Part shown: one piece after another, positions 1 through 64,000 of the stretch | Numbering within the stretch: position 1 is the first letter of the stretch | Layout of the letters: the number at the start of each line of letters is the position of its first letter | Assembly (NCBI GenBank): GCA_017427415.1 | Contig: JAFRSU010000062.1 | Coordinates: 1-64,000 of the forward strand | Direction of reading: 5' to 3' | Length of the DNA stretch: 64,000 bases | Source of the DNA: Lachnospiraceae bacterium | Lineage (GTDB): Bacteria > Bacillota > Clostridia > Lachnospirales > Lachnospiraceae | The notes under the pieces: model-generated | Seen by the model: the letters and a program-made list of their open reading frames with translations, nothing else | Database searches by the model: none | What the model was told of the DNA's origin: nothing | Position numbers and translations under genes: made by a program

Positions 1-72
1 AATCCATGCATTTTTCTTGATTATATCCCCAAAAACGTGAAAAAACAACTGGAAAAATGCAGAAAAATAGCC

Positions 73-132
73 AAACCAGAAATAAGTCTGGCAAAATAGA
101 ATGGCCGAGTTCAAACCAGAAGTTAGTTTGGC
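73..132. repeat. Pair of 20-bp direct repeats upstream of the secreted-peptide gene
   Basis: Two near-identical 20-mers lie at 73-92 and 113-132, exactly 40 bp apart start to start (about four helical turns). They share AAACCAGAA and GT(C/T)TGGC ends and differ at three or four positions. Each has a CCAGA...T(C/T)TGG partial dyad. Such phased copies look like tandem regulator-binding sites. No regulator gene is visible alongside. The assignment as an operator is inference. Confidence 0.4.
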
Positions 133-216
133 ATTCAACTCATTCAACTAAATATTCAAAAAAACGTTACTTTTCATTATTTCATGCGTCTAACGTTATG
201 TAGGCATAATGTTGAT

Positions 217-235
217 CTCAATAATACTTATTGAG
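217..235. promoter_or_regulatory. Perfect 8+8 palindrome (operator-like) just upstream of the peptide gene
   Basis: CTCAATAA-TAC-TTATTGAG is a perfect inverted repeat with a 3-nt centre. It ends 8 bp before the ribosome site of the gene starting at 256. A CATAAT hexamer (205-210) precedes it and could be a -10 element, but no convincing -35 was found. The position fits an operator or a 5'-UTR hairpin; which one cannot be told from the sequence. Confidence 0.4.
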
Positions 236-255
236 CAAATATGAAAGGAGAAAGT

Positions 256-642
256 ATGAGTAAAGTAAAACGACACATTTGTCTGCTATTATGTTTATGC
301 TTTGTAATAGCAATGGGAAGCATTGGGGTATCCGCTTATACCACGTTAGCAGAGGCGTATGCTACTCAAGGTAATTGGGATGATGATACTTACACCTACG
401 CTTCTGGCTCTATTTACTGCTATGTCAATTGCGACGGAAGGAGATCCACCCATCAAGCATCAGTTACAGGTACGAAACTTGACCTGATAGCTGTTGTTAT
501 GGTTATTGCGGGAGATGAAGATGGTCAGCTGGATAGTCAGATGATGGTAAGTCAATACCTGGTTTACCAACCTTATTATGACTATTTCTCTAATTGGTTC
601 TTCAATAAGGATTATGCTTATACCAGAGCAAATCACCAGTAA
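256..642 (+). CDS. Small secreted peptide, lactococcin-972-like bacteriocin precursor (tentative)
   Basis: The 128-residue product has a classic signal peptide: basic start (KVKRH), hydrophobic core at 8-25 and a probable cut after Ala27 (GVSA|Y). The start at 256 is chosen because AAAGGAG (244-250) is correctly spaced for it; an in-frame ATG at 241 lies before that site. The mature part is rich in Tyr, Trp, Asp and Ser. It has a GNW...Y..Y..C.GRRSTHQASV stretch resembling the G.W...YS.Y..G.KTHSATV pattern of lactococcin 972, and an aromatic C-terminal section. The neighbours are an FtsX-type permease and an ABC ATPase, the gene set that accompanies lactococcin-972-family peptides. It is longer than the classical peptide and similarity is judged by eye, so it could instead be a secreted substrate or sensor ligand of the transporter. 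Confidence 0.5.
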   Translation: MSKVKRHICLLLCLCFVIAMGSIGVSAYTTLAEAYATQGNWDDDTYTYASGSIYCYVNCDGRRSTHQASVTGTKLDLIAVVMVIAGDEDGQLDSQMMVSQYLVYQPYYDYFSNWFFNKDYAYTRANHQ

Positions 643-647
643 AATCC

Positions 648-682
648 GTTCGGGATGTCTGTAGATGACATCCCGAACTTTT
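648..682 (+). terminator. Strong hairpin between peptide gene and permease gene
   Basis: A perfect 12-bp stem (648-659 with 667-678), 7-nt loop and TTTT tail begins 6 bp after the peptide stop codon. The short U-tract suggests partial termination or 3'-end protection, which would give more peptide than transporter mRNA. The first in-frame ATG of the next reading frame (655) lies inside this stem, which supports the later start at 694. Confidence 0.75.
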
Positions 683-693
683 CAGGAGTCCTT

Positions 694-3081
694 ATGCGTT
701 TAAAAAGTTACTTTTTCTTTACAAAAAAGCGATTCATGTCACTAATAAAGATACACATTTTGTGTATCGTGATATCAGTGATATGTTTTGTTTTGCTTGG
801 TTTTTCTTTAGTGTTTCCTTGGCTTTATCATAAAGCATACAGTGATGTTGACAAGCTTCTTCCTACAGGGTTGGATAATGCGTTAGTCCTGGATCATACA
901 ATGTCCGGAGGTATTGCCGCTGAGAATAATTTTATGCTTGATCTTAAGTCATCCGAAAAAATACAAAGTATCGGGGCATCGGGAACTTATTATGTTTCTC
1001 CGGAATTTTATTATGAAGGCCAAAGTATTAAAGAAAAAATCCTTGAAATAAGAAGAAAAGGATTGGATAATTTTAGGACCGAAGGCTACCCGGATATGGA
1101 AAATATGGGGATAGAATGCGTAGCGATATCTTCTGCCACATTGGATTTTTATAACCTGAAGCTCTATAAAGGTTCTTTTGAAAGTGCTTCCAATGATAAT
1201 ACTGTGCTGTATCTCGGATATAATTATAAGGATATCCCTATAGGAACGGTATTAAAGAATGTGGATTATCAGGGGAATATCCATGATCAGGTAGTAGCTG
1301 GCATTTTGGAAAAGAATACGGAAATAATAGACGGACACGCCTGCGCCAACAGCTATGCTATGAATGTCAATTATGCGATCGAGCTTGATAACATGGTCTT
1401 AAGTGTTCAGGAATACAGTGATGATTTTATGATCAACATGTCAGGTCCCGTACTGGTTTCTCTTTCGGAAGGAGTCAGCTATGAAGAAGGAATTGAAGAA
1501 ATAAAGAGAATAGCGGAAAAATACGGAATAATCATCAATCCTGCCCCTCTTGAGGGTAAAATGCATATAATGCTATCGGAGTTTGATATACTACTTGACC
1601 TTACATCCTCGGTAACTCCGGTTCTGATCATAATTACGGTTATTATTCTTATTTCGTCTCACATACTAACGATTATTTATCGAAACCGCGAGCTGGGGGT
1701 GTGGCTCTCAAACGGATTCGGATTAAAGCAGGTACGAAGCATTATTTTATTTGAAACTATGATAAAGCTTACCGGATCCGCCATAGTATCGGGAGTTTTG
1801 CTTTCGATATACATGAAGAAGCAGCTGCAATTAGTTGAAAGTGTTGAACATAGGATGTTTTTTGATGTTTATATTTTTATTCCGCTCTGTATGCTGTTTA
1901 TCGCTTTAGCTCTGTCATTCATTATTTTTTTTGTAGTGAATATATATCTGTCCGGGCGCAGCATACCTGAACTCATCAACATAAGTAAAGCTAAAACTAT
2001 ATTTGCAACACTGATTGTGATTTCATTTGCTACTTCGTTTGTAGCTGTATATTATGGTCTGAATTTCTATAATCATTTTTCTGATGTCAAAAAGAATCAA
2101 GCATGTTATAGCTATAGGGAAATACATAATTATACGGGTAAGGGAGAATGGAATCCTTCACAGCATATTCTAAGGGTGAATGATATCAAACAGGGTATTT
2201 TATTCAAAGAATATGAATTGCCTGTAGGAAATGAAACCAACCGACCTGTCAGGGTTTATTATATATTAAAGCAAAATGAGAATCTGCTTGAAACAGTTAA
2301 CGAAGATGATATCAATACCATCATCCGACAAGCTGTTGAACCATCATGTGTGATAGGCGATTATTGGAATAAATGGGTTTATGAGGAAAACGGTAAAAAC
2401 TATATAGATATATTGGGAGAAAAGACTTGTGTTGTTGCTACTTTTAAGCCGATTACACTTACTGAAAATGATAAACGCTTCTATATTATCGGGGACACAA
2501 TAGATAAGAAGGTTCTGGATAAATGGAACAGCTTAGGCTATGATTCGGGGTATTTATATAAATCATCCGACAAAAATGATTACAGCGGAGTTTTACTTGA
2601 GATATTCGAGGATTATTACGGAAAAGACAAGGTAAGGGAAATGCAGGGTTCGGTAGCTGATGAGACCTGGAACAGTGCAGTAAAGCTTTTGAGAAATTAT
2701 ACACCTATCGTTCTTTTCATACTTGGATCCATGGTACTGTTATGCTTCTTAAACATAGGTTTTCTGGTTTTTGTCTGGAGCAGGTCAAACATTTATGAAT
2801 ATATGATCAAACGCACTTTCGGATACAAAACCCGGCAGCTCCTGCCCGATGTATTAAAGAGAATATGTTCTTTAGAGGCGATAGGTTGTCTTATCATGTT
2901 GGCAGTTACCTTTACCTTCGAACTGCTAATCCATGATGTAGGCGTATGGGGCAGTAATTTAAGTAACGGATTAGGTATACTGATCGTAGTATTTGTAGTT
3001 GCCGGGGCGGCACTTTCACTGATCCCGATAAGGTGGATATCAAAGCAAGAGCCGGTAACTGTTATCGGAAGCAAAGAATAA
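694..3081 (+). CDS. FtsX/MacB-type ABC permease, bacteriocin-associated membrane protein
   Basis: The 795-residue protein has the layout of a double-FtsX permease. There is one N-terminal membrane helix (about 20-40), a large extracytoplasmic domain of some 270 residues, and a first group of helices at about 310-335, 350-375, 390-425 and 435-455. A second extracytoplasmic region follows, then three C-terminal helices from about 675 to 785. The start at 694 follows CAGGAG (683-688). Such permeases pair with MacB/LolD-like ATPases and act in peptide export, immunity or antimicrobial sensing; the ATPase gene follows by 46 bp. Next to a lactococcin-972-like peptide the likely job is export or self-protection. 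A peptide-sensing or resistance transporter of the BceB kind is the alternative, though no two-component system adjoins. Confidence 0.75.
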   Translation: MRLKSYFFFTKKRFMSLIKIHILCIVISVICFVLLGFSLVFPWLYHKAYSDVDKLLPTGLDNALVLDHTMSGGIAAENNFMLDLKSSEKIQSIGASGTYYVSPEFYYEGQSIKEKILEIRRKGLDNFRTEGYPDMENMGIECVAISSATLDFYNLKLYKGSFESASNDNTVLYLGYNYKDIPIGTVLKNVDYQGNIHDQVVAGILEKNTEIIDGHACANSYAMNVNYAIELDNMVLSVQEYSDDFMINMSGPVLVSLSEGVSYEEGIEEIKRIAEKYGIIINPAPLEGKMHIMLSEFDILLDLTSSVTPVLIIITVIILISSHILTIIYRNRELGVWLSNGFGLKQVRSIILFETMIKLTGSAIVSGVLLSIYMKKQLQLVESVEHRMFFDVYIFIPLCMLFIALALSFIIFFVVNIYLSGRSIPELINISKAKTIFATLIVISFATSFVAVYYGLNFYNHFSDVKKNQACYSYREIHNYTGKGEWNPSQHILRVNDIKQGILFKEYELPVGNETNRPVRVYYILKQNENLLETVNEDDINTIIRQAVEPSCVIGDYWNKWVYEENGKNYIDILGEKTCVVATFKPITLTENDKRFYIIGDTIDKKVLDKWNSLGYDSGYLYKSSDKNDYSGVLLEIFEDYYGKDKVREMQGSVADETWNSAVKLLRNYTPIVLFILGSMVLLCFLNIGFLVFVWSRSNIYEYMIKRTFGYKTRQLLPDVLKRICSLEAIGCLIMLAVTFTFELLIHDVGVWGSNLSNGLGILIVVFVVAGAALSLIPIRWISKQEPVTVIGSKE

Positions 3082-3127
3082 TAGTGGAACTGTGCAAATA
3101 TAGAAAAAGATTGGAGACAGGAAGAAC

Positions 3128-3799
3128 ATGATCAGGCTGGATAAGATTACAAAGGTGTATTCAAACGGTGAAAGCGAACTTAAAGCTTTAAATAATATAT
3201 GCTTGGAGATAAAGGACGGGGAAGCTGTCGCTGTCATGGGAGCTTCCGGTTCGGGCAAAACGACACTTTTGAATATTATCGGGTGTATGGATAAGGCATC
3301 TTCGGGAGAATATTATTATGATGACATGGCTGTGCATGCTTTTAATGCGGCTAAGTCAGATGATTTCAGGAAAAAACATATAGGGTTTGTTTTTCAGAAT
3401 TATGCACTTCTGAATGACTATACAGTAAGAGAAAATGTAGAAATCCCCTTGCGTGCTGCGGGATATAAGAAAAAAGACAGAGAGCGCATTTCGAATGAAA
3501 TGATGGAAAAGGTTGGTATATTGGGATATGCTGATTCTACGCCTTCAAAGATTTCAGGCGGGCAGCAACAGAGAGCAGCGATAGCTAGGGCTCTCGTTTC
3601 GGGGGCTTCTGTTATCCTTGCCGATGAACCAACTGGAGCACTTGATTCAGTAACCGGGCAGGAGATCATGAATCTTTTACTGGAACTAAACAAAGAAGGA
3701 AAAACTATTATTTTCGTTACACATGATGAAAGGATAGCGGTTCAGGTTGGCAGGATAATAAGACTTAAGGATGGCAGAATAATAAACGAAAATCAGTAG
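3128..3799 (+). CDS. ABC transporter ATP-binding protein (MacB/LolD family)
   Basis: This 223-residue ATPase has Walker A GASGSGKT (38-45), a Q-loop in FVFQNYAL, signature SGGQQQRA (about 144-151), Walker B VILADEPTGALD and an H-loop in FVTHD. Length and motifs match the LolD/MacB class that powers FtsX-type permeases, here the gene just upstream. The ribosome site is GGAGACAGGAAG before ATG 3128. It supplies ATP-driven conformational change rather than forming a translocation channel. The specific substrate is inferred only from the peptide gene at the operon start. Confidence 0.9.
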   Translation: MIRLDKITKVYSNGESELKALNNICLEIKDGEAVAVMGASGSGKTTLLNIIGCMDKASSGEYYYDDMAVHAFNAAKSDDFRKKHIGFVFQNYALLNDYTVRENVEIPLRAAGYKKKDRERISNEMMEKVGILGYADSTPSKISGGQQQRAAIARALVSGASVILADEPTGALDSVTGQEIMNLLLELNKEGKTIIFVTHDERIAVQVGRIIRLKDGRIINENQ

Positions 3800-3809
3800 C
3801 TGAGGTGTG

Positions 3810-3977
3810 ATGTCACGGCAATATACTGAAAAGATCCTGAGACGCCTGAAAAACAAGGGGATTGAGGGTGCCAGATTTGAAATTTACACCTTTTTTACAC
3901 CTTTGGAAACCCGTAAACCTAAAAGGAAAACCATACCGATAGATGAAGCAGGGGATTTAAAAGTCTCCTGCTTTTAA
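3810..3977 (+). CDS. Possible small basic protein (55 aa), unrecognised
   Basis: An ATG at 3810 opens a 55-codon frame just 11 bp after the ATPase gene. The preceding GAGGTG is only 2 nt from the start, which is poor spacing. The product is basic and lysine/arginine-rich in its first 40 residues. The 3' end of the frame runs through the terminator hairpin at 3947-3975. It may be a genuine tiny gene, a truncated remnant, or chance. No family was recognised. Confidence 0.25.
   Translation: MSRQYTEKILRRLKNKGIEGARFEIYTFFTPLETRKPKRKTIPIDEAGDLKVSCF
3947..3975 (+). terminator. Rho-independent-type terminator after the ABC operon
   Basis: AGCAGG (3947-3952) pairs with CCTGCT (3967-3972), extended inward by GA/TC with one mismatch, and is followed by TTTTAATT. 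It closes the peptide-permease-ATPase unit. Confidence 0.6.
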
Positions 3978-4006
3978 TTGTAGCTAAATTGTATTTCGGA
4001 TTTTGA

Positions 4007-4035
4007 TTGACAAATAGAAGATTTCGATGTAGTTT
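4007..4035 (+). promoter_or_regulatory. Probable promoter of the AbiE operon
   Basis: TTGACA (4007-4012), a 17-bp spacer and TAGTTT (4030-4035) lie upstream of the AbiEi gene. The -35 is consensus and the -10 is weak. Confidence 0.45.
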
Positions 4036-4046
4036 TCTAATGAAAA

Positions 4047-4069
4047 TCGGCAAAACAATAAAATGCCGA
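4047..4069. promoter_or_regulatory. Inverted repeat, candidate AbiEi operator
   Basis: TCGGCA (4047-4052) and TGCCGA (4064-4069) form a 6-bp inverted repeat with an 11-bp centre, between the predicted promoter and the AbiEi start. AbiEi-type antitoxins are known to repress their own promoter by binding inverted repeats. The site is therefore a reasonable operator, but it has not been compared with any consensus. Confidence 0.35.
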
Positions 4070-4099
4070 AAAAAGATGACATGATTTGAGGTGATATAG

Positions 4100-4687
4100 A
4101 TGGTGAGTGCAGTAATACTTCCCAGTGACCAGAAAATATTTTCTATGCAAGAGTTAAAGAGCAAAGGTTTCTCACAGTATAAGGTCAGCAAGATGGTCAG
4201 TGAAGGGAAACTTGTAAAACTGAATAAGTGTTTTTATGAGAATACTGCTTATAACAGCGAAGAATCTGTTTTTTACTATACGGAGGATTATGCTCCGAAA
4301 GGGGTGATATGCCTGCTCAGTGCAGCAGTACATTATCAGCTTACGACCTTTATTCCGGATGCTGTGGATGTTGCTATTCAGAGAAAAGCGAGGGTATCAA
4401 CTATGCCGGAATGGCCTAAGATGAATGTTCACTATTATACGGATGACAGATATGAACTAGGTGTCATAACAGTTAAGGAAGGGAAAAATGAATTCCAAAT
4501 TTATGATATGGAAAAAACCGTTGTTGATATTGTGTTTTATAAAGAGAAAATAGGGATTGAAGAAACTAAAGAAATCCTAGTAACATATCTACATAGGAAG
4601 GATCGTAACCTAAACCGTCTTCTGAAATATGCAGAGCTCATGAAATGTGGTAAGATTATGAGACAATATATAGAGGTACTGGTATGA
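4100..4687 (+). CDS. AbiEi-family antitoxin / transcriptional repressor
   Basis: The 195-residue protein begins with a winged-helix segment (about 10-45: MQELKSKGFSQYKVSKMVSE...LVKL...) and continues with the AbiEi body (CLLSAAVHYQLTTF, DMEKTVVDIVFY). Type IV AbiE antitoxins repress their operon through the N-terminal helix-turn-helix and oppose the AbiEii nucleotidyltransferase without binding it directly. GAGGTGAT precedes ATG 4100. The stop overlaps the start of the toxin frame (ATGA at 4684-4687), the usual translational coupling of this pair. The frame looks intact although the partner toxin does not. Confidence 0.8.
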   Translation: MVSAVILPSDQKIFSMQELKSKGFSQYKVSKMVSEGKLVKLNKCFYENTAYNSEESVFYYTEDYAPKGVICLLSAAVHYQLTTFIPDAVDVAIQRKARVSTMPEWPKMNVHYYTDDRYELGVITVKEGKNEFQIYDMEKTVVDIVFYKEKIGIEETKEILVTYLHRKDRNLNRLLKYAELMKCGKIMRQYIEVLV

Positions 4688-5158
4688 TAAGTGCGATATC
4701 GGTAAAGGATAGATTGAAAAACCGGACGGTGGCTAATGGAAAGAAATTTCAGGACATGCTGATGGCGTATGGGCTGGAGAGGACGACTATATACAGACTG
4801 TCGCTGTCAGGATTTAAGGAAAGGTTTACTCTTAAGGGCGGTATTTTTCTTTATACTCTGTTTGAGTTTCTCCAAAGCCACAAGAGATATTGATCTTCTG
4901 GCAAAGAATATGCCAAATAATGCGGAAGATATGAAAAAGGTGTTTGAGAATATATTAACTGTGGAATATGATGATGCACTTAAGTATGATCTGAATTCTT
5001 TAGATGTCAAAGATATTAATGAATTTAAGGAATACCATGGTGTTAATGTTTCAGTAATAGCGTATCTGGATAGGGCTAAGGTTCCGGTATCGATAGATAA
5101 CTTAGAGACAATGGATTACTTATTTTTCTCATATATTATGAAAATTTGGATGGTGTAA
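4684..5158 (+). pseudogene. Frameshifted and truncated AbiEii nucleotidyltransferase toxin
   Basis: The first frame (4684-4893) encodes the start of an AbiEii-like protein ending in RFTLKGGIFLYTLFEF and then stops. The second frame resumes without loss as FSKATRDIDLLAK and runs to 5158. The two join at about 4860-4880, near GAGTTTCTCC. LKGG.LL..LF...RATRDIDLL is the family's nucleotidyltransferase core, so one shifted base splits the catalytic region. The second part follows the family as far as LDRAKVPVSID and then loses the expected C-terminal half, ending within 20 residues. Intact toxins are about 250-300 residues; this total is about 155. The toxin should be inactive unless frameshifting or a sequencing error is involved. 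Confidence 0.8.
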
Positions 5159-5160
5159 AA

Positions 5161-8100
5161 ATGATAAAAACAAATGATTTTCCGAGGGCGAAAACAAAAA
5201 TGAATAGATTAATTCCTATAGTGAATGAATATGATTTCAAAGATGTTTCCAAGGCCATTTACTGTATAGGTGTTTGTGTAAATAATCGTTCGGTTCTTGA
5301 ATCGGAATTATCTTTGAATTGGGCTTTAACAGAACATAACCACAAAGGTAATAAGAAAATAGAAAATTATGAAGATTTTAAAATATTTTTTTCTGCCATT
5401 GAAAACATAATAAAGCCGTCTATATATGATGATGCTGTGGTGGAAGATTATGGAGATGTTTCAGTTGAGATATTTGGTAAAAAATATTCCGTTATTATAG
5501 GAACTGGTCATAACATGGTATTCGCATGTCTTCAGTTTTTACCGATATTAGCATGTGAAGTAAAAAAGAAAGATGAATTAATAGAAGTACTTACATACAA
5601 TTCATTTATTATTGATTATCTTAAAGATGTAAATAGTTCAGATGGCGATCATGGAGCGAGATTGGTTCTGCCAACAGAAAAACTATTTGATAGAGTAGTA
5701 GAGCTGTTTGACAGTCTCAAGATTGAGATGATAAGGAATGTAGCTTCAATAATGAGGTCTGATTATATAGAAAAAAAGCATTTTATTGAGACAGAGAGCG
5801 GAATAATCCCTTTGGCTAACACCTCTCTTTTAATAGATTTATACGATATGTGGTATAGTTCTGTTACTGAAAAAGATAAAGCACAGTTAGTAAATAGAAT
5901 GTTAACAGGTGTAGCATTTGATTTATATAAATTGGAAATGGATGAAACGATTAATTGTCTATGCCCTGTTGGGGTTTTGAATGATAGGGAAAATCCAAAG
6001 CCATTATATCGGTTCCCGTTTGCACTGGTGTCTTCTAAAGGAATTATTTTTGCTGTAAATAAGAGTGACTATCCAAATGCCGAATTACAGGAAGTTATAG
6101 CTGAAATTATTAAATTGAAGAAAAATGATTCTCTATTTTTACTTGAATTATATAGTAGAAAGAGAGCTGGTGAGTGTAGAGGAATTACTGTTTTTAAAGA
6201 TTCTGATATTAAGTTTATGATATATGATTCGTGGGCTAATCCGTCAGAATCTCATATAATGGGTCATACAAAGAATGAAAAATATCATTATTGCACTGCA
6301 TTGGATATTGTTTACTATCTTTTATTTATGAAAGATGCGGATGAATTACATGAGTATTTTGACTTTAAGAAAGAGGAGAATGAAGCACAAATATATGGTC
6401 ATGGTGGTGACGCATCCACTTTTCTTATGTGGAAAGATGCTAATCATGTTTTTGAAAAAGGTGCTATAAAGTATAGCATGATCAATGTTGGGTTTGATAC
6501 TGAAAATGAGTATGTAGTTGACTACTATCGAAAGAATTTAAAGGATTTCCCTTTTGGAGCGGGAGATTATATTTTGAATAACCCATTTTCTTGGAATATT
6601 ACACCTAAAGAGAATGGTTTCTATGAATACATTCAAAAAGGGAAAGCTGGGTTTGGCGGATTGTATCGTTTATTCCGAAATAATTGTTATTTCTTTTTCC
6701 CTCATAATGTAAAATTCTATCCCAATATGAAGGAATACTTAAAATATAAAAACGCAATATTTATGATTGAGGATATTATTCAACGAATGATTATATCAGT
6801 TAAGAACATCATTGAGTCTCGTTCAGAATTAGGAAAATGTTCAGTTCAGGTAATGATGATGCCTGAGGTATATGCTGGAAAATCGGACCCATCAGGTTTG
6901 TTATTGGCGCAAGAACGTAAATATGTTAAAAGTGATTCGATAATATCAAACAGAAAAATCTGTATTCGATTTATTCCTATTGTTGATAAGCTCTTTGAAG
7001 ATATCGCAAAAGCAAAAGATAGAACGGTAGAGGTTGAATTCTTTATGGAATTAATGCAACCTTTAAGGAAGTATTTTCCTCATTTTTATGTGCAATTAGA
7101 GAAGTATATGGAGGGGGTAAAATTAGAGAAAAAGGAAGTATCTGCTATTAGCTTTAATATTGAATATACATGGGAGCAAGAACAGGAATCTATATACAGA
7201 GTAGAAGATAGTGCATACATTGCCGTAAGAAAACATATTGCTGAGATATGTTATAATGCTGGGATTAGTTCTGGGACTTATTATGGTAAGGATGCAACTT
7301 TGGTTGTAAGATCGATTCAAAAAGAACTTATAGAAGACTTTGAAAATGAAGTAAGAAAATACGATTATTTCAAGTTATTTGAACGGAGCCTTGCAGACTA
7401 TGCAACACTTTTACATGAAATTATGATTCATAGGCAGAGATATAATAGTTTCGAAGATATGAAAGAGGAAGTTCGTGACGAAGTATCTCGAAACATAATA
7501 GAACAAAGAGAAAAAGCAAAGCATAACTCTAGAACAGTTTTATATTTGATAGAAACAACATTATATAATAGCGAAAGAGGACAGGCAATTTTAACTGACA
7601 AAAAATATCAGTATTTATTAGCATATGCAAATTGGTTAGTTGTATTAGGGGACAATGCTGATATGTGCTATTTCACAGAAGATGAAGTATATGTGGAAGT
7701 ATCAAGTGAATATATTATTGATGTAGAATCAAAAAGGGAATTTAGTCATCAACTAGGTGTAGAATTAACTAGAAGAATGTATGATAATCCAGGTCTTTTC
7801 GAACGAGATTATCTTGCTGACGAACAGTATTTTGAAAAAGTAAAACAGGCTTTTGAAACAGATACAGGAGTACCATTGGAGGTATTTTTGTCATTAATGT
7901 GTTATCTTGAAACTGGAGGTAAAATTGATGGTGAACTATATCATAGATGTAATTCGTTTTGTTTTTGGAAAGAAGATATAATAGAAGATTATTCTTCTGT
8001 TCAAAATGTCCCACAAGTTTTAACAGAAAAAGCATTAATGTTAATTTGTATAAATGTTACTAGGCTTAAAACTAAAAATAATATTGATGATTTTTACTTA

Positions 8101-8742
8101 CCAATTGGAGAGAAAGAAAAACGTAGTGATAGATATGAAGTAAAGCCTGTTTATGAATATAATGGTATGGTTATATATTCGCCATCGGCTATACATTATT
8201 TGAGAGATTATTGGCAAAACAGTATGTTTGAATTTCATATGCCGTATGAAATAGGAATGCCTGTTACAAAAAAAGTTTTAGTAGAATGGAAAAGGGTGTA
8301 TGAGAAAAAGATTGTTTTTGATCTCGAGAAAGTGTTTAAAAATAATGGATTTGAAGTAAGACCAAATTTTGAATTGATGAATCTTGATAAACAGAAATAC
8401 CCTCAGTATTTAGGAGATTATGACTTGTTTGCAGTTGATTTGCAGAGGAATGAAATATGGATTATAGAGTGTAAATTTATCGAAAAAGTCGAAACATTTT
8501 ATGAGATGTACAGACAGCAGAATAGGTTTTTTAAAGAAGACAAGTACGATGAGAAGTTTCAGCGTAGAATTGACTTCTTGAATGAAAACTATAAAGAGGT
8601 TATGAAGGATTTAAAACTTCCAGTTGCTGAATATAGGATAAAACCATATATGTGTGTAAATAAAGTCTTTGCTTCAAGATATAAGGAAATTGAGTTTCCG
8701 ATATTAAGTTATCAAGAGATGGTTGAGGAAATAGTAAATTAG
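5161..8742 (+). CDS. Very large orphan protein with C-terminal PD-(D/E)XK nuclease-like domain
   Basis: This frame encodes about 1193 residues from ATG 5161 (an in-frame ATG at 5146 adds five). GGATGG (about 5145-5150) is the only ribosome-site candidate and fits 5161. The first ~1040 residues match no family I recognise. They look soluble, mixed alpha/beta, with many aromatic and charged residues and no signal peptide or clear membrane helix. The C-terminal ~140 residues contain FEVRPN, then GDYDLFAVD and EIWIIECK: Asp1086/1088 and Glu1103-X-Lys1105 form a D-x(n)-E-x-K nuclease signature. A+T content is visibly higher than in neighbouring core genes and it follows an AbiE remnant, both typical of defence islands. 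A restriction or anti-phage nuclease is inferred, not shown. Confidence 0.6.
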   Translation: MIKTNDFPRAKTKMNRLIPIVNEYDFKDVSKAIYCIGVCVNNRSVLESELSLNWALTEHNHKGNKKIENYEDFKIFFSAIENIIKPSIYDDAVVEDYGDVSVEIFGKKYSVIIGTGHNMVFACLQFLPILACEVKKKDELIEVLTYNSFIIDYLKDVNSSDGDHGARLVLPTEKLFDRVVELFDSLKIEMIRNVASIMRSDYIEKKHFIETESGIIPLANTSLLIDLYDMWYSSVTEKDKAQLVNRMLTGVAFDLYKLEMDETINCLCPVGVLNDRENPKPLYRFPFALVSSKGIIFAVNKSDYPNAELQEVIAEIIKLKKNDSLFLLELYSRKRAGECRGITVFKDSDIKFMIYDSWANPSESHIMGHTKNEKYHYCTALDIVYYLLFMKDADELHEYFDFKKEENEAQIYGHGGDASTFLMWKDANHVFEKGAIKYSMINVGFDTENEYVVDYYRKNLKDFPFGAGDYILNNPFSWNITPKENGFYEYIQKGKAGFGGLYRLFRNNCYFFFPHNVKFYPNMKEYLKYKNAIFMIEDIIQRMIISVKNIIESRSELGKCSVQVMMMPEVYAGKSDPSGLLLAQERKYVKSDSIISNRKICIRFIPIVDKLFEDIAKAKDRTVEVEFFMELMQPLRKYFPHFYVQLEKYMEGVKLEKKEVSAISFNIEYTWEQEQESIYRVEDSAYIAVRKHIAEICYNAGISSGTYYGKDATLVVRSIQKELIEDFENEVRKYDYFKLFERSLADYATLLHEIMIHRQRYNSFEDMKEEVRDEVSRNIIEQREKAKHNSRTVLYLIETTLYNSERGQAILTDKKYQYLLAYANWLVVLGDNADMCYFTEDEVYVEVSSEYIIDVESKREFSHQLGVELTRRMYDNPGLFERDYLADEQYFEKVKQAFETDTGVPLEVFLSLMCYLETGGKIDGELYHRCNSFCFWKEDIIEDYSSVQNVPQVLTEKALMLICINVTRLKTKNNIDDFYLPIGEKEKRSDRYEVKPVYEYNGMVIYSPSAIHYLRDYWQNSMFEFHMPYEIGMPVTKKVLVEWKRVYEKKIVFDLEKVFKNNGFEVRPNFELMNLDKQKYPQYLGDYDLFAVDLQRNEIWIIECKFIEKVETFYEMYRQQNRFFKEDKYDEKFQRRIDFLNENYKEVMKDLKLPVAEYRIKPYMCVNKVFASRYKEIEFPILSYQEMVEEIVN

Positions 8743-8885
8743 GGTAATGGAAGTTAGCAGAGATTATATATCTTGGAAGATAATTTGCCGATAATAGCAT
8801 ATAGGTTCAAGCTCTATGGTCTCCTTTTTTATGTCGGATATTAAAAATGACTTATCTTCTTGTTTTACTACAGGCTTCGGGATGC

Positions 8886-8914
8886 TTTACAAAATGTTTT
8901 TTTTTTGCTATTAT
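8886..8914 (+). promoter_or_regulatory. Promoter upstream of the GNAT gene
   Basis: TTTACA (8886-8891), a 17-bp spacer and TATTAT (8909-8914) lie 64 bp before ATG 8978, in an otherwise non-coding 235-bp gap. The spacer contains a run of ten T residues. Confidence 0.6.
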
Positions 8915-8977
8915 ACTATATAGAAATATATTCGGAAGAATGGTTAAGGCATGATCTGGTTTTAGGCGGAGGTTATT

Positions 8978-9526
8978 ATGATTACTTTTAGAGTTGATGA
9001 CATAATTCCCTGCATAAAGGAAGTAGCAACAGGTGATATCTACGACACTGAAGTTGTAAGGATACGTCGCAAGAGCATATTGTCGAAGTATAATAAGAAC
9101 ACAGGGTGGTATGTGAATTGGAGCAAGTTTCCGGAGGGGACAGAGGTATATGCCCTTGTGCTGAAAGGCACGAATGACATTCAGGGGATGGTGGCAATTC
9201 GGTATGATGATGAGGCAAAGGCAGTCCATGTGCTATGGGGATGCGTGGCTCCACAGAATAATATCTGGCAGTATGGTACAAAGAAATTCTCGGGTGTCGG
9301 GGGCCACTTACTGGCGATAGCATCTGATCTTTCCGTAAAACATGGTTATGAAGGTTATCTATTCGGTGAGGCAATGGACAAGGAACTGTATGATTACTAT
9401 TGTGACGAGTTTGGGGCAGCTTATTTACCGGCAATCAACAATCCATATCGTTTCATGCTTTCGGATGAGGCAACAGCTCATATAAGGGAGGTGTATACAT
9501 ATGAGTGGACAGACGAAATCATATAA
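8978..9526 (+). CDS. GNAT-like acetyltransferase (tentative)
   Basis: The 182-residue protein has the outline of a GNAT fold. A central strand pair (EVYALVLKGTNDIQGMVAIRYDDEAKAVHVLWGCVAP) is followed by KKFSGVGGHLLAIASDLSVKHGYEG, which fits motif A (xxGxGxx and helix). DKELYDYYCDEFGA is in the place of the usual C-terminal Tyr-containing segment. GGCGGAGG precedes ATG 8978. It overlaps a 62-residue downstream gene by 26 bp. GNAT/small-protein pairs can be toxin-antitoxin modules (TacT/AtaT), but those usually place the antitoxin first and use a ribbon-helix-helix partner, so an ordinary acetyltransferase is equally likely. Confidence 0.55.
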   Translation: MITFRVDDIIPCIKEVATGDIYDTEVVRIRRKSILSKYNKNTGWYVNWSKFPEGTEVYALVLKGTNDIQGMVAIRYDDEAKAVHVLWGCVAPQNNIWQYGTKKFSGVGGHLLAIASDLSVKHGYEGYLFGEAMDKELYDYYCDEFGAAYLPAINNPYRFMLSDEATAHIREVYTYEWTDEII

Positions 9527-9689
9527 GGAAAAACTGGCTATTGTGGATGAGTTTATTTCGCGCATCAACCCCTACCAGAAGCCAGAACCGCTTAAGTTCG
9601 ACTTGAGGGGATACGCAAAATACCTGAAGGAACATAATCTTTCTGGTAAGAATGTGGACGAGAATATCGTAAAAATGTTTCAATACTGA
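9501..9689 (+). CDS. Small protein coupled to the GNAT-like gene (62 aa)
   Basis: The product is small, charged and probably helical, ending LSGKNVDENIVKMFQ. A very strong GGGAGGTG site (9486-9493) precedes ATG 9501, which lies 26 bp inside the upstream gene, so the two are translationally coupled. There is no signal peptide, membrane helix or cysteine. No family was recognised with certainty. Partner or antitoxin of the GNAT protein is inferred only from the tight overlap and the high predicted translation. Confidence 0.5.
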   Translation: MSGQTKSYKEKLAIVDEFISRINPYQKPEPLKFDLRGYAKYLKEHNLSGKNVDENIVKMFQY

Positions 9690-9940
9690 TCATGGGATTG
9701 GTAAAAGGATTTGATAGTATGTTAAAGGTTGCATACACTTACTTATGCATAAACTGATTGTGTTTTTACTACAAAAAAACTGAATAATAATGGCATATTG
9801 AATGTCGGACATATAGTTTTGTATATTTTACAAAAGTTGACAAATATTATGAATTTGGATGTTTTGTGAGTCTAACTAATAGTCATCCTTTAGCAGAAGT
9901 TGATATAACACAGATTACATAACATCTTTAGGAGAAGAAT
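9690..9940. other. A+T-rich non-coding gap
   Basis: No gene or clear structure was found. TTGACA at 9837-9842 is a consensus -35, but the sequence 17 bp on (around 9860) is a poor -10. It may drive the small membrane protein starting at 9941. Confidence 0.4.
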
Positions 9941-10225
9941 ATGATTACAAAAAGGAGATTTATTTGGGGCTTTGTTTTAGTGTGCTTGGCGATAGTAATA
10001 GTATTCTTTTACGTAAATAATGAAAACAACAGTACGCCAATAACTTTTGACAGCAGTGATTTGGAAATAAAAGATTTACAAGACGATAAGCAAAGCACTG
10101 AATTACGCGAGAAAAGACAGGATGAATATCTTGAAGATATGGTAAATAAAATGATTGAAGAACAGGAAATTGATACTCAGGATGAGAAAGAGTATTATCG
10201 ACAAAAACTATTAGGAGAAAACTGA
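9941..10225 (+). CDS. Small membrane-anchored protein with charged tail (94 aa)
   Basis: After MITKRR comes a single hydrophobic helix (about 7-25), then an acidic and highly charged tail with heptad-like Glu/Lys/Gln runs (about 40-94) that probably forms a helix or coiled coil. There is no lipobox or signal-peptidase site, so it is likely a signal-anchored protein with its tail outside the cell. TTTAGGAGAAG precedes ATG 9941. No family was recognised. It sits alone at the end of the accessory island and is followed by a shared terminator. Confidence 0.55.
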   Translation: MITKRRFIWGFVLVCLAIVIVFFYVNNENNSTPITFDSSDLEIKDLQDDKQSTELREKRQDEYLEDMVNKMIEEQEIDTQDEKEYYRQKLLGEN

Positions 10226-10245
10226 CATATTTATTGGACTTATTG

Positions 10246-10280
10246 AAAAATGCCAACGAAATTAGCTCGTTGGCATTTTT
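10246..10280. terminator. Bidirectional terminator between the small membrane gene and metH
   Basis: AAAAATGCCAACGA (10246-10259) pairs perfectly with TCGTTGGCATTTTT (10267-10280) around a 7-nt loop. A-tract and T-tract flanks let it work for the plus-strand gene ending at 10225 and for metH on the minus strand (stop at 10284). Confidence 0.85.
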
Positions 10281-10283
10281 CGT

Positions 10284-12887
10284 TTATTTCCCAAATACTT
10301 CTTTAGCATATTTAACTGTGTCCATGGCTTGAGGTGAATATCTGTCGGCACCGATCTTGTCGGCGTATTCCTGCGTGAGAACCGCACCGCCTACCACGAC
10401 TTTACAGAACGGAGCTTTTTCTCGGAGTTGCTTAATCGTCTCTTCCATGCTGACTACGGTGGTGGTCATAAGGGCACTTAAGCCTACCAGCTTGATGTTG
10501 TGTTCAAGCACCGTATCCACTATGGTCTCGGGAGCCACGTCTTTACCTAAATCTATAACGGTATAATCGTAATTCTCCAAAAGTACTTTTACTATGTTTT
10601 TACCTATATCGTGTATGTCACCTTTAACGGTAGCCATGACCACAGTACCCTTGGACTCGCCCTTGGTACCGTTTTCCGCATAGTATTGTTTTATCACATC
10701 AAAAGCGGCCTTTGCTGCATCGGCACTCATAAGGAGCTGGGGCAGGAAGGTTTTCTTTTCTTCGAAACTTTTTCCGACTGTATCAAGTCCCGGAATCAGG
10801 TTGTTGTCTATGATATCGATGGGAGTGGAGCCGGCTGCGAGCATAGCCTTGCATTCGGCACCTGCTTTATCTATCATACCCTTTACTACAGCGTTGAAAA
10901 GAGCTGACTGTCCGGACTGCGCATCTGCATTTTGGGTTGAACCGTCTTTGGGTCCGTTAGCGCCTGAACCTACATTACCGGCAGTACCGACAGCTCCGGC
11001 AGGTGTAGTATACGGATCGGTCTTTCCACTGTATTTTTCGATATATCTTAAGCACTGATTATCAAAACCGCGCAGGGTAAGGAAGCTGTCATAAGCAGCC
11101 ATAAGTCTCTCGTCAAGAGGGTTGATGATACCTGCGGAGAGACCGTTTTCCATGGCAAGGGTAAAGAAGGTGCTGGTCATGATACTTCTTAATGGCAGTC
11201 CGAAACTGACATTTGAAACACCGAGTACGGTATTAACTCCGAAGGTTTCGTGTATTTTTCTCAAAGCTTCCAGCGTCACTTTGGCATTATTTATATCCGT
11301 GCTGACAGTCATGGTAAGCGAGTCAAATATCAGGTCTTTCTTATCTATACCGTATTCCTTCGCCTTATTGATGATCTTTTCGGCTATAGCCACACGTTCG
11401 TCCGCAGTCTCGGGTATACCCGATTCATCAAGAGTCAGAGCTACCACGGCAGCACCATATTTCTTAGCTAAAGGCAGTACGGCTTCCATGCTTTCCTGCT
11501 TGCCGTTTACACTGTTGAGCAGGGGCTTGCCGTTGTAAATACGCAGTGCCCTCTCCATTGTTTTTATATCGGAAGTATCTATCTGCAGCGGAAGAGTACT
11601 GATGGCAGTGATCTCTTCTATGGCAGTCTCCATCATCTCACATTCATCTATCTCAGGGAGACCGACATTAACATCAAGTATGTCGGAGCCTGCTTCTTCC
11701 TCGGCTATGGCTTCGTTTATGATATAATTGATATCTTTATCCCTTAATGCCTGTTTTAACGCCTTTTTACCTGTCGGATTGATACGCTCACCTATAAGCA
11801 GAGGCTTGTCACCGAAGTATACAGCATGTGTATAGGATGAGATAACTGTAAGGTTTTTGGGTGCGACAGGATCGAGGAGAATATCTTGATAGCCACATCG
11901 AACAGAAGAACTGTCACAATGGGTGCTTGAATTGTCGGCACCGGAGTTGCATCCGGTATCCGTAACGGTGCGACCGAGAGAAGTCTCACACATACGGATG
12001 GCCGCATTTATATGTTCCGGTGTGGAACCGCAGCATCCGCCGACTATAGCGGCACCGCCCTTTACCAGTTCGAGTTCATCTGCTGAGAACTCTTCCGGAC
12101 CGACATCAAAAGTAGTAACTCCGTTGACCACTTTAGGCAGTCCGGCATTGGGCTGCACTATGATGGGAGTGGAGCAGACCTTCGTGATAACCGGCAGGAA
12201 CTTTAAAAACTGCTTGGGACCGAATCCGCAGTTCATACCGAGGACATCTACGTCTAGTCCCTCAACTAATGCCACATAAGCCTCTAAGTCACCGCCCGTA
12301 AGCAGCCTTCCGTTCTCATCCGGAGCTACCGAAACAAATAAAGGAAGGTCTGAATTCTCTTTTGCAGCGATGATGGCAGCCTTAAGGTCATACAGATCTG
12401 TAAACGTCTCAAAGAAAAGCAGATCCGCACCGGCCTTTACCCCCGCTTTTACTATCTCCGTATAAGCAGCTTCAGCCTCATCAAAGGACACATTTCCGAT
12501 GGGTTTTAAGAGCTTTCCTAAAGGACCCACATCCAATGCTGCAAAATGAGGCTTTCTTGCATAAACGCTGTTACTTTCTTTTTCAAACTTATCTATGGCA
12601 ATACGGACCAGCTCGATACCCTTTCCTATCAGCGTATCAAGATCATATTCGCAATGCTCAAGTTTATACTTGTTGGCTCCGAAGGTGTTAGCCGTAATGA
12701 TATTCGAGCCTGCATTAAGGTATCTGGTGTGGATACCTGTAAGCACCTCAGGATGCGTGATATTCCAGGTCTCCGGAATCTCTCCGCCCTTCATGCCTTC
12801 AGCCTGAAGGAGAGTACCCATGGCGCCGTCGGAGAAAAGAAGTTCCTTGCCTATAAGTGATTTTAATAATTTTGCGTTTTCGTTCAT
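10284..12887 (-). CDS. metH: Cobalamin-dependent methionine synthase lacking the activation domain
   Basis: The enzyme transfers a methyl group from 5-methyltetrahydrofolate through cobalamin to homocysteine. Its 867 residues hold a homocysteine-binding barrel (about 1-300, zinc-site MNCGFG and GGCCGS), a pterin-binding barrel (about 340-600, opening GERINPTGKK) and a cobalamin cap and Rossmann domain (about 665-867, with the cobalt-ligand motif DIHDIG). Low-complexity Gly/Ser/Asn/Asp-rich linkers join them (about 300-335 and 620-650). The C-terminal reactivation domain of the ~1200-residue E. coli enzyme is absent and is supplied by the separate gene 44 bp upstream (12932-13600). metF lies further upstream on the same strand. 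The repeat at 12903-12928 sits in the gap. Confidence 0.95.
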   Translation of the reverse strand: MNENAKLLKSLIGKELLFSDGAMGTLLQAEGMKGGEIPETWNITHPEVLTGIHTRYLNAGSNIITANTFGANKYKLEHCEYDLDTLIGKGIELVRIAIDKFEKESNSVYARKPHFAALDVGPLGKLLKPIGNVSFDEAEAAYTEIVKAGVKAGADLLFFETFTDLYDLKAAIIAAKENSDLPLFVSVAPDENGRLLTGGDLEAYVALVEGLDVDVLGMNCGFGPKQFLKFLPVITKVCSTPIIVQPNAGLPKVVNGVTTFDVGPEEFSADELELVKGGAAIVGGCCGSTPEHINAAIRMCETSLGRTVTDTGCNSGADNSSTHCDSSSVRCGYQDILLDPVAPKNLTVISSYTHAVYFGDKPLLIGERINPTGKKALKQALRDKDINYIINEAIAEEEAGSDILDVNVGLPEIDECEMMETAIEEITAISTLPLQIDTSDIKTMERALRIYNGKPLLNSVNGKQESMEAVLPLAKKYGAAVVALTLDESGIPETADERVAIAEKIINKAKEYGIDKKDLIFDSLTMTVSTDINNAKVTLEALRKIHETFGVNTVLGVSNVSFGLPLRSIMTSTFFTLAMENGLSAGIINPLDERLMAAYDSFLTLRGFDNQCLRYIEKYSGKTDPYTTPAGAVGTAGNVGSGANGPKDGSTQNADAQSGQSALFNAVVKGMIDKAGAECKAMLAAGSTPIDIIDNNLIPGLDTVGKSFEEKKTFLPQLLMSADAAKAAFDVIKQYYAENGTKGESKGTVVMATVKGDIHDIGKNIVKVLLENYDYTVIDLGKDVAPETIVDTVLEHNIKLVGLSALMTTTVVSMEETIKQLREKAPFCKVVVGGAVLTQEYADKIGADRYSPQAMDTVKYAKEVFGK

Positions 12888-12902
12888 ATGTGTTCCTCAT
12901 AT

Positions 12903-12928
12903 AAGATTCTTTGCTTCGCTCAGAATGA
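12903..12928 (-). repeat. Dispersed repeat family A, single copy
   Basis: This copy reads AAGATTCTTTGCTTCGCTCA and onward to GAATGAT on the plus strand. It is the reverse complement of the GTCATTCTGAGCGAAGCGAAGAATC-type unit seen also at 29625, 30409, 31156, 56635 and 61868. It lies between the activation-protein gene and metH. Confidence 0.75.
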
Positions 12929-12931
12929 TGC

Positions 12932-13600
12932 TTATAGTACACCGATAACTGCTGTGATGCTCTTTGACGGGCTCATAAGCAGTGCAGAATTAAGGCTCAT
13001 ACCCAGATTCTTTTCTAAACCTAAAAGCCTGAAGAAATCATTCTGATGTTCCAGGCTGAAATCCCCGTAACCGGGACTGAAGCGCATCTTAAAAGTATTA
13101 TTAATAAAAGAGTCCTTGATACGTTCCGTAACCTCATCCGCAAAAGCTTCTATGGCAGATGCACCTGCAGCCTGAAGTATGGCAGGTTTTATGGTGGAGC
13201 GGCCGTTGTAGCGCCTTATCAGCATATCCACACCCGGACCTATAGTAGCAGCAAAAAGAATAGCCTGCCTGCACCCTTTAATATGTGCCGCCAGACGGGC
13301 ACTTTTGATAGTCAGAACCGACTTGGACAGATCGATTTTATCATTATCTTCGATATCGGATATAGTGCTTGTGCCATTCTGTGACAATATACAGGAGTCA
13401 TCTGTTACCTTTAGATCATACACCTCATAAGCACACCTCGGAGTGGCAGCTTCCGCAACTTTTTTGGTAAGTTCATCCACTATCTTCTCCAGTTCCGCAT
13501 CTAACGGAACTTCACCGCCGAAATGATACCCGAGATACCGGTATGTTTCTTTTTTATCAATATTCAGTTTTGTTCCGTCTTTGTAATTTATAATATTCAT
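12932..13600 (-). CDS. Stand-alone methionine synthase reactivation-domain protein
   Basis: The 222-residue protein matches the vitamin-B12-dependent methionine synthase activation domain, normally the C-terminus of MetH, which binds S-adenosylmethionine and allows reductive remethylation of oxidised cobalamin. Supporting stretches are AATIGPGVDMLIRRYN, QAAGASAIEAFADEV and, most telling, MRFSPGYGDFSLEHQ near the C-terminus, the family's RxSPGYGD AdoMet-binding motif. It lies directly upstream of an activation-domain-less metH on the same strand, so the two should act together. ATG at 13600 is the only start consistent with the family's N-terminus. Confidence 0.85.
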   Translation of the reverse strand: MNIINYKDGTKLNIDKKETYRYLGYHFGGEVPLDAELEKIVDELTKKVAEAATPRCAYEVYDLKVTDDSCILSQNGTSTISDIEDNDKIDLSKSVLTIKSARLAAHIKGCRQAILFAATIGPGVDMLIRRYNGRSTIKPAILQAAGASAIEAFADEVTERIKDSFINNTFKMRFSPGYGDFSLEHQNDFFRLLGLEKNLGMSLNSALLMSPSKSITAVIGVL

Positions 13601-13696
13601 GAGTTTATTATTTTTGATTTTTATGATTATGCAAATTAGTCTGGGTAGTGTTTACACCTCATCAGTACTTCCCTTCACCAGGGATAGCTTATAAGG

Positions 13697-13726
13697 TTGC
13701 AGACTTGATCAGACTCGAGGTATGTA
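13697..13726 (+). promoter_or_regulatory. Weak candidate promoter for the structured RNA element
   Basis: TTGCAG (13697-13702), an 18-bp spacer and TATGTA (13721-13726) end 4 bp before the 5' arm of the structured element. The -35 is fair and the -10 weak. The placement is suggestive, but this could be chance. Confidence 0.25.
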
Positions 13727-13730
13727 CTAA

Positions 13731-13976
13731 GGGGAGGAGGTGCGGCCTGACGGGATAAAACCATAAAGCGAGCAGCCGGATATGCACGTTTCAATGCACA
13801 TCCGAACAAGGCAAAAACCGGTTAACCAAACCGGTTTTTGAGCGAAGCCTAAAGCATGTCCGGCATCAGGCGGACATGCGATTGCGAGCGTCCGAAGAGA
13901 GGATGCGCAGTGGGACGTTAAGCATATCCCTGCGAGCGGTGACGGGTTTTATACCGTCAGGTCGTATCTCCTCCCC
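13731..13976 (+). ncRNA. Candidate structured RNA (~246 nt) closed by a 32-bp helix
   Basis: The ends pair over 32 positions (13731-13762 with 13945-13976): 28 Watson-Crick, three G-U and one mismatch. All three wobbles put G in the 5' arm and T in the 3' arm, so they pair only if the plus strand is transcribed, opposite to metF and metH. Inside are at least four hairpins: 13777-13804; a perfect 12-bp stem 13812-13823/13829-13840; a perfect 9-bp stem 13854-13862/13871-13879; and 13883-13909, including another G-U. A GGGA/TCCC pair (13912-13930) lies near the end. No open frame of note is present. It matches no 6S, SRP, RNase P, tmRNA or riboswitch signature that I know. A MITE-like mobile element with long inverted ends is the main alternative. 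Confidence 0.55.
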
Positions 13977-13986
13977 GGAGATTCCC

Positions 13987-14856
13987 CTACCTCGGCGCTA
14001 TAAACGACAGGTTCCTGAAGATCTCCCCTGCCACCTCCGGATGGTTCATGGTATAGATATGCACGCAGTTAACCCCGTTAGCGAACAGGTCTATGATCTG
14101 CTCGGTGGCATATGCGATACCGGCCTGCTTCATAGCCTCGGGATTGTCCCCGAAGTGATCGACGATCATCTTGAAGCGCGGCGGCACCAGATTGCCCGAC
14201 AGCGAAATGATACGTGCTATCTGAGCCTTGTTGGTAACAGGCATGATACCTGCATCTATAGGCACATCGACACCCTTTTTAAGGAGCTTATACATGTAGT
14301 TGTATAAGATATTATTGTCGAAAAACATCTGGGTGATCAGAAAATCACAGCCCGCCTCAACCTTGCGCTTGGTATACTCGATATCCTCATCGACGGACTT
14401 TGACTCCGGATGCCCTTCGGGATAGCAGGCACCTGCTATGCAGAAGTCGCCCATCGACTTGATCTCAGCCATCAGGTCCTCAGAATGCTTGTAATCCTTT
14501 GAAGGCTCAAAACCGCTGTCTGCAGGTATATCACCGCGCAGAGCCAGGATATTTTCTATGCCGTGCTCCTTGTAAGCGTTAACCATGTGTCTTACGGTTT
14601 CCCTGTCTGAGGACACACAGGTAAGATGCCCGAGTGCCGGGATACCGCATACATTCTGGATCTCATTGGCCAGATCCACAGTATATTTGCTCGTACCGCC
14701 CGTGGCACCGTAGGTCACGCTCATATAGTCGGGCTTAAATGAGGCGGTCTCTGCCACCACCTTCTTTGCTGCCTCTAAGTTCTCCCATTTTTTGGGAGGA
14801 AACAGCTCGCAGCTTATATGGGGTTTGTTATCTTTTAACAGGTCGATGATCTTCAT
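13987..14856 (-). CDS. metF: 5,10-methylenetetrahydrofolate reductase
   Basis: MetF reduces 5,10-methylene- to 5-methyltetrahydrofolate, the methyl donor for the methionine synthase encoded downstream. The 289-residue TIM-barrel flavoprotein shows the family hallmarks: SCELFPPK near residue 15, DYMSVTYGATGG, GHLTCVSSDR, NILALRGDIP and DFLITQMFFDN. ATG 14856 follows AAAGGA at good spacing; longer in-frame extensions upstream run through the promoter. The gene has its own promoter (14951-14979), and the structured element at 13731-13976 separates it from the activation protein gene. Confidence 0.95.
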   Translation of the reverse strand: MKIIDLLKDNKPHISCELFPPKKWENLEAAKKVVAETASFKPDYMSVTYGATGGTSKYTVDLANEIQNVCGIPALGHLTCVSSDRETVRHMVNAYKEHGIENILALRGDIPADSGFEPSKDYKHSEDLMAEIKSMGDFCIAGACYPEGHPESKSVDEDIEYTKRKVEAGCDFLITQMFFDNNILYNYMYKLLKKGVDVPIDAGIMPVTNKAQIARIISLSGNLVPPRFKMIVDHFGDNPEAMKQAGIAYATEQIIDLFANGVNCVHIYTMNHPEVAGEIFRNLSFIAPR

Positions 14857-14950
14857 GACAGGCATTCCTTTCAGTTTATAAAAATTAAATGAAATAATTC
14901 GTAAATCACGCTCAAGTATAGTTTTTTGCTTGATTAGATATACCAAATAT

Positions 14951-14979
14951 AGTATAATTAAAAATTATGAAAATGTAAA
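14951..14979 (-). promoter_or_regulatory. metF promoter
   Basis: On the minus strand TTTACA (14979-14974), a 17-bp spacer and TATACT (14956-14951) form a near-consensus promoter. It gives an untranslated leader of about 90 nt. No S-box or folate riboswitch pattern was seen in that leader. Confidence 0.7.
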
Positions 14980-15052
14980 CCGATTATTTTAATAAATATT
15001 TTTTATAATAGATTATTTGTGACTGATTTAGACGGTTACCCGGGAGTTATTA

Positions 15053-15553
15053 ATGGATAACATAAAAAAAAGTAATAAAAAGCATCTGCATACGGTAATA
15101 TTTATCGTATATATGGCTTTTTTGATATATTTCCTGTTCTTTTCCGATATGTTCGGGAGAACGAGAGCATATGAGTATTACAGGTACAGCATTGTACCGT
15201 TTACGGAGATAAAAAGGTATTGGAATTTATTTACCCAGGGCGACTGGATGCCCTTTGTCATAAATGTATGCGGCAATGTGGTATTGTTTATGCCGTTCGG
15301 CTATATGTTCGGGATGTTTGCCGACAGGAGACAGACCGGAGCGATCATGGGGCTGTTCGATACGTTTGTGGCAGCATTTCTGATGATCCTTGTCGTTGAA
15401 ACCTGCCAGTTGCTCACAAAAGTCGGAGTATTCGATGTGGATGATATAATACTCAATGTATCCGGAGCACTGTTGGGATATGCTGCATACAGGATCGTAA
15501 GATACATAAAGCAGGGGAAAGGAAAGAACGATGGCAAAAAGAAAGGAAAATAA
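15053..15553 (+). CDS. VanZ-family membrane protein
   Basis: The 166-residue protein has four or so membrane helices (about 10-30, 60-85, 95-120, 130-150). It carries the VanZ hallmarks FVINVCGNVVLFMPFGYM and VVETCQLLTKVGVFDVDDIILNVSGALLG, where the E-x-x-Q and D-x-D-D-x-x-x-N residues are conserved. The family is named after the teicoplanin-resistance gene, but most genomic copies have no shown role in resistance. The next gene starts within its last 23 bp. CGGGAG precedes ATG 15053. Confidence 0.9.
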   Translation: MDNIKKSNKKHLHTVIFIVYMAFLIYFLFFSDMFGRTRAYEYYRYSIVPFTEIKRYWNLFTQGDWMPFVINVCGNVVLFMPFGYMFGMFADRRQTGAIMGLFDTFVAAFLMILVVETCQLLTKVGVFDVDDIILNVSGALLGYAAYRIVRYIKQGKGKNDGKKKGK

Positions 15554-15851
15554 CGTTCAGTTCAGAAAGAGCGGTTTTACGGCAAAGGCGGTAACTGCTC
15601 TGATCGCAGGGATAGTAACGTTTATCATATTTATAGTGCTGATCGTGTGGGCAGGGATAAAGGAAGATACACCCAAAGCCTTTGCCATATGCGGGACTGC
15701 AGCACTTGTAGTCAGCTTTATAGGACTTATAGTATCGATAAAGTGTGTGAAGGAGCAGGACGGCGGATATGCGGTGCCTTATGCGGGCATGGCGGTAAAC
15801 GGCATCACTTTTATCACATATATGGTCACATATATACTCGGCCTGGTGTGA
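15531..15851 (+). CDS. DUF6142-like small membrane protein
   Basis: This 106-residue protein has a basic start followed by three hydrophobic helices (about 15-42, 48-66, 84-104). Its FRKSGFTAKAVTALIAG opening and Tyr/Ala/Gly-rich last helices resemble the DUF6142 family of Clostridia. Its start overlaps the VanZ gene by 23 bp, so the two are co-translated. Function unknown; a shared envelope role is suggested only by the overlap. Confidence 0.7.
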   Translation: MAKRKENNVQFRKSGFTAKAVTALIAGIVTFIIFIVLIVWAGIKEDTPKAFAICGTAALVVSFIGLIVSIKCVKEQDGGYAVPYAGMAVNGITFITYMVTYILGLV

Positions 15852-15943
15852 GCGGTTTTCACATTTATTTTTCATCACGGACAAATGGTTTTCACATTTC
15901 TGCACGATAATCAACTGCAGAATAATATCTATTGGAGGTTCAC

Positions 15944-18900
15944 GTGAGCTTTTTGAGGGAAAAAAATACAGTCAAAAGAGTAGCGCTTGTGCTGGTACTG
16001 GTCCTTATCATCATGATGATACCGGATCTGGCTACGGAAGCGAAAAAGAGCAGTACGGTGAAAGGCACGGTTACGGCAACGGAGCTGTATATGAGATCCG
16101 GACCCGGTACCGAATATACCAACATACTCTCCGGAGGAGAAAAGGTGGTCCTTGTAAAGGATCAGGAGGTTACGGTACTCGGAGAACGTAATGACTGGTA
16201 TCATATAAAAGTAAAAGTAAACGGAGAAGAACTTGAAGGATATTCACTTGCAAAATGGATATCCGTGGACGGTGCTGCCGTAAAGGCGGAGACGGGAGAT
16301 TTTAAGGAGATCACACCTACCCCCACGCCTACTCCCACCCCCACTCCTACACCGGCTCCCACAAGGACCGGAAAAGGAAAGGTGACCGCTTCCCAGCTCA
16401 ATATCCGTAAAGGCCCCGGCACTGACTATGAGATAGTTCAGGTCAAAGGTGAAAATGCGGTGCTTGTAAGAGACCAGGCAGTATCCCTCTACGGAGAAAA
16501 GGACGGTTGGTACCATATCACCGCCAAGGTAAACGGAAAAAAGACCGAAGGGTATTCCTTAGGAACATATATAGAGATCACATCCGGAAAGGTTGAGCCG
16601 GAAAAGGATGATGTACCCACCCCTACGGAAAAGGCGGCTCCTACAGATGAGCCTTCTCCGGTAGTTACACCCGGTCCCGAACCTACAGGAGACATCACAC
16701 CTGTTCCTACGGGAGATATAACTCCTACCCCGGATCCCGATGAGGAGTCGAAGGATACTCCGTTCCCTACGGAGATGCTTCTGCCTCTGCCCACAGGTTC
16801 TGCGGTTACAGATGACGGTACGGTATACGATATGTTCGGCAACGAGCTTGAGATCGTCACAAGTACCTATAGTTCAAAATACAATATGAAGGGTATAGTT
16901 ACGGCTGACCTCTTGAACTTAAGGGAAAGCCCTTCTTTAGACGCTGATGTCCTGGGCATCATATCAAAAGACGCGGTGGTAAGTCTGGTCGGAACACGTA
17001 CCAATTCCATAGACTTTGACGGAGTGGGCAGACAGGTACGCTGGTACAGGGTACTTGCCCTTATTGACGGGAGCTATATAAGAGGTTATGTATTAAGCGA
17101 CTATGTAAAGCTTAATTATTATAAAGAATTTCAGGTCCTGACCAATACAGGTAAGCAGATACTCCGCAGCGAGGCTGACAGCTCATCTGCAAAGGTAAAA
17201 ACCTCAAAAGGCAAAAAAGTCAGCATCCCCAAAAACTCTGAAGTTACGATCCTTTCCGAGAAACAGGTCGGAAATGACAAGTGGGTAAAGATCAGTGCCG
17301 ATTACAACGGTGAGACGGTCACAGGCTGGCTTCTGGCACTCAGAGTAACATTTATAAGCAATGCAAACAGCATAGAACTGAATAACTACCGCATAAAAGA
17401 AAAAGAGGCGGAGATCACGGTAACGGTTACCCCTGAGATCACCATGCCTCCGGTAGATCCGGTAAAGCATGAAACAGTGGAAAATGCAAACGGCATAATA
17501 AAGGATGCGGCGGCACTGAGCCTTAAGACCGAGCCCAAGTATTCTTCATCCGCTGTATTTACCAATTCCAAGAAGCCTGTATTCGTATATTCGGGACAGG
17601 GTGTACGTATAATCGAGACAGCTACTGACGGTGAAAACCTGTGGTGTCTTATTGAAGTGGTATATGACGGCTCTCTTTATACCGGATATGTTAACTCGAT
17701 CTATGTCGATGCCGACAGTTCGGTAAATATGCCAAGTGCATCAAATGATCAGGTGCTTTCCTCAGCAAGCTTTGAAGAAGAGCTTGCCAAGGAGGGTTTT
17801 CCCGACAGCTATAAGCCCTTTCTGCGCACGTTACATGAGCAGTATCCCAATTGGAAGTTTAAGGCCTTTCAGACAGGACTCGACTGGGATACCGTTATAA
17901 AAAAAGAATCCGAGGTGGGTATCAATCTTATCCCCAATACCAAGAGCGTAGAATGGAAATCCTTAGAAGCCGGTGCTTATAGCTGGACAAGTGACAAGTT
18001 TACCGTATTTGACGGTTCATCCTGGGTCACGGCTTCTAAAGATGCGATAAGCTACTATATGGATCCGAGGAATTTCCTGGAATACAATACCATATTCCAG
18101 TTTGAACTCCTTAATTACAACCCTTCCTACCAGACGAAGGAAGGTATCGACACCATACTTAAAAATACGGCCATGAAGGATTCATCGTATATCTATACCG
18201 ATGACCTTGGAAATCAAAGGAGTATATCCTTTACCGATACCTTTGCGATGGCTGCCGAGTATTCGGGAGTGAGCCCTCTTCATCTTGCCTCACGTGTAAA
18301 GCAGGAGGTTACGATAGGAGCCACAGCCATGAGTAACAGCGTAACCGGTACGGTGGCAGGATATGAAGGCCTGTACAACTACTTTAATATCGGGGCATAC
18401 CACAGTACGGAACCCGGAGGAGCCATAGCCAACGGACTGAAGTTCGCACAGAACGGTTCAAGCAGTGATGACCTCAACATGAAATGCCTGATCCCCTGGA
18501 ACAACCGTTTAAGATCCATATTCGGCGGTGCGTTCTATATAGGCAACAATTATATCAACAGGGGACAGAATACCATATATCTTCAGAAATTCAATATGAC
18601 TGAAACATCCACATACAACCATCAGTATATGGCCAATGTGGAAGCACCTTATTCGGAAGGAAAGAGATTTTTCTCGGCATATGAGAATCCCGGAGATATA
18701 CCGATCGTATTCTCCATCCCGGTATACCTCAATATGCCCGAGACTCCCTGTCCGGTACCTCAAAAAGCATATAATCCGAATAACTGGCTCAAATCCTTGA
18801 AGCTGTATGACAAGAACGGTAATGCTCTAAGCCTTACACCTACATTCTCGGCTAAAAAGGATCAGGAGTACAACCTGATAGTGGGCAATGAGACTGATTA

Positions 18901-19393
18901 TATAAAGGTATCCGCTACTACGGTAAGTTCTCTTGCAAAAGTAGAAGGAGACGGATACTTCTATCCTTCGGTCGGCAGTAACAGGATGGTAGTCCCTGTA
19001 AGGGCTGAAAACGGTGATGTAAGAGAATATGTGATAAACATAGTGCGTGAGGAGCAGGCTGCAACGCCTACGCCCACTCCTACACCGGAGGAGACTCCCA
19101 CACCTACACCTGAGGAGACCCCTACACCTACACCTGAGGTGACGACACCCACACCTGAGGAGACCCCTACACCCACACCTGAGGAGACTCCCACTCCTAC
19201 ACAGGAAGTGACAACACCTACACCCGAGGAGACGCCTACTCCCACACCGGAAGTGACGACACCCACGCCTGAGGAGACTCCTACTCCCACACCGGAAGTG
19301 ACGACACCTACACCGGAGGATACGGCAACACCCACTCCGGATGACAGGCCTACGGCCACTCCCGAGGTGATAGAAGGAATACCCATGAATTGA
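15944..19393 (+). CDS. Secreted multi-SH3 beta-N-acetylglucosaminidase (peptidoglycan hydrolase)
   Basis: GTG 15944 follows GGAGG (15934-15938) by 5 nt and gives 1149 residues. A signal peptide (about 8-32) leads to SH3-type wall-binding repeats at roughly 40-100, 140-205, 310-375, 395-455 and 505-570, each opening like V.A..LN.R.GPG...D. Pro-Thr linkers sit at about 118-138 and 210-255. The catalytic glucosaminidase (about 585-890) has the SRVKQE motif carrying the likely catalytic Glu. Then come a cadherin-like beta-sandwich (about 920-1010) and a ~120-residue PTPTPEE-rich tail. It should cleave the GlcNAc-MurNAc backbone outside the cell. There is no LPXTG anchor. A DUF6142 gene lies upstream and another surface protein downstream. 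Confidence 0.88.
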   Translation: MSFLREKNTVKRVALVLVLVLIIMMIPDLATEAKKSSTVKGTVTATELYMRSGPGTEYTNILSGGEKVVLVKDQEVTVLGERNDWYHIKVKVNGEELEGYSLAKWISVDGAAVKAETGDFKEITPTPTPTPTPTPTPAPTRTGKGKVTASQLNIRKGPGTDYEIVQVKGENAVLVRDQAVSLYGEKDGWYHITAKVNGKKTEGYSLGTYIEITSGKVEPEKDDVPTPTEKAAPTDEPSPVVTPGPEPTGDITPVPTGDITPTPDPDEESKDTPFPTEMLLPLPTGSAVTDDGTVYDMFGNELEIVTSTYSSKYNMKGIVTADLLNLRESPSLDADVLGIISKDAVVSLVGTRTNSIDFDGVGRQVRWYRVLALIDGSYIRGYVLSDYVKLNYYKEFQVLTNTGKQILRSEADSSSAKVKTSKGKKVSIPKNSEVTILSEKQVGNDKWVKISADYNGETVTGWLLALRVTFISNANSIELNNYRIKEKEAEITVTVTPEITMPPVDPVKHETVENANGIIKDAAALSLKTEPKYSSSAVFTNSKKPVFVYSGQGVRIIETATDGENLWCLIEVVYDGSLYTGYVNSIYVDADSSVNMPSASNDQVLSSASFEEELAKEGFPDSYKPFLRTLHEQYPNWKFKAFQTGLDWDTVIKKESEVGINLIPNTKSVEWKSLEAGAYSWTSDKFTVFDGSSWVTASKDAISYYMDPRNFLEYNTIFQFELLNYNPSYQTKEGIDTILKNTAMKDSSYIYTDDLGNQRSISFTDTFAMAAEYSGVSPLHLASRVKQEVTIGATAMSNSVTGTVAGYEGLYNYFNIGAYHSTEPGGAIANGLKFAQNGSSSDDLNMKCLIPWNNRLRSIFGGAFYIGNNYINRGQNTIYLQKFNMTETSTYNHQYMANVEAPYSEGKRFFSAYENPGDIPIVFSIPVYLNMPETPCPVPQKAYNPNNWLKSLKLYDKNGNALSLTPTFSAKKDQEYNLIVGNETDYIKVSATTVSSLAKVEGDGYFYPSVGSNRMVVPVRAENGDVREYVINIVREEQAATPTPTPTPEETPTPTPEETPTPTPEVTTPTPEETPTPTPEETPTPTQEVTTPTPEETPTPTPEVTTPTPEETPTPTPEVTTPTPEDTATPTPDDRPTATPEVIEGIPMN
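19070..19350 (+). repeat. Tandem coding repeat (Pro-Thr-Glu linker)
   Basis: Degenerate ACACCTGAGGAGACTCCC-type units repeat about a dozen times, encoding alternating TPTPEE and TPEVTT blocks. Such tracts vary in length by slippage and serve as wall-spanning spacers. A short companion tract lies at 16313-16365. Confidence 0.85.
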
Positions 19394-19489
19394 CGGGAAG
19401 TTTCATTTTTTACCTCGAAAACGCAGAAAGCGTTATCGAGATGACTTTGACACAAAAATAAGAATACACATTAGAAAGGCGGTGGGCAG

Positions 19490-20758
19490 ATGAAAGGACC
19501 GGCAAGGATGCTAGTGCTGATAGTTTGCCCGTTGCTGCTTTTTATCCTGGCATCTTCGTATATACCGGCATATGCTTCAAGTGCGGATATAACCATTTCT
19601 TCCGATTCAGCCATATATCACAGGGGGGATACGGTCACAGTATCCATAGAGATAGAGGCGGATGTGATCCCGGGAGATTTTGAAGGCTATCTTCTGTATC
19701 CCGAGGATGTGTTGACATATGTATCGGGCCCGGGTATCGTAAGCGGAGGAGAAGGGATACTGAAGATAAACGATCAGGTGGATTCGGAAACAAGAAAAAA
19801 CCGAAAGTATTCCGTAAAGTTTAAAGCGGAAGGATTGGGGAATGCCGAGATCTCATTAAGGGAAGATCCCGAACTGTATGAGTATGAAGAAGGTTATCTG
19901 ATGTCGGTATCGAGCAATGTGCTGAAAATATCGATAGCCGCATCCCCTAAGGACTCATCCGATGCTGCACTGGCAGTACTTAAGGTTAGTCCCGGAACAC
20001 TTATCCCCGCCTTTGATGCGGATGTAACAGAGTACAGGGTTACAGTGCCCGCCGGTACCGGAAAGCTCGTAGTAAGTGCTGCTGCAAGAGATACGGAGGC
20101 GGTAGTGGACGTAAAAGGAAACGAAGATATCGGACCGGGAGAAAACAGGGTAGGTATAAAAGTCACGGCGCCTGACGGCAGCATAAAGGAATATGTGATA
20201 ATCTGCGAATGTAAAGAGGAAAGGGAAGATCCGGTAAATAACCCTGAACCTACTGATATACCGGTAACACCGGACCCTCCTACATCCGGACCCGGTAAAC
20301 CCGCCGGCATCAGTGCGGTACTTAAGGGCGAAGAGATACATCTTTATAGTGATAACGAATTTGTAGTGACAGAACCCGACGAAAGTATTATAATACCTGA
20401 AGGTTATGAAAAGACGTATCTTAAAGTGGACGGATTGTCGATCCCGGTATATGCATCAAAGGATGAAGGGAAGGATTCGTTCCTGCTGATAGTGATAAAG
20501 GACAATAAAGGAACACCTGCGCTTTATTCGTACGACCGTGCGGAGAAGACCCTGCAGCGCTATAAGGATAAAAACGTAAAGCAGACCGGCATGGTGCTCA
20601 CCGAGTCGATAGAAGCATTAGAGCTTGCCGAAAGCTATGAGAAAAGCCTGAATACCCTTACCATAATAATAGCGGTATTGAGCGGACTTACGCTTGCATT
20701 GCTCATAATAGTCATAAGCTTATCAATAAAGAACAAAAACGACGAAAATGATATTTAG
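19490..20758 (+). CDS. Membrane-anchored surface protein with cohesin-like and cadherin-like domains
   Basis: The 422-residue protein has a signal peptide (cut near ASS-AD, about residue 30). A cohesin-like beta-sandwich follows (about 32-150; ITISSDSAIYHRGDTVTVSIEIEAD opens like a cohesin or Big-type fold). Then come a cadherin-like beta-sandwich (about 158-240, LAVLKVSPG...YRVTVPAG...VTAPDGSIKEYVI), a Pro-rich linker (about 246-268), another folded region, and a C-terminal membrane helix (about 392-414) with a basic cytoplasmic end. The cadherin-like unit resembles the one in the glucosaminidase upstream (96 bp away), suggesting a shared wall site. No dockerin gene is visible nearby, so a cellulosome role is not supported. 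Confidence 0.7.
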   Translation: MKGPARMLVLIVCPLLLFILASSYIPAYASSADITISSDSAIYHRGDTVTVSIEIEADVIPGDFEGYLLYPEDVLTYVSGPGIVSGGEGILKINDQVDSETRKNRKYSVKFKAEGLGNAEISLREDPELYEYEEGYLMSVSSNVLKISIAASPKDSSDAALAVLKVSPGTLIPAFDADVTEYRVTVPAGTGKLVVSAAARDTEAVVDVKGNEDIGPGENRVGIKVTAPDGSIKEYVIICECKEEREDPVNNPEPTDIPVTPDPPTSGPGKPAGISAVLKGEEIHLYSDNEFVVTEPDESIIIPEGYEKTYLKVDGLSIPVYASKDEGKDSFLLIVIKDNKGTPALYSYDRAEKTLQRYKDKNVKQTGMVLTESIEALELAESYEKSLNTLTIIIAVLSGLTLALLIIVISLSIKNKNDENDI

Positions 20759-20769
20759 GAGATGGTACT

Positions 20770-21465
20770 ATGTTATGTGATGTTTGCCAGACCAGACAGG
20801 CAAAGATTTTTTATACGGAAATAGTGAACGGACAGAAAAAAGAGCAGCATCTGTGCGAACAGTGCGCATCCGAATATACGGCAGTGCCTTTGAATGAGCT
20901 GTTGGGCGGAGCGGGGCTTTCTTCGGTCGGAAGTATACTTTCGGGTATCCTTTCGAGCTATGCCAAAGGAAAGAGCATGAAAAACGTCGACCACAAGGAG
21001 ACTGTATGTCCCGAATGCGGTACCACGGAGTCCGAGTTCTTAAAGACCGAGAGAGCGGGATGTCCCGTATGCTACAATGTGTTCGGCGACATGATAGCGA
21101 AAAACTTTAAGGCTATGCAGGGCGGAATGACACATACTGGCAAGGAACCGGCCTTTGCAAAGATTATAGAGATAAAGGATGTTGTACCTCAAAGCTCAGG
21201 TAAGAAGGGCAGCATCGGTGACATCAATAAGATGATCACGCTCGATGCGGATGACGATCCTTCGGATAAAGAAACGGCAGCAGTACCCGAGGGTGGAGAA
21301 AAAGAAAAGAAAAAGGGCCGTAAGACAAAGAGCGGAGCACAAAATACTGCAGAGCTTAAGGAAAAGCTCAAAGAGGCATTAAAGGTTGAAGACTATGAAC
21401 TTGCGGCTAAACTTAGGGACGAGATAAAGGCTTTAGAGGTGAAAAATGAAAAAAAGAAAAAATAA
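20770..21465 (+). CDS. mcsA: McsA, zinc-finger activator of the McsB arginine kinase
   Basis: Two pairs of CxxC zinc motifs occupy the first half (CDVC...CEQC and CPEC...CPVC). A C-terminal UVR motif follows (about 195-228, ELKEKLKEALKVEDYELAAKLRDEIKALE), joined by a charged Lys/Glu linker. McsA activates McsB, which phosphorylates arginines on proteins bound for ClpC-ClpP degradation. The stop codon lies 20 bp inside mcsB. GGAGATGG precedes ATG 20770, only 11 bp after the upstream surface-protein gene, so no promoter of its own fits there. In many Firmicutes ctsR comes first; here it does not. Confidence 0.92.
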   Translation: MLCDVCQTRQAKIFYTEIVNGQKKEQHLCEQCASEYTAVPLNELLGGAGLSSVGSILSGILSSYAKGKSMKNVDHKETVCPECGTTESEFLKTERAGCPVCYNVFGDMIAKNFKAMQGGMTHTGKEPAFAKIIEIKDVVPQSSGKKGSIGDINKMITLDADDDPSDKETAAVPEGGEKEKKKGRKTKSGAQNTAELKEKLKEALKVEDYELAAKLRDEIKALEVKNEKKKK

Positions 21466-22519
21466 ATGGTATTATGATTCCGCGGCATACCATGAGGTAG
21501 TGCTTTCAGGAAGCGTAACACTTGCAAGAAACCTGGCCGATTTTGATTTCCCGGCCAAGATGAGCGAGGAGGATGCAGCTGAGGTAGTATCTAAGGTCAG
21601 AGGCATCACCACGGAGCTCGGCGCCAGAGAGGGCAGGGAGTACTACTCCTGCAGGGTGGATAAGCTCAGCAATACCGAAAAGGACTGCCTGATAGAGAGC
21701 CATACCATCACTCCTTCGCTTAAAAGGAGAAAGGATCCTTCGGGACTCATAATCTCCGAGGATGAAAGCATCAGTATCATGGTAAATGAAGACGACCATA
21801 TACATATCCAGGCGATACGTCCGGGTTATAACTTAAGAGAAGCATATAAGGATGCCAACAGGATAGATGACTACATCGATTCTGTCATGCCTTACTGCTT
21901 CAGCGAAAAGTACGGATATCTTACATCAAAGCTGACGGACGCGGGTACCGGCATGCATGCTTCGTATCTGCTCTCGTTACCCGGTATCACTATGGGAGGG
22001 AAGGTGGACGCTCTCCAGGAGGAGATATCGAGATTTGATGTATCCTTAAAGGGTATATACGGCGAAGGATCAAAAAGCGCAGGCTTCATATTCCAGCTTA
22101 TAAACAGGAAGACCTTGGGCTTTACCGAGAATGAGATACTGGAAAACTTAGAGCAGGTAACGGCGCAGATAGTGGACATAGAGAAAAACTTAAGAAAAGG
22201 CTTGTTTAAAAATGTCGGCACCGAGATAACGGACCGCATATACAGGTCCTACGGAGTGCTTAAATATGCCAAAAACCTTCCCCAGAAGGATGCGATGGTA
22301 CTGCTTGCACAGCTCAAGCTCGGATCGGACTGCGGGGTCATCAAGATAAAAGGCGGCGGCAGCGCACTGCACAGGCTTATGATAGAGATGCAGCCGGGAA
22401 ACCTTCAGACCATATACAAAAAGAGTATGGGCAGCACCCAGCGTGATGAATACAGAGCAAAATATTTGAATGAAAATCTTCCTGAGCTTATAGAACCGGA
22501 AGACGAATCGGAGGCTTAA
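21446..22519 (+). CDS. mcsB: McsB protein arginine kinase
   Basis: The 357-residue protein has the phosphagen-kinase fold used to phosphorylate protein arginine residues, the degradation tag read by ClpC. Family stretches include VVLSGSVTLARNLADFDFP near the N-terminus, ISIMVNEDDHIHIQAI (active-site strand), TSKLTDAGTGMHASYLLSLPG and GSKSAGFIFQLINR. It overlaps mcsA by 20 bp and ends one base before the clpC start, so the three are co-translated. Confidence 0.93.
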   Translation: MKKRKNKWYYDSAAYHEVVLSGSVTLARNLADFDFPAKMSEEDAAEVVSKVRGITTELGAREGREYYSCRVDKLSNTEKDCLIESHTITPSLKRRKDPSGLIISEDESISIMVNEDDHIHIQAIRPGYNLREAYKDANRIDDYIDSVMPYCFSEKYGYLTSKLTDAGTGMHASYLLSLPGITMGGKVDALQEEISRFDVSLKGIYGEGSKSAGFIFQLINRKTLGFTENEILENLEQVTAQIVDIEKNLRKGLFKNVGTEITDRIYRSYGVLKYAKNLPQKDAMVLLAQLKLGSDCGVIKIKGGGSALHRLMIEMQPGNLQTIYKKSMGSTQRDEYRAKYLNENLPELIEPEDESEA

Positions 22520-22520
22520 A

Positions 22521-24977
22521 TTGTACGAGAGATTTACTGAACAGGCAAAACAGGTAATGAAGATAGCGGAGGATATATCGGAACAGCTCGGACATAACTA
22601 TATGGGTACCGAGCATATCCTGATAGGTCTTCTTGATGCTGAAGGCGTGGCATCAAAGATACTTGTTACCAACGGACTTGATAAAGATAAGCTCATGGAG
22701 CTTATAGACCAGCTGATAGCACCGGACGGCAAGGTGGGATTTGCAGAGGTCAACAATATCACGCCCAGAGCCAGGAATATCATAGCAAAAAGCTATGATC
22801 TGGCCAACAGGTTTAAGAGCAAGCAGGTAGGTACGGAGCACATCCTTCTTTCACTTATCACAGAGAAGGACTGTATAGCCATAAGACTTCTCAATACCAT
22901 AGGCATAGACATCAGAAAAATATATATGGACTGCCTTAACACCATGGGTGTAAACCCCCAGGATATGCGTATGGACGGGCCTAAAGGACGTTCATCGGAA
23001 AGAGGGGTCACACCCACGCTTGATAAGTACAGCAGAGACCTCACAAAGCAGGCATCGGAAGGTAAGCTTGACCCGGTAGTAGGACGTGAAGAAGAGATAA
23101 GACGTGTTATCCAGATCCTTTCGAGACGTACCAAGAACAACCCCTGCTTAGTAGGAGAGCCCGGAGTAGGAAAGACAGCTATCGTAGAAGGACTGGCCAG
23201 AAAGATAGTGGAAGGTGATGTACCCGATACCGTTAAAAACAAGAGAGTGGTAACTCTGGATCTCTCCGGAATGGTAGCAGGCTCTAAGTACAGAGGAGAG
23301 TTCGAGGAAAGGATAAAGGCTGTGATCTCCGAGGTTATCAATTCGGGAGATGTCATACTTTTCCTTGACGAGCTCCATACCATCATAGGTGCGGGCGGTG
23401 CAGAGGGAGCACTTGATGCATCAAATATCTTAAAGCCTTCGCTTGCAAGAGGAGAGCTGCAGTTAGTCGGTGCCACCACCAGGGAGGAATACAGAAAGTA
23501 TATAGAAAAGGACGCTGCCTTAGAGCGCCGTTTCCAGCCCATAGATGTGGCAGAACCCACACAGGAAGAGACACTGCAGATACTTAAAGGACTTCGCCCC
23601 GCATACGAGGAGCATCATAAGGTTACCATCACCGATGAAGCCTTAGAGGCAGCCGTTAAGCTTTCTACAAGATATATCAATGACCGCTTCCTGCCCGATA
23701 AAGCGATCGACCTTATGGACGAGGCAGCTTCCCGTATAAGGCTTGAGGTATATTCCGACTCACCCAAGCGCAAGGAAGCCGAGGAGAAGCTTAAAGCCTT
23801 GGAGAACGAAAAGGAAGAGGCCATCAAGAACGAGGAATACGAAAAGGCCGGAGCTATAAAGAAAAAGCAGACAAGGCTTAAAAAACAGATAGAAAAAATA
23901 GACGAAGAGATAAAGAAACACAGGGAAGAAAAGGAACTCTTCGTGACAGGCGAGGATATAGCGGCCGTTATATCCAGTTGGACCAAGATACCCGTGAAAA
24001 AGCTTAAGGAGGAAGAGAGCGAACGTTTAAGAAAGCTTGAGGAGATCCTCCATAAAAGAGTAGTGGGCCAGGAAGAGGCTGTATCGGCTGTAGCTAAAGC
24101 CATAAGACGCGGCAGGGTAGGACTTAAAGACCCCAACAGACCTATCGGATCGTTCCTGTTCTTAGGCCCCACAGGTGTCGGAAAAACAGAGCTTTCAAAG
24201 GCTCTTGCCGAGGCAGTGTTCGGTACCGAGAACTCCATAATCAGAGTCGACATGTCCGAATATATGGAAAAGCACAGCGTATCGAAGATGGTAGGCTCGC
24301 CTCCCGGATATGTGGGATATGACGAGGGCGGTCAGCTTTCGGAAAAGATCAGGAGAAATCCTTATTCGGTAGTGCTTTTTGACGAGATAGAAAAGGCTCA
24401 TCCCGACGTATTCAATATCCTTCTCCAGGTACTTGACGACGGACATATCACGGATGCACAGGGACGTAAGGTAAGCTTTAAGAATACGATCATCATCATG
24501 ACATCAAATGCGGGCGCCCAGAATATCATAGCACCTAAGACTCTGGGATTTTCCAGTGAGAATGATGCAAAGGCCGATTACAACCGTATGAAGGACGGTG
24601 TAATGGATGAGATAAGGCGTATATTTAAGCCCGAGTTCCTTAACCGTATCGATGAGATCATAGTATTCCATTCACTTAGCCGTGAAAACATCAAAGAGAT
24701 CGTATCCATCATGTTTAAGAAGATATCCGACCGTGCGCTTGAAGAGCTTAACATCAAGCTTAAATGCACTGAGGAGTTCGTGGTACATATCGCCGAAAAA
24801 GGCTTTGATGAAAAGTACGGTGCAAGACCGTTAAGACGTGCCATCCAGAACGAAGTAGAGGACAGGATGAGTGAGGAGATATTGCTCGGTAACATCAAGT
24901 CAGGAGATACCGTGACGGTGGGCTACGACAAAGAGCATAAAAACACCACCTTTAAAAGAAAAGCAGCCAGAAAATAA
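22521..24977 (+). CDS. clpC: ClpC-type AAA+ unfoldase
   Basis: TTG 22521 follows GGAGG (22510-22514). The 818 residues comprise a double Clp_N repeat (1-145), AAA-1 (Walker A GEPGVGKT, Walker B LFLDELH), a coiled middle domain with a UVR-like stretch (about 410-470; [15 protein letters not shown]) that marks ClpC rather than ClpA, and AAA-2 ([19 protein letters not shown], arginine-finger region LNRIDE). It is the unfolding partner of ClpP and degrades proteins tagged by McsB. clpP is not in the window. No terminator was found in the 100 bp before the next gene. Confidence 0.96.
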
Positions 24978-25021
24978 TTCATAAATTTATTGTTTTTTTA
25001 GTGGCAATTTTCCTTGTTTTC

Positions 25022-25030
25022 TGCTATAGT
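25022..25030 (+). promoter_or_regulatory. Extended -10 promoter upstream of the 25077 gene
   Basis: TGCTATAGT is an extended -10 (TGnTATAGT) about 40 bp before ATG 25077. The matching -35 (TGGCAA, 25002-25007, 17-bp spacer) is weak. Confidence 0.45.
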
Positions 25031-25076
25031 ATAAGAGGAATATATCCATCACTTACAAATACCATGGGAGGATTAT

Positions 25077-25490
25077 ATGTTAGTCGTTAAGTCATTGATA
25101 CAGAACGAGAAGGATGGCACACTCAGCTTCGGAGATTTTTCACAGAAGGAAAAAAAGAAGAAGTCGGATTTCGAGCACAGCGGCGACCTCTATAAGGTTA
25201 AATCATTCTACGAGATTACCAGACTTGAGAAAAACGGAGCATTTGTATATGAGTCGGTGCCCGGCACATCCGTTTTTAATCTCAAGGTATCCGGAAAAGA
25301 GATAGACTTCGCCGTAACAGGTAAGGGCGATGTTCAGATAACCGTTGAGCTTGAGGCTGAAAAGGATTATGAAGTATCGGTAAGCGGAGAGAGTCTGGGA
25401 GTTATGAAGACCAATCTCGGCGGTAAGCTTACATTCAGTGTTGAAGCTGACGAAAACGAGAAGAAGGACGTTAAAATCTGCGAAAAATAA
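25077..25490 (+). CDS. Conserved Clostridia-type small protein, function unknown (137 aa)
   Basis: The protein is soluble and lysine/glutamate-rich, with no signal peptide or membrane helix. The N-terminal third (LIQNEKDGTLSFGDFSQKEKKKKSDF...YKVKSFYEITRLEKNG..VYES.PGT) is followed by a beta-strand-rich half (FNLKVSGKEIDFAVTGKGDVQITVELEAEKDYEVSVSG) that looks like a small beta-sandwich. I recall similar proteins as single conserved genes in Lachnospiraceae, sometimes labelled endosialidase, a label this sequence does not justify. GGGAGGA precedes ATG 25077 and a strong terminator follows, so it is a single-gene unit. Confidence 0.6.
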   Translation: MLVVKSLIQNEKDGTLSFGDFSQKEKKKKSDFEHSGDLYKVKSFYEITRLEKNGAFVYESVPGTSVFNLKVSGKEIDFAVTGKGDVQITVELEAEKDYEVSVSGESLGVMKTNLGGKLTFSVEADENEKKDVKICEK

Positions 25491-25514
25491 ATAATGCAGT
25501 AACAAAAAAAGAAG

Positions 25515-25556
25515 GCCGTGCGACCGCTTAAAACATAAGCGGTTGCATGGCTCTTT
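25515..25556 (+). terminator. Terminator after the 25077 gene
   Basis: A 15-bp stem (25515-25529 with 25537-25551) contains two G-U pairs oriented for plus-strand RNA, a 7-nt loop and a CTCTTTG tail. Confidence 0.7.
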
Positions 25557-25588
25557 GTCGAAATACAGGGTAAAAAAAGGAGAGCCGT

Positions 25589-26950
25589 ATGGCTAAAGCA
25601 AAAAGTGTATTTTTCTGTAAGGAATGCGGATATGAGAGCCCTAAATGGGTAGGACAGTGTCCTGCGTGCAAGGCATGGGATTCGATGGTAGAGGAGCCTA
25701 ATGCGGGTAAGAAGAGCGTGAATAAGGCAGCGGCTTCATCCCCTGTTAAAAGGGCGATGCCCGAAAAACTTTCAGCCGTAAAGGTGCAGAATGACATAAG
25801 GATAGTGACTGGTGTAGAGGAGTTTGACAGGGTGCTCGGCGGAGGTATAGTGGATTCGTCGCTCGTGCTTGTGGGCGGTGACCCCGGTATCGGAAAATCC
25901 ACGCTCCTGCTTCAGATATGCAGGATACTGGCAGGCATGGATGTGGATGTGCTTTATATCTCGGGCGAGGAATCGGTCGGACAGATAAAGATGAGAGCAG
26001 ACAGGCTGGGAGACTTTAAGGGCGATATAGAGCTTCTCTCGGAAAACAACCTGGATAATATAGAAGAACTTGTAATAGAAAAGAAACCCAGAGTGGTCGT
26101 GATAGATTCAATACAGACCATGTTCAGGGAGGATATAGCTGCAGCTCCCGGAAGTGTGAGCCAGGTAAGGGAGACTACAGGTTCGCTCTTAAGACTCGCC
26201 AAGGGTTACGGTATCACGATATTTATCGTAGGACATGTCACCAAGGAAGGCGTGGTGGCAGGTCCGAGAGTGTTGGAGCATATGGTGGATACCGTGCTCT
26301 ACTTTGAGGGTGATAATTCCACGGACTACCGTGTGCTGCGTGCCGTAAAGAACAGATTCGGTTCCACCAATGAGGTGGGCGTGTTTGAGATGAGAGGGGA
26401 CGGGCTTAAAGAAGTACGTAATCCTTCGGAATACATGCTGCAGGGAACTCCCATCGGGGAACCTGGCTCGGTCATCACAGCCACTATGGAAGGCACCAGG
26501 CCTATCATGCTCGAAATACAGGCCCTCTGCTGCCAGACCGCACTCAACATCCCGAGAAGGACCGCTGTGGGTATAGATTATAACAGGGTAAACCTTCTTA
26601 TGGCAGTCTTGGAGAAAAAGCTCGGACTTAAGCTTTCCTTCTGCGATGCCTATGTAAATGTAGCGGGCGGCATGAAGGTAAACGAACCGGCGCTTGATCT
26701 TGCCATAGTCATGGCACTTCTTTCAAGCTATTCAAACAAAGCATTGGGAGAGAAAACGATAGTGTTCGGTGAAGTGGGACTGACAGGTGAGATACGAGGC
26801 GTATCCCAGGCCGAACAGCGTGCGGCTGAGGCTGCGCAGCTCGGATATGAAAAGATCATCCTTCCGAAAGTAAATCTTAAATCGGTAAGCCGAAGTGGAC
26901 TTAAGCTCACCGGAGTCGGACATATTACAGAGCTGATGAGACTGTTCTAA
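25589..26950 (+). CDS. radA: DNA repair protein RadA (Sms)
   Basis: The 453-residue branch-migration ATPase has all parts: an N-terminal C4 zinc finger (CKEC...CPAC, residues 11-30), RecA-like core with Walker A GDPGIGKST, the RadA signature KNRFG, and a C-terminal Lon-protease-like fold (about 345-450, AGGMKVNEPALDLAIV). It promotes strand exchange and recombination intermediate processing. AAAGGAGAG precedes ATG 25589. It may head a transcript with the PQQ-type gene 34 bp downstream. Confidence 0.96.
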   Translation: MAKAKSVFFCKECGYESPKWVGQCPACKAWDSMVEEPNAGKKSVNKAAASSPVKRAMPEKLSAVKVQNDIRIVTGVEEFDRVLGGGIVDSSLVLVGGDPGIGKSTLLLQICRILAGMDVDVLYISGEESVGQIKMRADRLGDFKGDIELLSENNLDNIEELVIEKKPRVVVIDSIQTMFREDIAAAPGSVSQVRETTGSLLRLAKGYGITIFIVGHVTKEGVVAGPRVLEHMVDTVLYFEGDNSTDYRVLRAVKNRFGSTNEVGVFEMRGDGLKEVRNPSEYMLQGTPIGEPGSVITATMEGTRPIMLEIQALCCQTALNIPRRTAVGIDYNRVNLLMAVLEKKLGLKLSFCDAYVNVAGGMKVNEPALDLAIVMALLSSYSNKALGEKTIVFGEVGLTGEIRGVSQAEQRAAEAAQLGYEKIILPKVNLKSVSRSGLKLTGVGHITELMRLF

Positions 26951-26984
26951 ATGAGGTGTGATCAAAAGTTTGTGAGGAATACAT

Positions 26985-28718
26985 ATGTTTAAAAAGAAAA
27001 ACATCATAATAGCCGTCGTGGCTGTTGTGATATTAGCTGTATTGTTTATCGGCTTTAAACTCCTGGTAAAAGTCGGAAATCCGAAGTATTTTTATAACTA
27101 TCTGCACGATGCGGCAGGCAGCCGTGAGGTAGAAAGCTTTAAGTCCAATGCGGCGGGAGCCGATCTGGTAAAAGCTGCTCCTACCGAAAATACGGATCCT
27201 GATAAAAGAGGCGTGGTACAGCGTATAGAAGTAGACGGAACGCCGGTTGACAGCTTTAGCAGAGCTGACCGGATAGAATTTACGGATGAACTATTAAAAA
27301 GCATCTCGGATATACAGGGACTTGTAACCTTCAGGGGGAATTACTCCAGAACAAAATCATCTGCAGGAGCTCCCGAGCTTACAAAAGAGAAATTTTCCGA
27401 TAAGACCTGGACCTATGCCACAGGAAAGATACTAAAGAGCAATGCTGTGGACTACTGGTCAGGAAACGGCTGGACAGGACAGCCGGTTGTCATCAGGTGG
27501 GGTAAGAGCACCCGTGCGGTCATGAATATGTATGATACCTTTAAGGAAAAGGAAGGACTGATAGAGGTGATATACCCCGGTATGGACGGCAATATCCGTT
27601 TCCTTGATATGGAGACCGGAGAAGAGACCAGACCTGTCATACATGTCGGGATGACCTTTAAGGGTACGGCTTCCATATATCCTGACGGTAAGACGCCATT
27701 ACTGTTCTGCGGTTCGGGCGATGCACAGAGCGGTCCATTCGGTGAAAATGTTTCCCAGAGATTTTATATATACAGCCTGCTGGACGGATCCCTGCTTTAT
27801 GAGGGCGGATATAATGATACATTCGCACCCAGAACATGGCATGCTTATGACAGTTCACCCATCATAGATCCTGTGACGGATACACTTATCTATCCGGGTG
27901 AAAACGGTGTCATATATACCATGAAGCTTAATACGCAGTATGATGAAGCGGTAGGGACTTTGAAGGTTGATCCTTCAGACATAGTTAAATTTTCGTTTGA
28001 TATCCCGGATAAATACAAGGAAGGCGGCATGTTATGGGGCAGTGAAAGCAGTGCCGCTGTATGGAACGGGTATCTCTTTATAGGAGACAACGGCGGTTCT
28101 GTATACTGTCTTGACCTTAATACCATGAAGATGGTATGGATCAATGATGTGGGTGAGGATATAAACGCATCCCCGATATTTGAGACGGATGGAGGGAACC
28201 ATTATCTGTATATCGCGACTACTCTTAAGTATGGTTACAACTCTCACAATATGGGGAATGCGGCCATATATAAGCTGAACGCTATGACCGGTGAGATCAT
28301 CTGGAAAAAGCCTTATGAGGTACATACCGTTAAGGGATATGCGGGCGGCGTGCTGTCCACAGGTGCACTGGGGTCCGGGCTTTTATCGGATTATATATTC
28401 TATTCGGTATCAAAAACACCCGGCTTAGAGGAAGGATATCTGGTAGCACTTGATAAATATACAGGTCAGGAAAAATGGAAAAAGTCACTTGATATGTATT
28501 CATGGAGTTCGACGGTATTCTTTACCTCTGAAAACGGAAAGAATTATCTGATACAGGGATGCCAGAACGGTGACCTGCTTCTTATGGATGCGAAAACGGG
28601 CGACACTCTTGATAAGCTCAACTTCGGCTCAGGCATAGAAGCTACTCCCGCATTATATGGGAACAGGCTTGTACTTGCTACCAGAAGTGAGAAGATCATA
28701 GGCGTTAAGATAGAATAG
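26985..28718 (+). CDS. Membrane-anchored PQQ-type beta-propeller protein
   Basis: The 577-residue protein has one N-terminal membrane helix (about 6-27) and a long extracytoplasmic part with repeated propeller blades of the PQQ/BamB kind. Examples are VYCLDLNTMKMVWINDVGEDINASPIF, IYKLNAMTGEIIWKKPYEV, LVALDKYTGQEKWKKSLDMYSWSSTVF and LLLMDAKTGDTLDKLNFGSGIEATPAL. No quinone-dehydrogenase catalytic residues are evident, so a scaffold or binding role is more likely. It lies 34 bp after radA and 15 bp before a binding-protein gene, suggesting a joint extracellular function with the latter. Confidence 0.8.
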   Translation: MFKKKNIIIAVVAVVILAVLFIGFKLLVKVGNPKYFYNYLHDAAGSREVESFKSNAAGADLVKAAPTENTDPDKRGVVQRIEVDGTPVDSFSRADRIEFTDELLKSISDIQGLVTFRGNYSRTKSSAGAPELTKEKFSDKTWTYATGKILKSNAVDYWSGNGWTGQPVVIRWGKSTRAVMNMYDTFKEKEGLIEVIYPGMDGNIRFLDMETGEETRPVIHVGMTFKGTASIYPDGKTPLLFCGSGDAQSGPFGENVSQRFYIYSLLDGSLLYEGGYNDTFAPRTWHAYDSSPIIDPVTDTLIYPGENGVIYTMKLNTQYDEAVGTLKVDPSDIVKFSFDIPDKYKEGGMLWGSESSAAVWNGYLFIGDNGGSVYCLDLNTMKMVWINDVGEDINASPIFETDGGNHYLYIATTLKYGYNSHNMGNAAIYKLNAMTGEIIWKKPYEVHTVKGYAGGVLSTGALGSGLLSDYIFYSVSKTPGLEEGYLVALDKYTGQEKWKKSLDMYSWSSTVFFTSENGKNYLIQGCQNGDLLLMDAKTGDTLDKLNFGSGIEATPALYGNRLVLATRSEKIIGVKIE

Positions 28719-28733
28719 ATTTGAGGAATCGGA

Positions 28734-29624
28734 ATGACTGTAAAAAACAAATTACTGACGGTACTGGCGGTATTTATTGTACTGCTGCTACTGGCCGGAG
28801 CGGGAGCTTTTAAGGCAGACACTGCAAAAGGCGGCGTAAAGGATATATCCGGGGTTAAGACCCTGGGCGGTATCGAAAGTGCGATGCCGGAAAACAGTGC
28901 TTTGGTATTTTTCGGAAGCACGTTGGGAAAAACACTTTCGAGCTACAAGGCATATAAAAATATGGATGCACTGCTCTTCGCATTAAAGAGCGGAGAAGTG
29001 GATGCCGTATGGACATGTGATGTTACAGCTGATTTCCTTATCCGTAAGGAAATGGGATTAAATAAACTGAATATCTCCGGCATGTCGGATATTCAGAAAA
29101 CAAAGGATGCACGATTCGAGTTTGGCATGGCACTAAAGGATACGGAAGCCTCAAAAAAGCTAAGGGACGATATAGATACCGTTCTTTCAGCTATGAAGAG
29201 CGATGGCAGCCTTAATGAGATAATACAAAAATACATATATTCAGCCTGGGACTTTGAGACGGATGAAGGAAAAGAAAAAAGGCTTTATGCTTCGGACATG
29301 AGATCAGTATCCGGCAAGAATACGATATATGTCGGTATAACCGGAGCTGTACCTCCTATCAACATGCTTGATGAGGACGGAAAGCCCTACGGATTCTGCG
29401 TGGCACTTATGGATGAGATAGGTATGCGGCTTGGCAGAGGGATAGAGTTTGTTGTACTTGATAACGAAACAGCTTTTACCTCACTTATGAAGGGTAAAGT
29501 AGATCTGATCTTTTCATACGGCACAGGTATGATCACCACGGAAAACAAAAAAAATTATATCATGACCGAAGGATATTATCCGATGGAGAGATATGAATTT
29601 CTTATATATGGTGAAAACAATTAA
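28734..29624 (+). CDS. Amino-acid-type ABC substrate-binding protein
   Basis: The 296-residue protein has an N-terminal hydrophobic segment (about 7-27, no lipobox) and a type 3 periplasmic-binding fold. The pattern TIYVGITGAVPPINMLDEDGKPYGFCVALMDEIGMRLG...LMKGKVDLIFSYGTG is the classical start of such a domain, yet it lies in the C-terminal half (from about residue 195). The N-terminal half (about 35-170) looks like the second half of another such domain (ALKSGEVDAVWTCD...FGMALKD...LNEIIQKYI). The order may reflect a circularly rearranged or truncated tandem. The permease gene follows by 79 bp, with a family A repeat in the gap. Confidence 0.75.
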   Translation: MTVKNKLLTVLAVFIVLLLLAGAGAFKADTAKGGVKDISGVKTLGGIESAMPENSALVFFGSTLGKTLSSYKAYKNMDALLFALKSGEVDAVWTCDVTADFLIRKEMGLNKLNISGMSDIQKTKDARFEFGMALKDTEASKKLRDDIDTVLSAMKSDGSLNEIIQKYIYSAWDFETDEGKEKRLYASDMRSVSGKNTIYVGITGAVPPINMLDEDGKPYGFCVALMDEIGMRLGRGIEFVVLDNETAFTSLMKGKVDLIFSYGTGMITTENKKNYIMTEGYYPMERYEFLIYGENN

Positions 29625-29651
29625 GTCATTCTGAGCGAAGTGAAGAATCTT
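29625..29651 (+). repeat. Dispersed repeat family A, single copy
   Basis: The copy begins GTCATTCTGAGCGAAGTGAA immediately after the stop codon of the binding-protein gene. Confidence 0.8.
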
Positions 29652-29703
29652 ATGACTTAAAAACTATGGACATCATCCGGATAACATATAGGAGAGAATA
29701 AAA

Positions 29704-30390
29704 ATGAGTTTTATAAATAATATTTTTAATGCCATATCTGACAACCTTATATCGGGCGGAGCATATTATCTGATAGCTAAGGCGGCTGTAGTAACTGTGC
29801 TGATAGCGGTACTTGCTTGGCTGATAGCAGGAGTGTTCGGCATAGGCATCAGTTATCTTATGAGCTATGAGAAGAAGGCTGTATCGCGTATAGCCAGAGC
29901 ATTTTGTTTCCTGTTCAGGAGCGTACCTGTCCTGCTCTCTTTATGGCTTCTTCATTACTGCATATTCGGCAGCAGTACTTTGAGCGGGATATTCAACACT
30001 TCTATTTCCATAGGATTGTTCGGTGCCGGTCATCTAGCTGAACTTTTGTCTGAAAGCGTAAAGAAGACTCAGGAGAGGATGAGCGGAAAAGTAAAGGGAA
30101 AGCTTAAGGGAGTATACTACAGTGTGGTAATCCCTCAGGCTATGGAGGATTCATTATTCCATATCAAGAGACTTGCGGTAATCATGTTGCAGTGGACGAC
30201 CGTAGCAGGTTACATCTCGGTAAACGACCTGACAGAGGTTATGTACGGTATCGGTCACAGGACCATGTATCCTTTCTTCTCGATAGCTTTTTCGATAATA
30301 CTTTATCTGCTCGCCACCATACTTGTGGAATGGATATTTAAGATATTAGGGAAGAAGCTTAAAGCATCAAATGATGGAGCTGATATTTAA
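29704..30390 (+). CDS. Amino-acid-type ABC transporter permease
   Basis: The 228-residue membrane protein has about five helices. It carries the polar amino-acid permease signature: FLFRSVPVLLSLWLLHY (the FRGTP-type segment) and a coupling loop YSVVIPQAMEDSLFHIKRLAVIMLQWTTVAGYI, analogous to the EAA loop. It should pair with the binding protein just upstream. No ATPase gene is adjacent, so an ATPase encoded elsewhere, or loss of the third component, must be assumed. GGAGAG precedes ATG 29704. Confidence 0.8.
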   Translation: MSFINNIFNAISDNLISGGAYYLIAKAAVVTVLIAVLAWLIAGVFGIGISYLMSYEKKAVSRIARAFCFLFRSVPVLLSLWLLHYCIFGSSTLSGIFNTSISIGLFGAGHLAELLSESVKKTQERMSGKVKGKLKGVYYSVVIPQAMEDSLFHIKRLAVIMLQWTTVAGYISVNDLTEVMYGIGHRTMYPFFSIAFSIILYLLATILVEWIFKILGKKLKASNDGADI

Positions 30391-30408
30391 GGTATTAATA
30401 AAACTATT

Positions 30409-30439
30409 GTCATCCTGAGCATAAGCGAAGGACCTTGAT
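30409..30439 (+). repeat. Dispersed repeat family A, diverged copy
   Basis: The copy begins TGTCATCCTGAGCATAAGCG in the gap before deoC and carries a small insertion relative to other copies. Confidence 0.65.
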
Positions 30440-30465
30440 CATGAAGAATATAAGGAGTACACAAT

Positions 30466-31134
30466 ATGGACAGAAACGTAATACTTTCAAGAGTTGATCA
30501 TACATTACTTGCACAGGGAGCTACATGGGAACAGATAAAAGGCATATGCGATGACGGAGTGAAATACGATACGGCCAGTGTATGCATACCCGCATCATAT
30601 GTTAAGCAGGCAAAGGAGTATATCGTAAGTACTTACCCGGATAAAGACCTTCCCGTATGTACTGTAATAGGCTTCCCCAACGGATACTCTACTACGGCAG
30701 TAAAGGTATATGAGACTGAGGACGCCATAAAAAACGGTGCCGATGAGATAGACATGGTCATCAATATCGGCTGGGTTAAGGACGGATTGTATACAAAAGT
30801 AGAGGAAGAGATAAAAGCGATAAAGGCGGTATGCGGGGATAAGATATTAAAGGTCATCATCGAGACGTGCCTGCTTACCGATGAGGAAAAAGTAGAAATG
30901 TGTAAGGTCGTTACCGCATCGGGAGCTGATTTTATTAAGACATCCACCGGGTTTGCCGGAGGCGGTGCTACATTTGCCGACGTGGAGCTTTTTGCAAAAA
31001 ATGTGGGAGCAGGGGTTAAGATCAAGGCAGCAGGCGGTATATCATCATTTGAGGATGCGGAAAGGTTTGTAGAGCTCGGGGCATCAAGACTCGGTACCAG
31101 CAGGCTGGTAAAGATCATGAAGCAGCAAGGGTGA
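30466..31134 (+). CDS. deoC: Deoxyribose-phosphate aldolase
   Basis: DeoC splits 2-deoxyribose-5-phosphate into glyceraldehyde-3-phosphate and acetaldehyde, recycling deoxynucleosides. The 222-residue class I aldolase barrel shows VDHTLL near the start, [25 protein letters not shown], the Schiff-base lysine in FIKTSTGF and the second active-site lysine in [16 protein letters not shown] precedes ATG 30466. Cytidine deaminase follows, a standard nucleoside-salvage pairing, although repeat sequences separate the two. Confidence 0.96.
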
Positions 31135-31155
31135 AAAGAAGCAGACTAAAAGCAT

Positions 31156-31217
31156 GTCATCCTGAGGAACGATAGTGACGAAGGATCTTAAAGATTCTTC
31201 GCTTCGCTCAGAATGAC
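31156..31217. repeat. Dispersed repeat family A, inverted pair forming a long hairpin
   Basis: One copy (31156-31189, GTCATCCTGAGGAACG...) faces a second copy in reverse (31192-31217, ...CGCTCAGAATGAC), so the 62 bp can fold on itself. The spurious upstream ATG for the cdd frame (31213) lies inside the second copy. Confidence 0.8.
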
Positions 31218-31239
31218 ACAGATAGGGGGGATTTATAGA

Positions 31240-31683
31240 ATGGAGAAGGGAAAATTGATAGAAAAGATTGAGAATAGGCTGCCGGAGCTCATAGAAAAAG
31301 CCATAGACATGAGAAACTACTCTTATGCACCATATTCAAAGTTCAGAGTCGGTGCAGCATTGCTTGCAAAAGACGGTAAGATATTCGGCGGCTGCAATAT
31401 CGAAAATGCCGCATACGGACCTTCCAACTGTGCTGAACGCACAGCTTTCTTCAAGGCTGTAAGTGAAGGTGTACAGGATTTTTCTGCCATAGTAATAGCG
31501 GGCGGACCTGAAGAGGGGATCAGGGATTTCTGTGCCCCGTGCGGAGTATGCAGACAGGTTATGGCGGAGTTCTGCGAGGCTGACAGTTTCCTTGTGATAC
31601 TGGCTAAGAGTGTGGAAGAGTATGAGGTGTATACCTTAAGTGAGCTTTTCCCCAAGAGCTTTTCACCTAGGGACCTGGGGTGA
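31240..31683 (+). CDS. cdd: Cytidine deaminase
   Basis: The enzyme deaminates cytidine and deoxycytidine to uridine forms. ATG 31240 follows AGGGGGG (31224-31230); an in-frame ATG at 31213 sits inside a repeat and is not used. The 147-residue product has the short tetrameric-type motifs: YSPYSKFRVGAAL-like YAPYSKFRVGAAL, the zinc-ligand and catalytic NCAERTAFF, and PCGVCRQVM supplying two more zinc cysteines. Confidence 0.95.
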   Translation: MEKGKLIEKIENRLPELIEKAIDMRNYSYAPYSKFRVGAALLAKDGKIFGGCNIENAAYGPSNCAERTAFFKAVSEGVQDFSAIVIAGGPEEGIRDFCAPCGVCRQVMAEFCEADSFLVILAKSVEEYEVYTLSELFPKSFSPRDLG

Positions 31684-31755
31684 TCCGTAAACGGCATTTT
31701 CACCAAATTTTCATAGAATAAACAACAAATGCACATAATTTCGCAATATATTTAG

Positions 31756-31784
31756 TTGCAATAAACGTTAAAATAGGCTATCCT
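31756..31784 (+). promoter_or_regulatory. Promoter of the VTC/DUF4956/Cthe_2159 operon
   Basis: TTGCAA (31756-31761), a 17-bp spacer and TATCCT (31779-31784) lie 30 bp before ATG 31814. Confidence 0.6.
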
Positions 31785-31813
31785 AATAGCGTTGTGTTTT
31801 ACGGAGGATCGGT

Positions 31814-32560
31814 ATGGCAGTGTTGCAGACGTTTGAACGCTACGAAAAAAAATACCTACTCGATCACGATCAGGAAGCCCGGTTCTTAAAAGCCATCGAA
31901 GGAAAGATGATACTCGATCAATATGGAGAGCATACCATCTGCAATATATATTTCGATGATGATAACTTCGAGCTTATCAGAGAGTCGCTGGAAAAGCCTC
32001 TCTATAAGGAAAAACTCAGATTAAGGACGTATGGGGTTCCCGAAAACGGTGATCATCAGGCGTTCGTTGAGATAAAGAAAAAGTATAAGGGCGTGGTATA
32101 TAAAAGAAGGATACCTTTGAAGCTCAAGGATGCCGAGGCATACCTTTATGAGGGTAAACGCCCGAAAAAGGATTCCCAGATATTAAGGGAGATAGACTGG
32201 TTTAAGACCGTACACGGAGGGTTGAAGCCCAAGGTAGTGCTCACATATGTGAGACGTGCTTTTTACGGAGCGGAAAATCCGGACTTCAGGATGACGATAG
32301 ACAGGGATATCACCTGCAGGTATACGGACCTTGATTTGACCAAGGGAGTATACGGGGATAAGCTGCTTCCGGAAGGAAGCTCTCTTTTGGAAATAAAGAT
32401 CCCCGGCATCATGCCTATGTGGATGAGCAGGATATTATCGGAACTGAAGATATATCCGGCTTCCTTTTCAAAGTACGGGACATATTATTCCAGGACTCCG
32501 GAGCTCTATCGTTCCATGCTTCACCGTTCCGGGCTTTTGGATGACGGTGAAGAAAAATAA
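31814..32560 (+). CDS. VTC-domain polyphosphate polymerase
   Basis: The 248-residue protein is a bacterial VTC (vacuolar transporter chaperone) domain, a tunnel-fold enzyme that in yeast makes polyphosphate from ATP. Visible signatures are FERYEKKYLLD at the start, CNIYFDDDNFELIRESLEKPLYKEKLRLRTYG, VFVEIKKKYKG-type AFVEIKKKYKGVVYKRR and a late LLEIKIPG strand; the basic residues and acidic metal ligands of the tunnel are present. ACGGAGG precedes ATG 31814. It heads an operon with a DUF4956 membrane protein and a Cthe_2159-type lipoprotein. That combination recurs in Firmicutes (often with CotH kinases) but has no settled role. Confidence 0.88.
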   Translation: MAVLQTFERYEKKYLLDHDQEARFLKAIEGKMILDQYGEHTICNIYFDDDNFELIRESLEKPLYKEKLRLRTYGVPENGDHQAFVEIKKKYKGVVYKRRIPLKLKDAEAYLYEGKRPKKDSQILREIDWFKTVHGGLKPKVVLTYVRRAFYGAENPDFRMTIDRDITCRYTDLDLTKGVYGDKLLPEGSSLLEIKIPGIMPMWMSRILSELKIYPASFSKYGTYYSRTPELYRSMLHRSGLLDDGEEK

Positions 32561-32589
32561 ATACAGGATGTAATTTCAGGAGGAAAAAA

Positions 32590-33261
32590 ATGTTTGGCAG
32601 TATCATCAAAACAACAGGGTCGATCGCAGGTTCGGAGTATCTGATATGCTCTGCGGTATCACTGGTATTCGGACTGATAGTCGCTCTGGTATTCATGTAT
32701 AAAAATACCTATTCAAAGAATATGGTAATAACCTTAGTCGTACTTCCTTATGTTGTACAGACCATGCTCATGCTGGTAAACGGCTCGATCGGTGCCGGTA
32801 TCGCGGTCATGGGCGCATTCAGTCTTGTACGTTTCAGGTCGGCACAGGGCAATGCCAGAGAGATCATGACGATATTCTATGCACTTACCATAGGACTTGC
32901 AATGTCACTCGGTTATATAGGTATCGCTGCATTTGTACTCGTTTTTGCAGGAGCAGTCATGATACTTCTCAATTCCTTTGATTTCGGTGTCATGAAGGGC
33001 ATGGACAGAAACTTAAAGATCATCATCCCCGAGGATATCGATTACGAGGGCGTATTTGATGATATATTTGAAAAGTACACAGCAAAGTTTGAACTTATAA
33101 AATGCAAGACCACCAATATGGGAAGTCTGTATGAGATAACCTATGATATCATCTTAAAGAAGGGTGTCAGCGAAAAGAGCTTTATCGATGAGATCAGATG
33201 CAGAAACGGCAACCTTACCGTTACCTGCGGCAGACCTCTCACCCCCCGAGATGAATTATAA
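32590..33261 (+). CDS. DUF4956 membrane protein
   Basis: The 223-residue protein has about four membrane helices (about 16-40, 46-66, 70-90, 97-125). It carries the conserved segment GAGIAVMGAFSLVRFRSAQGNAREIMTIFYALTIGLAMSLGYIG, and a soluble ferredoxin-like C-terminal half (about 140-223). DUF4956 proteins commonly accompany VTC-domain polymerases. CAGGAGG precedes ATG 32590. A membrane partner for polyphosphate or polymer export is a reasonable guess, but unproven. Confidence 0.88.
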   Translation: MFGSIIKTTGSIAGSEYLICSAVSLVFGLIVALVFMYKNTYSKNMVITLVVLPYVVQTMLMLVNGSIGAGIAVMGAFSLVRFRSAQGNAREIMTIFYALTIGLAMSLGYIGIAAFVLVFAGAVMILLNSFDFGVMKGMDRNLKIIIPEDIDYEGVFDDIFEKYTAKFELIKCKTTNMGSLYEITYDIILKKGVSEKSFIDEIRCRNGNLTVTCGRPLTPRDEL

Positions 33262-33279
33262 TTTGATGAGGTGTAAACA

Positions 33280-34461
33280 ATGAAAAAGAATTTTATAATT
33301 AAGACAGCAGCAGTGCTCATGAGCTTAACGCTCCTTACAGCATGCGGCAATACCGAAAACGAAGGAAGTAAGGATAATACTCCTGCAGTGACAAATGAGG
33401 CAGGTCAGCCTACAGCTGAAGTTACGGATGCCCCTTCTGTAACAGGCAGTGACGTACAGACTACCGACACTCCCGCACCGACAGATGCAGCCACACCTAC
33501 AGGAGCGGATGATGACACTCCCGAGATACTCGATCCTGAAGAGGGTTCCCGTATATACGGAGAGTACAAAAAGATAGAGATCGAGTATAAGACCAAGGAC
33601 CTTACAGCTACATACGATCCCACAGATGTTACATATCTTGAGTTTTCAAATGACGGCATAAAGGTATCCGGCAAAAAAGAAGTAGCTACAAGCAATATCA
33701 ACGGAAGACAGAAGGCCACCATTGAAAATAAGGGTACTTATGTTATATCCGGTGAATGTTCAAACGCACAGATCGTGGTAGAAGCGGATAAAGAAAAGGA
33801 TGTAAGGCTTGTGCTTAAAGGAGCAAAGCTCACATGTCCCGATTCAGCCGTTATATATGAGAAGCAGTGCGATAAGCTGGTCATCACATTGGATGAGGGC
33901 AGCGAGAACGAGATCACGGCGACATCCGAATTTGTATATGATGATCCCGAAAAGCAGAATCCCGATGCATGTGTATTTGCAAAGGATGACCTTGTTATAA
34001 ACGGTAAGGGATCGCTTAAGATCTCATCTAACGTATGTGAAGGAATACACAGCACCGACTCCCTTAAGATCATATCCGGGACATATGATATCCAGACTTT
34101 ACAGAGAGCCGTAAGAGCTAAGAAATATATCGCCATCAAGGACGGAAACATCACGATCAAGTCTGAAGAAGACAGCATCAGGACGACCAAGGATGATGAT
34201 GTGGCATTCGGACATATCGTGATCGAAGGCGGCAATATCAAGATAGAGACCAACTCGGAAGGTATCCAGGCTACCGGTACTGTACAGATAACCGGAGGAA
34301 CCGTTGATATCCATGACGAAGGCAAAAAGTCCAACGCCATCAAGTCTGACAGGATGATATATGTTGAGAATGCACAGGTTATAGTAGATTCGCTTAAGGC
34401 ATTAAAGGCTGAAGGCGGTATGATAGCTACAAAGGATGCTATCGTTGCAAGAGCTAAATAA
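33280..34461 (+). CDS. Cthe_2159-type carbohydrate-binding lipoprotein
   Basis: A lipobox (LLTAC, Cys22) follows a short signal. A Thr/Pro/Asp-rich linker (about 25-90) leads to a right-handed beta-helix repeat region (about 105-390) with recurring GTYVISGE, IEGGNIKIETNSEGIQATG and TGGTVDIHDEGK units, the layout of the polygalacturonate-binding Cthe_2159 family. It is third in the VTC/DUF4956 operon and is followed by a strong terminator. A longer paralogue lies at 42088-43407. An extracellular polymer-binding function at the cell surface is likely. Confidence 0.85.
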   Translation: MKKNFIIKTAAVLMSLTLLTACGNTENEGSKDNTPAVTNEAGQPTAEVTDAPSVTGSDVQTTDTPAPTDAATPTGADDDTPEILDPEEGSRIYGEYKKIEIEYKTKDLTATYDPTDVTYLEFSNDGIKVSGKKEVATSNINGRQKATIENKGTYVISGECSNAQIVVEADKEKDVRLVLKGAKLTCPDSAVIYEKQCDKLVITLDEGSENEITATSEFVYDDPEKQNPDACVFAKDDLVINGKGSLKISSNVCEGIHSTDSLKIISGTYDIQTLQRAVRAKKYIAIKDGNITIKSEEDSIRTTKDDDVAFGHIVIEGGNIKIETNSEGIQATGTVQITGGTVDIHDEGKKSNAIKSDRMIYVENAQVIVDSLKALKAEGGMIATKDAIVARAK

Positions 34462-34469
34462 TGACATTT

Positions 34470-34507
34470 ACAGGACTGCTCCGTTAATGCGGAGCAGTCC
34501 TGTTTGA
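34470..34507 (+). terminator. Terminator of the VTC operon
   Basis: A perfect 14-bp stem (34470-34483 with 34490-34503), 6-nt loop, then TTGACTT. The -35 element of the next promoter begins at 34504, directly at the base of this stem. Confidence 0.85.
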
Positions 34508-34532
34508 CTTAAAAGAAGGAATTTGATATACT
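34504..34532 (+). promoter_or_regulatory. Promoter of the phosphoesterase/two-component operon
   Basis: TTGACT (34504-34509), a 17-bp spacer and TATACT (34527-34532) with an extended TGA upstream of the -10. It abuts the preceding terminator. Confidence 0.75.
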
Positions 34533-34602
34533 TTTCCTTGTCGGGAAAACAATAAAGAGAACTAATACGATCTGGTACAGATATATAAAAGAAGAGGTTT
34601 AA

Positions 34603-35238
34603 ATGAGATTTTACATAGCGGATCTGCATTTTTTCCATGCGAATATGAATTACGAAATGGATATGCGCGGGTTTGAAAATGCGGAACAGATGAATGAATA
34701 TATGATAGCCAGGTGGAACGGCAGAGTCAGGAAAAACGATGAGGTAATGATTCTGGGCGACTTTTCCATAGGGAAGGGCGAGGAGACCAATGAGATCCTG
34801 AAAAGGCTTAACGGAGCCAAATTCCTGATAACAGGCAATCATGACAGATTTTTAGAGGATAAGAAATTTGATACCAAGCTTTTCAGATGGATAAGACCGT
34901 ACGAGGAGGTAAAGGATGATAAAAGAAAGGTAATCCTTTCACATTATCCGGTTTTCTGTTATAATGGTCAGTACAGGCTGGATAAAGACGGGAATCCCAA
35001 GACATATATGCTGTACGGGCATGTGCATGACACTCATGATGAAAGGCTGGTCAACCGGTTTTTGGATATAACCAGGGAGACACTTGTATACTCAAAGGGA
35101 GAACAGGCGTTAAAGCCGATCCCGTGCCAGATGATTAATTGTTTTTGCAAGTATTCGGATTACGTACCGCTTACCCTAAATGAGTGGATAAAACTGGATA
35201 ATGAGCGTAGAGACAGGCTGAGAGCGGAACAGGATTAA
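34603..35238 (+). CDS. Calcineurin-type metallophosphoesterase
   Basis: The 211-residue protein has the full dinuclear-metal motif set: D-x-H (ADLHFFH, Asp6/His8), GDFS, GNHD (ITGNHDRF), a lone His in SHYPV and GHVHD. It groups with small predicted phosphatase/phosphodiesterases often found in Clostridia and phage; the substrate is not predictable. AAGAGG precedes ATG 34603. It starts an operon with a response regulator and kinase 11 bp downstream. Confidence 0.9.
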   Translation: MRFYIADLHFFHANMNYEMDMRGFENAEQMNEYMIARWNGRVRKNDEVMILGDFSIGKGEETNEILKRLNGAKFLITGNHDRFLEDKKFDTKLFRWIRPYEEVKDDKRKVILSHYPVFCYNGQYRLDKDGNPKTYMLYGHVHDTHDERLVNRFLDITRETLVYSKGEQALKPIPCQMINCFCKYSDYVPLTLNEWIKLDNERRDRLRAEQD

Positions 35239-35249
35239 AGGATTATCAT

Positions 35250-35918
35250 ATGATAGAAATATTACTGGTTGAAGATGATATTGCCATAATAGAGGCATTG
35301 CAGAAATTCCTGCAGAGCGAAAATTTTAAAACGTATACGGCTAACGGTCAAAAACAGGCGGAAGAAATATTGGAGTGCAAGACACCTCAGCTGCTTTTGG
35401 TCGATCTTTCTTTAAATGACGGAGACGGCTTCGGGGTATGTAATGCCGCGAAAAAAAGAAATATCCCAGTTATATTCTTAACCGCGTCCGGAGATGAACT
35501 GAGCGTGGTCCGGGGGCTGGATATGGGAGCGGACGATTATATAGCAAAGCCTTTCAGGCCGAGAGAACTTCTGTCCCGTATAAAAAGGGTGCTCCGGCAG
35601 TATGAGGGGACATTAAAAAACCTGGCATTAGGCAGCGGAGTGATAGTGGATACGGATAAGGGAGTGGTTACCAAGAACGGGGAAGCTGTGGAGCTTACCG
35701 CTTTAGAGTACAGACTGCTCAATGTTTTTATCAACAACAGAGGGATACTTATCTCGAGAAATAAGCTTTTAGAGGATATATGGGATATAGGCGGGGATTT
35801 TGTAAATGACAATACGCTGACGGTATATATAAAAAGGCTTAGGGAGAAGATAGAGGATGATCCCCAAAATCCGGTCATCATTAAGACCATGAGAGGCCTA
35901 GGCTACAGGATGGATTAG
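35250..35918 (+). CDS. OmpR-family response regulator
   Basis: The receiver domain (1-115) has acidic pocket Asp9-Asp10, phospho-acceptor Asp52 (LLLVDLSLNDG), Thr in FLTASG and Lys in AKPF. A winged-helix DNA-binding domain follows (about 125-220, ending TLTVYIKRLREKIE...VIKTMRGLGYRMD). Its partner is the histidine kinase 29 bp downstream. Short kinases of this kind often sense envelope stress or antimicrobials, but no transporter pair is adjacent to confirm that. Confidence 0.95.
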   Translation: MIEILLVEDDIAIIEALQKFLQSENFKTYTANGQKQAEEILECKTPQLLLVDLSLNDGDGFGVCNAAKKRNIPVIFLTASGDELSVVRGLDMGADDYIAKPFRPRELLSRIKRVLRQYEGTLKNLALGSGVIVDTDKGVVTKNGEAVELTALEYRLLNVFINNRGILISRNKLLEDIWDIGGDFVNDNTLTVYIKRLREKIEDDPQNPVIIKTMRGLGYRMD

Positions 35919-35947
35919 GATCGAAAAGTATATGGAACGGGTTTGAT

Positions 35948-36952
35948 ATGAATGTATTTAGAAATAAAAGATTTTTCCTGGAATTTGTTTTTATTGCAGC
36001 TTTGATCTGTATGGCAGCGGCAGTACAGTTATTCTTTACTCCTTTCGCGGCACTGATAACTTTAGCTGCAGGTGCGGGGGTAATGGGATTACTTGTCCTG
36101 GGTGCAAAAAGAAGATATAAGGATATGGAGTTTTTAAGCGATGAGCTTGACCATATCCTGCACGGCGACGGTAAATACCTGATCACCGAATGCGAGGAGG
36201 GAGAACTTGCCATCCTTAACAGCAGTATCCGTAAGATGACCATGAAGATGAAGGAGCAGGCATCCCAGCTGACAAATGAGAAGATGCTGCTGACAGATGC
36301 CATAGCGGATATATTTCATCAGCTGCGCACACCGCTTACTTCTATGAGACTTACCTGTTCCATGCTGTCCGAAGAGGACTTAAGCTACGAAGACAGGATA
36401 CGCTTTGTCAGGGGTATCAAAAAGCAGTTGGAGAGAATGCAGTGGCTGGTAGAGACTCTGCTTAAGATGTCGAAGATCGAAGCGGGTACCGTTACCTTCA
36501 GAAATGATGAGCTTAAAGTAGAGGATATAATGGAGAGGGCCTGTGAGCCGCTGCTCATACCATTGGAATTAAGGGGAGTGACCTTAAAGAAGGATTTAGG
36601 AGACGCCGGCTTAAAAGGAGACTCCGAGTGGCTGGCTGAAGGCTTCGGGAATATCGTAAAGAACTGCATGGAGCATACTCCCGAAGGCGGCTGTATAAAG
36701 ATAGAGGCGTTGGAGAATGCCCTCTACACCCGGATAGTCATAAGTGATACCGGTACCGGCTTTACACAGGATGACCTGCCGCATATTTTTGAACGTTTTT
36801 ATAAAGGAAAGAACTCCAGCTCCGAAAGTGTCGGCATCGGACTGGCTCTGTGCCGGACCATTATCACAGGTTTAGGCGGTACCATAAAAGCCGAAAACGG
36901 CAAGGACGGCGGTGCAAGGTTTGAGGTGAGGTTTTATAAAAATATAGTATAA
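35948..36952 (+). CDS. Membrane histidine kinase with minimal sensor
   Basis: The 334-residue kinase has two membrane helices (about 11-30 and 34-52) separated by only a few residues, so it has almost no extracellular sensor. A HAMP-like linker leads to the H-box FHQLRTPLTS (His124), then N-box NIVKNCMEHTPEGG, G1 DTGTGFTQDD, F-box and G2 GIGLAL. Such intramembrane-sensing kinases depend on membrane state or an accessory protein. It pairs with the response regulator just upstream. A terminator follows the gene. Confidence 0.93.
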   Translation: MNVFRNKRFFLEFVFIAALICMAAAVQLFFTPFAALITLAAGAGVMGLLVLGAKRRYKDMEFLSDELDHILHGDGKYLITECEEGELAILNSSIRKMTMKMKEQASQLTNEKMLLTDAIADIFHQLRTPLTSMRLTCSMLSEEDLSYEDRIRFVRGIKKQLERMQWLVETLLKMSKIEAGTVTFRNDELKVEDIMERACEPLLIPLELRGVTLKKDLGDAGLKGDSEWLAEGFGNIVKNCMEHTPEGGCIKIEALENALYTRIVISDTGTGFTQDDLPHIFERFYKGKNSSSESVGIGLALCRTIITGLGGTIKAENGKDGGARFEVRFYKNIV

Positions 36953-36993
36953 GTATAGGGGTCAGGTACCATTAAATTTATAGCCGCAGAGCA

Positions 36994-37021
36994 ACCCACC
37001 AGCTAAGCTGGTGGGTCATGA
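36994..37021. terminator. Terminator between kinase gene and the GH31 gene
   Basis: ACCCACCAGC (36994-37003) pairs perfectly with GCTGGTGGGT (37007-37016) around TAA. A T-rich tail (ATTTTATTTT) runs on to 37028. It can serve the plus-strand two-component operon and possibly the convergent GH31 gene. Confidence 0.7.
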
Positions 37022-37031
37022 TTTTATTTTG

Positions 37032-39053
37032 TTAAACTCTCTCAAATACGGGCATGTAGTCTATAGGTGCATCAACGGTGACAGTCTTTCCGCCTTCGTA
37101 AGTTTCACCTGTGGATGTAAGTTTCCACTTGCCTGAAGGAAGGTATACATCACGCTTAAACTCATTAAGATACATCACGGGTGCTACTAAGTACTTTGCA
37201 CCGAACATGTACTGGTCCTGAAGTTCCCAGCATTTTGCATCATCGGGGAACTCATAAAACATGGCACGGATAAGCGGAGAACCGTTGGTGTGAGCTTCCT
37301 CGTAGAGTGACTTGATGTAGTCATGCATCTCAATTCTTATATCATAATACTTCTTCATTATGGCATAATTATCTTCGCCGTAGCTCCAAAGCTCATTGGG
37401 CTGACCGGTGTGCAGATATCCGCCGCCCCAGTCGCGTGTATCAAGAGGCGGGATATTGTAAGGGCCACGGTCTCCGTGCATACGGAGTACTGCCGAGTAT
37501 ACTGCAAACTGATACCAGCGGATAAGAAGCTGTCTGAAATCAGGATCGTTTACATCATCCGTCATGAAACCGCCGATATCGGTAGTCCACCAGGGTATAC
37601 CTGCCAGACCCATGTTAAGTCCGCACTGCAGCTGGTCTCTGAATGCTTCAAATGTAGAAGGTACATCGCCCGACCATACCACGTTTCCGTACTTCTGTGA
37701 GCCTGCCCATGCACAGCGGAGAAGGTTTACTACAGGCTTACCAAGCTTACTCATCTCATCATAGAATACACGGCTGTACATCTGGGGATACATATTTGAA
37801 AGCTCCAATGCAGGACCGTCACAATAACGGTAGTTTTCAAAGTCATATACACCGTAGTCAGGCTCGGAGTTATCAAGCCAGAATGCATCTATACCGTAAT
37901 CATAATAATTCTTTTTACATACATCCCATACATATTTTCTTGTCTCGGGGTTAAAAGGATCTATCTCTACGCAGTCACCCTGATAATCGTAGGTCTGGGC
38001 AGCTCCGCGCTCTGTCTTTATGAGCAGGCCCTTTTCCATCATGGGATAGAAGTTTTCACTCTTCCTGTCTACGGAAGGCCATACGGATACTATGACCTTG
38101 ATACCCATGGAATGAAGCTCATCTACCATAGCCTTAGGATCCGGCCAATAGGTCTTGTCAAACTTCCAGTCGCCCTGTACGGTCCAATGGAAGAAATCGA
38201 TAACGATCTGATCGATCTTGATACCTTCCTCCTTGTACTTACGTGCTACAGAAAGCACTTCCTCCTGAGTCCTGTAACGGAGCTTACACTGCCACAGTCC
38301 CATGAGATCCTCGGGGAAGATGTCCGCACGTCCGGTTACGGCAGTATAGTTCTCAAGTATCTTCTTGGGAGTATCAGCCGCAGTGATCCAGTAGTCCATA
38401 TCCTTTGTAGCTCTTGCGATCCACTCGGTGTAGTTCTTTCCGAAGGATACACGGCCTACTGCGGGATTGTTCCATAAGAAGCCGTATCCGAGGGATGAAA
38501 CGGCAAAAGGTACCGATATCTGCGAGTTGCGCTGAGCAAGCTCGAGTACGCAGCCCTTAAGCTCCATGCACTCCTGCTGGTACTGTCCCATACCGAATAT
38601 CTTCTCGCCCCGGTTGCTCTCAAACTTTAAGTTAAGTGAATACTCGCTGCCGCCTATTATGCCCTTCCACTCGCGGTTAACGGTTTTTAAGCATCTGCTC
38701 TCTTTGGAAAGCGTGCCGCCGTAAGAACGGTAGTACTCACGCAATATCTGCTTATCATCCTTATAAAATGTGATAACACCTGCAAAATTGACCACAGCCT
38801 TGATCTTTCCGTTAGTGATGCTTGCTATGGGCTGCTTTGCAATACTTCCGTCGCCTACCCAGAAGTCTTCCTCATATATATCTATCTTTGCATCAGTCTT
38901 TTTGTATTCTTCGGTAAGTGCAAAGTCTTTACCGGTAAAATCACCCTGCATGGTGGCTCTGACTCTCAAGGAGTCTTCTCCCCAGGGTCTTATCTCAAGC
39001 TTTTCCCCGCTTCTTAGTGCTACTAAAGCACCGTTTCTGTTTTCAAAAATCAT
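37032..39053 (-). CDS. GH31 alpha-glycosidase (alpha-xylosidase/alpha-glucosidase type)
   Basis: The 673-residue cytoplasmic enzyme has an N-terminal beta-sandwich (1-235), a GH31 barrel and C-terminal beta domains. The predicted nucleophile Asp lies in FWLDNSEPD and the acid/base Asp in VWSGDVPSTFE; GIPWWTTDIGGF and RMHGDRGPYN are further active-site blocks. The family includes alpha-xylosidases (YicI), alpha-glucosidases and relatives. The DNSEPD block and the length favour an oligosaccharide-processing, possibly xylosidase-like, enzyme, but specificity cannot be read with certainty. GGAGCGGGC precedes the start at 39053. It diverges from the beta-mannosidase gene across a 390-bp gap. Confidence 0.88.
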   Translation of the reverse strand: MIFENRNGALVALRSGEKLEIRPWGEDSLRVRATMQGDFTGKDFALTEEYKKTDAKIDIYEEDFWVGDGSIAKQPIASITNGKIKAVVNFAGVITFYKDDKQILREYYRSYGGTLSKESRCLKTVNREWKGIIGGSEYSLNLKFESNRGEKIFGMGQYQQECMELKGCVLELAQRNSQISVPFAVSSLGYGFLWNNPAVGRVSFGKNYTEWIARATKDMDYWITAADTPKKILENYTAVTGRADIFPEDLMGLWQCKLRYRTQEEVLSVARKYKEEGIKIDQIVIDFFHWTVQGDWKFDKTYWPDPKAMVDELHSMGIKVIVSVWPSVDRKSENFYPMMEKGLLIKTERGAAQTYDYQGDCVEIDPFNPETRKYVWDVCKKNYYDYGIDAFWLDNSEPDYGVYDFENYRYCDGPALELSNMYPQMYSRVFYDEMSKLGKPVVNLLRCAWAGSQKYGNVVWSGDVPSTFEAFRDQLQCGLNMGLAGIPWWTTDIGGFMTDDVNDPDFRQLLIRWYQFAVYSAVLRMHGDRGPYNIPPLDTRDWGGGYLHTGQPNELWSYGEDNYAIMKKYYDIRIEMHDYIKSLYEEAHTNGSPLIRAMFYEFPDDAKCWELQDQYMFGAKYLVAPVMYLNEFKRDVYLPSGKWKLTSTGETYEGGKTVTVDAPIDYMPVFERV

Positions 39054-39126
39054 ATGCCCGCTCCTTCTCTTAAATGTAATGTGTTATAATAATCTTTCCC
39101 GTTGCCGGAAAGGCACGAAGTATGTA

Positions 39127-39253
39127 TCAAGCCTTCTCCTTTGAGGGGATATATCGCAACACGAAGTGTCAAAGTCGAACGCTAAAGCATTCGACGTATT
39201 GTGATGCCCGTCTGGCGAAGACAAGTGGCTGCGAAGCAGCCGGATGAGGTGGT
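39127..39253 (-). repeat. Dispersed repeat family B, longest copy
   Basis: About 127 bp, made of several small palindromes (for example GGCTGCGAAGCAGCC and TCGAACGCTAAAGCATTCGA). In reverse complement it reads ACCACCTCATCCGGCTGCTT and ends GGAGAAGGCTTGA. It shares blocks with copies at 48653, 53944 and 55670. It fills much of the gap between the two glycosidase genes. Confidence 0.8.
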
Positions 39254-39348
39254 TTCTAACGTCAATGCTACCACAAAAAATCAGAAACATCAATGTGTTT
39301 TATTGATTGGATTTTCATAAAAAAGGGCAATAAAATACATTGCAATTC

Positions 39349-39376
39349 TTGTAAATAAGAGTACATATGATATAAT
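39349..39376 (+). promoter_or_regulatory. Promoter of the beta-mannosidase gene
   Basis: TTGTAA (39349-39354), a 16-bp spacer and TATAAT (39371-39376) with an extended TGA before the -10. It lies 70 bp before the TTG start. Confidence 0.7.
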
Positions 39377-39446
39377 CATTTTAACAACATATAAAGGATA
39401 AAGAGGAACTTGCATTATATATTTTAATAACAGGAGGATTGCCACC

Positions 39447-41939
39447 TTGAAACAAACCTTACGCAACATTAAATGGGAAATGCGCATTTTGGGTGAGGAT
39501 ACCCGGTATAAAGCCACGGTACCGGGCTCCGTATATAATGACCTTATAAATGCGGGCCGCATGGATGATCCTTACTACCGGGATAATGAAAATGCCGCAT
39601 TGGAACTTATGAAGCATGACTTCGAATACATCGGGACATTTGATACCGATTTAGACGCACTAAAGGGTGCCTCGGAAGTACTGTTAAGATTTAACGGACT
39701 TGATACTTTAGCGGATATCACTCTTAACGGAGAAGTATTAGGCTTCGCCAACAACATGCACCGTGTATGGGAGTACCCTGTAAGCAGGCTGCTTAAAAGT
39801 GCCGGCAATGAATTAAAGATCACATTCTATTCGCCGGTTAATTTCATAGCCGAAGAGTTTAAAAAGGACCCTGCCATCCTTGGTACGGAGGATGCCATGA
39901 ACGGTTTCCCCAAGATAAGGAAGGGGCACTATATGTTTGGTTGGGACTGGGGTCCCAGACTGCCCGATGCAGGCATATGGAAGGACGTGGAACTAATAAG
40001 AGTTGATAAGGCTCTATTTACGCGTACATATATCCATGAGGATTTTAACGAGGATATGTCGGAGGTAAAGGTATCCGTTGAAGCTTCCATCTCCCCTTAT
40101 CCCGTTAAGAAAAATATGCCGAAAGAACTCCCGCTTTTAAGTGATAATGAGGAGTTTTCATATAATGTGACCGTCATCGCTCCCGATGGGAGTGTAATCG
40201 CCGATAAACAGGACGGATTCTCTCCTGTTAAGATCGATGCTCCTAAGCTCTGGTGGCCGAACGGTCTTGGAGAGCAGCCGTTATATACGGTTATAACCAG
40301 CCTCACAGATAAAAAAACAGGCTGCATACTTGATACATCAGAGAAACGTATAGGTCTGAGAAAACTTGAAGTGAGTACCGCCAAGGATGAATTCGGTTCG
40401 GAATTTGCTTTTATAGCAAACGGCATCAAATTCTTCGCCATGGGTGCGGACTATATCCCCGAGGACAATATCCTTCCCCTGACCGGAAAGGAGCGCACGG
40501 AGAAGCTCCTTAAGGACTGCGTGGAAGCACATTTCAACTCCATACGTGTATGGGGCGGCGGCATTTATCCTGAGGATTATTTCTTTGACCTGTGTGATGA
40601 GCTGGGACTGGTGGTATGGCAGGATTTCATGTTTGCATGTGCGAACTATCGTTTAACACACGAGTTTGAGGATAACATCATGGCAGAGCTTAAAGGCCAG
40701 ATCCGCAGGCTTTCGCACCATGCATCCTTAGGATTATGGTGCGGCAATAACGAGATGGAGCAGTTCGTAGGACAGGGCACATGGGGCGCTAAAAACGAGA
40801 TAAAGAGCGACTATGTAAAGATGTACGAGTATCTGTTCCCGAGACTCCTGGAGAACGAGGATCCCGACCGCTTCTACTGGCCGGCCAGTCCTTCATCGGG
40901 CGGAGCCTTTGACTATCCCGAGGACCCGAACAGGGGTGACCAGCACTACTGGGATGTATGGCACGGCAACAAGCCGTTTACCGAGTACAGGAAGTTTTAT
41001 TTCAGGTTCCTTTCGGAGTTCGGCTTCCAGTCATTCCCTTCCATTAAGACTGTGGAAAGCTTTACCCTGCCCGAGGACAGAAACGTATTCTCGTATGTTA
41101 TGGAAAAGCATCAGAGGAACGCTGCTGCCAACGGCAAGATCATGAACTATATGGAGCAGACCTTCCTGTATCCGAATAACCTCGATATACTGATATATGC
41201 TTCACAGCTGCTCCAGGCCGAGGCTATAAGATACGGTGTCGAGCACTTCCGCCGTAACCGCGGCAGATGTATGGGTACCATGTACTGGCAGCTCAACGAC
41301 TGCTGGCCCGTAGCCTCCTGGGCTTCGATAGATTACTACGGAAGATGGAAGGCTCTGCATTACTACGCACGCAGGTTCTTTGCTCCTGTGATGCTCTCCT
41401 GCGAGGAGGACAGCCTGCTCAACCAGAGCATGAATGTAAATGCAGAACCGTTTGAAGTACAAAAGGCCATCCACCTGAATGTCACAAACGAGACAAAGGA
41501 TGACAGAGCTTTACATGTATGCTGTGAATTAAGAGATAGCAAAGGCGATGTTATATGCTCTAAATGCGAAGATGTGACAGTAAAAGCTTTTTCTTCCGTA
41601 TGGCTGGAGAAAAAGGATCTTAAAAATGCAAGGCTTTATGAAGACTATGTCAGCTACCGGCTCCTTGACGGGGATAAGGTGATATCGGAAGGTACTGTAC
41701 TTTTCTGTCCTCCGAAGCATTTTAAGTTCAAGGATCCGGAACTTACCGTTCGTACAGAGGGTGACGAGATAATAGTATCTTCAAAGTACTTCGCAAAAAG
41801 TATAGAGATACGCAACGAAAACGACGACCTTGTGCTTTCGGATAACTTCTTTGATCTTAACGGCGGAGAAAAACGGGTTAAGATATTAAGAGGCAAAGCT
41901 GAAGGCTTAAGTGTCAGAAGCGTGTACGATATAAGGTAA
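39447..41939 (+). CDS. GH2 beta-mannosidase
   Basis: TTG 39447 follows AGGAGG (39432-39437) by 9 nt and gives 830 residues. A sugar-binding beta-sandwich at the N-terminus (1-180; WEMRILGE, AKVPGSV-like ATVPGSVYNDL) and an immunoglobulin-like domain precede the GH2 barrel. The acid/base Glu lies in LGLWCGNNEME and the nucleophile Glu in FLSEFGFQSFP. GTMYWQLNDCWPVASWASIDYYGRWKALHYYARRF is the classical beta-mannosidase block. It removes terminal beta-mannose from manno-oligosaccharides in the cytoplasm (no signal peptide). With the divergent GH31 it fits hemicellulose use by a gut or rumen anaerobe. Confidence 0.93.
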   Translation: MKQTLRNIKWEMRILGEDTRYKATVPGSVYNDLINAGRMDDPYYRDNENAALELMKHDFEYIGTFDTDLDALKGASEVLLRFNGLDTLADITLNGEVLGFANNMHRVWEYPVSRLLKSAGNELKITFYSPVNFIAEEFKKDPAILGTEDAMNGFPKIRKGHYMFGWDWGPRLPDAGIWKDVELIRVDKALFTRTYIHEDFNEDMSEVKVSVEASISPYPVKKNMPKELPLLSDNEEFSYNVTVIAPDGSVIADKQDGFSPVKIDAPKLWWPNGLGEQPLYTVITSLTDKKTGCILDTSEKRIGLRKLEVSTAKDEFGSEFAFIANGIKFFAMGADYIPEDNILPLTGKERTEKLLKDCVEAHFNSIRVWGGGIYPEDYFFDLCDELGLVVWQDFMFACANYRLTHEFEDNIMAELKGQIRRLSHHASLGLWCGNNEMEQFVGQGTWGAKNEIKSDYVKMYEYLFPRLLENEDPDRFYWPASPSSGGAFDYPEDPNRGDQHYWDVWHGNKPFTEYRKFYFRFLSEFGFQSFPSIKTVESFTLPEDRNVFSYVMEKHQRNAAANGKIMNYMEQTFLYPNNLDILIYASQLLQAEAIRYGVEHFRRNRGRCMGTMYWQLNDCWPVASWASIDYYGRWKALHYYARRFFAPVMLSCEEDSLLNQSMNVNAEPFEVQKAIHLNVTNETKDDRALHVCCELRDSKGDVICSKCEDVTVKAFSSVWLEKKDLKNARLYEDYVSYRLLDGDKVISEGTVLFCPPKHFKFKDPELTVRTEGDEIIVSSKYFAKSIEIRNENDDLVLSDNFFDLNGGEKRVKILRGKAEGLSVRSVYDIR

Positions 41940-41947
41940 TAAGAGGA

Positions 41948-41981
41948 ATGGCTGCCGTACTTAGGTGCGGCGGTCATTTTG
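41948..41981 (+). terminator. Terminator after the beta-mannosidase gene
   Basis: A 13-bp stem (41948-41960 with 41965-41977) containing three G-U pairs, a 4-nt loop and a TTTTG tail. Confidence 0.6.
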
Positions 41982-42087
41982 TATAAACACACAATTTTCA
42001 CAACCTATTCATGGATTGAACAAACTTTCCTGTTATAAAATATACATAACACAAATCAAAATGAACATATGACAGGGGGTAACCTTT

Positions 42088-43407
42088 ATGAAAAAAAGAA
42101 ATCTGTTTACAAGCATACTTGCCATAATGATGGCAGCGGTACTTACCGCATGCGGTGGGAGTACGGAAAACACAAGCAATACAGGAAATGATACTGCAGG
42201 GATAACTTCAGTATCGGCTAAAGAAAAGACGGAGTCGGATACGGCTGTAGCACTTACTTCCGGTACCGCACTGAATACGGATACCGAAGATATGTTTACC
42301 AAGCGTGATCTGAACCAGACTCCGGACCTTGACGATGCCGAGACCATAACGGTTGAAAACGATAAGACATATACCATATCCGAAGCAGGCACATATGTAT
42401 TTACCGGTACGGCTGCGAACAGTACCATAAAGGTGGAAGCGGATAAAGAGGACAAGGTGCAGCTGGTACTTGAAGGGTTAAGAATCACTAACGATGATTT
42501 CCCTGCCATATATGTGGTATCGTGTGACAAATGTTTTATCACTACATCTGAAGCTGACAGCAGTTTAAAGGTTACCGGCAGCTTCATAAGCGACGGGGAT
42601 ACCAATACCGATGCTGTCATATATTCCAAGGACGATCTGGTATTTAACGGCACGGGGACTCTTGATATAACCTCGAACTCAGGTAACGGCATATCCGGCA
42701 AGGATGACATAAAAGTTACCGGCGGTACCTACAATATCATCTCTGCTCTCGATGCTGTAGAGGCTAATGATTCCATAGCGGTATATGACGGGAACTTTAC
42801 CATATCCTCAAGCAAGGACGGACTCCACAGTGAAAACAGTGATGATGACAGCGTAGGATATATATACATAAAAAACGGAACATTTAATATCAAAGCAAAA
42901 AGTGACGGCATACAGGCAACCACATATGTACAGATAGATGGCGGAGATATCACCATACAGGCAAGTGAGGGCATAGAAGCCACATACGTGCAGATAAATG
43001 ACGGAAATATCAATATCACTGCATCGGATGATGGTATAAATGCTTCACAGAAGAGCAGTGCATACACACTTCCCGTAGTGGAGTTTAACGGCGGATACAC
43101 TGTCATAGTAGTAGGCGAAGGAGATACCGACGGAGTGGACTCCAACGGCAATATCATAGTGAACGGCGGTACCATAGACGTGACCGGCAGAATGTCCACG
43201 TTTGATTATGAGAGATCGGCAGAGTTTAACGGCGGCACCATCATAGCAAACGGTGTGGAAGTGGATGAGATACCCCAGTCTATGATGGGCGGTCCCGGAG
43301 GAGGTTTCGGCGGCGGTGGCTTCGGCGGCCAGGGCGGTTTCGGAGGTCAGGACGGCAACTTTGGTGGCGGCTTCGGAGGCGGCGGTATGAAGGGCGGAAG
43401 AAGATAA
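42088..43407 (+). CDS. Cthe_2159-type carbohydrate-binding lipoprotein with Gly-rich tail
   Basis: A lipobox (VLTAC, Cys22) follows a short signal. The 439-residue protein continues as a beta-helix of Cthe_2159 type (about 75-390), with repeats such as ISEAGTYVFTGTA, IKNGTFNIKAKSDGIQAT, IDGGDITIQASEGIEATY and VNGGTIDVTGRMSTFDYER. It ends in about 40 residues that are nearly all Gly, Phe and Gln, a low-complexity tail absent from its paralogue at 33280-34461. The two share the GTYV...ANS.I.VEADKE.KV.LVL.G..I core. AGGGGG precedes ATG 42088. It has its own promoter region and terminator, so is transcribed alone. Confidence 0.85.
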   Translation: MKKRNLFTSILAIMMAAVLTACGGSTENTSNTGNDTAGITSVSAKEKTESDTAVALTSGTALNTDTEDMFTKRDLNQTPDLDDAETITVENDKTYTISEAGTYVFTGTAANSTIKVEADKEDKVQLVLEGLRITNDDFPAIYVVSCDKCFITTSEADSSLKVTGSFISDGDTNTDAVIYSKDDLVFNGTGTLDITSNSGNGISGKDDIKVTGGTYNIISALDAVEANDSIAVYDGNFTISSSKDGLHSENSDDDSVGYIYIKNGTFNIKAKSDGIQATTYVQIDGGDITIQASEGIEATYVQINDGNINITASDDGINASQKSSAYTLPVVEFNGGYTVIVVGEGDTDGVDSNGNIIVNGGTIDVTGRMSTFDYERSAEFNGGTIIANGVEVDEIPQSMMGGPGGGFGGGGFGGQGGFGGQDGNFGGGFGGGGMKGGRR

Positions 43408-43418
43408 TAAAATAATAC

Positions 43419-43464
43419 AGAATGCTTTCAGACATAGAAAAAAGTCCGGAAGCATTCTTTTTTT
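43419..43464 (+). terminator. Terminator after the Gly-tailed lipoprotein gene
   Basis: AGAATGCTTTC (43419-43429) pairs with GGAAGCATTCT (43448-43458) with one G-U, followed by seven T residues. Confidence 0.75.
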
Positions 43465-43498
43465 AATGCCGTTGGCTATAGATTTATAAAACCTTCAC

Positions 43499-43527
43499 TT
43501 GTTACAGTAATAGAAAAATAGTATAAT
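43499..43527 (+). promoter_or_regulatory. Promoter of the 43560 gene
   Basis: TTGTTA (43499-43504), a 17-bp spacer and a consensus TATAAT (43522-43527), 33 bp before ATG 43560. Confidence 0.7.
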
Positions 43528-43559
43528 AAGAGTAGCATTGAGGGAAGGGGATAAGGAGT

Positions 43560-45044
43560 ATGACTGAGGGTAAAAAGAAAGTGCGTAATACGATACTGCT
43601 TGTTTTACTGTATTATATCGGTATACCGTTGGCGGCAAGTGTTATAGGAACTATCCTAGGGGCGGTTATTCTGTCGTTTATCACCATTCCTTGTGCCATA
43701 GTCATTTTATATAAAAAAATGCCTGAAAAAATCAGGGATTGGGATCTGATACGCCGGGTTAACGGGATAGTTGTACTTTTGCTGTTTTTGAATTTTACCG
43801 TACTTGTAGTATTAAGTTCCGGAGAACTGGATTCGAAACTGATCCGGAATTATATGTTTGTGGCAGCTCCGCTTTTCCCTATATGGATAGCACAATACTT
43901 AACCCGCTGGACTGTGTTATGCTTTGTGATCAATGTTTTAACTTATGGTGCGGCATATTTTACGGCTGAGGAAGCCTCCAAAAAGAAAACTTCATTTAAG
44001 ATATGGATACTTGTGGCACTGTATATAGTTGCGTGTGTAGCAATTATGGCACATCAGTATTATTATAACCGGCCGTCGGTAAAGTATGCAGGTCATGGTT
44101 TTAACTATATGAATGGTTTTTCCAGTACGGACTTTACCGACTATATGGTGAACAGTAAAAACTCCAAGCTGGTGACACTTGACCATAAGGCTTCATTATG
44201 GATAGAGGATGAAAAGGATATGCCTGTCATGGACGGGGCGGAAGCATGTTATCCCCTCTATGCGGCTTTGGCAAAGGCATGTTATAAAGATATAGACAGG
44301 ATAGAATCGGAGACGCTGGATACCACACAAAAGAGGGTAAATGGTAAGATAGTTTCCTTTACCAATACGGTAGTAGGTTTTTCAAGGCTACTGGTACCCG
44401 ATGCATACGATAAGGTGGACCTGTTCTTCGGAGCACGGCCTTCAAAATCACAGCTTCAGGATGCGGAGAATGCAGGCGTAGAGCTTGAGATCACACCCAT
44501 AGGTAAGGAAGCATTTGTGTTTTTTGTGGAAGAGGATAACCCGGTGAATGATCTTACTTCGGATCAGATACGTGCGATATATCACGGAGATATAACCAAC
44601 TGGAAGGAAGTGGGCGGTAAAAACCAGGAGATAGTGGCTTTCCAGAGACCTAACAATTCCGGCTCGCAGACCATGATGCAGTACTTTATGAAAGATGTAC
44701 CGTTGAAAGAGCCGAAAACATATGAAGTTCATAACGCTATGATGGGCGTAGTGCAGGTAGTAGCGGAGTATGCGAACGAGGACGGCGCCATGGGATATTC
44801 GTTCAGGTACTTTCTGGAAGGCTTGGCACAGGAAAAGGGTGTAAAGATGCTGTCGGTAGACGGTGTGTACCCGAGTCTTGATAATATAGAAAACGGGTCG
44901 TATCCTTTGACTGTAGACCTGGTACTTGTAACCCGTAAGAACGATCCGAATCCTTATGTGGAGAAGATGAAGGAATTTATACTGTCAGAGGACGGGCAGT
45001 ATATAGTAAGGCAGACAGGATATGCAGCCTTAAATACAAAATAG
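43560..45044 (+). CDS. Membrane domain fused to a phosphate-binding-type (PstS-like) domain
   Basis: The first ~170 of 494 residues form about five membrane helices (about 12-50, 63-83, 95-115, 120-135, 147-163). The rest is an extracytoplasmic substrate-binding domain of the PstS/PBP-like kind: EAFVFFVEEDNPVNDLTSDQIRAIYHGDITNWKEVGG and VAFQRPNNSGSQTMMQYFM are the family's phosphate-contact and hinge segments. A membrane-tethered binding domain without permease or ATPase genes nearby suggests a receptor or sensor rather than a transporter part. AAGGGGATAAGGAG precedes ATG 43560. The DUF6273-like gene follows at once. Confidence 0.8.
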   Translation: MTEGKKKVRNTILLVLLYYIGIPLAASVIGTILGAVILSFITIPCAIVILYKKMPEKIRDWDLIRRVNGIVVLLLFLNFTVLVVLSSGELDSKLIRNYMFVAAPLFPIWIAQYLTRWTVLCFVINVLTYGAAYFTAEEASKKKTSFKIWILVALYIVACVAIMAHQYYYNRPSVKYAGHGFNYMNGFSSTDFTDYMVNSKNSKLVTLDHKASLWIEDEKDMPVMDGAEACYPLYAALAKACYKDIDRIESETLDTTQKRVNGKIVSFTNTVVGFSRLLVPDAYDKVDLFFGARPSKSQLQDAENAGVELEITPIGKEAFVFFVEEDNPVNDLTSDQIRAIYHGDITNWKEVGGKNQEIVAFQRPNNSGSQTMMQYFMKDVPLKEPKTYEVHNAMMGVVQVVAEYANEDGAMGYSFRYFLEGLAQEKGVKMLSVDGVYPSLDNIENGSYPLTVDLVLVTRKNDPNPYVEKMKEFILSEDGQYIVRQTGYAALNTK

Positions 45045-45060
45045 GGAAAGGATGATGTAT

Positions 45061-45915
45061 ATGAAACGGAAGTTTATCCCTAGGGTTATTATAGTCGTTA
45101 TGCTTTTTTTGTTGGTCATTATAGGAATCCTAGTAATTATCAAATACCATAAGGAAAAACAAGAGGTAGATTTGTCCAATAACGGAATTTTAAATTATTC
45201 TGATAACAGTATAAGCAACGAACACGCTTATGTAGTATCTGATATTGTATGTGGAAATATATATAATAATGATTGTAGAGTATATGTTCGTGAGGGGGGT
45301 AAGTATATTCCCTATTTGGTTATAAAAACAGAGAATTATGGTGAAAATACAGTACTTTTAATGAGAGAAGATGCTTATCCTAAAGAAATGATGTTTAGGG
45401 ATTGTAATGTGTTTGGAGCTGGAGGCTCTTACTATCCGGGTAGTGTTATAGATGAATTTATGGAAAATGAACTTTACAATATGTATTCTGATGGGATGCA
45501 AAGTATAATAAAGAATGTCCCAGTAAAAATACATAGTAAAAAATATATTTCTAAGTTTACTGTGCCTGAGTATGCAGTGTTTGAAACAATTAATCGACAT
45601 GTCTTCGCACTTGCTTTTTCCGAATGTAAAAGCCACGATTTGCTTAAAGAATGTGATATAGAAGGCGCCTTTATACCGGAAGTATTAGAGTTTCCAATAG
45701 AAAAATACGTTTGGCTAAGATCGGATGCATTTGGGGGAGATGATACTTGTGCCGCTCAAATATATAACGGCAAAGTGCAATCTAACAGAGTTTCAATGTA
45801 TCAGGAGCAATATGTTAGACCTGTGTTTGTTGTTTCTGCAGATGAACAGATAAGGAGTGTAAATAGTATCATAAAGGATATGGAAGTTTTTGTTTTCTCA
45901 ATTGATGAAGAGTAA
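45061..45915 (+). CDS. DUF6273-like membrane-anchored extracellular protein
   Basis: The product (about 284 residues from ATG 45061; in-frame ATGs at 45052 and 45055 also follow the GGGAAAGG site) has one N-terminal membrane helix (about 8-30) and an extracellular domain. The spaced motifs SYYPGSVIDEFMENELYNMYS, WLRSDAFGGDD and YVRPVFVVSAD match the DUF6273 family pattern of a late W-L-R-S followed by VRP-hydrophobic strand. The function of that family is unknown to me. Base composition shifts towards A+T here, and the gene is followed by a kinase remnant, so it may be recently acquired. Confidence 0.6.
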   Translation: MKRKFIPRVIIVVMLFLLVIIGILVIIKYHKEKQEVDLSNNGILNYSDNSISNEHAYVVSDIVCGNIYNNDCRVYVREGGKYIPYLVIKTENYGENTVLLMREDAYPKEMMFRDCNVFGAGGSYYPGSVIDEFMENELYNMYSDGMQSIIKNVPVKIHSKKYISKFTVPEYAVFETINRHVFALAFSECKSHDLLKECDIEGAFIPEVLEFPIEKYVWLRSDAFGGDDTCAAQIYNGKVQSNRVSMYQEQYVRPVFVVSADEQIRSVNSIIKDMEVFVFSIDEE

Positions 45916-46001
45916 ATGATAATAAAAAACAACATAATAGTAGCAGGAGTGTCGAGAGCTGGAAAAGTACGGTGTCTCATATGCTGGCTGTAAAAAAATA
46001 G
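45916..46001 (+). pseudogene. Remnant of a P-loop kinase/ATPase gene
   Basis: Immediately after the preceding stop codon, a frame encodes IIVAGVSRAGK and then loses register at GGAAAAGTACGG. In the next frame the reading continues as STVSHMLAVKK and stops at 45999-46001. Restoring one A to the A4 run gives GKST, a perfect Walker A in the VAGVSRAGKSTVS context common to small nucleotide kinases. Only about 33 codons survive, so the gene is a decayed 5' end. Confidence 0.7.
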
Positions 46002-46032
46002 GGCCTTCTTTAGTTCTATTTTTTCACAGCCA
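45985..46032. repeat. Long imperfect palindrome after the kinase remnant
   Basis: TGGCTGTAAAAAAATAG (45985-46001) pairs with CTATTTTTTCACAGCCA (46016-46032) with a single mismatch around a 14-nt loop. There is no T-tract after it on the plus strand. It could be a weak bidirectional terminator or the scar of the deletion that removed the rest of the kinase gene. Confidence 0.5.
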
Positions 46033-46085
46033 CTTTGTTATTTGGCACGCTTATAGTTTGACTATGAATAGTAAAAAGAAAAGAG

Positions 46086-46120
46086 TTGACAAGTTTAATT
46101 ACATATGATACATTGAATGT
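46086..46120 (+). promoter_or_regulatory. blaI-type promoter with overlapping operator dyad
   Basis: TTGACA (46086-46091), a 17-bp spacer and TACATT (46109-46114). The dyad ACATT-G-AATGT (46110-46120) covers the -10 and start region. BlaI/MecI repressors bind TACA/TGTA-type dyads at their own promoters, so autorepression is likely. Confidence 0.55.
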
Positions 46121-46158
46121 GCGGATGGCAACCGACAAACCAAAAGGAAGAAAAGTAT

Positions 46159-46518
46159 ATGAATGATTACAGTTTAGGAGTTATTGAAACAAAGTTTGCA
46201 GAAATAATATGGGACAATGAACCTATCAAGTCAGGAGATTTAGTAAAAATATGTATGGAAAAACTTGGCTGGAAAAAACCAACAACCTACAGTATTTTAA
46301 GAAAACTTTGCTTTCGCGGTTTTTTTGTAAATAATAATGGAATAGTTACATCACTTATATCGAAAGACGAGTTTAGTTCAAGACAGGCAAATGAGATTGT
46401 TCAGAAGTCTTTTGAAGGTTCATTACCTAAATTTATCGCAGCTTTCTCATCTGAAAATAAGTTAACTGCAAAAGATATCGAAGCTATAAAGACTTTGTTA
46501 AAAGAAATGGATAAATAA
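46159..46518 (+). CDS. BlaI/MecI-family transcriptional repressor
   Basis: The 119-residue protein has the BlaI winged helix (about 1-75: ETKFAEIIWDNEPIKSGDLVKICMEKLGWKKPTTYSILRKLCFRG) and a C-terminal dimerisation helix pair. AAGGAAG precedes ATG 46159; an in-frame ATG at 46117 lies in the promoter. It ends 2 bp before the BlaR1-like gene. Repressors of this type are inactivated by proteolysis when the linked membrane sensor perceives its ligand, often a cell-wall antibiotic. No beta-lactamase is adjacent, so the regulated target is probably the operon itself and distant genes. Confidence 0.88.
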   Translation: MNDYSLGVIETKFAEIIWDNEPIKSGDLVKICMEKLGWKKPTTYSILRKLCFRGFFVNNNGIVTSLISKDEFSSRQANEIVQKSFEGSLPKFIAAFSSENKLTAKDIEAIKTLLKEMDK

Positions 46519-46520
46519 AT

Positions 46521-48080
46521 ATGATCAAAGATATTTTTTTATGGATACTTAATTTGAGTGTATTATCGGCCGGTTTTATTATATGTGCTATTTTGATAAG
46601 GTGTCTTTTTAAATATCCAAAATGGATAAGGTATATTCTTTGGGCTGTAGTGGCTATCAGATTAGTGTGCCCTGTGTTTATTATATCAGATATTGAAATA
46701 TCTCCGCTCAATGTTTTTTTGAATGAGACGGATAATGAGCAGAGTGTAACTGCAAAATATTCTACATATTATGATAATAGTGTGGAACAAGACAGTAGAG
46801 AGTCCAATATCGGTTTAAGTGATCAGACAATAGAACTAAATGCAAATAATGGCGAAAATCGTATGTTGGAATATTCGTCTTATATTTGGTTATTTGGAAC
46901 AGTAGCTTTTGTTTGTTACCTGATTATGGAAAACCGACGTACCAGAAACAGAGTCAGAACGGCAGTAAGTCATGATAAAATAAAGAATAATTTGAATATA
47001 GATGCTACTGGGTTCAGCCGGTTCTTTTTTTCGGATGATATCAGTTCTCCTTTTACAATGGGGATTTTAAAGCCGTGTATTTTTCTATCTACTAAAACCA
47101 AAACTGAAGATTTAAAATATATTATAGCACACGAGTTGACGCATATAAAAAGAAAAGATTATATGTGGAAACAGCTCGGATTTCTGATTTTGGCAATACA
47201 TTGGTTTAATCCTTTAGTGTGGGTAGCCTATTATTTATTCTGTAAAGACATTGAACTTGCATGTGATGAAAAGGTTGTTTCGATATGTGGAGAACATGAG
47301 ATAAAGAACTATTTTACCGCTTTACTGAACAACATAGATAAACAAAGTAAATTAACTATTGAAAATGTTACATTTAATGGTTCTTTTATGCGTAAGAGAC
47401 TTGTGGAAATAAAGAATTATAAAAAAGTTTCACTAAAGCCGGTTATTGCATTTATTTTTCTTGTAGTTTTAGCGGGCGCATTGTTCTTTATCAGACCTAA
47501 AAGTATAATAGGTCAGGATAATTATTCTTTGGTTAACGAAGAAGCCAAAACAGAGCTTGAAAAGTTTATTAATCAGTTTACTTATGGATATTTAATAGAT
47601 TCTTTTGATCAGGAAGATTATTTAGATCAAGTATTGTCATATATCATCAGAATGATCATCAGTAATGAGAAAGATGACAGGTTTATATATGATGATGAGA
47701 GTAGATATATCAGTATTCCGAAGAATATATTGAATAGTTATATAGCCAAGTATAAAGATAAGTATTTTGCCGTTCCCGATATAGATAGATATGCCTCAGG
47801 ATTTATGATTGAAGCAGGAAACGATGTGATGATATTACATAATCATCTTAGACAATTGGGAAACAAAGTCTGTATAGATGAAATAGAATATTCAAATGGA
47901 GAATATTTTATTAAAGGACATGGAATCGGAGTTGAAGAAGTAAAAAAGAACAGACAGGATTATACGGCGGGATTGATTGATCTCTCGGAACTTATCATAT
48001 CCGGTAAATTGGTTTTCGAATATGAAGCAGTGGTTGTAAAAAAAGGAGGTGGGTACAGAATTAAAAGCATCCGGTATTAA
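46521..48080 (+). CDS. BlaR1/MecR1-like M56 metallopeptidase sensor
   Basis: The 519-residue protein has membrane helices at about 6-26, 33-53, 111-131 and 310-330. Between the last two lies a cytoplasmic zinc peptidase domain: HELTHIKRKDY (HExxH) and the third ligand region DIELACDEKVV. The C-terminal ~190 residues are outside the cell but lack the S-x-x-K/S-x-N/K-T-G motifs of a penicillin-binding sensor. It should therefore respond to something other than a covalently bound beta-lactam. It lies 2 bp after the BlaI-type gene. Ligand unknown. Confidence 0.88.
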   Translation: MIKDIFLWILNLSVLSAGFIICAILIRCLFKYPKWIRYILWAVVAIRLVCPVFIISDIEISPLNVFLNETDNEQSVTAKYSTYYDNSVEQDSRESNIGLSDQTIELNANNGENRMLEYSSYIWLFGTVAFVCYLIMENRRTRNRVRTAVSHDKIKNNLNIDATGFSRFFFSDDISSPFTMGILKPCIFLSTKTKTEDLKYIIAHELTHIKRKDYMWKQLGFLILAIHWFNPLVWVAYYLFCKDIELACDEKVVSICGEHEIKNYFTALLNNIDKQSKLTIENVTFNGSFMRKRLVEIKNYKKVSLKPVIAFIFLVVLAGALFFIRPKSIIGQDNYSLVNEEAKTELEKFINQFTYGYLIDSFDQEDYLDQVLSYIIRMIISNEKDDRFIYDDESRYISIPKNILNSYIAKYKDKYFAVPDIDRYASGFMIEAGNDVMILHNHLRQLGNKVCIDEIEYSNGEYFIKGHGIGVEEVKKNRQDYTAGLIDLSELIISGKLVFEYEAVVVKKGGGYRIKSIRY

Positions 48081-48091
48081 TAAAATCCCAC

Positions 48092-48119
48092 TTGACAAAA
48101 TATATTTATAAGGTATAAT
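48092..48119 (+). promoter_or_regulatory. Full-consensus promoter of the leader RNA / nitrogenase-like operon
   Basis: TTGACA (48092-48097), a 16-bp spacer and TATAAT (48114-48119): both hexamers are perfect. Transcription should start near 48126, about 265 nt before the first coding start at 48390. Confidence 0.85.
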
Positions 48120-48125
48120 CAACAT

Positions 48126-48330
48126 AACATCTGACACAGAAATAATATTTATTGACGTGAAAGATATGGCTAAAATAATATGCTGAGATGACACTTTGGT
48201 TAAGGTATCCTTTCCGGTGAAACGAGGCATGCAATATGATGATATCATGCGGATATGTGTAAGAGGGAAGCATGGTATATGAGTTGATTAAATGAGCTGT
48301 ATCTTTCGGGATGCAGCTTTTTATTTTTAT
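48126..48330 (+). ncRNA. Structured leader RNA ending in an intrinsic terminator (riboswitch-like)
   Basis: Between a consensus promoter and a strong terminator (48295-48329) lie about 170 nt with no convincing gene. They contain a GCATG...CATGC hairpin (48227-48250) and other short stems. Stopping transcription 60 nt before the TM1266-type gene is the arrangement of a transcription-attenuating riboswitch or protein-controlled leader. It does contain a CTGAGAT and an AGGGAAGC...GGT segment that recall TPP and cobalamin elements, but the remaining conserved parts of both are missing. The metal and hydrogenase context suggests a metal, cofactor or redox signal; this is inference. Confidence 0.5.
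48295..48329 (+). terminator. Attenuator-type terminator in the leader
   Basis: AGCTGTATC (48295-48303) pairs with GATGCAGCT (48310-48318) with one G-U, 6-nt loop, then a long T-rich tail. Confidence 0.8.
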
Positions 48331-48389
48331 ATAGTAATACAGGTAGCGGTTGTAGATATAAGCTTATGTTTACAGAGGAGCAAAACGAC

Positions 48390-48650
48390 ATGAAAAAGAG
48401 AGTAGCCGTAATATCCATAATAGTTGAAGACGTGTCCAATATCGAGACACTTAATACAATCCTTTCTCAGTACAGGGAATACATCATAGGAAGGATGGGG
48501 CTTCCCTACAGGGAGAAAAAGGTGAGCATCATATGCGTGGCAATGGATGCACCGGAGAATGAGATCAATGCCATGACCGGTAAGATAGGCAGATTATCAG
48601 GCATATCGGCAAAGATCAATTATTCAAATATTATTACGGAAGAGCAATGA
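48390..48650 (+). CDS. TM1266-type iron-only hydrogenase system regulator
   Basis: The 86-residue ACT/NikR-C-like protein matches the family of small regulators found in [FeFe]-hydrogenase maturation loci (VAVISIIVED...NTILSQYREYIIGRMGLPYREKKVSIICVAMDAPENEINAMTGKIGRLSGISAK). ATG 48390 follows AGAGGAG. Its usual neighbours are hydE, hydG and hydF. Here hydF is about 6.6 kb away on the same strand, and the nitrogenase-like/ABC genes lie between. It may sense a small ligand and regulate hydrogenase-related or iron-sulfur functions. Confidence 0.85.
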   Translation: MKKRVAVISIIVEDVSNIETLNTILSQYREYIIGRMGLPYREKKVSIICVAMDAPENEINAMTGKIGRLSGISAKINYSNIITEEQ

Positions 48651-48652
48651 CC

Positions 48653-48734
48653 TGCCTTCCCCTTGAAGGAAGGTGTCCGAAGGGTATAGTCGAACGCTAA
48701 AGCATTCGACGTTGGATGAGGTGTGATATAACAA
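48653..48734. repeat. Dispersed repeat family B copy
   Basis: Begins CTGCCTTCCCCTTGAAGGAA and ends GTTGGATGAGGTGTGATA. It includes the TCGAACGCTAAAGCATTCGA palindrome shared with the copy at 39127-39253. It separates the regulator gene from the permease gene. Confidence 0.75.
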
Positions 48735-48749
48735 GGATGGGAGACAAAC

Positions 48750-49736
48750 GTGAAAAAACGAACCTATGTCATCTTAATATTATTACCCATAGTTACCGCA
48801 CTCATATGTATCTGTGCAGGGCGTATGGGGATAGGTCCCGCGGATGTATTTAAGACATTTTTCGGGAGTAAGGAGATATCCGGCAATGTCAGGATAACGG
48901 TAATGAATATAAGGCTTCCGAGGATACTGCTCGGGCTTCTGTGTGGAGCAGGACTGTCACTTGCAGGATGCTGTTTTCAGGGATTTTTCTCCAATCCGCT
49001 GGCTACTCCCGATACCATGGGTGTGGCAGGAGGAGCAAGTTTCGGAGCGGCTTTAGGTTTACTGCTCGGATTCAACATGATAGGCGTACAGCTCCTTTCG
49101 TTTGGTATGGGTATAGCAGCAGTATTTTTTACTAAGGCTGCAGCTTCAGGCAGGGATCACGGGCCTGCGGTACTGGTCATATCTGGTATCATGGTGGGAG
49201 CACTTTTCTCGGCACTTGTATCACTCGTTAAATTCCTGGCCGATGCGGAGTCACAGCTTCCTGCCATAACATACTGGCTTATGGGAAGCTTAAGCGGTAC
49301 GGGATACAGTAAACTGGCACTGGGCGCACCCGTTATTATCGTAGGCATCATTATAATATTCTTACTGCGCTGGCGTATAAACCTGCTCGCATTATCCGAG
49401 GATGAACTTATCGCATCGGGCACAAATGTAAAGCTGTTAAGGTCGCTTGTCGTAATATGCGCCACAGCCATGACCGCCTCGGTTATATCCATGTGCGGTC
49501 AGGTAGGCTGGGTAGGGCTTATAGTACCTCATATGTGCAGACTTATATGGGGGCAGGATAATGCCAAGCTTATCCCGGCATCCGTAAGTATAGGTGCAGC
49601 GTTTATGGTGGCGGTGGATACTCTGGCCAGGTCCGTTTCGGCGGCCGAGATACCGGTATCCATACTTACTGCTATAGTAGGGGCTCCCTTCTTTATCAGT
49701 TTATTAAACTCGAAAAGGAGGGTGATAAGCTTATGA
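48750..49736 (+). CDS. FecCD/BtuC-type ABC permease
   Basis: GTG 48750 follows GGGAG. The 328-residue protein has about nine to ten membrane helices and the family blocks RLPRILLGLLCGAGLSLAGCCFQGFFSNPLATPDTMGVAGGASFGAALG, CGQVGWVGLIVPHMCRL and PVSILTAIVGAPFFISLL. These permeases import iron-siderophores, haem or cobalamin as chelates. It overlaps the ATPase gene by 4 bp (ATGA). Together with the lipoprotein at 54027-55256 it forms a complete importer, interrupted by the three nitrogenase-like genes. Confidence 0.95.
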   Translation: MKKRTYVILILLPIVTALICICAGRMGIGPADVFKTFFGSKEISGNVRITVMNIRLPRILLGLLCGAGLSLAGCCFQGFFSNPLATPDTMGVAGGASFGAALGLLLGFNMIGVQLLSFGMGIAAVFFTKAAASGRDHGPAVLVISGIMVGALFSALVSLVKFLADAESQLPAITYWLMGSLSGTGYSKLALGAPVIIVGIIIIFLLRWRINLLALSEDELIASGTNVKLLRSLVVICATAMTASVISMCGQVGWVGLIVPHMCRLIWGQDNAKLIPASVSIGAAFMVAVDTLARSVSAAEIPVSILTAIVGAPFFISLLNSKRRVISL

Positions 49737-50542
49737 AATTAAAAGCAGAAAATGTGTCATTCGCATATCCGGGTAGTTCCAAAGGTGCTGAGGAAAGATT
49801 CATTTTTAAAAATGTGAACCTTGAGCTTGATGCAGGAAAGATATTGGCCATACTGGGACCTAACGGAAGCGGAAAGACCACCTTTTTAAGGTGCCTCATG
49901 GGAATGCTTAAACTCTCGTCAGGAGCATGCATGATAGACGACAAACCTACATCGGCTATGAGCACCAAAGAGTTCTGGGAAAAGGTAAGCTATGTGCCTC
50001 AGCAGAGAATGGCAACAAGTTCGTTTACGGTATTTGAAAATGTGCTGCTCGGGAGAAGCGGTCAGATAGCTTTTTTCGGGACACCCCGTAAGGAGGATAA
50101 GGAGGCGGCAGAAAAGATACTGGAGGAGCTTGGGATAATAAAGTTCCGTGATCGCAGATGCAACTCCTTAAGCGGCGGTGAGTTTCAGATGGTACTTATA
50201 GCAAAAGCACTTGTATCCGATCCGGAGCTGTTGATACTGGATGAGCCCGAATCTGGACTTGACTTTCGAAATCAGCTGATAGTGCTAAATACCATGGATA
50301 AGCTGAAGGAAAAGGGTATAAGTTGCATATTTAATACCCATTACCCAAAGCATGCATTGCAGAAGGCAGACTGTTCCCTTATCTTAGGCGGAGAGAAGCC
50401 GATATTCGGGGATACTGCAGAGGTAGTCAATGCGGAAAATATAGAAGAAGTATTCGGTGTCAGAGCCGTCATAAATGAGATGCAGGTGGACGGCGAGACC
50501 ATAAAAAATATCATACCACTCTATGTTACCGGCAAAAAATAG
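49733..50542 (+). CDS. FepC/BtuD-type ABC transporter ATPase
   Basis: The 269-residue ATPase has Walker A GPNGSGKTT, signature LSGGEFQMVLIAKAL (an LSGGE variant), Walker B LLILDEPESGLD and H-loop His in FNTHYP. It powers the FecCD-type permease encoded just upstream, overlapped by 4 bp. The EPESGLD box differs slightly from the common DEPTSxLD. The next gene, NifH-like, starts 15 bp downstream. Confidence 0.94.
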   Translation: MKLKAENVSFAYPGSSKGAEERFIFKNVNLELDAGKILAILGPNGSGKTTFLRCLMGMLKLSSGACMIDDKPTSAMSTKEFWEKVSYVPQQRMATSSFTVFENVLLGRSGQIAFFGTPRKEDKEAAEKILEELGIIKFRDRRCNSLSGGEFQMVLIAKALVSDPELLILDEPESGLDFRNQLIVLNTMDKLKEKGISCIFNTHYPKHALQKADCSLILGGEKPIFGDTAEVVNAENIEEVFGVRAVINEMQVDGETIKNIIPLYVTGKK

Positions 50543-50557
50543 GAAGGGGCAGTGCAT

Positions 50558-51316
50558 ATGAAGAAAATAGCGATATACGGAAAGGGCGGCATAGGTAAAT
50601 CGACCACAGTGTCAAATGTGGCAGTAGCCCTTGCAAAAGAAGGATATACGGTAATGCAGATAGGCTGCGACCCCAAGGCGGACTCTACCTTGGCTCTGCG
50701 CGGAGGTGTTTCGGCGGATAATAAGATAAAAACAGTACTTGATCTTATCCGCGAAAAAGGGAACAACTTCACGCTGGAAGAAATGGCAGTAAAGGGAGCC
50801 TGTGGAGTCATATGTGTGGAAGCAGGCGGACCCACACCCGGTGTGGGATGTGCCGGCAGAGGCATCATAGCTGCACTTGATAAGCTGAAAGAAAAAGGGG
50901 CATATGAAGTGTTTAAGCCAGACGTGGTACTCTACGATGTACTCGGAGATGTAGTCTGCGGCGGATTCTCCATGCCCATGAGAGCAGGCTATGCGGATAA
51001 GGTATATATCATCACATCAGGTGAAAACATGGCCATACATGCCGCAGCCAACATAGCTATGGCAGTGGACAGTTTCAAAGAAAAGGGCTATGCATCCTTA
51101 GGCGGACTGATCCTTAACAGACACAACGTGAAGAACGAGGACGAAAAAGTACAGGAGCTTGCGGATGACTTTAAGACCGAAGTGATAGGTAAGCTTACCA
51201 GGAGCGAAACAGTATCGGATGCTGAAGAACTCGGGAAAACAGTACTTGAAGCCTTCCCTGAGAGCAGCATGGCAGAAGAATACAGGGTACTTGCAAGGAA
51301 ACTTATAGATTTTTGA
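50558..51316 (+). CDS. Nitrogenase iron protein-like ATPase (NifH/NflH superfamily)
   Basis: ATG 50558 follows AGGAAGGGG; a GTG two codons earlier is possible. The 252-residue protein has Walker A GKGGIGKST (residues 8-16), the bridging [4Fe-4S] cysteines Cys98 (GVGCAGRG, with the conserved Arg101) and Cys134 (DVLGDVVCGGF), and switch Asp residues. It is thus a competent ATP-dependent electron donor for a component-1-like partner, encoded by the next two genes. The family serves nitrogenase, dark protochlorophyllide reductase, F430 synthesis and methylthio-alkane reductase; which one cannot be told from this subunit. It is slightly shorter than true NifH (about 290). Confidence 0.93.
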   Translation: MKKIAIYGKGGIGKSTTVSNVAVALAKEGYTVMQIGCDPKADSTLALRGGVSADNKIKTVLDLIREKGNNFTLEEMAVKGACGVICVEAGGPTPGVGCAGRGIIAALDKLKEKGAYEVFKPDVVLYDVLGDVVCGGFSMPMRAGYADKVYIITSGENMAIHAAANIAMAVDSFKEKGYASLGGLILNRHNVKNEDEKVQELADDFKTEVIGKLTRSETVSDAEELGKTVLEAFPESSMAEEYRVLARKLIDF

Positions 51317-51328
51317 AAGAGAGCAGAT

Positions 51329-52732
51329 ATGTTAAAAAAACTTGGCGAAAACAAAGTTAATATAGAAAGTGCCATAGTAAAAATGGGAGACGCACAGTTT
51401 CCATCCCCTTTTGCCGGGGGACTGGAATATTCCTCGCCTGCCAGAGGGACATGGAACATAGTGCATACCGGTATGCTGGTGCCGGAAGCACATGAGATAT
51501 TTGTCTGTGCGGCAAGCTGCTTAAGGGGCGTAGTGCTCACCGCGGCTGAGATGAATGCGATGGACCGTTTCTCAACCGTAGAGGTGAAGGAGAACAACCT
51601 GCTTGAGGGGAACTTGGAGGAGCTGTTGATAGACGGTGTGACGGATATCATCAATAAGCTTCCTAAAACTCCGCCGGCAGTGCTTGTATATACAAGCTGT
51701 GTGCATCATTTTACGGGCTGTGACTGGAACGTGATGTTCGGTACTTTAAGGGAACGTTTTCCGGATATAGACTTCGTGGACTGTTACATGAATCCCACGC
51801 TCAGAAAGAGCGGGCTTACACCTGACCAGATCATGAGAAGGCAGCTGTATGCACTGCTTAAGCCCTGCAGCATCAACCCTAACTCTGCAGCCATCATAGG
51901 AAACGACTTACCTACGGATAGGAATTCCGACCTCATAAAGATGCTTGAGGCATACGGTATAAAAATACACGAGATCACATCATGTAAAACCTATGCAGAA
52001 TATCAGCAGATGGCTGAGAGTAGCATATATATAAGCTACTATCCTGCAGCAAAAGCAGGCGGTGAAGAACTGGCCAAAAGACTGGGCGGGAAGCACCTGT
52101 ACCTGCCTTACAGCTGGGATTATGATGAGATAGATGAGACCTTGAAAACACTTACGGCTGTATGCGAGGATATGGTAAAGGACTCCGAAACTATAGCCGG
52201 TGAGAATAGCCGGAGCTCAGAGAATACAATTGATAAGTTCTTCGCACAGAAAAAAGCCGAATGCGAGAAGGCATTTAGGGAGACTTATGAGATTATCGGG
52301 GATACACCGATTGCTATCGATTATACATTCTGTCCGCGTCCGACATCTGTGGCTAAGCAGCTTTTAACTCATGGTTTTAATGTGAAGCGCATATATTTGG
52401 ACAGCTTTACCCGTGAGGAGAAGGGTGATTATGAGTTCTTAAAGGAGAATTGCCCTGACTTGGAGCTTTACGCCACGGTAAATGTGATGTCAAGATTTAT
52501 GGCTCATGATACCGGTACAGATAACGAAAAGTGGCTGGCTATAGGACAGAAGGCCGCATATTTCCTTAATACAGACTACTTTGTAAATGTAGTAGAGGGC
52601 GGCGGGATGTTCGGCTATGAGGCGGTAACGGATGGCCTGAAGCTAATACGTGAGGCTTTCCTGGAGAAAAAAGAGATGCGTAAACTGGTACAGATAAAGG
52701 GCATGGGCTGCGGCAGCTGCGGGCTCGGGTGA
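51329..52732 (+). CDS. Nitrogenase component 1-like protein (NifD-like)
   Basis: The 467-residue protein has the NifD/NifK three-domain fold. Cysteines in iron-sulfur-cluster positions are Cys60/Cys64 (FVCAASCLRG) and Cys124 (VYTSCVHHFTGC, also Cys131). Where NifD has the FeMo-cofactor ligands Cys275 and His442, this protein has SIYISYYPAAKAGG and GGGMFGYEAVTDG, with neither residue. It ends GMGCGSCGLG, a C-terminal CxxC not present in nitrogenase. It should receive electrons from the NifH-like protein and act with the following subunit. The gene starts 13 bp after nifH-like and ends 9 bp before the second component-1 gene. Substrate unknown. Confidence 0.88.
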   Translation: MLKKLGENKVNIESAIVKMGDAQFPSPFAGGLEYSSPARGTWNIVHTGMLVPEAHEIFVCAASCLRGVVLTAAEMNAMDRFSTVEVKENNLLEGNLEELLIDGVTDIINKLPKTPPAVLVYTSCVHHFTGCDWNVMFGTLRERFPDIDFVDCYMNPTLRKSGLTPDQIMRRQLYALLKPCSINPNSAAIIGNDLPTDRNSDLIKMLEAYGIKIHEITSCKTYAEYQQMAESSIYISYYPAAKAGGEELAKRLGGKHLYLPYSWDYDEIDETLKTLTAVCEDMVKDSETIAGENSRSSENTIDKFFAQKKAECEKAFRETYEIIGDTPIAIDYTFCPRPTSVAKQLLTHGFNVKRIYLDSFTREEKGDYEFLKENCPDLELYATVNVMSRFMAHDTGTDNEKWLAIGQKAAYFLNTDYFVNVVEGGGMFGYEAVTDGLKLIREAFLEKKEMRKLVQIKGMGCGSCGLG

Positions 52733-52740
52733 GGTGAAAG

Positions 52741-53937
52741 ATGAAACAGACATCAGGTTTTATATCAACATATTCTGCTGACGCTTTTGGAGTCTGCTCT
52801 GCACTGTACGAGCTGGGAGGCCTCATAGTCATGCATGATGCATCGGGCTGCAACTCTACATATACTACGCATGATGAACCTCGATGGTATGACATGGACA
52901 GCATGGTATATATATCGGGGCTCACTGAGATAGAAGCCATCATGGGAGATGACAGTCGGCTGATAGATGATATCGTGAATGCAGCCGCAGAGCTTCATCC
53001 CCGATTCATAGCTATAGTAGGGACCACCATTCCCGCCATGACGGGTTTTGATGCCGATGCTGCTGCAAGGGTGGTTGAGAGCAGGACAGGTATAAAGACG
53101 TATGGCTTTAAGACCACCGGTATGAGGTCATATGTGCACGGAGTATCGGAGGCGTTCCTGGCACTTACCGATATAGTGGCGGAAAATTATAGATTAAAGC
53201 AGACAATGAGTGAAGAATCAGGAGACACACTCGAAGCAGATATAAAAGCAGGTTCCGGGACAGGTAATGAGAAATCCGTAAATATTATAGGTCTTACTCC
53301 TCTTGATTTCTCAATAAACGGAAGTGATAAAGCCATAAAGGCATATTATGAAGCAAAAGGATATAAAGTTATCTCTACCTGGGCTATGGGAAGCAGTATG
53401 GAAGAGATACTTGAGGCTCCAAAAGCAGGACTTAATATAGTGGTATCCGAAGCCGGCATAAGTGCCGCTAAAAAGATGAAGGAAGAGTTTGGTCTACCTA
53501 TTAAGGTAGGGATACCGGTAGGTGGAGAGGATATTGATATTTCAAATCTTTTTGGTGCGGAAGTTGACTTAAGCAGATCAGAGACAGTCTCTACTCCGGT
53601 TAAAGAGAGTTACAGTGACTGCGACTGTATCATAATAGGAGAAGCGGTAAGCTCATACTCTTTAGCAGAGTACCTTAAGCAAAAAACAGGGCGTAATATC
53701 GGAGTGATAGTATCAACCGACCTCGACGAGGATGGGATAGCGGATGCACTTTTAACAGCTCCCGATGCTTGTACGGTCATAGCCGATCCGCTGTTTAAGC
53801 CGCTGTTAAAAAATAAAAAGCTGATAAGGCTTCCGCATGAAGCGTTTTCCGGAAGGCTGTACAGGGATGAGATACCGGATATTATAACCGATATTAGATG
53901 GCTGGATGAATGTACAGGAGTAATCGCACGGATTTAA
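52741..53937 (+). CDS. Nitrogenase component 1-like protein (NifK-like)
   Basis: The 398-residue protein has Cys19 (AFGVCSALYELGG) and Cys37 (HDASGCNSTY) where component-1 proteins hold shared cluster ligands. The third expected cysteine (TTC motif) is replaced: the segment reads IVGTTIPAMTGFD. A Rossmann-type second half follows (NIIGLTPLDFSING, GYKVISTWAMGSS, INIVVSEAGI-like). It is shorter than NifK. With the upstream NifD-like gene it likely forms a hetero-oligomer carrying an incomplete or modified P-cluster-like centre. GAGGTGAAAG precedes ATG 52741. A family B repeat separates it from the lipoprotein gene. Confidence 0.85.
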   Translation: MKQTSGFISTYSADAFGVCSALYELGGLIVMHDASGCNSTYTTHDEPRWYDMDSMVYISGLTEIEAIMGDDSRLIDDIVNAAAELHPRFIAIVGTTIPAMTGFDADAAARVVESRTGIKTYGFKTTGMRSYVHGVSEAFLALTDIVAENYRLKQTMSEESGDTLEADIKAGSGTGNEKSVNIIGLTPLDFSINGSDKAIKAYYEAKGYKVISTWAMGSSMEEILEAPKAGLNIVVSEAGISAAKKMKEEFGLPIKVGIPVGGEDIDISNLFGAEVDLSRSETVSTPVKESYSDCDCIIIGEAVSSYSLAEYLKQKTGRNIGVIVSTDLDEDGIADALLTAPDACTVIADPLFKPLLKNKKLIRLPHEAFSGRLYRDEIPDIITDIRWLDECTGVIARI

Positions 53938-53943
53938 AGGTTG

Positions 53944-53994
53944 ACCACCTCATCCGGCACTTCGTGCCACCTTCCCCTCAAGGGGAAGGCTAAA
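53944..53994. repeat. Dispersed repeat family B, short copy
   Basis: Reads ACCACCTCATCCGGCACTTC then GTGCC and CCTTCCCCTCAAGGGGAAGG. It has two small hairpins (GGCACTTCGTGCC; CCTTCCCCTCAAGGGGAAGG). It may double as a terminator between the nitrogenase-like genes and the binding-protein gene. Confidence 0.75.
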
Positions 53995-54026
53995 ACTTGT
54001 ATAATAAAGGAAAGGAAGTATATAAA

Positions 54027-55256
54027 ATGAAAAAAGTAATTGCACTAATCTTAAGCTTGGCTCTTTGCTTTGGAGCCGTGGCATGTTCTTCCGATAACAA
54101 GGAAGAGAGCACCAACCCCACAGGGGCTGCAACAAACGACACCAACACAACCAAGGATGACAACACTACCGGTACGCCGGATGCAACAACACCTGCACCC
54201 GATGTAACAGCCGATCCTAACGGTACACACATCGTGACCGATCATGCCGGCAACCAGGTAGAAGTACCAAACAAGGTTGAGCGTGTAGTCGTAGCAGATA
54301 TCTATCCTATGGCTTCTGTACTTGCGGTATTCTTTGATTCTGCAGATAAGATCGTAGGTATGGCACCTCCCTGTATGAGTGCAGCAAAGAACGGCCTCTT
54401 GGGTGAGCTTTATCCTGCTATCCTTAACGCACAGACCAACTTCATAGACGGTACCAATGTTAATATCGAGGAACTTTTAAAACTGAACCCTGATGTTGTA
54501 TTTTACAGTGCAGGCAGCAAGGAAGAGGGAGAAGCATATAAGAACGCAGGTATCCCCGCTATAGGTATATCCCCCGGAAAGTGGGGCTATGATGCCATAG
54601 AGACACTTAATCAGTGGATAGATACCTTGGTACAGATATTCCCCGATAATGATAAGTCAAAGGTAGTAAGAGAGTACTCCGAGAAAACTTACAAGATGGT
54701 ACAGGAAAGAGTGGCAGGTTTAAGCGATGCAGATAAAGTAAAGGCATTTTTCCTGTTCCAGTATTCCGATTCAAATATCATGACCAGCGGCAAGAAGTTC
54801 TTCGGACAGTGGTGGTGTGATGCCATCGGAGCCAAGAATGCGGCAGAAGAGCTTGAGAAGGATAACTCCGTGGCAGTCAACATGGAACAGATATATGCAT
54901 GGAATCCCGAGCTGATATTCATCACCAATTTTAATACAGCTAAGCCTGACGACTTATATAACAACACTGTCGGAAGCTACGACTGGAGTGAGATAGACGC
55001 TGTAAAGAACAAACAGGTTTATAAGATGCCTCTCGGTATGTACAGAAGTTATACCTGTGGAGTTGATACACCCGTTACTCTGCTCTGGCTTGCAAAGACA
55101 GCATATCCTTCGCTTTTTGAGGATATAGATATTACCGCGGAGACAAAGACATATTACAAGGAAGTATTCGGGATCACCCTTACCGATGAACAGGCAAACA
55201 AGATATTCTCACCCGTATCCGCAGCAGGCACAGGCTTTGCAGGAAATGGGAAGTGA
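54027..55256 (+). CDS. Metal-chelate/cobalamin-type ABC substrate-binding lipoprotein
   Basis: ATG 54027 follows AAAGGAAG. The signal ends in a lipobox (AVAC, Cys20). A Thr/Asn/Asp-rich linker (about 22-65) precedes a two-lobed FepB/BtuF-type domain: HIVTDHAGNQVEVPNKVERVVV opening, LLKLNPDVVFYSAG, and IYAWNPELIFITNF. It should capture an iron-siderophore, haem, corrinoid or similar chelate for the FecCD-type permease encoded 4.3 kb upstream. A TATAAT at 54000-54005 could be a local -10. Placement downstream of the nitrogenase-like genes links the reductase to the imported chelate. Confidence 0.92.
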   Translation: MKKVIALILSLALCFGAVACSSDNKEESTNPTGAATNDTNTTKDDNTTGTPDATTPAPDVTADPNGTHIVTDHAGNQVEVPNKVERVVVADIYPMASVLAVFFDSADKIVGMAPPCMSAAKNGLLGELYPAILNAQTNFIDGTNVNIEELLKLNPDVVFYSAGSKEEGEAYKNAGIPAIGISPGKWGYDAIETLNQWIDTLVQIFPDNDKSKVVREYSEKTYKMVQERVAGLSDADKVKAFFLFQYSDSNIMTSGKKFFGQWWCDAIGAKNAAEELEKDNSVAVNMEQIYAWNPELIFITNFNTAKPDDLYNNTVGSYDWSEIDAVKNKQVYKMPLGMYRSYTCGVDTPVTLLWLAKTAYPSLFEDIDITAETKTYYKEVFGITLTDEQANKIFSPVSAAGTGFAGNGK

Positions 55257-55276
55257 TCGAATAGAAAGGAGCGGAC

Positions 55277-56611
55277 ATGGGATTAAATGACACAGTAAGT
55301 GCGGACAGAACGCACATAGCATTTTTCGGCAAAAGAAATGCGGGAAAATCAAGCCTGGTGAATGCGGTAACGGATCAGCAGATGGCGATAGTTTCGGATG
55401 TGATGGGAACGACCACGGATCCTGTGTACAAGTCCATGGAACTGCTACCTTTAGGTCCTGTCATGATCATAGACACTCCCGGCTATGATGACGAGGGAGA
55501 GCTTGGAAAACAGAGAGTACTGCGTACCTTGCAGGTTATGAACAAGACCGATATAGGGATATTGGTCACAGATGACAGTACAGGGCTCACGGAAGATGAT
55601 GTAAAGATATGTGATACTTTAGGAAAGAAAAATGTACCCTATGTGGTGGTGCTTAATAAATCTGATCTGACACCTCATCCGGCTGCTACGCAGCCACCTT
55701 CCCTTCGCCAGGGAGGGCATCCCAACACTTCGTGTTGCGATATATCCCCTCAAGGGGAAGGCTTGAGAGACAGGAGCAACCCTGCAGACGATGTCGATAT
55801 GTCTATACGGAATGCAGAGACTGCACTTTCTTCTGTGTCCGCCAAGCCTGCCGGTATAATCAGGGTATCCGCTCTTAAAAAGACAAACATATGGGAATTA
55901 AAAGAGCTTATAGCCTCAGTTAAACCCAACGTGTCAAACAGAAGACTGGTGGCTGATCTTATAGCACCTTCCGACATGCTGGTACTTGTTATGCCCCAGG
56001 ATGAGTCCGCACCTAAGGGAAGGCTGATACTTCCCCAGGTGCAGATGATAAGGGATATCATAGACGAGCATGCCATGGCTCTGTGCGTACAGCCGGAAGA
56101 AGTAAAGGCGGCTTTAGAGAGCTTAAAACAGCCTCCCAAGCTTGTAATTACCGACAGCCAGGCATTTAAGAAGGTAGCGGCAGATGTACCTGATGAGGTA
56201 ATGCTTACGTCTTTCTCTATACTTCTTGCACGTTATAAGGGTTATCTTGACAGTGCCCTTAAGGGTATAAATGCGATAAAGACCCTGACACCCGAAGACA
56301 GGGTGCTTATAGCCGAGGGCTGCACGCATCACCGCCAGTGTAATGACATAGGTACCGTGAAGATACCTAACGGCTTAAGGAATAGGCTCGGGTTTGATGT
56401 GAAGTTCGATACGGTATCGGGGAATGAGTTCCCGCTTGAGCTTGATAAGTACAAGGCAGTGATCCATTGCGGAGGCTGTATGCTGAACGAGCGAGAAATA
56501 TCGAGCCGTATAAAGAGCGCAGAGGACCAGGGAGTGCCGGTCACCAATTACGGGATACTCCTTGCATGGCTGCAGGGGATACTTGACAGATCGATACGAT
56601 GTCTGATATAA
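55277..56611 (+). CDS. hydF: [FeFe]-hydrogenase maturation GTPase HydF with in-frame repeat insertion
   Basis: HydF is the scaffold on which the H-cluster [2Fe] subcluster is built. The 444 residues include a GTPase domain (G1 GKRNAGKSS 18-26, G3 DTPGYDD, G4 LNKSDL, G5 SAL), a dimerisation domain and a C-terminal [4Fe-4S] domain with CTHHRQ and HCGGC ligands. Between G4 and G5, residues about 131-164 are encoded by a family B intergenic repeat (55670-55768); the insert is Pro/Gln/Gly-rich (HPAATQPPSLRQGG) and keeps the frame. hydE and hydG are not in the window. GAAAGGAG precedes ATG 55277. Confidence 0.92.
   Translation: MGLNDTVSADRTHIAFFGKRNAGKSSLVNAVTDQQMAIVSDVMGTTTDPVYKSMELLPLGPVMIIDTPGYDDEGELGKQRVLRTLQVMNKTDIGILVTDDSTGLTEDDVKICDTLGKKNVPYVVVLNKSDLTPHPAATQPPSLRQGGHPNTSCCDISPQGEGLRDRSNPADDVDMSIRNAETALSSVSAKPAGIIRVSALKKTNIWELKELIASVKPNVSNRRLVADLIAPSDMLVLVMPQDESAPKGRLILPQVQMIRDIIDEHAMALCVQPEEVKAALESLKQPPKLVITDSQAFKKVAADVPDEVMLTSFSILLARYKGYLDSALKGINAIKTLTPEDRVLIAEGCTHHRQCNDIGTVKIPNGLRNRLGFDVKFDTVSGNEFPLELDKYKAVIHCGGCMLNEREISSRIKSAEDQGVPVTNYGILLAWLQGILDRSIRCLI
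55670..55768 (+). repeat. Dispersed repeat family B inside the hydF coding sequence
   Basis: ACACCTCATCCGGCTGCTAC through CCCTCAAGGGGAAGGCTTGA aligns with the reverse complement of the 39127-39253 element, lacking that copy's central TCGAA palindrome. The insertion is read through in frame between the G4 and G5 motifs of the GTPase domain. Confidence 0.8.
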
Positions 56612-56634
56612 AGATGATAAAGGTTTAAATGATT

Positions 56635-56740
56635 GTCATTCTGAGCGTAGCAAAGAATCTTGTGGTTATAAAAGATCCTTCACTTCGTTCAGGATGACAA
56701 AATTGTATTCAGGATAACAAAGCTATATTCAGGATGACAT
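56635..56740. repeat. Dispersed repeat family A, inverted pair plus degenerate tail
   Basis: GTCATTCTGAGCGTAGCAAA (from 56635) faces its reverse partner ending TCAGGATGAC (56698), giving a 64-bp palindromic unit with a 9-nt centre. Two degenerate partial units (TATTCAGGATAACAA and TATTCAGGATGACAT) follow to about 56740. Confidence 0.8.
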
Positions 56741-56780
56741 AGTAATATTCGGCATGGAGAAGATTAAGGATAAGAACTTT

Positions 56781-57743
56781 ATGGATAATAACATTACAGA
56801 CAATAAAATTACAGATAAAGAAACCGACATCCTGTGTATCGGTATGGCTCTGGTGGATTCCATCATTAAGGGCTTTAATCCGGAGCCGGTATCGGCTTCC
56901 GGGTTTACTGCTGTATCGGGCACCCTGAATGTGGGCGGAGAGGCCGTAAACGAGGCTGTGGCAGCAGCCAAGCTCGGCATGCGTACAGGCATACTCTGCA
57001 CTTTGGGTACTGACCCCGCAGGAGATATGATAGTGGATTATCTGAAAAAGAACGGAGCGGATACCTCCGGAGTGATACGTGATGCGGAGCATGCAACTCC
57101 CGTTACCACCATGTTCGTAAATGATGACGGTACCAGGAAATCCATAACCAATCAGGCTCATCGTTATAATTTCCATCCTGAAAAATATTTGGATGAGATA
57201 GTAAAAGCCCGTGCCATAATACTGGGTTCACTTTTCAGGGCTCCGTTTGATGACCCGGCGATCATTCATGAAGTGGTTACAGGGGCTAAGAAAGCGGGAG
57301 TCCTGGTTATCGCGGACACTAAGCTTCCTAACTTTGTAAAACTCACACTTGATGACATAAAAAATACCTTGCCGGAACTCGATTTTATCACTCCCAATGA
57401 GGATGAAGCAAAATATTTTACCGGAAAAACTGAACCTGAAGATATGGCTGATGTATTCTTAGGATACGGTGTAAAGAATGTGATCATAAAGCTGGGGTCA
57501 AAGGGCTGTCTGTTTAAAAACAGCGAAAAGACGATAAAGATTCCCCCTTTAAAGATAGATGCTGTGGATGCTACCGGTGCGGGAGATAATTTCGTGGCCG
57601 GACTTACCACGGAAATTTTAAACGGAAAACCGATAGAAGAAGCGTTAAAATTTGCAAATGCCTGCGGAGCTATCTGCACAACGGCAGTAGGCGCAGGCAC
57701 TGCATTAAAAGATTATGGTCAGGTATTAAAGTCTCTTCTTTAA
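56781..57743 (+). CDS. PfkB-family sugar kinase
   Basis: The protein (about 320 residues from ATG 56781, chosen for AAGGA upstream; ATG 56754 is in frame but has no ribosome site) is a ribokinase-fold kinase. The PfkB signatures are [15 protein letters not shown] near the N-terminus and the catalytic [13 protein letters not shown] (anion hole and base Asp). It phosphorylates a sugar such as 2-keto-3-deoxygluconate, fructose or ribose; the specificity is not readable. Its last 18 bp overlap the 3' end of pgi on the other strand. Confidence 0.88.
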
Positions 57744-59072
57744 TTCTTTGGAGAGCTCCTCGTATCCGGGCTTTCCTAAGAGAGCAAACATGTTCTTTTT
57801 GTAGCTCTCAACGCCGGGCTGGTTGAAGGGATTAACTCCTAAGAGATATCCGCTTACACCGCAGGCAAACTCAAAGAAGTAGAAGAGCTGTCCCAATGAA
57901 TACTCGGTACGGTCGGGGATATAGATTTTAAGTTGGGGTACACCGCCGTCGGTATGTGCAAGGCAGGTTCCCTTCATAGCGCTCTTGTTTACGAAGTCAA
58001 CGGTCTTTCCTGCTAAGTAGTTAAGTCCGTCAAGATCGACATCTTCTTTTTCAATAACGATATCACAGTCTGCGCCGTCAAGTTCCATTACGGTCTCAAA
58101 GAGAGTACGCTGGCCGTCCTGGATAAACTGGCCCATGGAGTGAAGGTCTGTGGTAAGGTCTACGGCTGCGGGGAAGATACCCTTCTGGTCCTTTCCTTCG
58201 CTTTCACCGTAAAGCTGCTTCCACCACTCTGCTATATAATGGAGTGCGGGCTCGTAGTTAGCAAGTATTTCTATGGATTTACCCTTGCGGAGAAGTATGT
58301 TTCTTACTGCTGCATACTTTAATGCAGGGTTCTTTTCATATTCGGCCTCTAAGCATACCTTCTTCATATCCCTTGCACCCTTCATGAGAAGGTCAAGGTC
58401 TGCACCGCTTACTGCGATGGGAAGAAGACCTACTGCTGTAAGTACCGAGAAACGTCCGCCGATATCATCCGGTACTACGAACTCCTCATAGCCTTCCTCA
58501 TCGGCAACTTTCTTTAAAGCTCCGCGAGCCTTATCTGTGGTAGCGTAGATACGTTTAGCAGCTTCTTTTTTGCCGTACTTATCGATGAGCATCTTCTTAA
58601 ATACTCTGAATGCGATGGCGGGCTCTGTGGTGGTGCCTGATTTGCTGATCATATTGATGGAGAAATCACGATCACCGATCACATCCTTTAAGTGAGCCAT
58701 ATACTGTGTGCTGATGCTGTTGCCTACATAGTATATCTCGGGAGTCTTGCGCTGCTCCTTTGAAATATTGTTATAAAAGCTGTGGCGTAAGAAATCGATG
58801 GCTGCACGTGCACCTAAGTATGAACCGCCGATACCGATCACGAGAAGTACATCGGAATCAGACCGGATCTTTTCGGCAGCTTTCTTGATGCGTGCAAATT
58901 CTGCTTTGTTGTACTTGGAGGGAAGCTCTATCCATCCTAAGAAATCGTTTCCTGCTCCTGTCTTTGTTACGAGCTCTTCCTTAGCTGTAAGTACGAGCTT
59001 TTCCATGTTTTTGATCTCATCCGCGCTGATAAATGTTTTTGCTGCGGAATCATCAAAGAGTACTTTTTTCAT
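57726..59072 (-). CDS. pgi: Glucose-6-phosphate isomerase
   Basis: Pgi interconverts glucose-6- and fructose-6-phosphate in glycolysis. The start at 59072 follows AGGAGGATAT and gives 448 residues, typical of the Gram-positive form. Signatures are [37 protein letters not shown] and [14 protein letters not shown]. It is the last gene of a minus-strand group and meets the PfkB kinase gene tail to tail with an 18-bp overlap. Confidence 0.96.
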
Positions 59073-59132
59073 ATATATCCTCCTGATAATATGAAAATCC
59101 TGTTTTATCAGGGTTCTCATTTTTAGTTCATA

Positions 59133-59456
59133 TTACTCGTCCTCGTCGCCGAACATTTCATCATAATCTTCGTTGTCCATAAGCTCATCGAATGCTTCAC
59201 TTGCTGCTTCGAATTCTTCATCATCGCCTATGTCGTCAAGGTCATAGTTGCCGTCTCCGTTGTCAATGAAACGGTAAAGGAGGAAATCTCCGTCGGGGTC
59301 ATTTTCGGGCAGCAGGGCAATATAATCTCTGTCGCCGCAGGGGAAGATGGCGATAACATCGCAGGTCATCTCGGAACCGTCCTCTAAGGTAAGGGTTACC
59401 TGGTCAAACTCCTCCTCGAACTCTTCTTCGTTTAAATTGTTGTTTTTGTCACTCAT
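59133..59456 (-). CDS. DUF1292 acidic protein
   Basis: The 107-residue protein (start 59456 after AAAGGAGG) has a DUF1292 core, VTLTLEDGSEMTCDVIAIFPCGDRDYIALLPE...FLLYRF, followed by a very acidic Asp/Glu-rich tail. The family is common in Clostridia and its role is unknown. It begins 14 bp after the foldase gene and is followed by pgi after 60 bp. Confidence 0.88.
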   Translation of the reverse strand: MSDKNNNLNEEEFEEEFDQVTLTLEDGSEMTCDVIAIFPCGDRDYIALLPENDPDGDFLLYRFIDNGDGNYDLDDIGDDEEFEAASEAFDELMDNEDYDEMFGDEDE

Positions 59457-59469
59457 GTTATTCCTCCTT

Positions 59470-60801
59470 TTATTTTGTGATCTTGTTGATGGTTGCGTTG
59501 TCAAATATTATATTTTCCGCTTTCTGGCGGATCGCTTCGAGGTTTTCATTCTCGTCTTCGGATTTTTCTTCTTCGGTAAGGGTAAGACCTTCTGCTTTTA
59601 CGATCTCATCTAAGATATGAACGTATTTTACCTGAAATTCCGACTGCTCATGTATGAACAGCTTGTACTCTTCGTCAGTAAAGCCGTATACCGACTGGAA
59701 ATACGTAGCACCGTCTATACCGTAGTACTGCTGCATCAGAAGATCATAATATTGCAGCGCGCTTTCTTCTTCATAGGCTACTTCTTCGGATATCTCTCCG
59801 GTAAACTCGGAGGACTCTATAACCTGCTTTATGAGGTCATCCTTTGCCATGGAATCGGCATATTCCTCGTTGTACTTTGCAAATTCATCCCGTGCGGCCT
59901 CTTTGTACTCCTCTATGGAAGCAAATGATGTGTTGGCAGCTACGAGCTCGTCGGTAAGCTCGGGTGTTACATATGTATATATCTCATTGATATTTACCAT
60001 GAAATTAACGGGCTTTCCGGCCAGATCGGCATTGCCGTAGTTTTCAGGGAATGAAAGGTCGAGGGATACTGAATCACCCTGCTTTTTCCCGATAAGGCCG
60101 CTTTCAAAACCGTCTATAAAGGAGTGGGATCCGATCTCAAGTTCATAGCCTGTGGCCGATCCGCCGTCAAATACTTCGCCGTCCATGGTGCCCACAAAAT
60201 CGATCAGGACGAAGTCGCCGTTCTGTACTTCGCGGTCTGTTACGGGGCTTTTTTCCTTTACGGTCGAAAGGAAATATTTAAGTTCGTTTTCTATATCGTC
60301 TTCTGTTACGGGAGGTACCTCACAGTCTGTGGTAAGTCCCTTGTAAGTGCCGAGTTTTACGGATACATTAAACTCCTTGGGAGCTATAGCCTGTGTGGGA
60401 AGGACAGTAGTACCTTCTCCATCGCCTTCGCTGCCTATAGGATCGACTTCGACTGTAACGGTCTGGTTGTTTGCGGCATCTGTATCTGCCGGAGTGGGAT
60501 TTTTATCTTTTTCATCCCTGTTTAACAACAAAACTATGAAAAGCACGAGAAGTGCTACGATCACGATACCTAATGCTATCACTACTCCGAAGAGGGTTTT
60601 ATTTCCCTGTGCGGGAGCATTGTTATCCTTTGTCTTGGGGGCTGTATCAGGGGTTTCTGATGTTGCGGAGGTCTCGACAGCTTCTTCGGCCGTTTCTGTT
60701 GCTGCATTTTCCGCAGCCTCTGTCACTTCTCCGGCAGTTTCGGTCACGCTTTCGATGGTGTCGATATCCGTGCCGGTTAAAAGTTCTTTTTCATTATCCA
60801 T
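59470..60801 (-). CDS. Membrane-anchored FKBP/trigger-factor-like foldase
   Basis: The first ~65 of 443 residues are acidic and Thr/Glu/Ala-rich, presumably cytoplasmic. A membrane helix (about 70-95) follows. The outside part carries an FKBP peptidyl-prolyl isomerase domain (about 190-275: GDFVLIDFVGTMDGEVFDGGSATGYELEIGSHSFIDGFESGLIG, the trigger-factor style core) and a helical C-terminal region like the trigger-factor chaperone arms (about 280-443). Trigger factor itself is cytoplasmic and ribosome-bound; here the ribosome-binding domain is replaced by a membrane anchor. An extracytoplasmic folding aid for secreted proteins is likely, comparable in job to PrsA. Confidence 0.85.
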   Translation of the reverse strand: MDNEKELLTGTDIDTIESVTETAGEVTEAAENAATETAEEAVETSATSETPDTAPKTKDNNAPAQGNKTLFGVVIALGIVIVALLVLFIVLLLNRDEKDKNPTPADTDAANNQTVTVEVDPIGSEGDGEGTTVLPTQAIAPKEFNVSVKLGTYKGLTTDCEVPPVTEDDIENELKYFLSTVKEKSPVTDREVQNGDFVLIDFVGTMDGEVFDGGSATGYELEIGSHSFIDGFESGLIGKKQGDSVSLDLSFPENYGNADLAGKPVNFMVNINEIYTYVTPELTDELVAANTSFASIEEYKEAARDEFAKYNEEYADSMAKDDLIKQVIESSEFTGEISEEVAYEEESALQYYDLLMQQYYGIDGATYFQSVYGFTDEEYKLFIHEQSEFQVKYVHILDEIVKAEGLTLTEEEKSEDENENLEAIRQKAENIIFDNATINKITK

Positions 60802-60844
60802 TTTTGATAATACCTTATACCTTTATATTTTCTTTTTTTATTTA

Positions 60845-60924
60845 ATGATGCTGCGGATTGCAAAAGTTTCAAGGCCTTTTCAGGCAATCTTGAAAGGCTG
60901 CTGAATCTTCAACCTAAGCATCAT
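60845..60924. other. Structured intergenic segment with 8-bp terminal inverted repeat
   Basis: ATGATGCT (60845-60852) and AGCATCAT (60917-60924) are perfectly complementary. Between them GGCCTTTTC and TTGAAAGGC form an inner imperfect stem. It lies between the methyltransferase stop and the foldase start on the minus strand and may be a terminator, a leader structure, or a small palindromic element. Confidence 0.35.
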
Positions 60925-60944
60925 ATCATGTTTTATATAAAATT

Positions 60945-61844
60945 TCAACATGAAAACCATCTTCCGGATGCTCCGCATGGGAGCGCAAGCCCGGTTTCCT
61001 TTACGGGCAATCCTATTTCGTCCGCCTCAACCTTTCCTCCGAAGCGTTTTACCAGCAGCGAGTTAAGCATATATGAGAGTACTGCGGGCTGAAGTCCGGT
61101 GGTGTAAGAGTTGATGAGGAAGAAGAGCGGTTTTTTGCATAATACGTTTACACAGAGCTCCACAAAAGGATACAGGCTTTCTTCGAGCTTCCATATCTCG
61201 CCTTTGGGGCCGCGACCGTATGAAGGGGGATCCATGATCACCGCATCATAGAAGCTTTCACGCCTTATCTCACGCTCGACGAATTTCCTGCAATCATCTA
61301 CGATCCAGCGTATCGGGGCATTTTCAAGTCCGGAAAGCGCTGCGTTTTCCTTTGCCCAGCCTACCATACCCTTTGATGCGTCGACATGGGTCACGCTTAC
61401 TTTTCCCTGTTCACCGTCTAAGCCTGCCTTTGCGCAGGCAACGGTCGCACCTCCGGTATATGCAAACAGGTTGAGGATTTTGATCTGCCTGTCGGGTTCT
61501 TTTGATAATGTGTTTTTTATGATGCCGCTCATCCAGTCCCAATTGGCGGCCTGCTCGGGGAACAGACCGGTGTGCTTGAAGCTGAACGGCTTGAGATTAA
61601 ACTTTAGATCTTTATAGGATATGCTCCATTGTTCGGGGAGACTGAAAAACTCCCATTCACCGCCGCCCTTGGAGCTTCTGTGATAATGGGCATTCAGCTT
61701 GTTCCATTTGTCGGAGACCTTCGGAGTGCTCCAGATGACCTGCGGATCGGGACGGAGGAGTATGTATTTTCCCCAGCGTTCAAGCTTCTCACCTTCCGTA
61801 CAGTCCAGTACTTCATAATCCTTCCAATTATCTGCTGTCCACAT
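60945..61844 (-). CDS. Class I SAM-dependent rRNA methyltransferase (RlmI/RlmK-like)
   Basis: The 299-residue protein has a Rossmann methyltransferase domain: ILNLFAYTGGATVACAKAG (AdoMet loop), VTHVDASKGMVGWAKENAALSGL, WIVDDCRKFV and the catalytic VIMDPPSYGRGPKG (NPPxF/Y-like). These blocks match 23S rRNA cytosine-5 methyltransferases of the RlmI type, but the usual N-terminal PUA domain is missing or minimal. The nucleotide target is therefore uncertain. A family A repeat lies just upstream of its start. Confidence 0.82.
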   Translation of the reverse strand: MWTADNWKDYEVLDCTEGEKLERWGKYILLRPDPQVIWSTPKVSDKWNKLNAHYHRSSKGGGEWEFFSLPEQWSISYKDLKFNLKPFSFKHTGLFPEQAANWDWMSGIIKNTLSKEPDRQIKILNLFAYTGGATVACAKAGLDGEQGKVSVTHVDASKGMVGWAKENAALSGLENAPIRWIVDDCRKFVEREIRRESFYDAVIMDPPSYGRGPKGEIWKLEESLYPFVELCVNVLCKKPLFFLINSYTTGLQPAVLSYMLNSLLVKRFGGKVEADEIGLPVKETGLALPCGASGRWFSC

Positions 61845-61867
61845 ATTGTTTCTCTTTTCTTGTTTTT

Positions 61868-61919
61868 AAGATCCTTCGCGCTGCTCAGGATGACATGAAA
61901 TGGCAATCCTCAGGATGAC
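61868..61919. repeat. Dispersed repeat family A copy with partial second unit
   Basis: AAGATCCTTCGCGCTGCTCA continuing GGATGAC (to 61893), then CAATCCTCAGGATGACT (61904-61920). It occupies the gap between the histidine kinase and methyltransferase genes. Confidence 0.75.
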
Positions 61920-61952
61920 TTGGGGTGTGGTCATCACAGACGTACAGGAGAA

Positions 61953-63434
61953 TCATAAATCCTCCTCGTATATCTCATCGAACGTAAAGATAAATTCCGT
62001 GCCCACACCGGGCTTGCTCTTTACATCTATGGTGCCGCCGTGTTTTAAGGCTATCTGCTTTGCGATGGGAAGTCCTAAGCCCGTGCCTTTTGCGTTCTGA
62101 CGGAGCTTTGATTTATAAAATTTATCGAATATGTTCGGAAGATCCTCTTCGCTGATACCGATACCTTCATCCTTTATGCTGCATATGATCTTTCTTTTTA
62201 CCGAGGTAAGTGTCAGATGTATGGTCTTGCCGGGCTCTGAAAACTTGATGGCATTGTCAAGAATAACGATGAACATCTGACGCAGACGGTCGTAATCCCC
62301 GAGTATCATATATACGCTGCTTTCCCTGTGCATGATGAGCTGTATGCCCTTGTCGGCACTGATGGCGAGAGCGGATCTTATTATCTCGTCAAATATATGT
62401 ACCAGGTTTACCGGTTCCATCTCTATCTTAAAGTCGGGATTCTGCATCTTGGAGAGTGTGAGCAGGTCGCCTACGAGTCGTTCCATACTCTTGCATTCCG
62501 CAAGTATCCTCTCGTTGTACTGTTCTACCTTTTCGGGATCGGTGACAACACCGTCCACCATGGATTCGGTATATGCGCGGACAACTGCGATGGGGGTCCT
62601 GAGCTCGTGAGATACGTTGGCAAAGAAATCCTGCCTCATCTGCTCTAAGTTATCCGCCTTTTCACGGTTGGCCTTAAGCCTTTGGGCCAGAAGGTCGATA
62701 CTTTTGGCCATCTCACCGATCTCATCATCACGCTTAAGACCGGTTTTTACATCGTAATCACCGTTTTGCAGGGCTGTGGTGACGCTCCTCATCTTCATGA
62801 CCGGCTTGGTGATCTGTCCGGTAAACAATACCGAAATCGCCATTGATACGATCAGTGCAATGATAGCACTGGTAAAGATCATCTTGGCACCGGTGCTCTT
62901 CATTTCGTCCACATCTGCCATGGGCTCCGAGATGATAAGCGCTCCGCATATCTCGTTAAGTTTTCCGTAGATGGGAAGTGCGGCAGATATGGTGGTGGCT
63001 CCGTGTATTTCACTGAAAAAAGTGCTCAGCTTTTTTTCTCCCTTAAATGCGGCATTTAAGAGATCCTCAAACTCCTTCTGTTCGGATACGGCCGAGATAC
63101 TGATGCTTTCAAGTGCGGGGTCCATGGGACGGTAGGCATTGGGATTGGACACTGTCCATATTTCACCCGACTCGATCTCGTTGAATACACCGAGGTAGGA
63201 GAGTGCGCCTTCCACGTCATCATCCAGTACGAATTTTCTGATCGTATTTGCGGCATTGGTACCGACTCTTTCAAGTTCCGCACCACGGTGCTCGGTGTTC
63301 GACTTATCGAACATGTTTATGAAGATAAGTCCGAGTACCAGGGCGAAAAGTATCAAAAGCACCACATAATAGCTGAATATCCGCATGAATATACTGCTTA
63401 TGGGTTTCTTGTTTTTTAAGGACAAATTGTTCAC
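61953..63434 (-). CDS. PhoR/WalK-like sensor histidine kinase
   Basis: The 493-residue kinase has membrane helices at about 16-36 and 181-205 flanking an extracellular sensor of ~145 residues. Then come a HAMP domain (about 205-260), HisKA with H-box FFANVSHELRTPIAVVRAY, and an ATP-binding domain (N-box VILDNAIKFSEPG, G1 KDEGIGISEEDLP, G2 GTGLGLPIAKQI). The kinase gene begins 22 bp after the response regulator gene, and the pair is transcribed together. Many such pairs control envelope or phosphate responses; the signal is not predictable here. Confidence 0.94.
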   Translation of the reverse strand: MNNLSLKNKKPISSIFMRIFSYYVVLLILFALVLGLIFINMFDKSNTEHRGAELERVGTNAANTIRKFVLDDDVEGALSYLGVFNEIESGEIWTVSNPNAYRPMDPALESISISAVSEQKEFEDLLNAAFKGEKKLSTFFSEIHGATTISAALPIYGKLNEICGALIISEPMADVDEMKSTGAKMIFTSAIIALIVSMAISVLFTGQITKPVMKMRSVTTALQNGDYDVKTGLKRDDEIGEMAKSIDLLAQRLKANREKADNLEQMRQDFFANVSHELRTPIAVVRAYTESMVDGVVTDPEKVEQYNERILAECKSMERLVGDLLTLSKMQNPDFKIEMEPVNLVHIFDEIIRSALAISADKGIQLIMHRESSVYMILGDYDRLRQMFIVILDNAIKFSEPGKTIHLTLTSVKRKIICSIKDEGIGISEEDLPNIFDKFYKSKLRQNAKGTGLGLPIAKQIALKHGGTIDVKSKPGVGTEFIFTFDEIYEEDL

Positions 63435-63456
63435 CTCGCGTATAAGGTACGCTCAA

Positions 63457-64000
63457 TCATTTGTTGATAACGAATTTATATCCGGCACCCCAGACTGTTT
63501 TTATGCTCCACTCGGGATGCTCATATGCGTCAAGTTTTCCGCGGATACGCTTGATATGTGTATCGACGGTACGTGTCTCGCCGTAATAATCATAACCCCA
63601 GATGCTGTTTAAAAGGTTATCCCTGGTAAACAGTTTTTCGGGATTATTGGCCAGTGTCCATACTGTCTCGAGCTCTTTTTTAGTCATGCTGACCTGCTCG
63701 TTGTTCATATATAAGGAATATTCTTTTATGTCTATGGTCATATTTCCTATGGTAAGTCTTGTACGTTCGTTTTCCTCATGGTCATGCTTGGTCATACGGC
63801 GCAGGACCGCACGTACTCTTGCCATAACCTCGCTCGGACTGAAGGGCTTTACGATGTAGTCGTCCGCACCTATGTCAAGTCCCATGATCCTTTCGAAATC
63901 CTCGCCTCTGGCCGTTACCAGTATGACCGGGGTGTCGGATTTTTCACGGATGTTACGGCATACCTCATATCCGTCCATCTTGGGCATCATGACATCTAAG
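63457..64000 (-). CDS. OmpR-family response regulator (5' end beyond the window)
   Basis: The reading frame runs off the window edge: codons before the first internal ATG (63990) read LDV-MMPKMDGYEV, the segment holding the phospho-acceptor Asp, so the true start lies past 64000. The visible part keeps the receiver's VTARGE and VKPFSP blocks and a winged-helix output domain ending RTVDTHIKRIRGKLD...WGAGYKF. Its partner kinase follows 22 bp downstream. Confidence 0.93.
   Translation of the reverse strand, partial: LDVMMPKMDGYEVCRNIREKSDTPVILVTARGEDFERIMGLDIGADDYIVKPFSPSEVMARVRAVLRRMTKHDHEENERTRLTIGNMTIDIKEYSLYMNNEQVSMTKKELETVWTLANNPEKLFTRDNLLNSIWGYDYYGETRTVDTHIKRIRGKLDAYEHPEWSIKTVWGAGYKFVINK

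Follow-up and report, generated by a model that had tools for sequence, protein, structure and literature searches.

A divergent relative of the anti-phage protein Upx, with a C-terminal PD-(D/E)XK nuclease domain, beside a broken AbiE locus in a Lachnospiraceae bacterium

Introduction

Upx is among the least understood of the one-protein defence systems, and is said to have been defined by Gao and colleagues in 2020 as an uncharacterised PD-(D/E)XK defence protein. The D...E-x-K signature is the established active-site pattern of the PD-(D/E)XK superfamily. A passage in one publication (PMC10855318) places Upx among nucleic-acid-degrading systems, citing Gao et al. 2020 (Science 369:1077), and passages in two others report it in Pseudomonas genomic-island hotspots (PMC12629846) and in Vibrio integrative elements (PMC12824646). 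Our literature search found no paper describing the mechanism of Upx or the PDB entry 9WUF, whose chain A (1272 aa) is the sole sensible relative in the PDB, by sequence, of the protein described here. Named 'Restriction endonuclease' by its depositors, this chain strongly matches two Upx relatives (L024 and L018) and is classed here as an Upx-family protein on the strength of those matches. We describe a giant protein encoded in a window of 64,000 nucleotides (positions 1 to 64,000 of contig JAFRSU010000062.1, assembly GCA_017427415.1) from a Lachnospiraceae bacterium, and compare it with these systems.

Results

An intact giant gene adjoins a broken AbiE locus

The gene and its upstream neighbours are as follows.
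5161–8742, + strand: Upx-like giant protein gene, intact, 1193 aa (open frame and full-length homologue)
4100–4687, + strand: AbiEi regulator gene, complete, 195 aa (PADLOC AbiEi, E 2.3e-92, positions 5-194 of 194)
4684–5158, + strand: AbiEii remnant, with a frameshift around 4860-4890 and only about half of its length left (PADLOC AbiEii, both frames)
4007–4068, + strand: putative AbiEi promoter/operator, a TTGACA box with a CGGCA...TGCCG inverted repeat (from alignment)

The giant gene starts with ATG and runs through 1193 codons without an internal stop, with a TTG in the same frame at 5146; at its own base composition, the chance of such a frame staying open is ~10^-50. Its G+C content is 31%, compared with ~45% in the surroundings and 46-47% in the nearby metH, which agrees with the original prediction of an A+T-rich protein of about 1190 residues. 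The region next to metH in which the gene lies is variable: four congeners have neither the gene nor its neighbours there and carry mixed genes instead, with no clear defence genes among them. Just downstream, two overlapping small genes (8978-9689; 182 aa and 62 aa) show a toxin-antitoxin-like arrangement and have no Pfam or PHROGs family. A second A+T-rich segment of the window (45052-48080, G+C ~31%) encodes an unidentified membrane-anchored protein (45052-45915), a BlaI/MecI-like regulator (46117-46518) and a membrane protein with the look of a BlaR1/M56-type peptidase (46521-48080).

That a broken AbiE locus adjoins the gene had also been predicted, and the PADLOC profiles bear this out. 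The two AbiEii frames (4684-4893 and 4769-5158) cover about 10-67 and about 59-141 of the 294-position profile, so the locus lacks an intact AbiEi/AbiEii pair, and the giant gene begins 2 bases past the remnant (5158 to 5161). The TTGACA box and inverted repeat upstream of AbiEi are kept in a congener (G016) with a 91% identical AbiEi copy, promoter-like matches in the region being otherwise no commoner than chance, and terminator prediction gave none between AbiEi and 5161. Given this conserved box and repeat and the lack of a predicted terminator, it is possible that the giant gene is transcribed by read-through from an AbiEi-controlled promoter. Window positions 3892-4699, with AbiEi and its upstream region, are 90% identical to DNA of the congener (G016 C181, L125); only the first 15 bases of AbiEii are still similar, and the gene that follows in the congener encodes a ResIII/PLD-like helicase-nuclease. 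Since this congener carries a different gene there, the genes downstream of AbiEi may be swapped repeatedly.

The C-terminal half is homologous to Upx

Four features of the C-terminal half are used below.
6946–8280, + strand: middle region homologous to Upx, ahead of the nuclease domain, residues 596-1040 (hhalign)
8281–8739, + strand: PD-(D/E)XK nuclease domain, residues 1041-1193 (NCBIfam and PADLOC Upx, PDB 9wuf_A)
8413–8424, + strand: G1085-D1086-Y1087-D1088 motif (alignment of relatives)
8467–8475, + strand: E1103-C-K1105 motif (alignment of relatives)

Nothing in the window protein rose above the Pfam cut-offs, and profile searches with Pfam, NCBIfam and PADLOC found no ATPase, helicase or NTPase family, in keeping with the earlier view that no ATPase or helicase was visible; assignment of the N-terminal part to a metabolic family, which would have spoken against the prediction, did not occur. 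The NCBIfam profile 'anti-phage protein Upx' (NF042954) matches residues 1055-1178 (E 4.3e-7), and the PADLOC Upx profile (PDLC02221) matches at the corresponding distance from the C-terminus (E 1.6e-5). The NF042954 score is 27.5 bits against a curated cut-off of 1900 bits, far below the equivalog level, and present Upx profiles barely detect the clade to which the protein belongs. As a positive control, L030, a genuine Upx protein whose contig also carries an integrase, reaches 2415.7 bits with the PADLOC Upx profile.

Profile-profile comparison extends the homology well beyond the nuclease domain. Aligned by hhalign with Upx and intermediate sequences, the window clade matches over residues 596-1175 (553 columns, E 5.3e-23), and with the nuclease domain removed from both sides a match persists (97.2%, E 3.6e-11, score 90.2); the highest score among 60 block shuffles was 21.6, and the reversed control scored 13.5. 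Because the match survives this removal, about 600 residues (~596-1193) are recognisable, instead of only the last ~140 as originally proposed. The intermediates align with Upx at full length (E 7e-77); a single homologue from Bacillota matches Upx end to end with 640 bits. The clade profile also matches 9WUF at the nuclease domain (E 0.0045). Judged by sequence, the window protein represents a divergent clade within the wider Upx family, and we do not file it as Upx since it falls below the equivalog cut-off. An effector half common with Upx is certain; a common sensor half is unproven.

The conserved residues of the nuclease domain fit an active PD-(D/E)XK enzyme. G1085, D1088, E1103 and K1105 are invariant in 12 of 12 aligned relatives, and D1086 is replaced by E in one of the 12. 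These residues belong to the GDYD...IIECK pattern noted earlier, which spans 1085-1088 and 1101-1105, and its numbering of E1103 and K1105 was correct. An AlphaFold model of the C-terminal half from a three-sequence alignment was too poor for use (mean pLDDT 36.9) and gave no meaningful Foldseek match; the assignment of the C-terminal nuclease rests on homology of sequence.

The N-terminal half may carry a nuclease-like segment

Two features are relevant here.
5161–6945, + strand: N-terminal part, residues 1-595, conserved in the clade
5878–6360, + strand: possible restriction-endonuclease-like segment, residues 240-400 (predicted model, Foldseek)

Within clade alignments, the N-terminal part is 33% identical to that of one relative (L031) and ~32% identical to that of another (L098). 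Profile comparison of residues 1-595 with Upx, both global and local, detected no sequence homology: the best local hhalign match is co-linear at E 0.5, and 22 of 60 block shuffles scored equally high. N-terminal homology to Upx was set aside as unproven, its scores lying within the block-shuffle range. A profile search of this part against PDB sequences returned nothing credible, and Pfam recognised no modification-reading domain in the protein. Since residues 1-595 could not be linked to Upx, the trigger and mechanism may differ from those of Upx.

The AlphaFold model of residues 1-600, again from a three-sequence alignment, has a mean pLDDT of 43.5 and one good stretch at about 240-400, mostly at 70-87. 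In Foldseek searches of the PDB, nearly all top ranks were restriction-endonuclease-like nucleases, with none at E <= 0.001; they included McrC, Bax1, Can2/Cdn1, BspD6I, VC1899, AF1548 and XisH. Endonuclease-like and Vsr-like proteins also stood near the top in a viral structure library. The Foldseek results did not give the aligned part, and we assigned the matches to residues 240-400 from the pLDDT profile. No conserved D...E-x-K was seen in this stretch of the clade alignment. Residues ~240-400 may form a second, probably inactive, nuclease-like domain, which we regard as a lead and not a result.

A rare clade, inherited as a single gene

The closest homologue (L002/L004), from an uncultured Lachnospiraceae genome, is full length and 83% identical in amino acids (84% in nucleotides). 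The DNA common to both is confined to the gene itself.
5157–8740, + strand: DNA unit common to the window and L004 (9997-13580), a single blastn segment of 3584 bp at 84.4%

The flanks of the homologue are unrelated to the window. Because only 5157-8740 is common to both, the giant gene moves, and is kept, as one gene. Comparison of the two copies gave dN 0.086 and dS 0.756 (dN/dS ~0.11), and this excess of silent over replacement change indicates that the protein is constrained by purifying selection. Upstream of the homologue, an AlbA_2/RecG-C-like gene (L004 6726-9984) is interrupted by a transposase gene.

More distant members include a full-length SEC-C-bearing protein of 1237 aa (L098, genome G967), a SEC-C-bearing N-terminal fragment on the viral contig IMGVR_UViG_3300028581_003972 (L031), and a relative on the Lactococcus plasmid pFI430 that is without much of the N-terminal part (L005). 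Upx-like proteins also occur on Deinococcus plasmids, in other Bacillota genomes, and in Bosea, Sinorhizobium and Salmonella. In a maximum-likelihood tree of C-terminal halves, the window protein, L004, L098 and L005 group together with 100/100 support on a long separating branch, the C-terminal halves of the clade being ~15% identical to Upx. The clade is rare: of 299 genomes from the bacterial family, 3 gave matches, and in one of these the match was weak and involved a shorter protein. When close relatives were sought with single sequences, genome contigs yielded one homologue, and viral contigs and phages yielded none.

Several candidates were left out. Matches with L031 as query in 325 of 341 genomes reflect only the ~20-residue SEC-C motif and were disregarded, except those in G967 and G000. 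A weak match in G018 (E 9.6e-4, containing a stop) and a 553-aa frame in G649 were also excluded from the clade. The G649 protein (L099 8853-10511; 552 aa) matches no Pfam family and has a similar motif, G-D-I-D...E-I-K, towards its C-terminus; it is possibly a shorter relative. Another genome (G281, L020 111-1487) carries an N-terminal HsdM fragment fused in frame to SEC-C and ~230 Upx-like N-terminal residues, followed by a stop.

Relatives lie near defence genes

Whether homologues recur in defence islands had been suggested as a check; the neighbourhoods of several relatives hold Avs2, TmtA, TIR, GmrSD-like and Hachiman-like genes. On a Deinococcus sp. QL22 plasmid (L025, 3663-11606), Avs2 lies directly upstream of the Upx-like gene, with an AbiEii-family gene further downstream. 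The fragment on the viral contig (L031) adjoins TmtA and an AlbA-TIR protein; L019 has a GmrSD-like PDC-M55C neighbour, L004 has PDC-M69 B and C with a RecG-C-like gene, and L024 has a HamB-like helicase and TIR proteins. In the window locus, the broken AbiE is the sole defence-like neighbour. The relatives' neighbourhoods support a defence role by association. On the viral contig (L031 3876-9389), a TmtA-like ATPase, AlbA-TIR and the SEC-C Upx-like gene follow in succession within a phage tail region; the TmtA frame opens with ~115 residues that resemble a phage tail protein, so that either defence genes have inserted into a tail gene or the assembly is chimeric.

Discussion

We consider it likely that the giant protein belongs to the Upx family in its wider sense, as a divergent member whose N-terminal ~600 residues recognise a trigger and whose C-terminal PD-(D/E)XK domain cuts DNA, most likely as a one-gene anti-phage system. 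The protein would be made before infection; its N-terminal part would sense either a phage product or invading DNA, after which its C-terminal nuclease would degrade DNA. On their own, high A+T content and a neighbouring AbiE remnant would have argued only weakly for defence. The original prediction of a single-protein defence system with a C-terminal nuclease is now well supported by distant Upx homology, conserved catalytic residues, inheritance as one gene under purifying selection and the relatives' neighbourhoods, whereas the defence role itself, a sensed trigger and the choice between selective and host-killing cutting are what we infer.

How the nuclease would be used can be read in more than one way. 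It is possible, if rather unlikely, that the protein acts as a restriction-like (type IV-like) enzyme of modified DNA: the N-terminal part would read a modified base or a DNA structure and the C-terminal domain would make the cut, with plasmids and further mobile DNA as targets no less than phages. The lack of an NTPase and of a partner methyltransferase would suit such an enzyme, as would the depositors' name for 9WUF and the resemblance of the only well-modelled N-terminal segment to restriction-endonuclease folds such as McrC, but none of those fold matches is significant alone and Pfam finds no modification-reading domain. About as tentative is an abortive-infection effector, in which the nuclease would destroy host and phage DNA and cells would die before phage maturation; a large putative sensor fused to a nuclease is consistent with this, and neighbours of the relatives include Avs2 and TIR, systems known to act in this way, although the sequence does not decide between selective and suicidal cleavage. 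Somewhat less probable again, the clade could be a separate single-protein immune nuclease that has only the effector half in common with Upx, with a different N-terminal half built around a catalytically dead restriction-endonuclease-like domain (plus SEC-C in relatives), the gene here now being under AbiEi control.

Readings outside one-gene immunity fare worse. It is improbable that the protein has no part in defence and serves housekeeping or the maintenance of a mobile element: the presence of relatives on plasmids and integrative elements would favour this reading, but the very patchy distribution, the single-gene transfer, the Upx homology and the defence neighbours argue against it. 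We think it still more improbable that the protein is the toxin in a toxin-antitoxin unit of the AbiE kind, regulated by AbiEi, or an operon partner of AbiEi. The start so close behind the AbiEii remnant, the intact AbiEi and the conservation of its upstream region in a congener would fit such a unit, yet the 83% homologue has no adjacent AbiE and the DNA similarity ends exactly at the gene ends.

Compared with known systems, AbiE adjoins the giant gene upstream in the window and is absent beside its closest homologue, and the giant gene itself has no AbiE homology. L098 and L031 belong to the same clade, with ~32-33% N-terminal identity and, for L098, the same overall architecture; they differ in an N-terminal SEC-C zinc motif that neither the window protein nor its 83% identical homologue has, and L098 has ESK where the window protein has ECK. 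The window protein resembles Upx as a single gene product of ~1200-1270 aa without an NTPase, with a C-terminal PD-(D/E)XK nuclease equally far from the end, its catalytic residues kept, and ~600 homologous C-terminal residues. It differs from Upx in that identity across the C-terminal half is only ~15% and its 595 N-terminal residues are not alignable, and the same differences hold for 9WUF. The comparison with Upx shows which half is held in common and which varies: the C-terminal ~600 residues, probably the effector, are common, and the N-terminal ~600, probably the sensor, vary.
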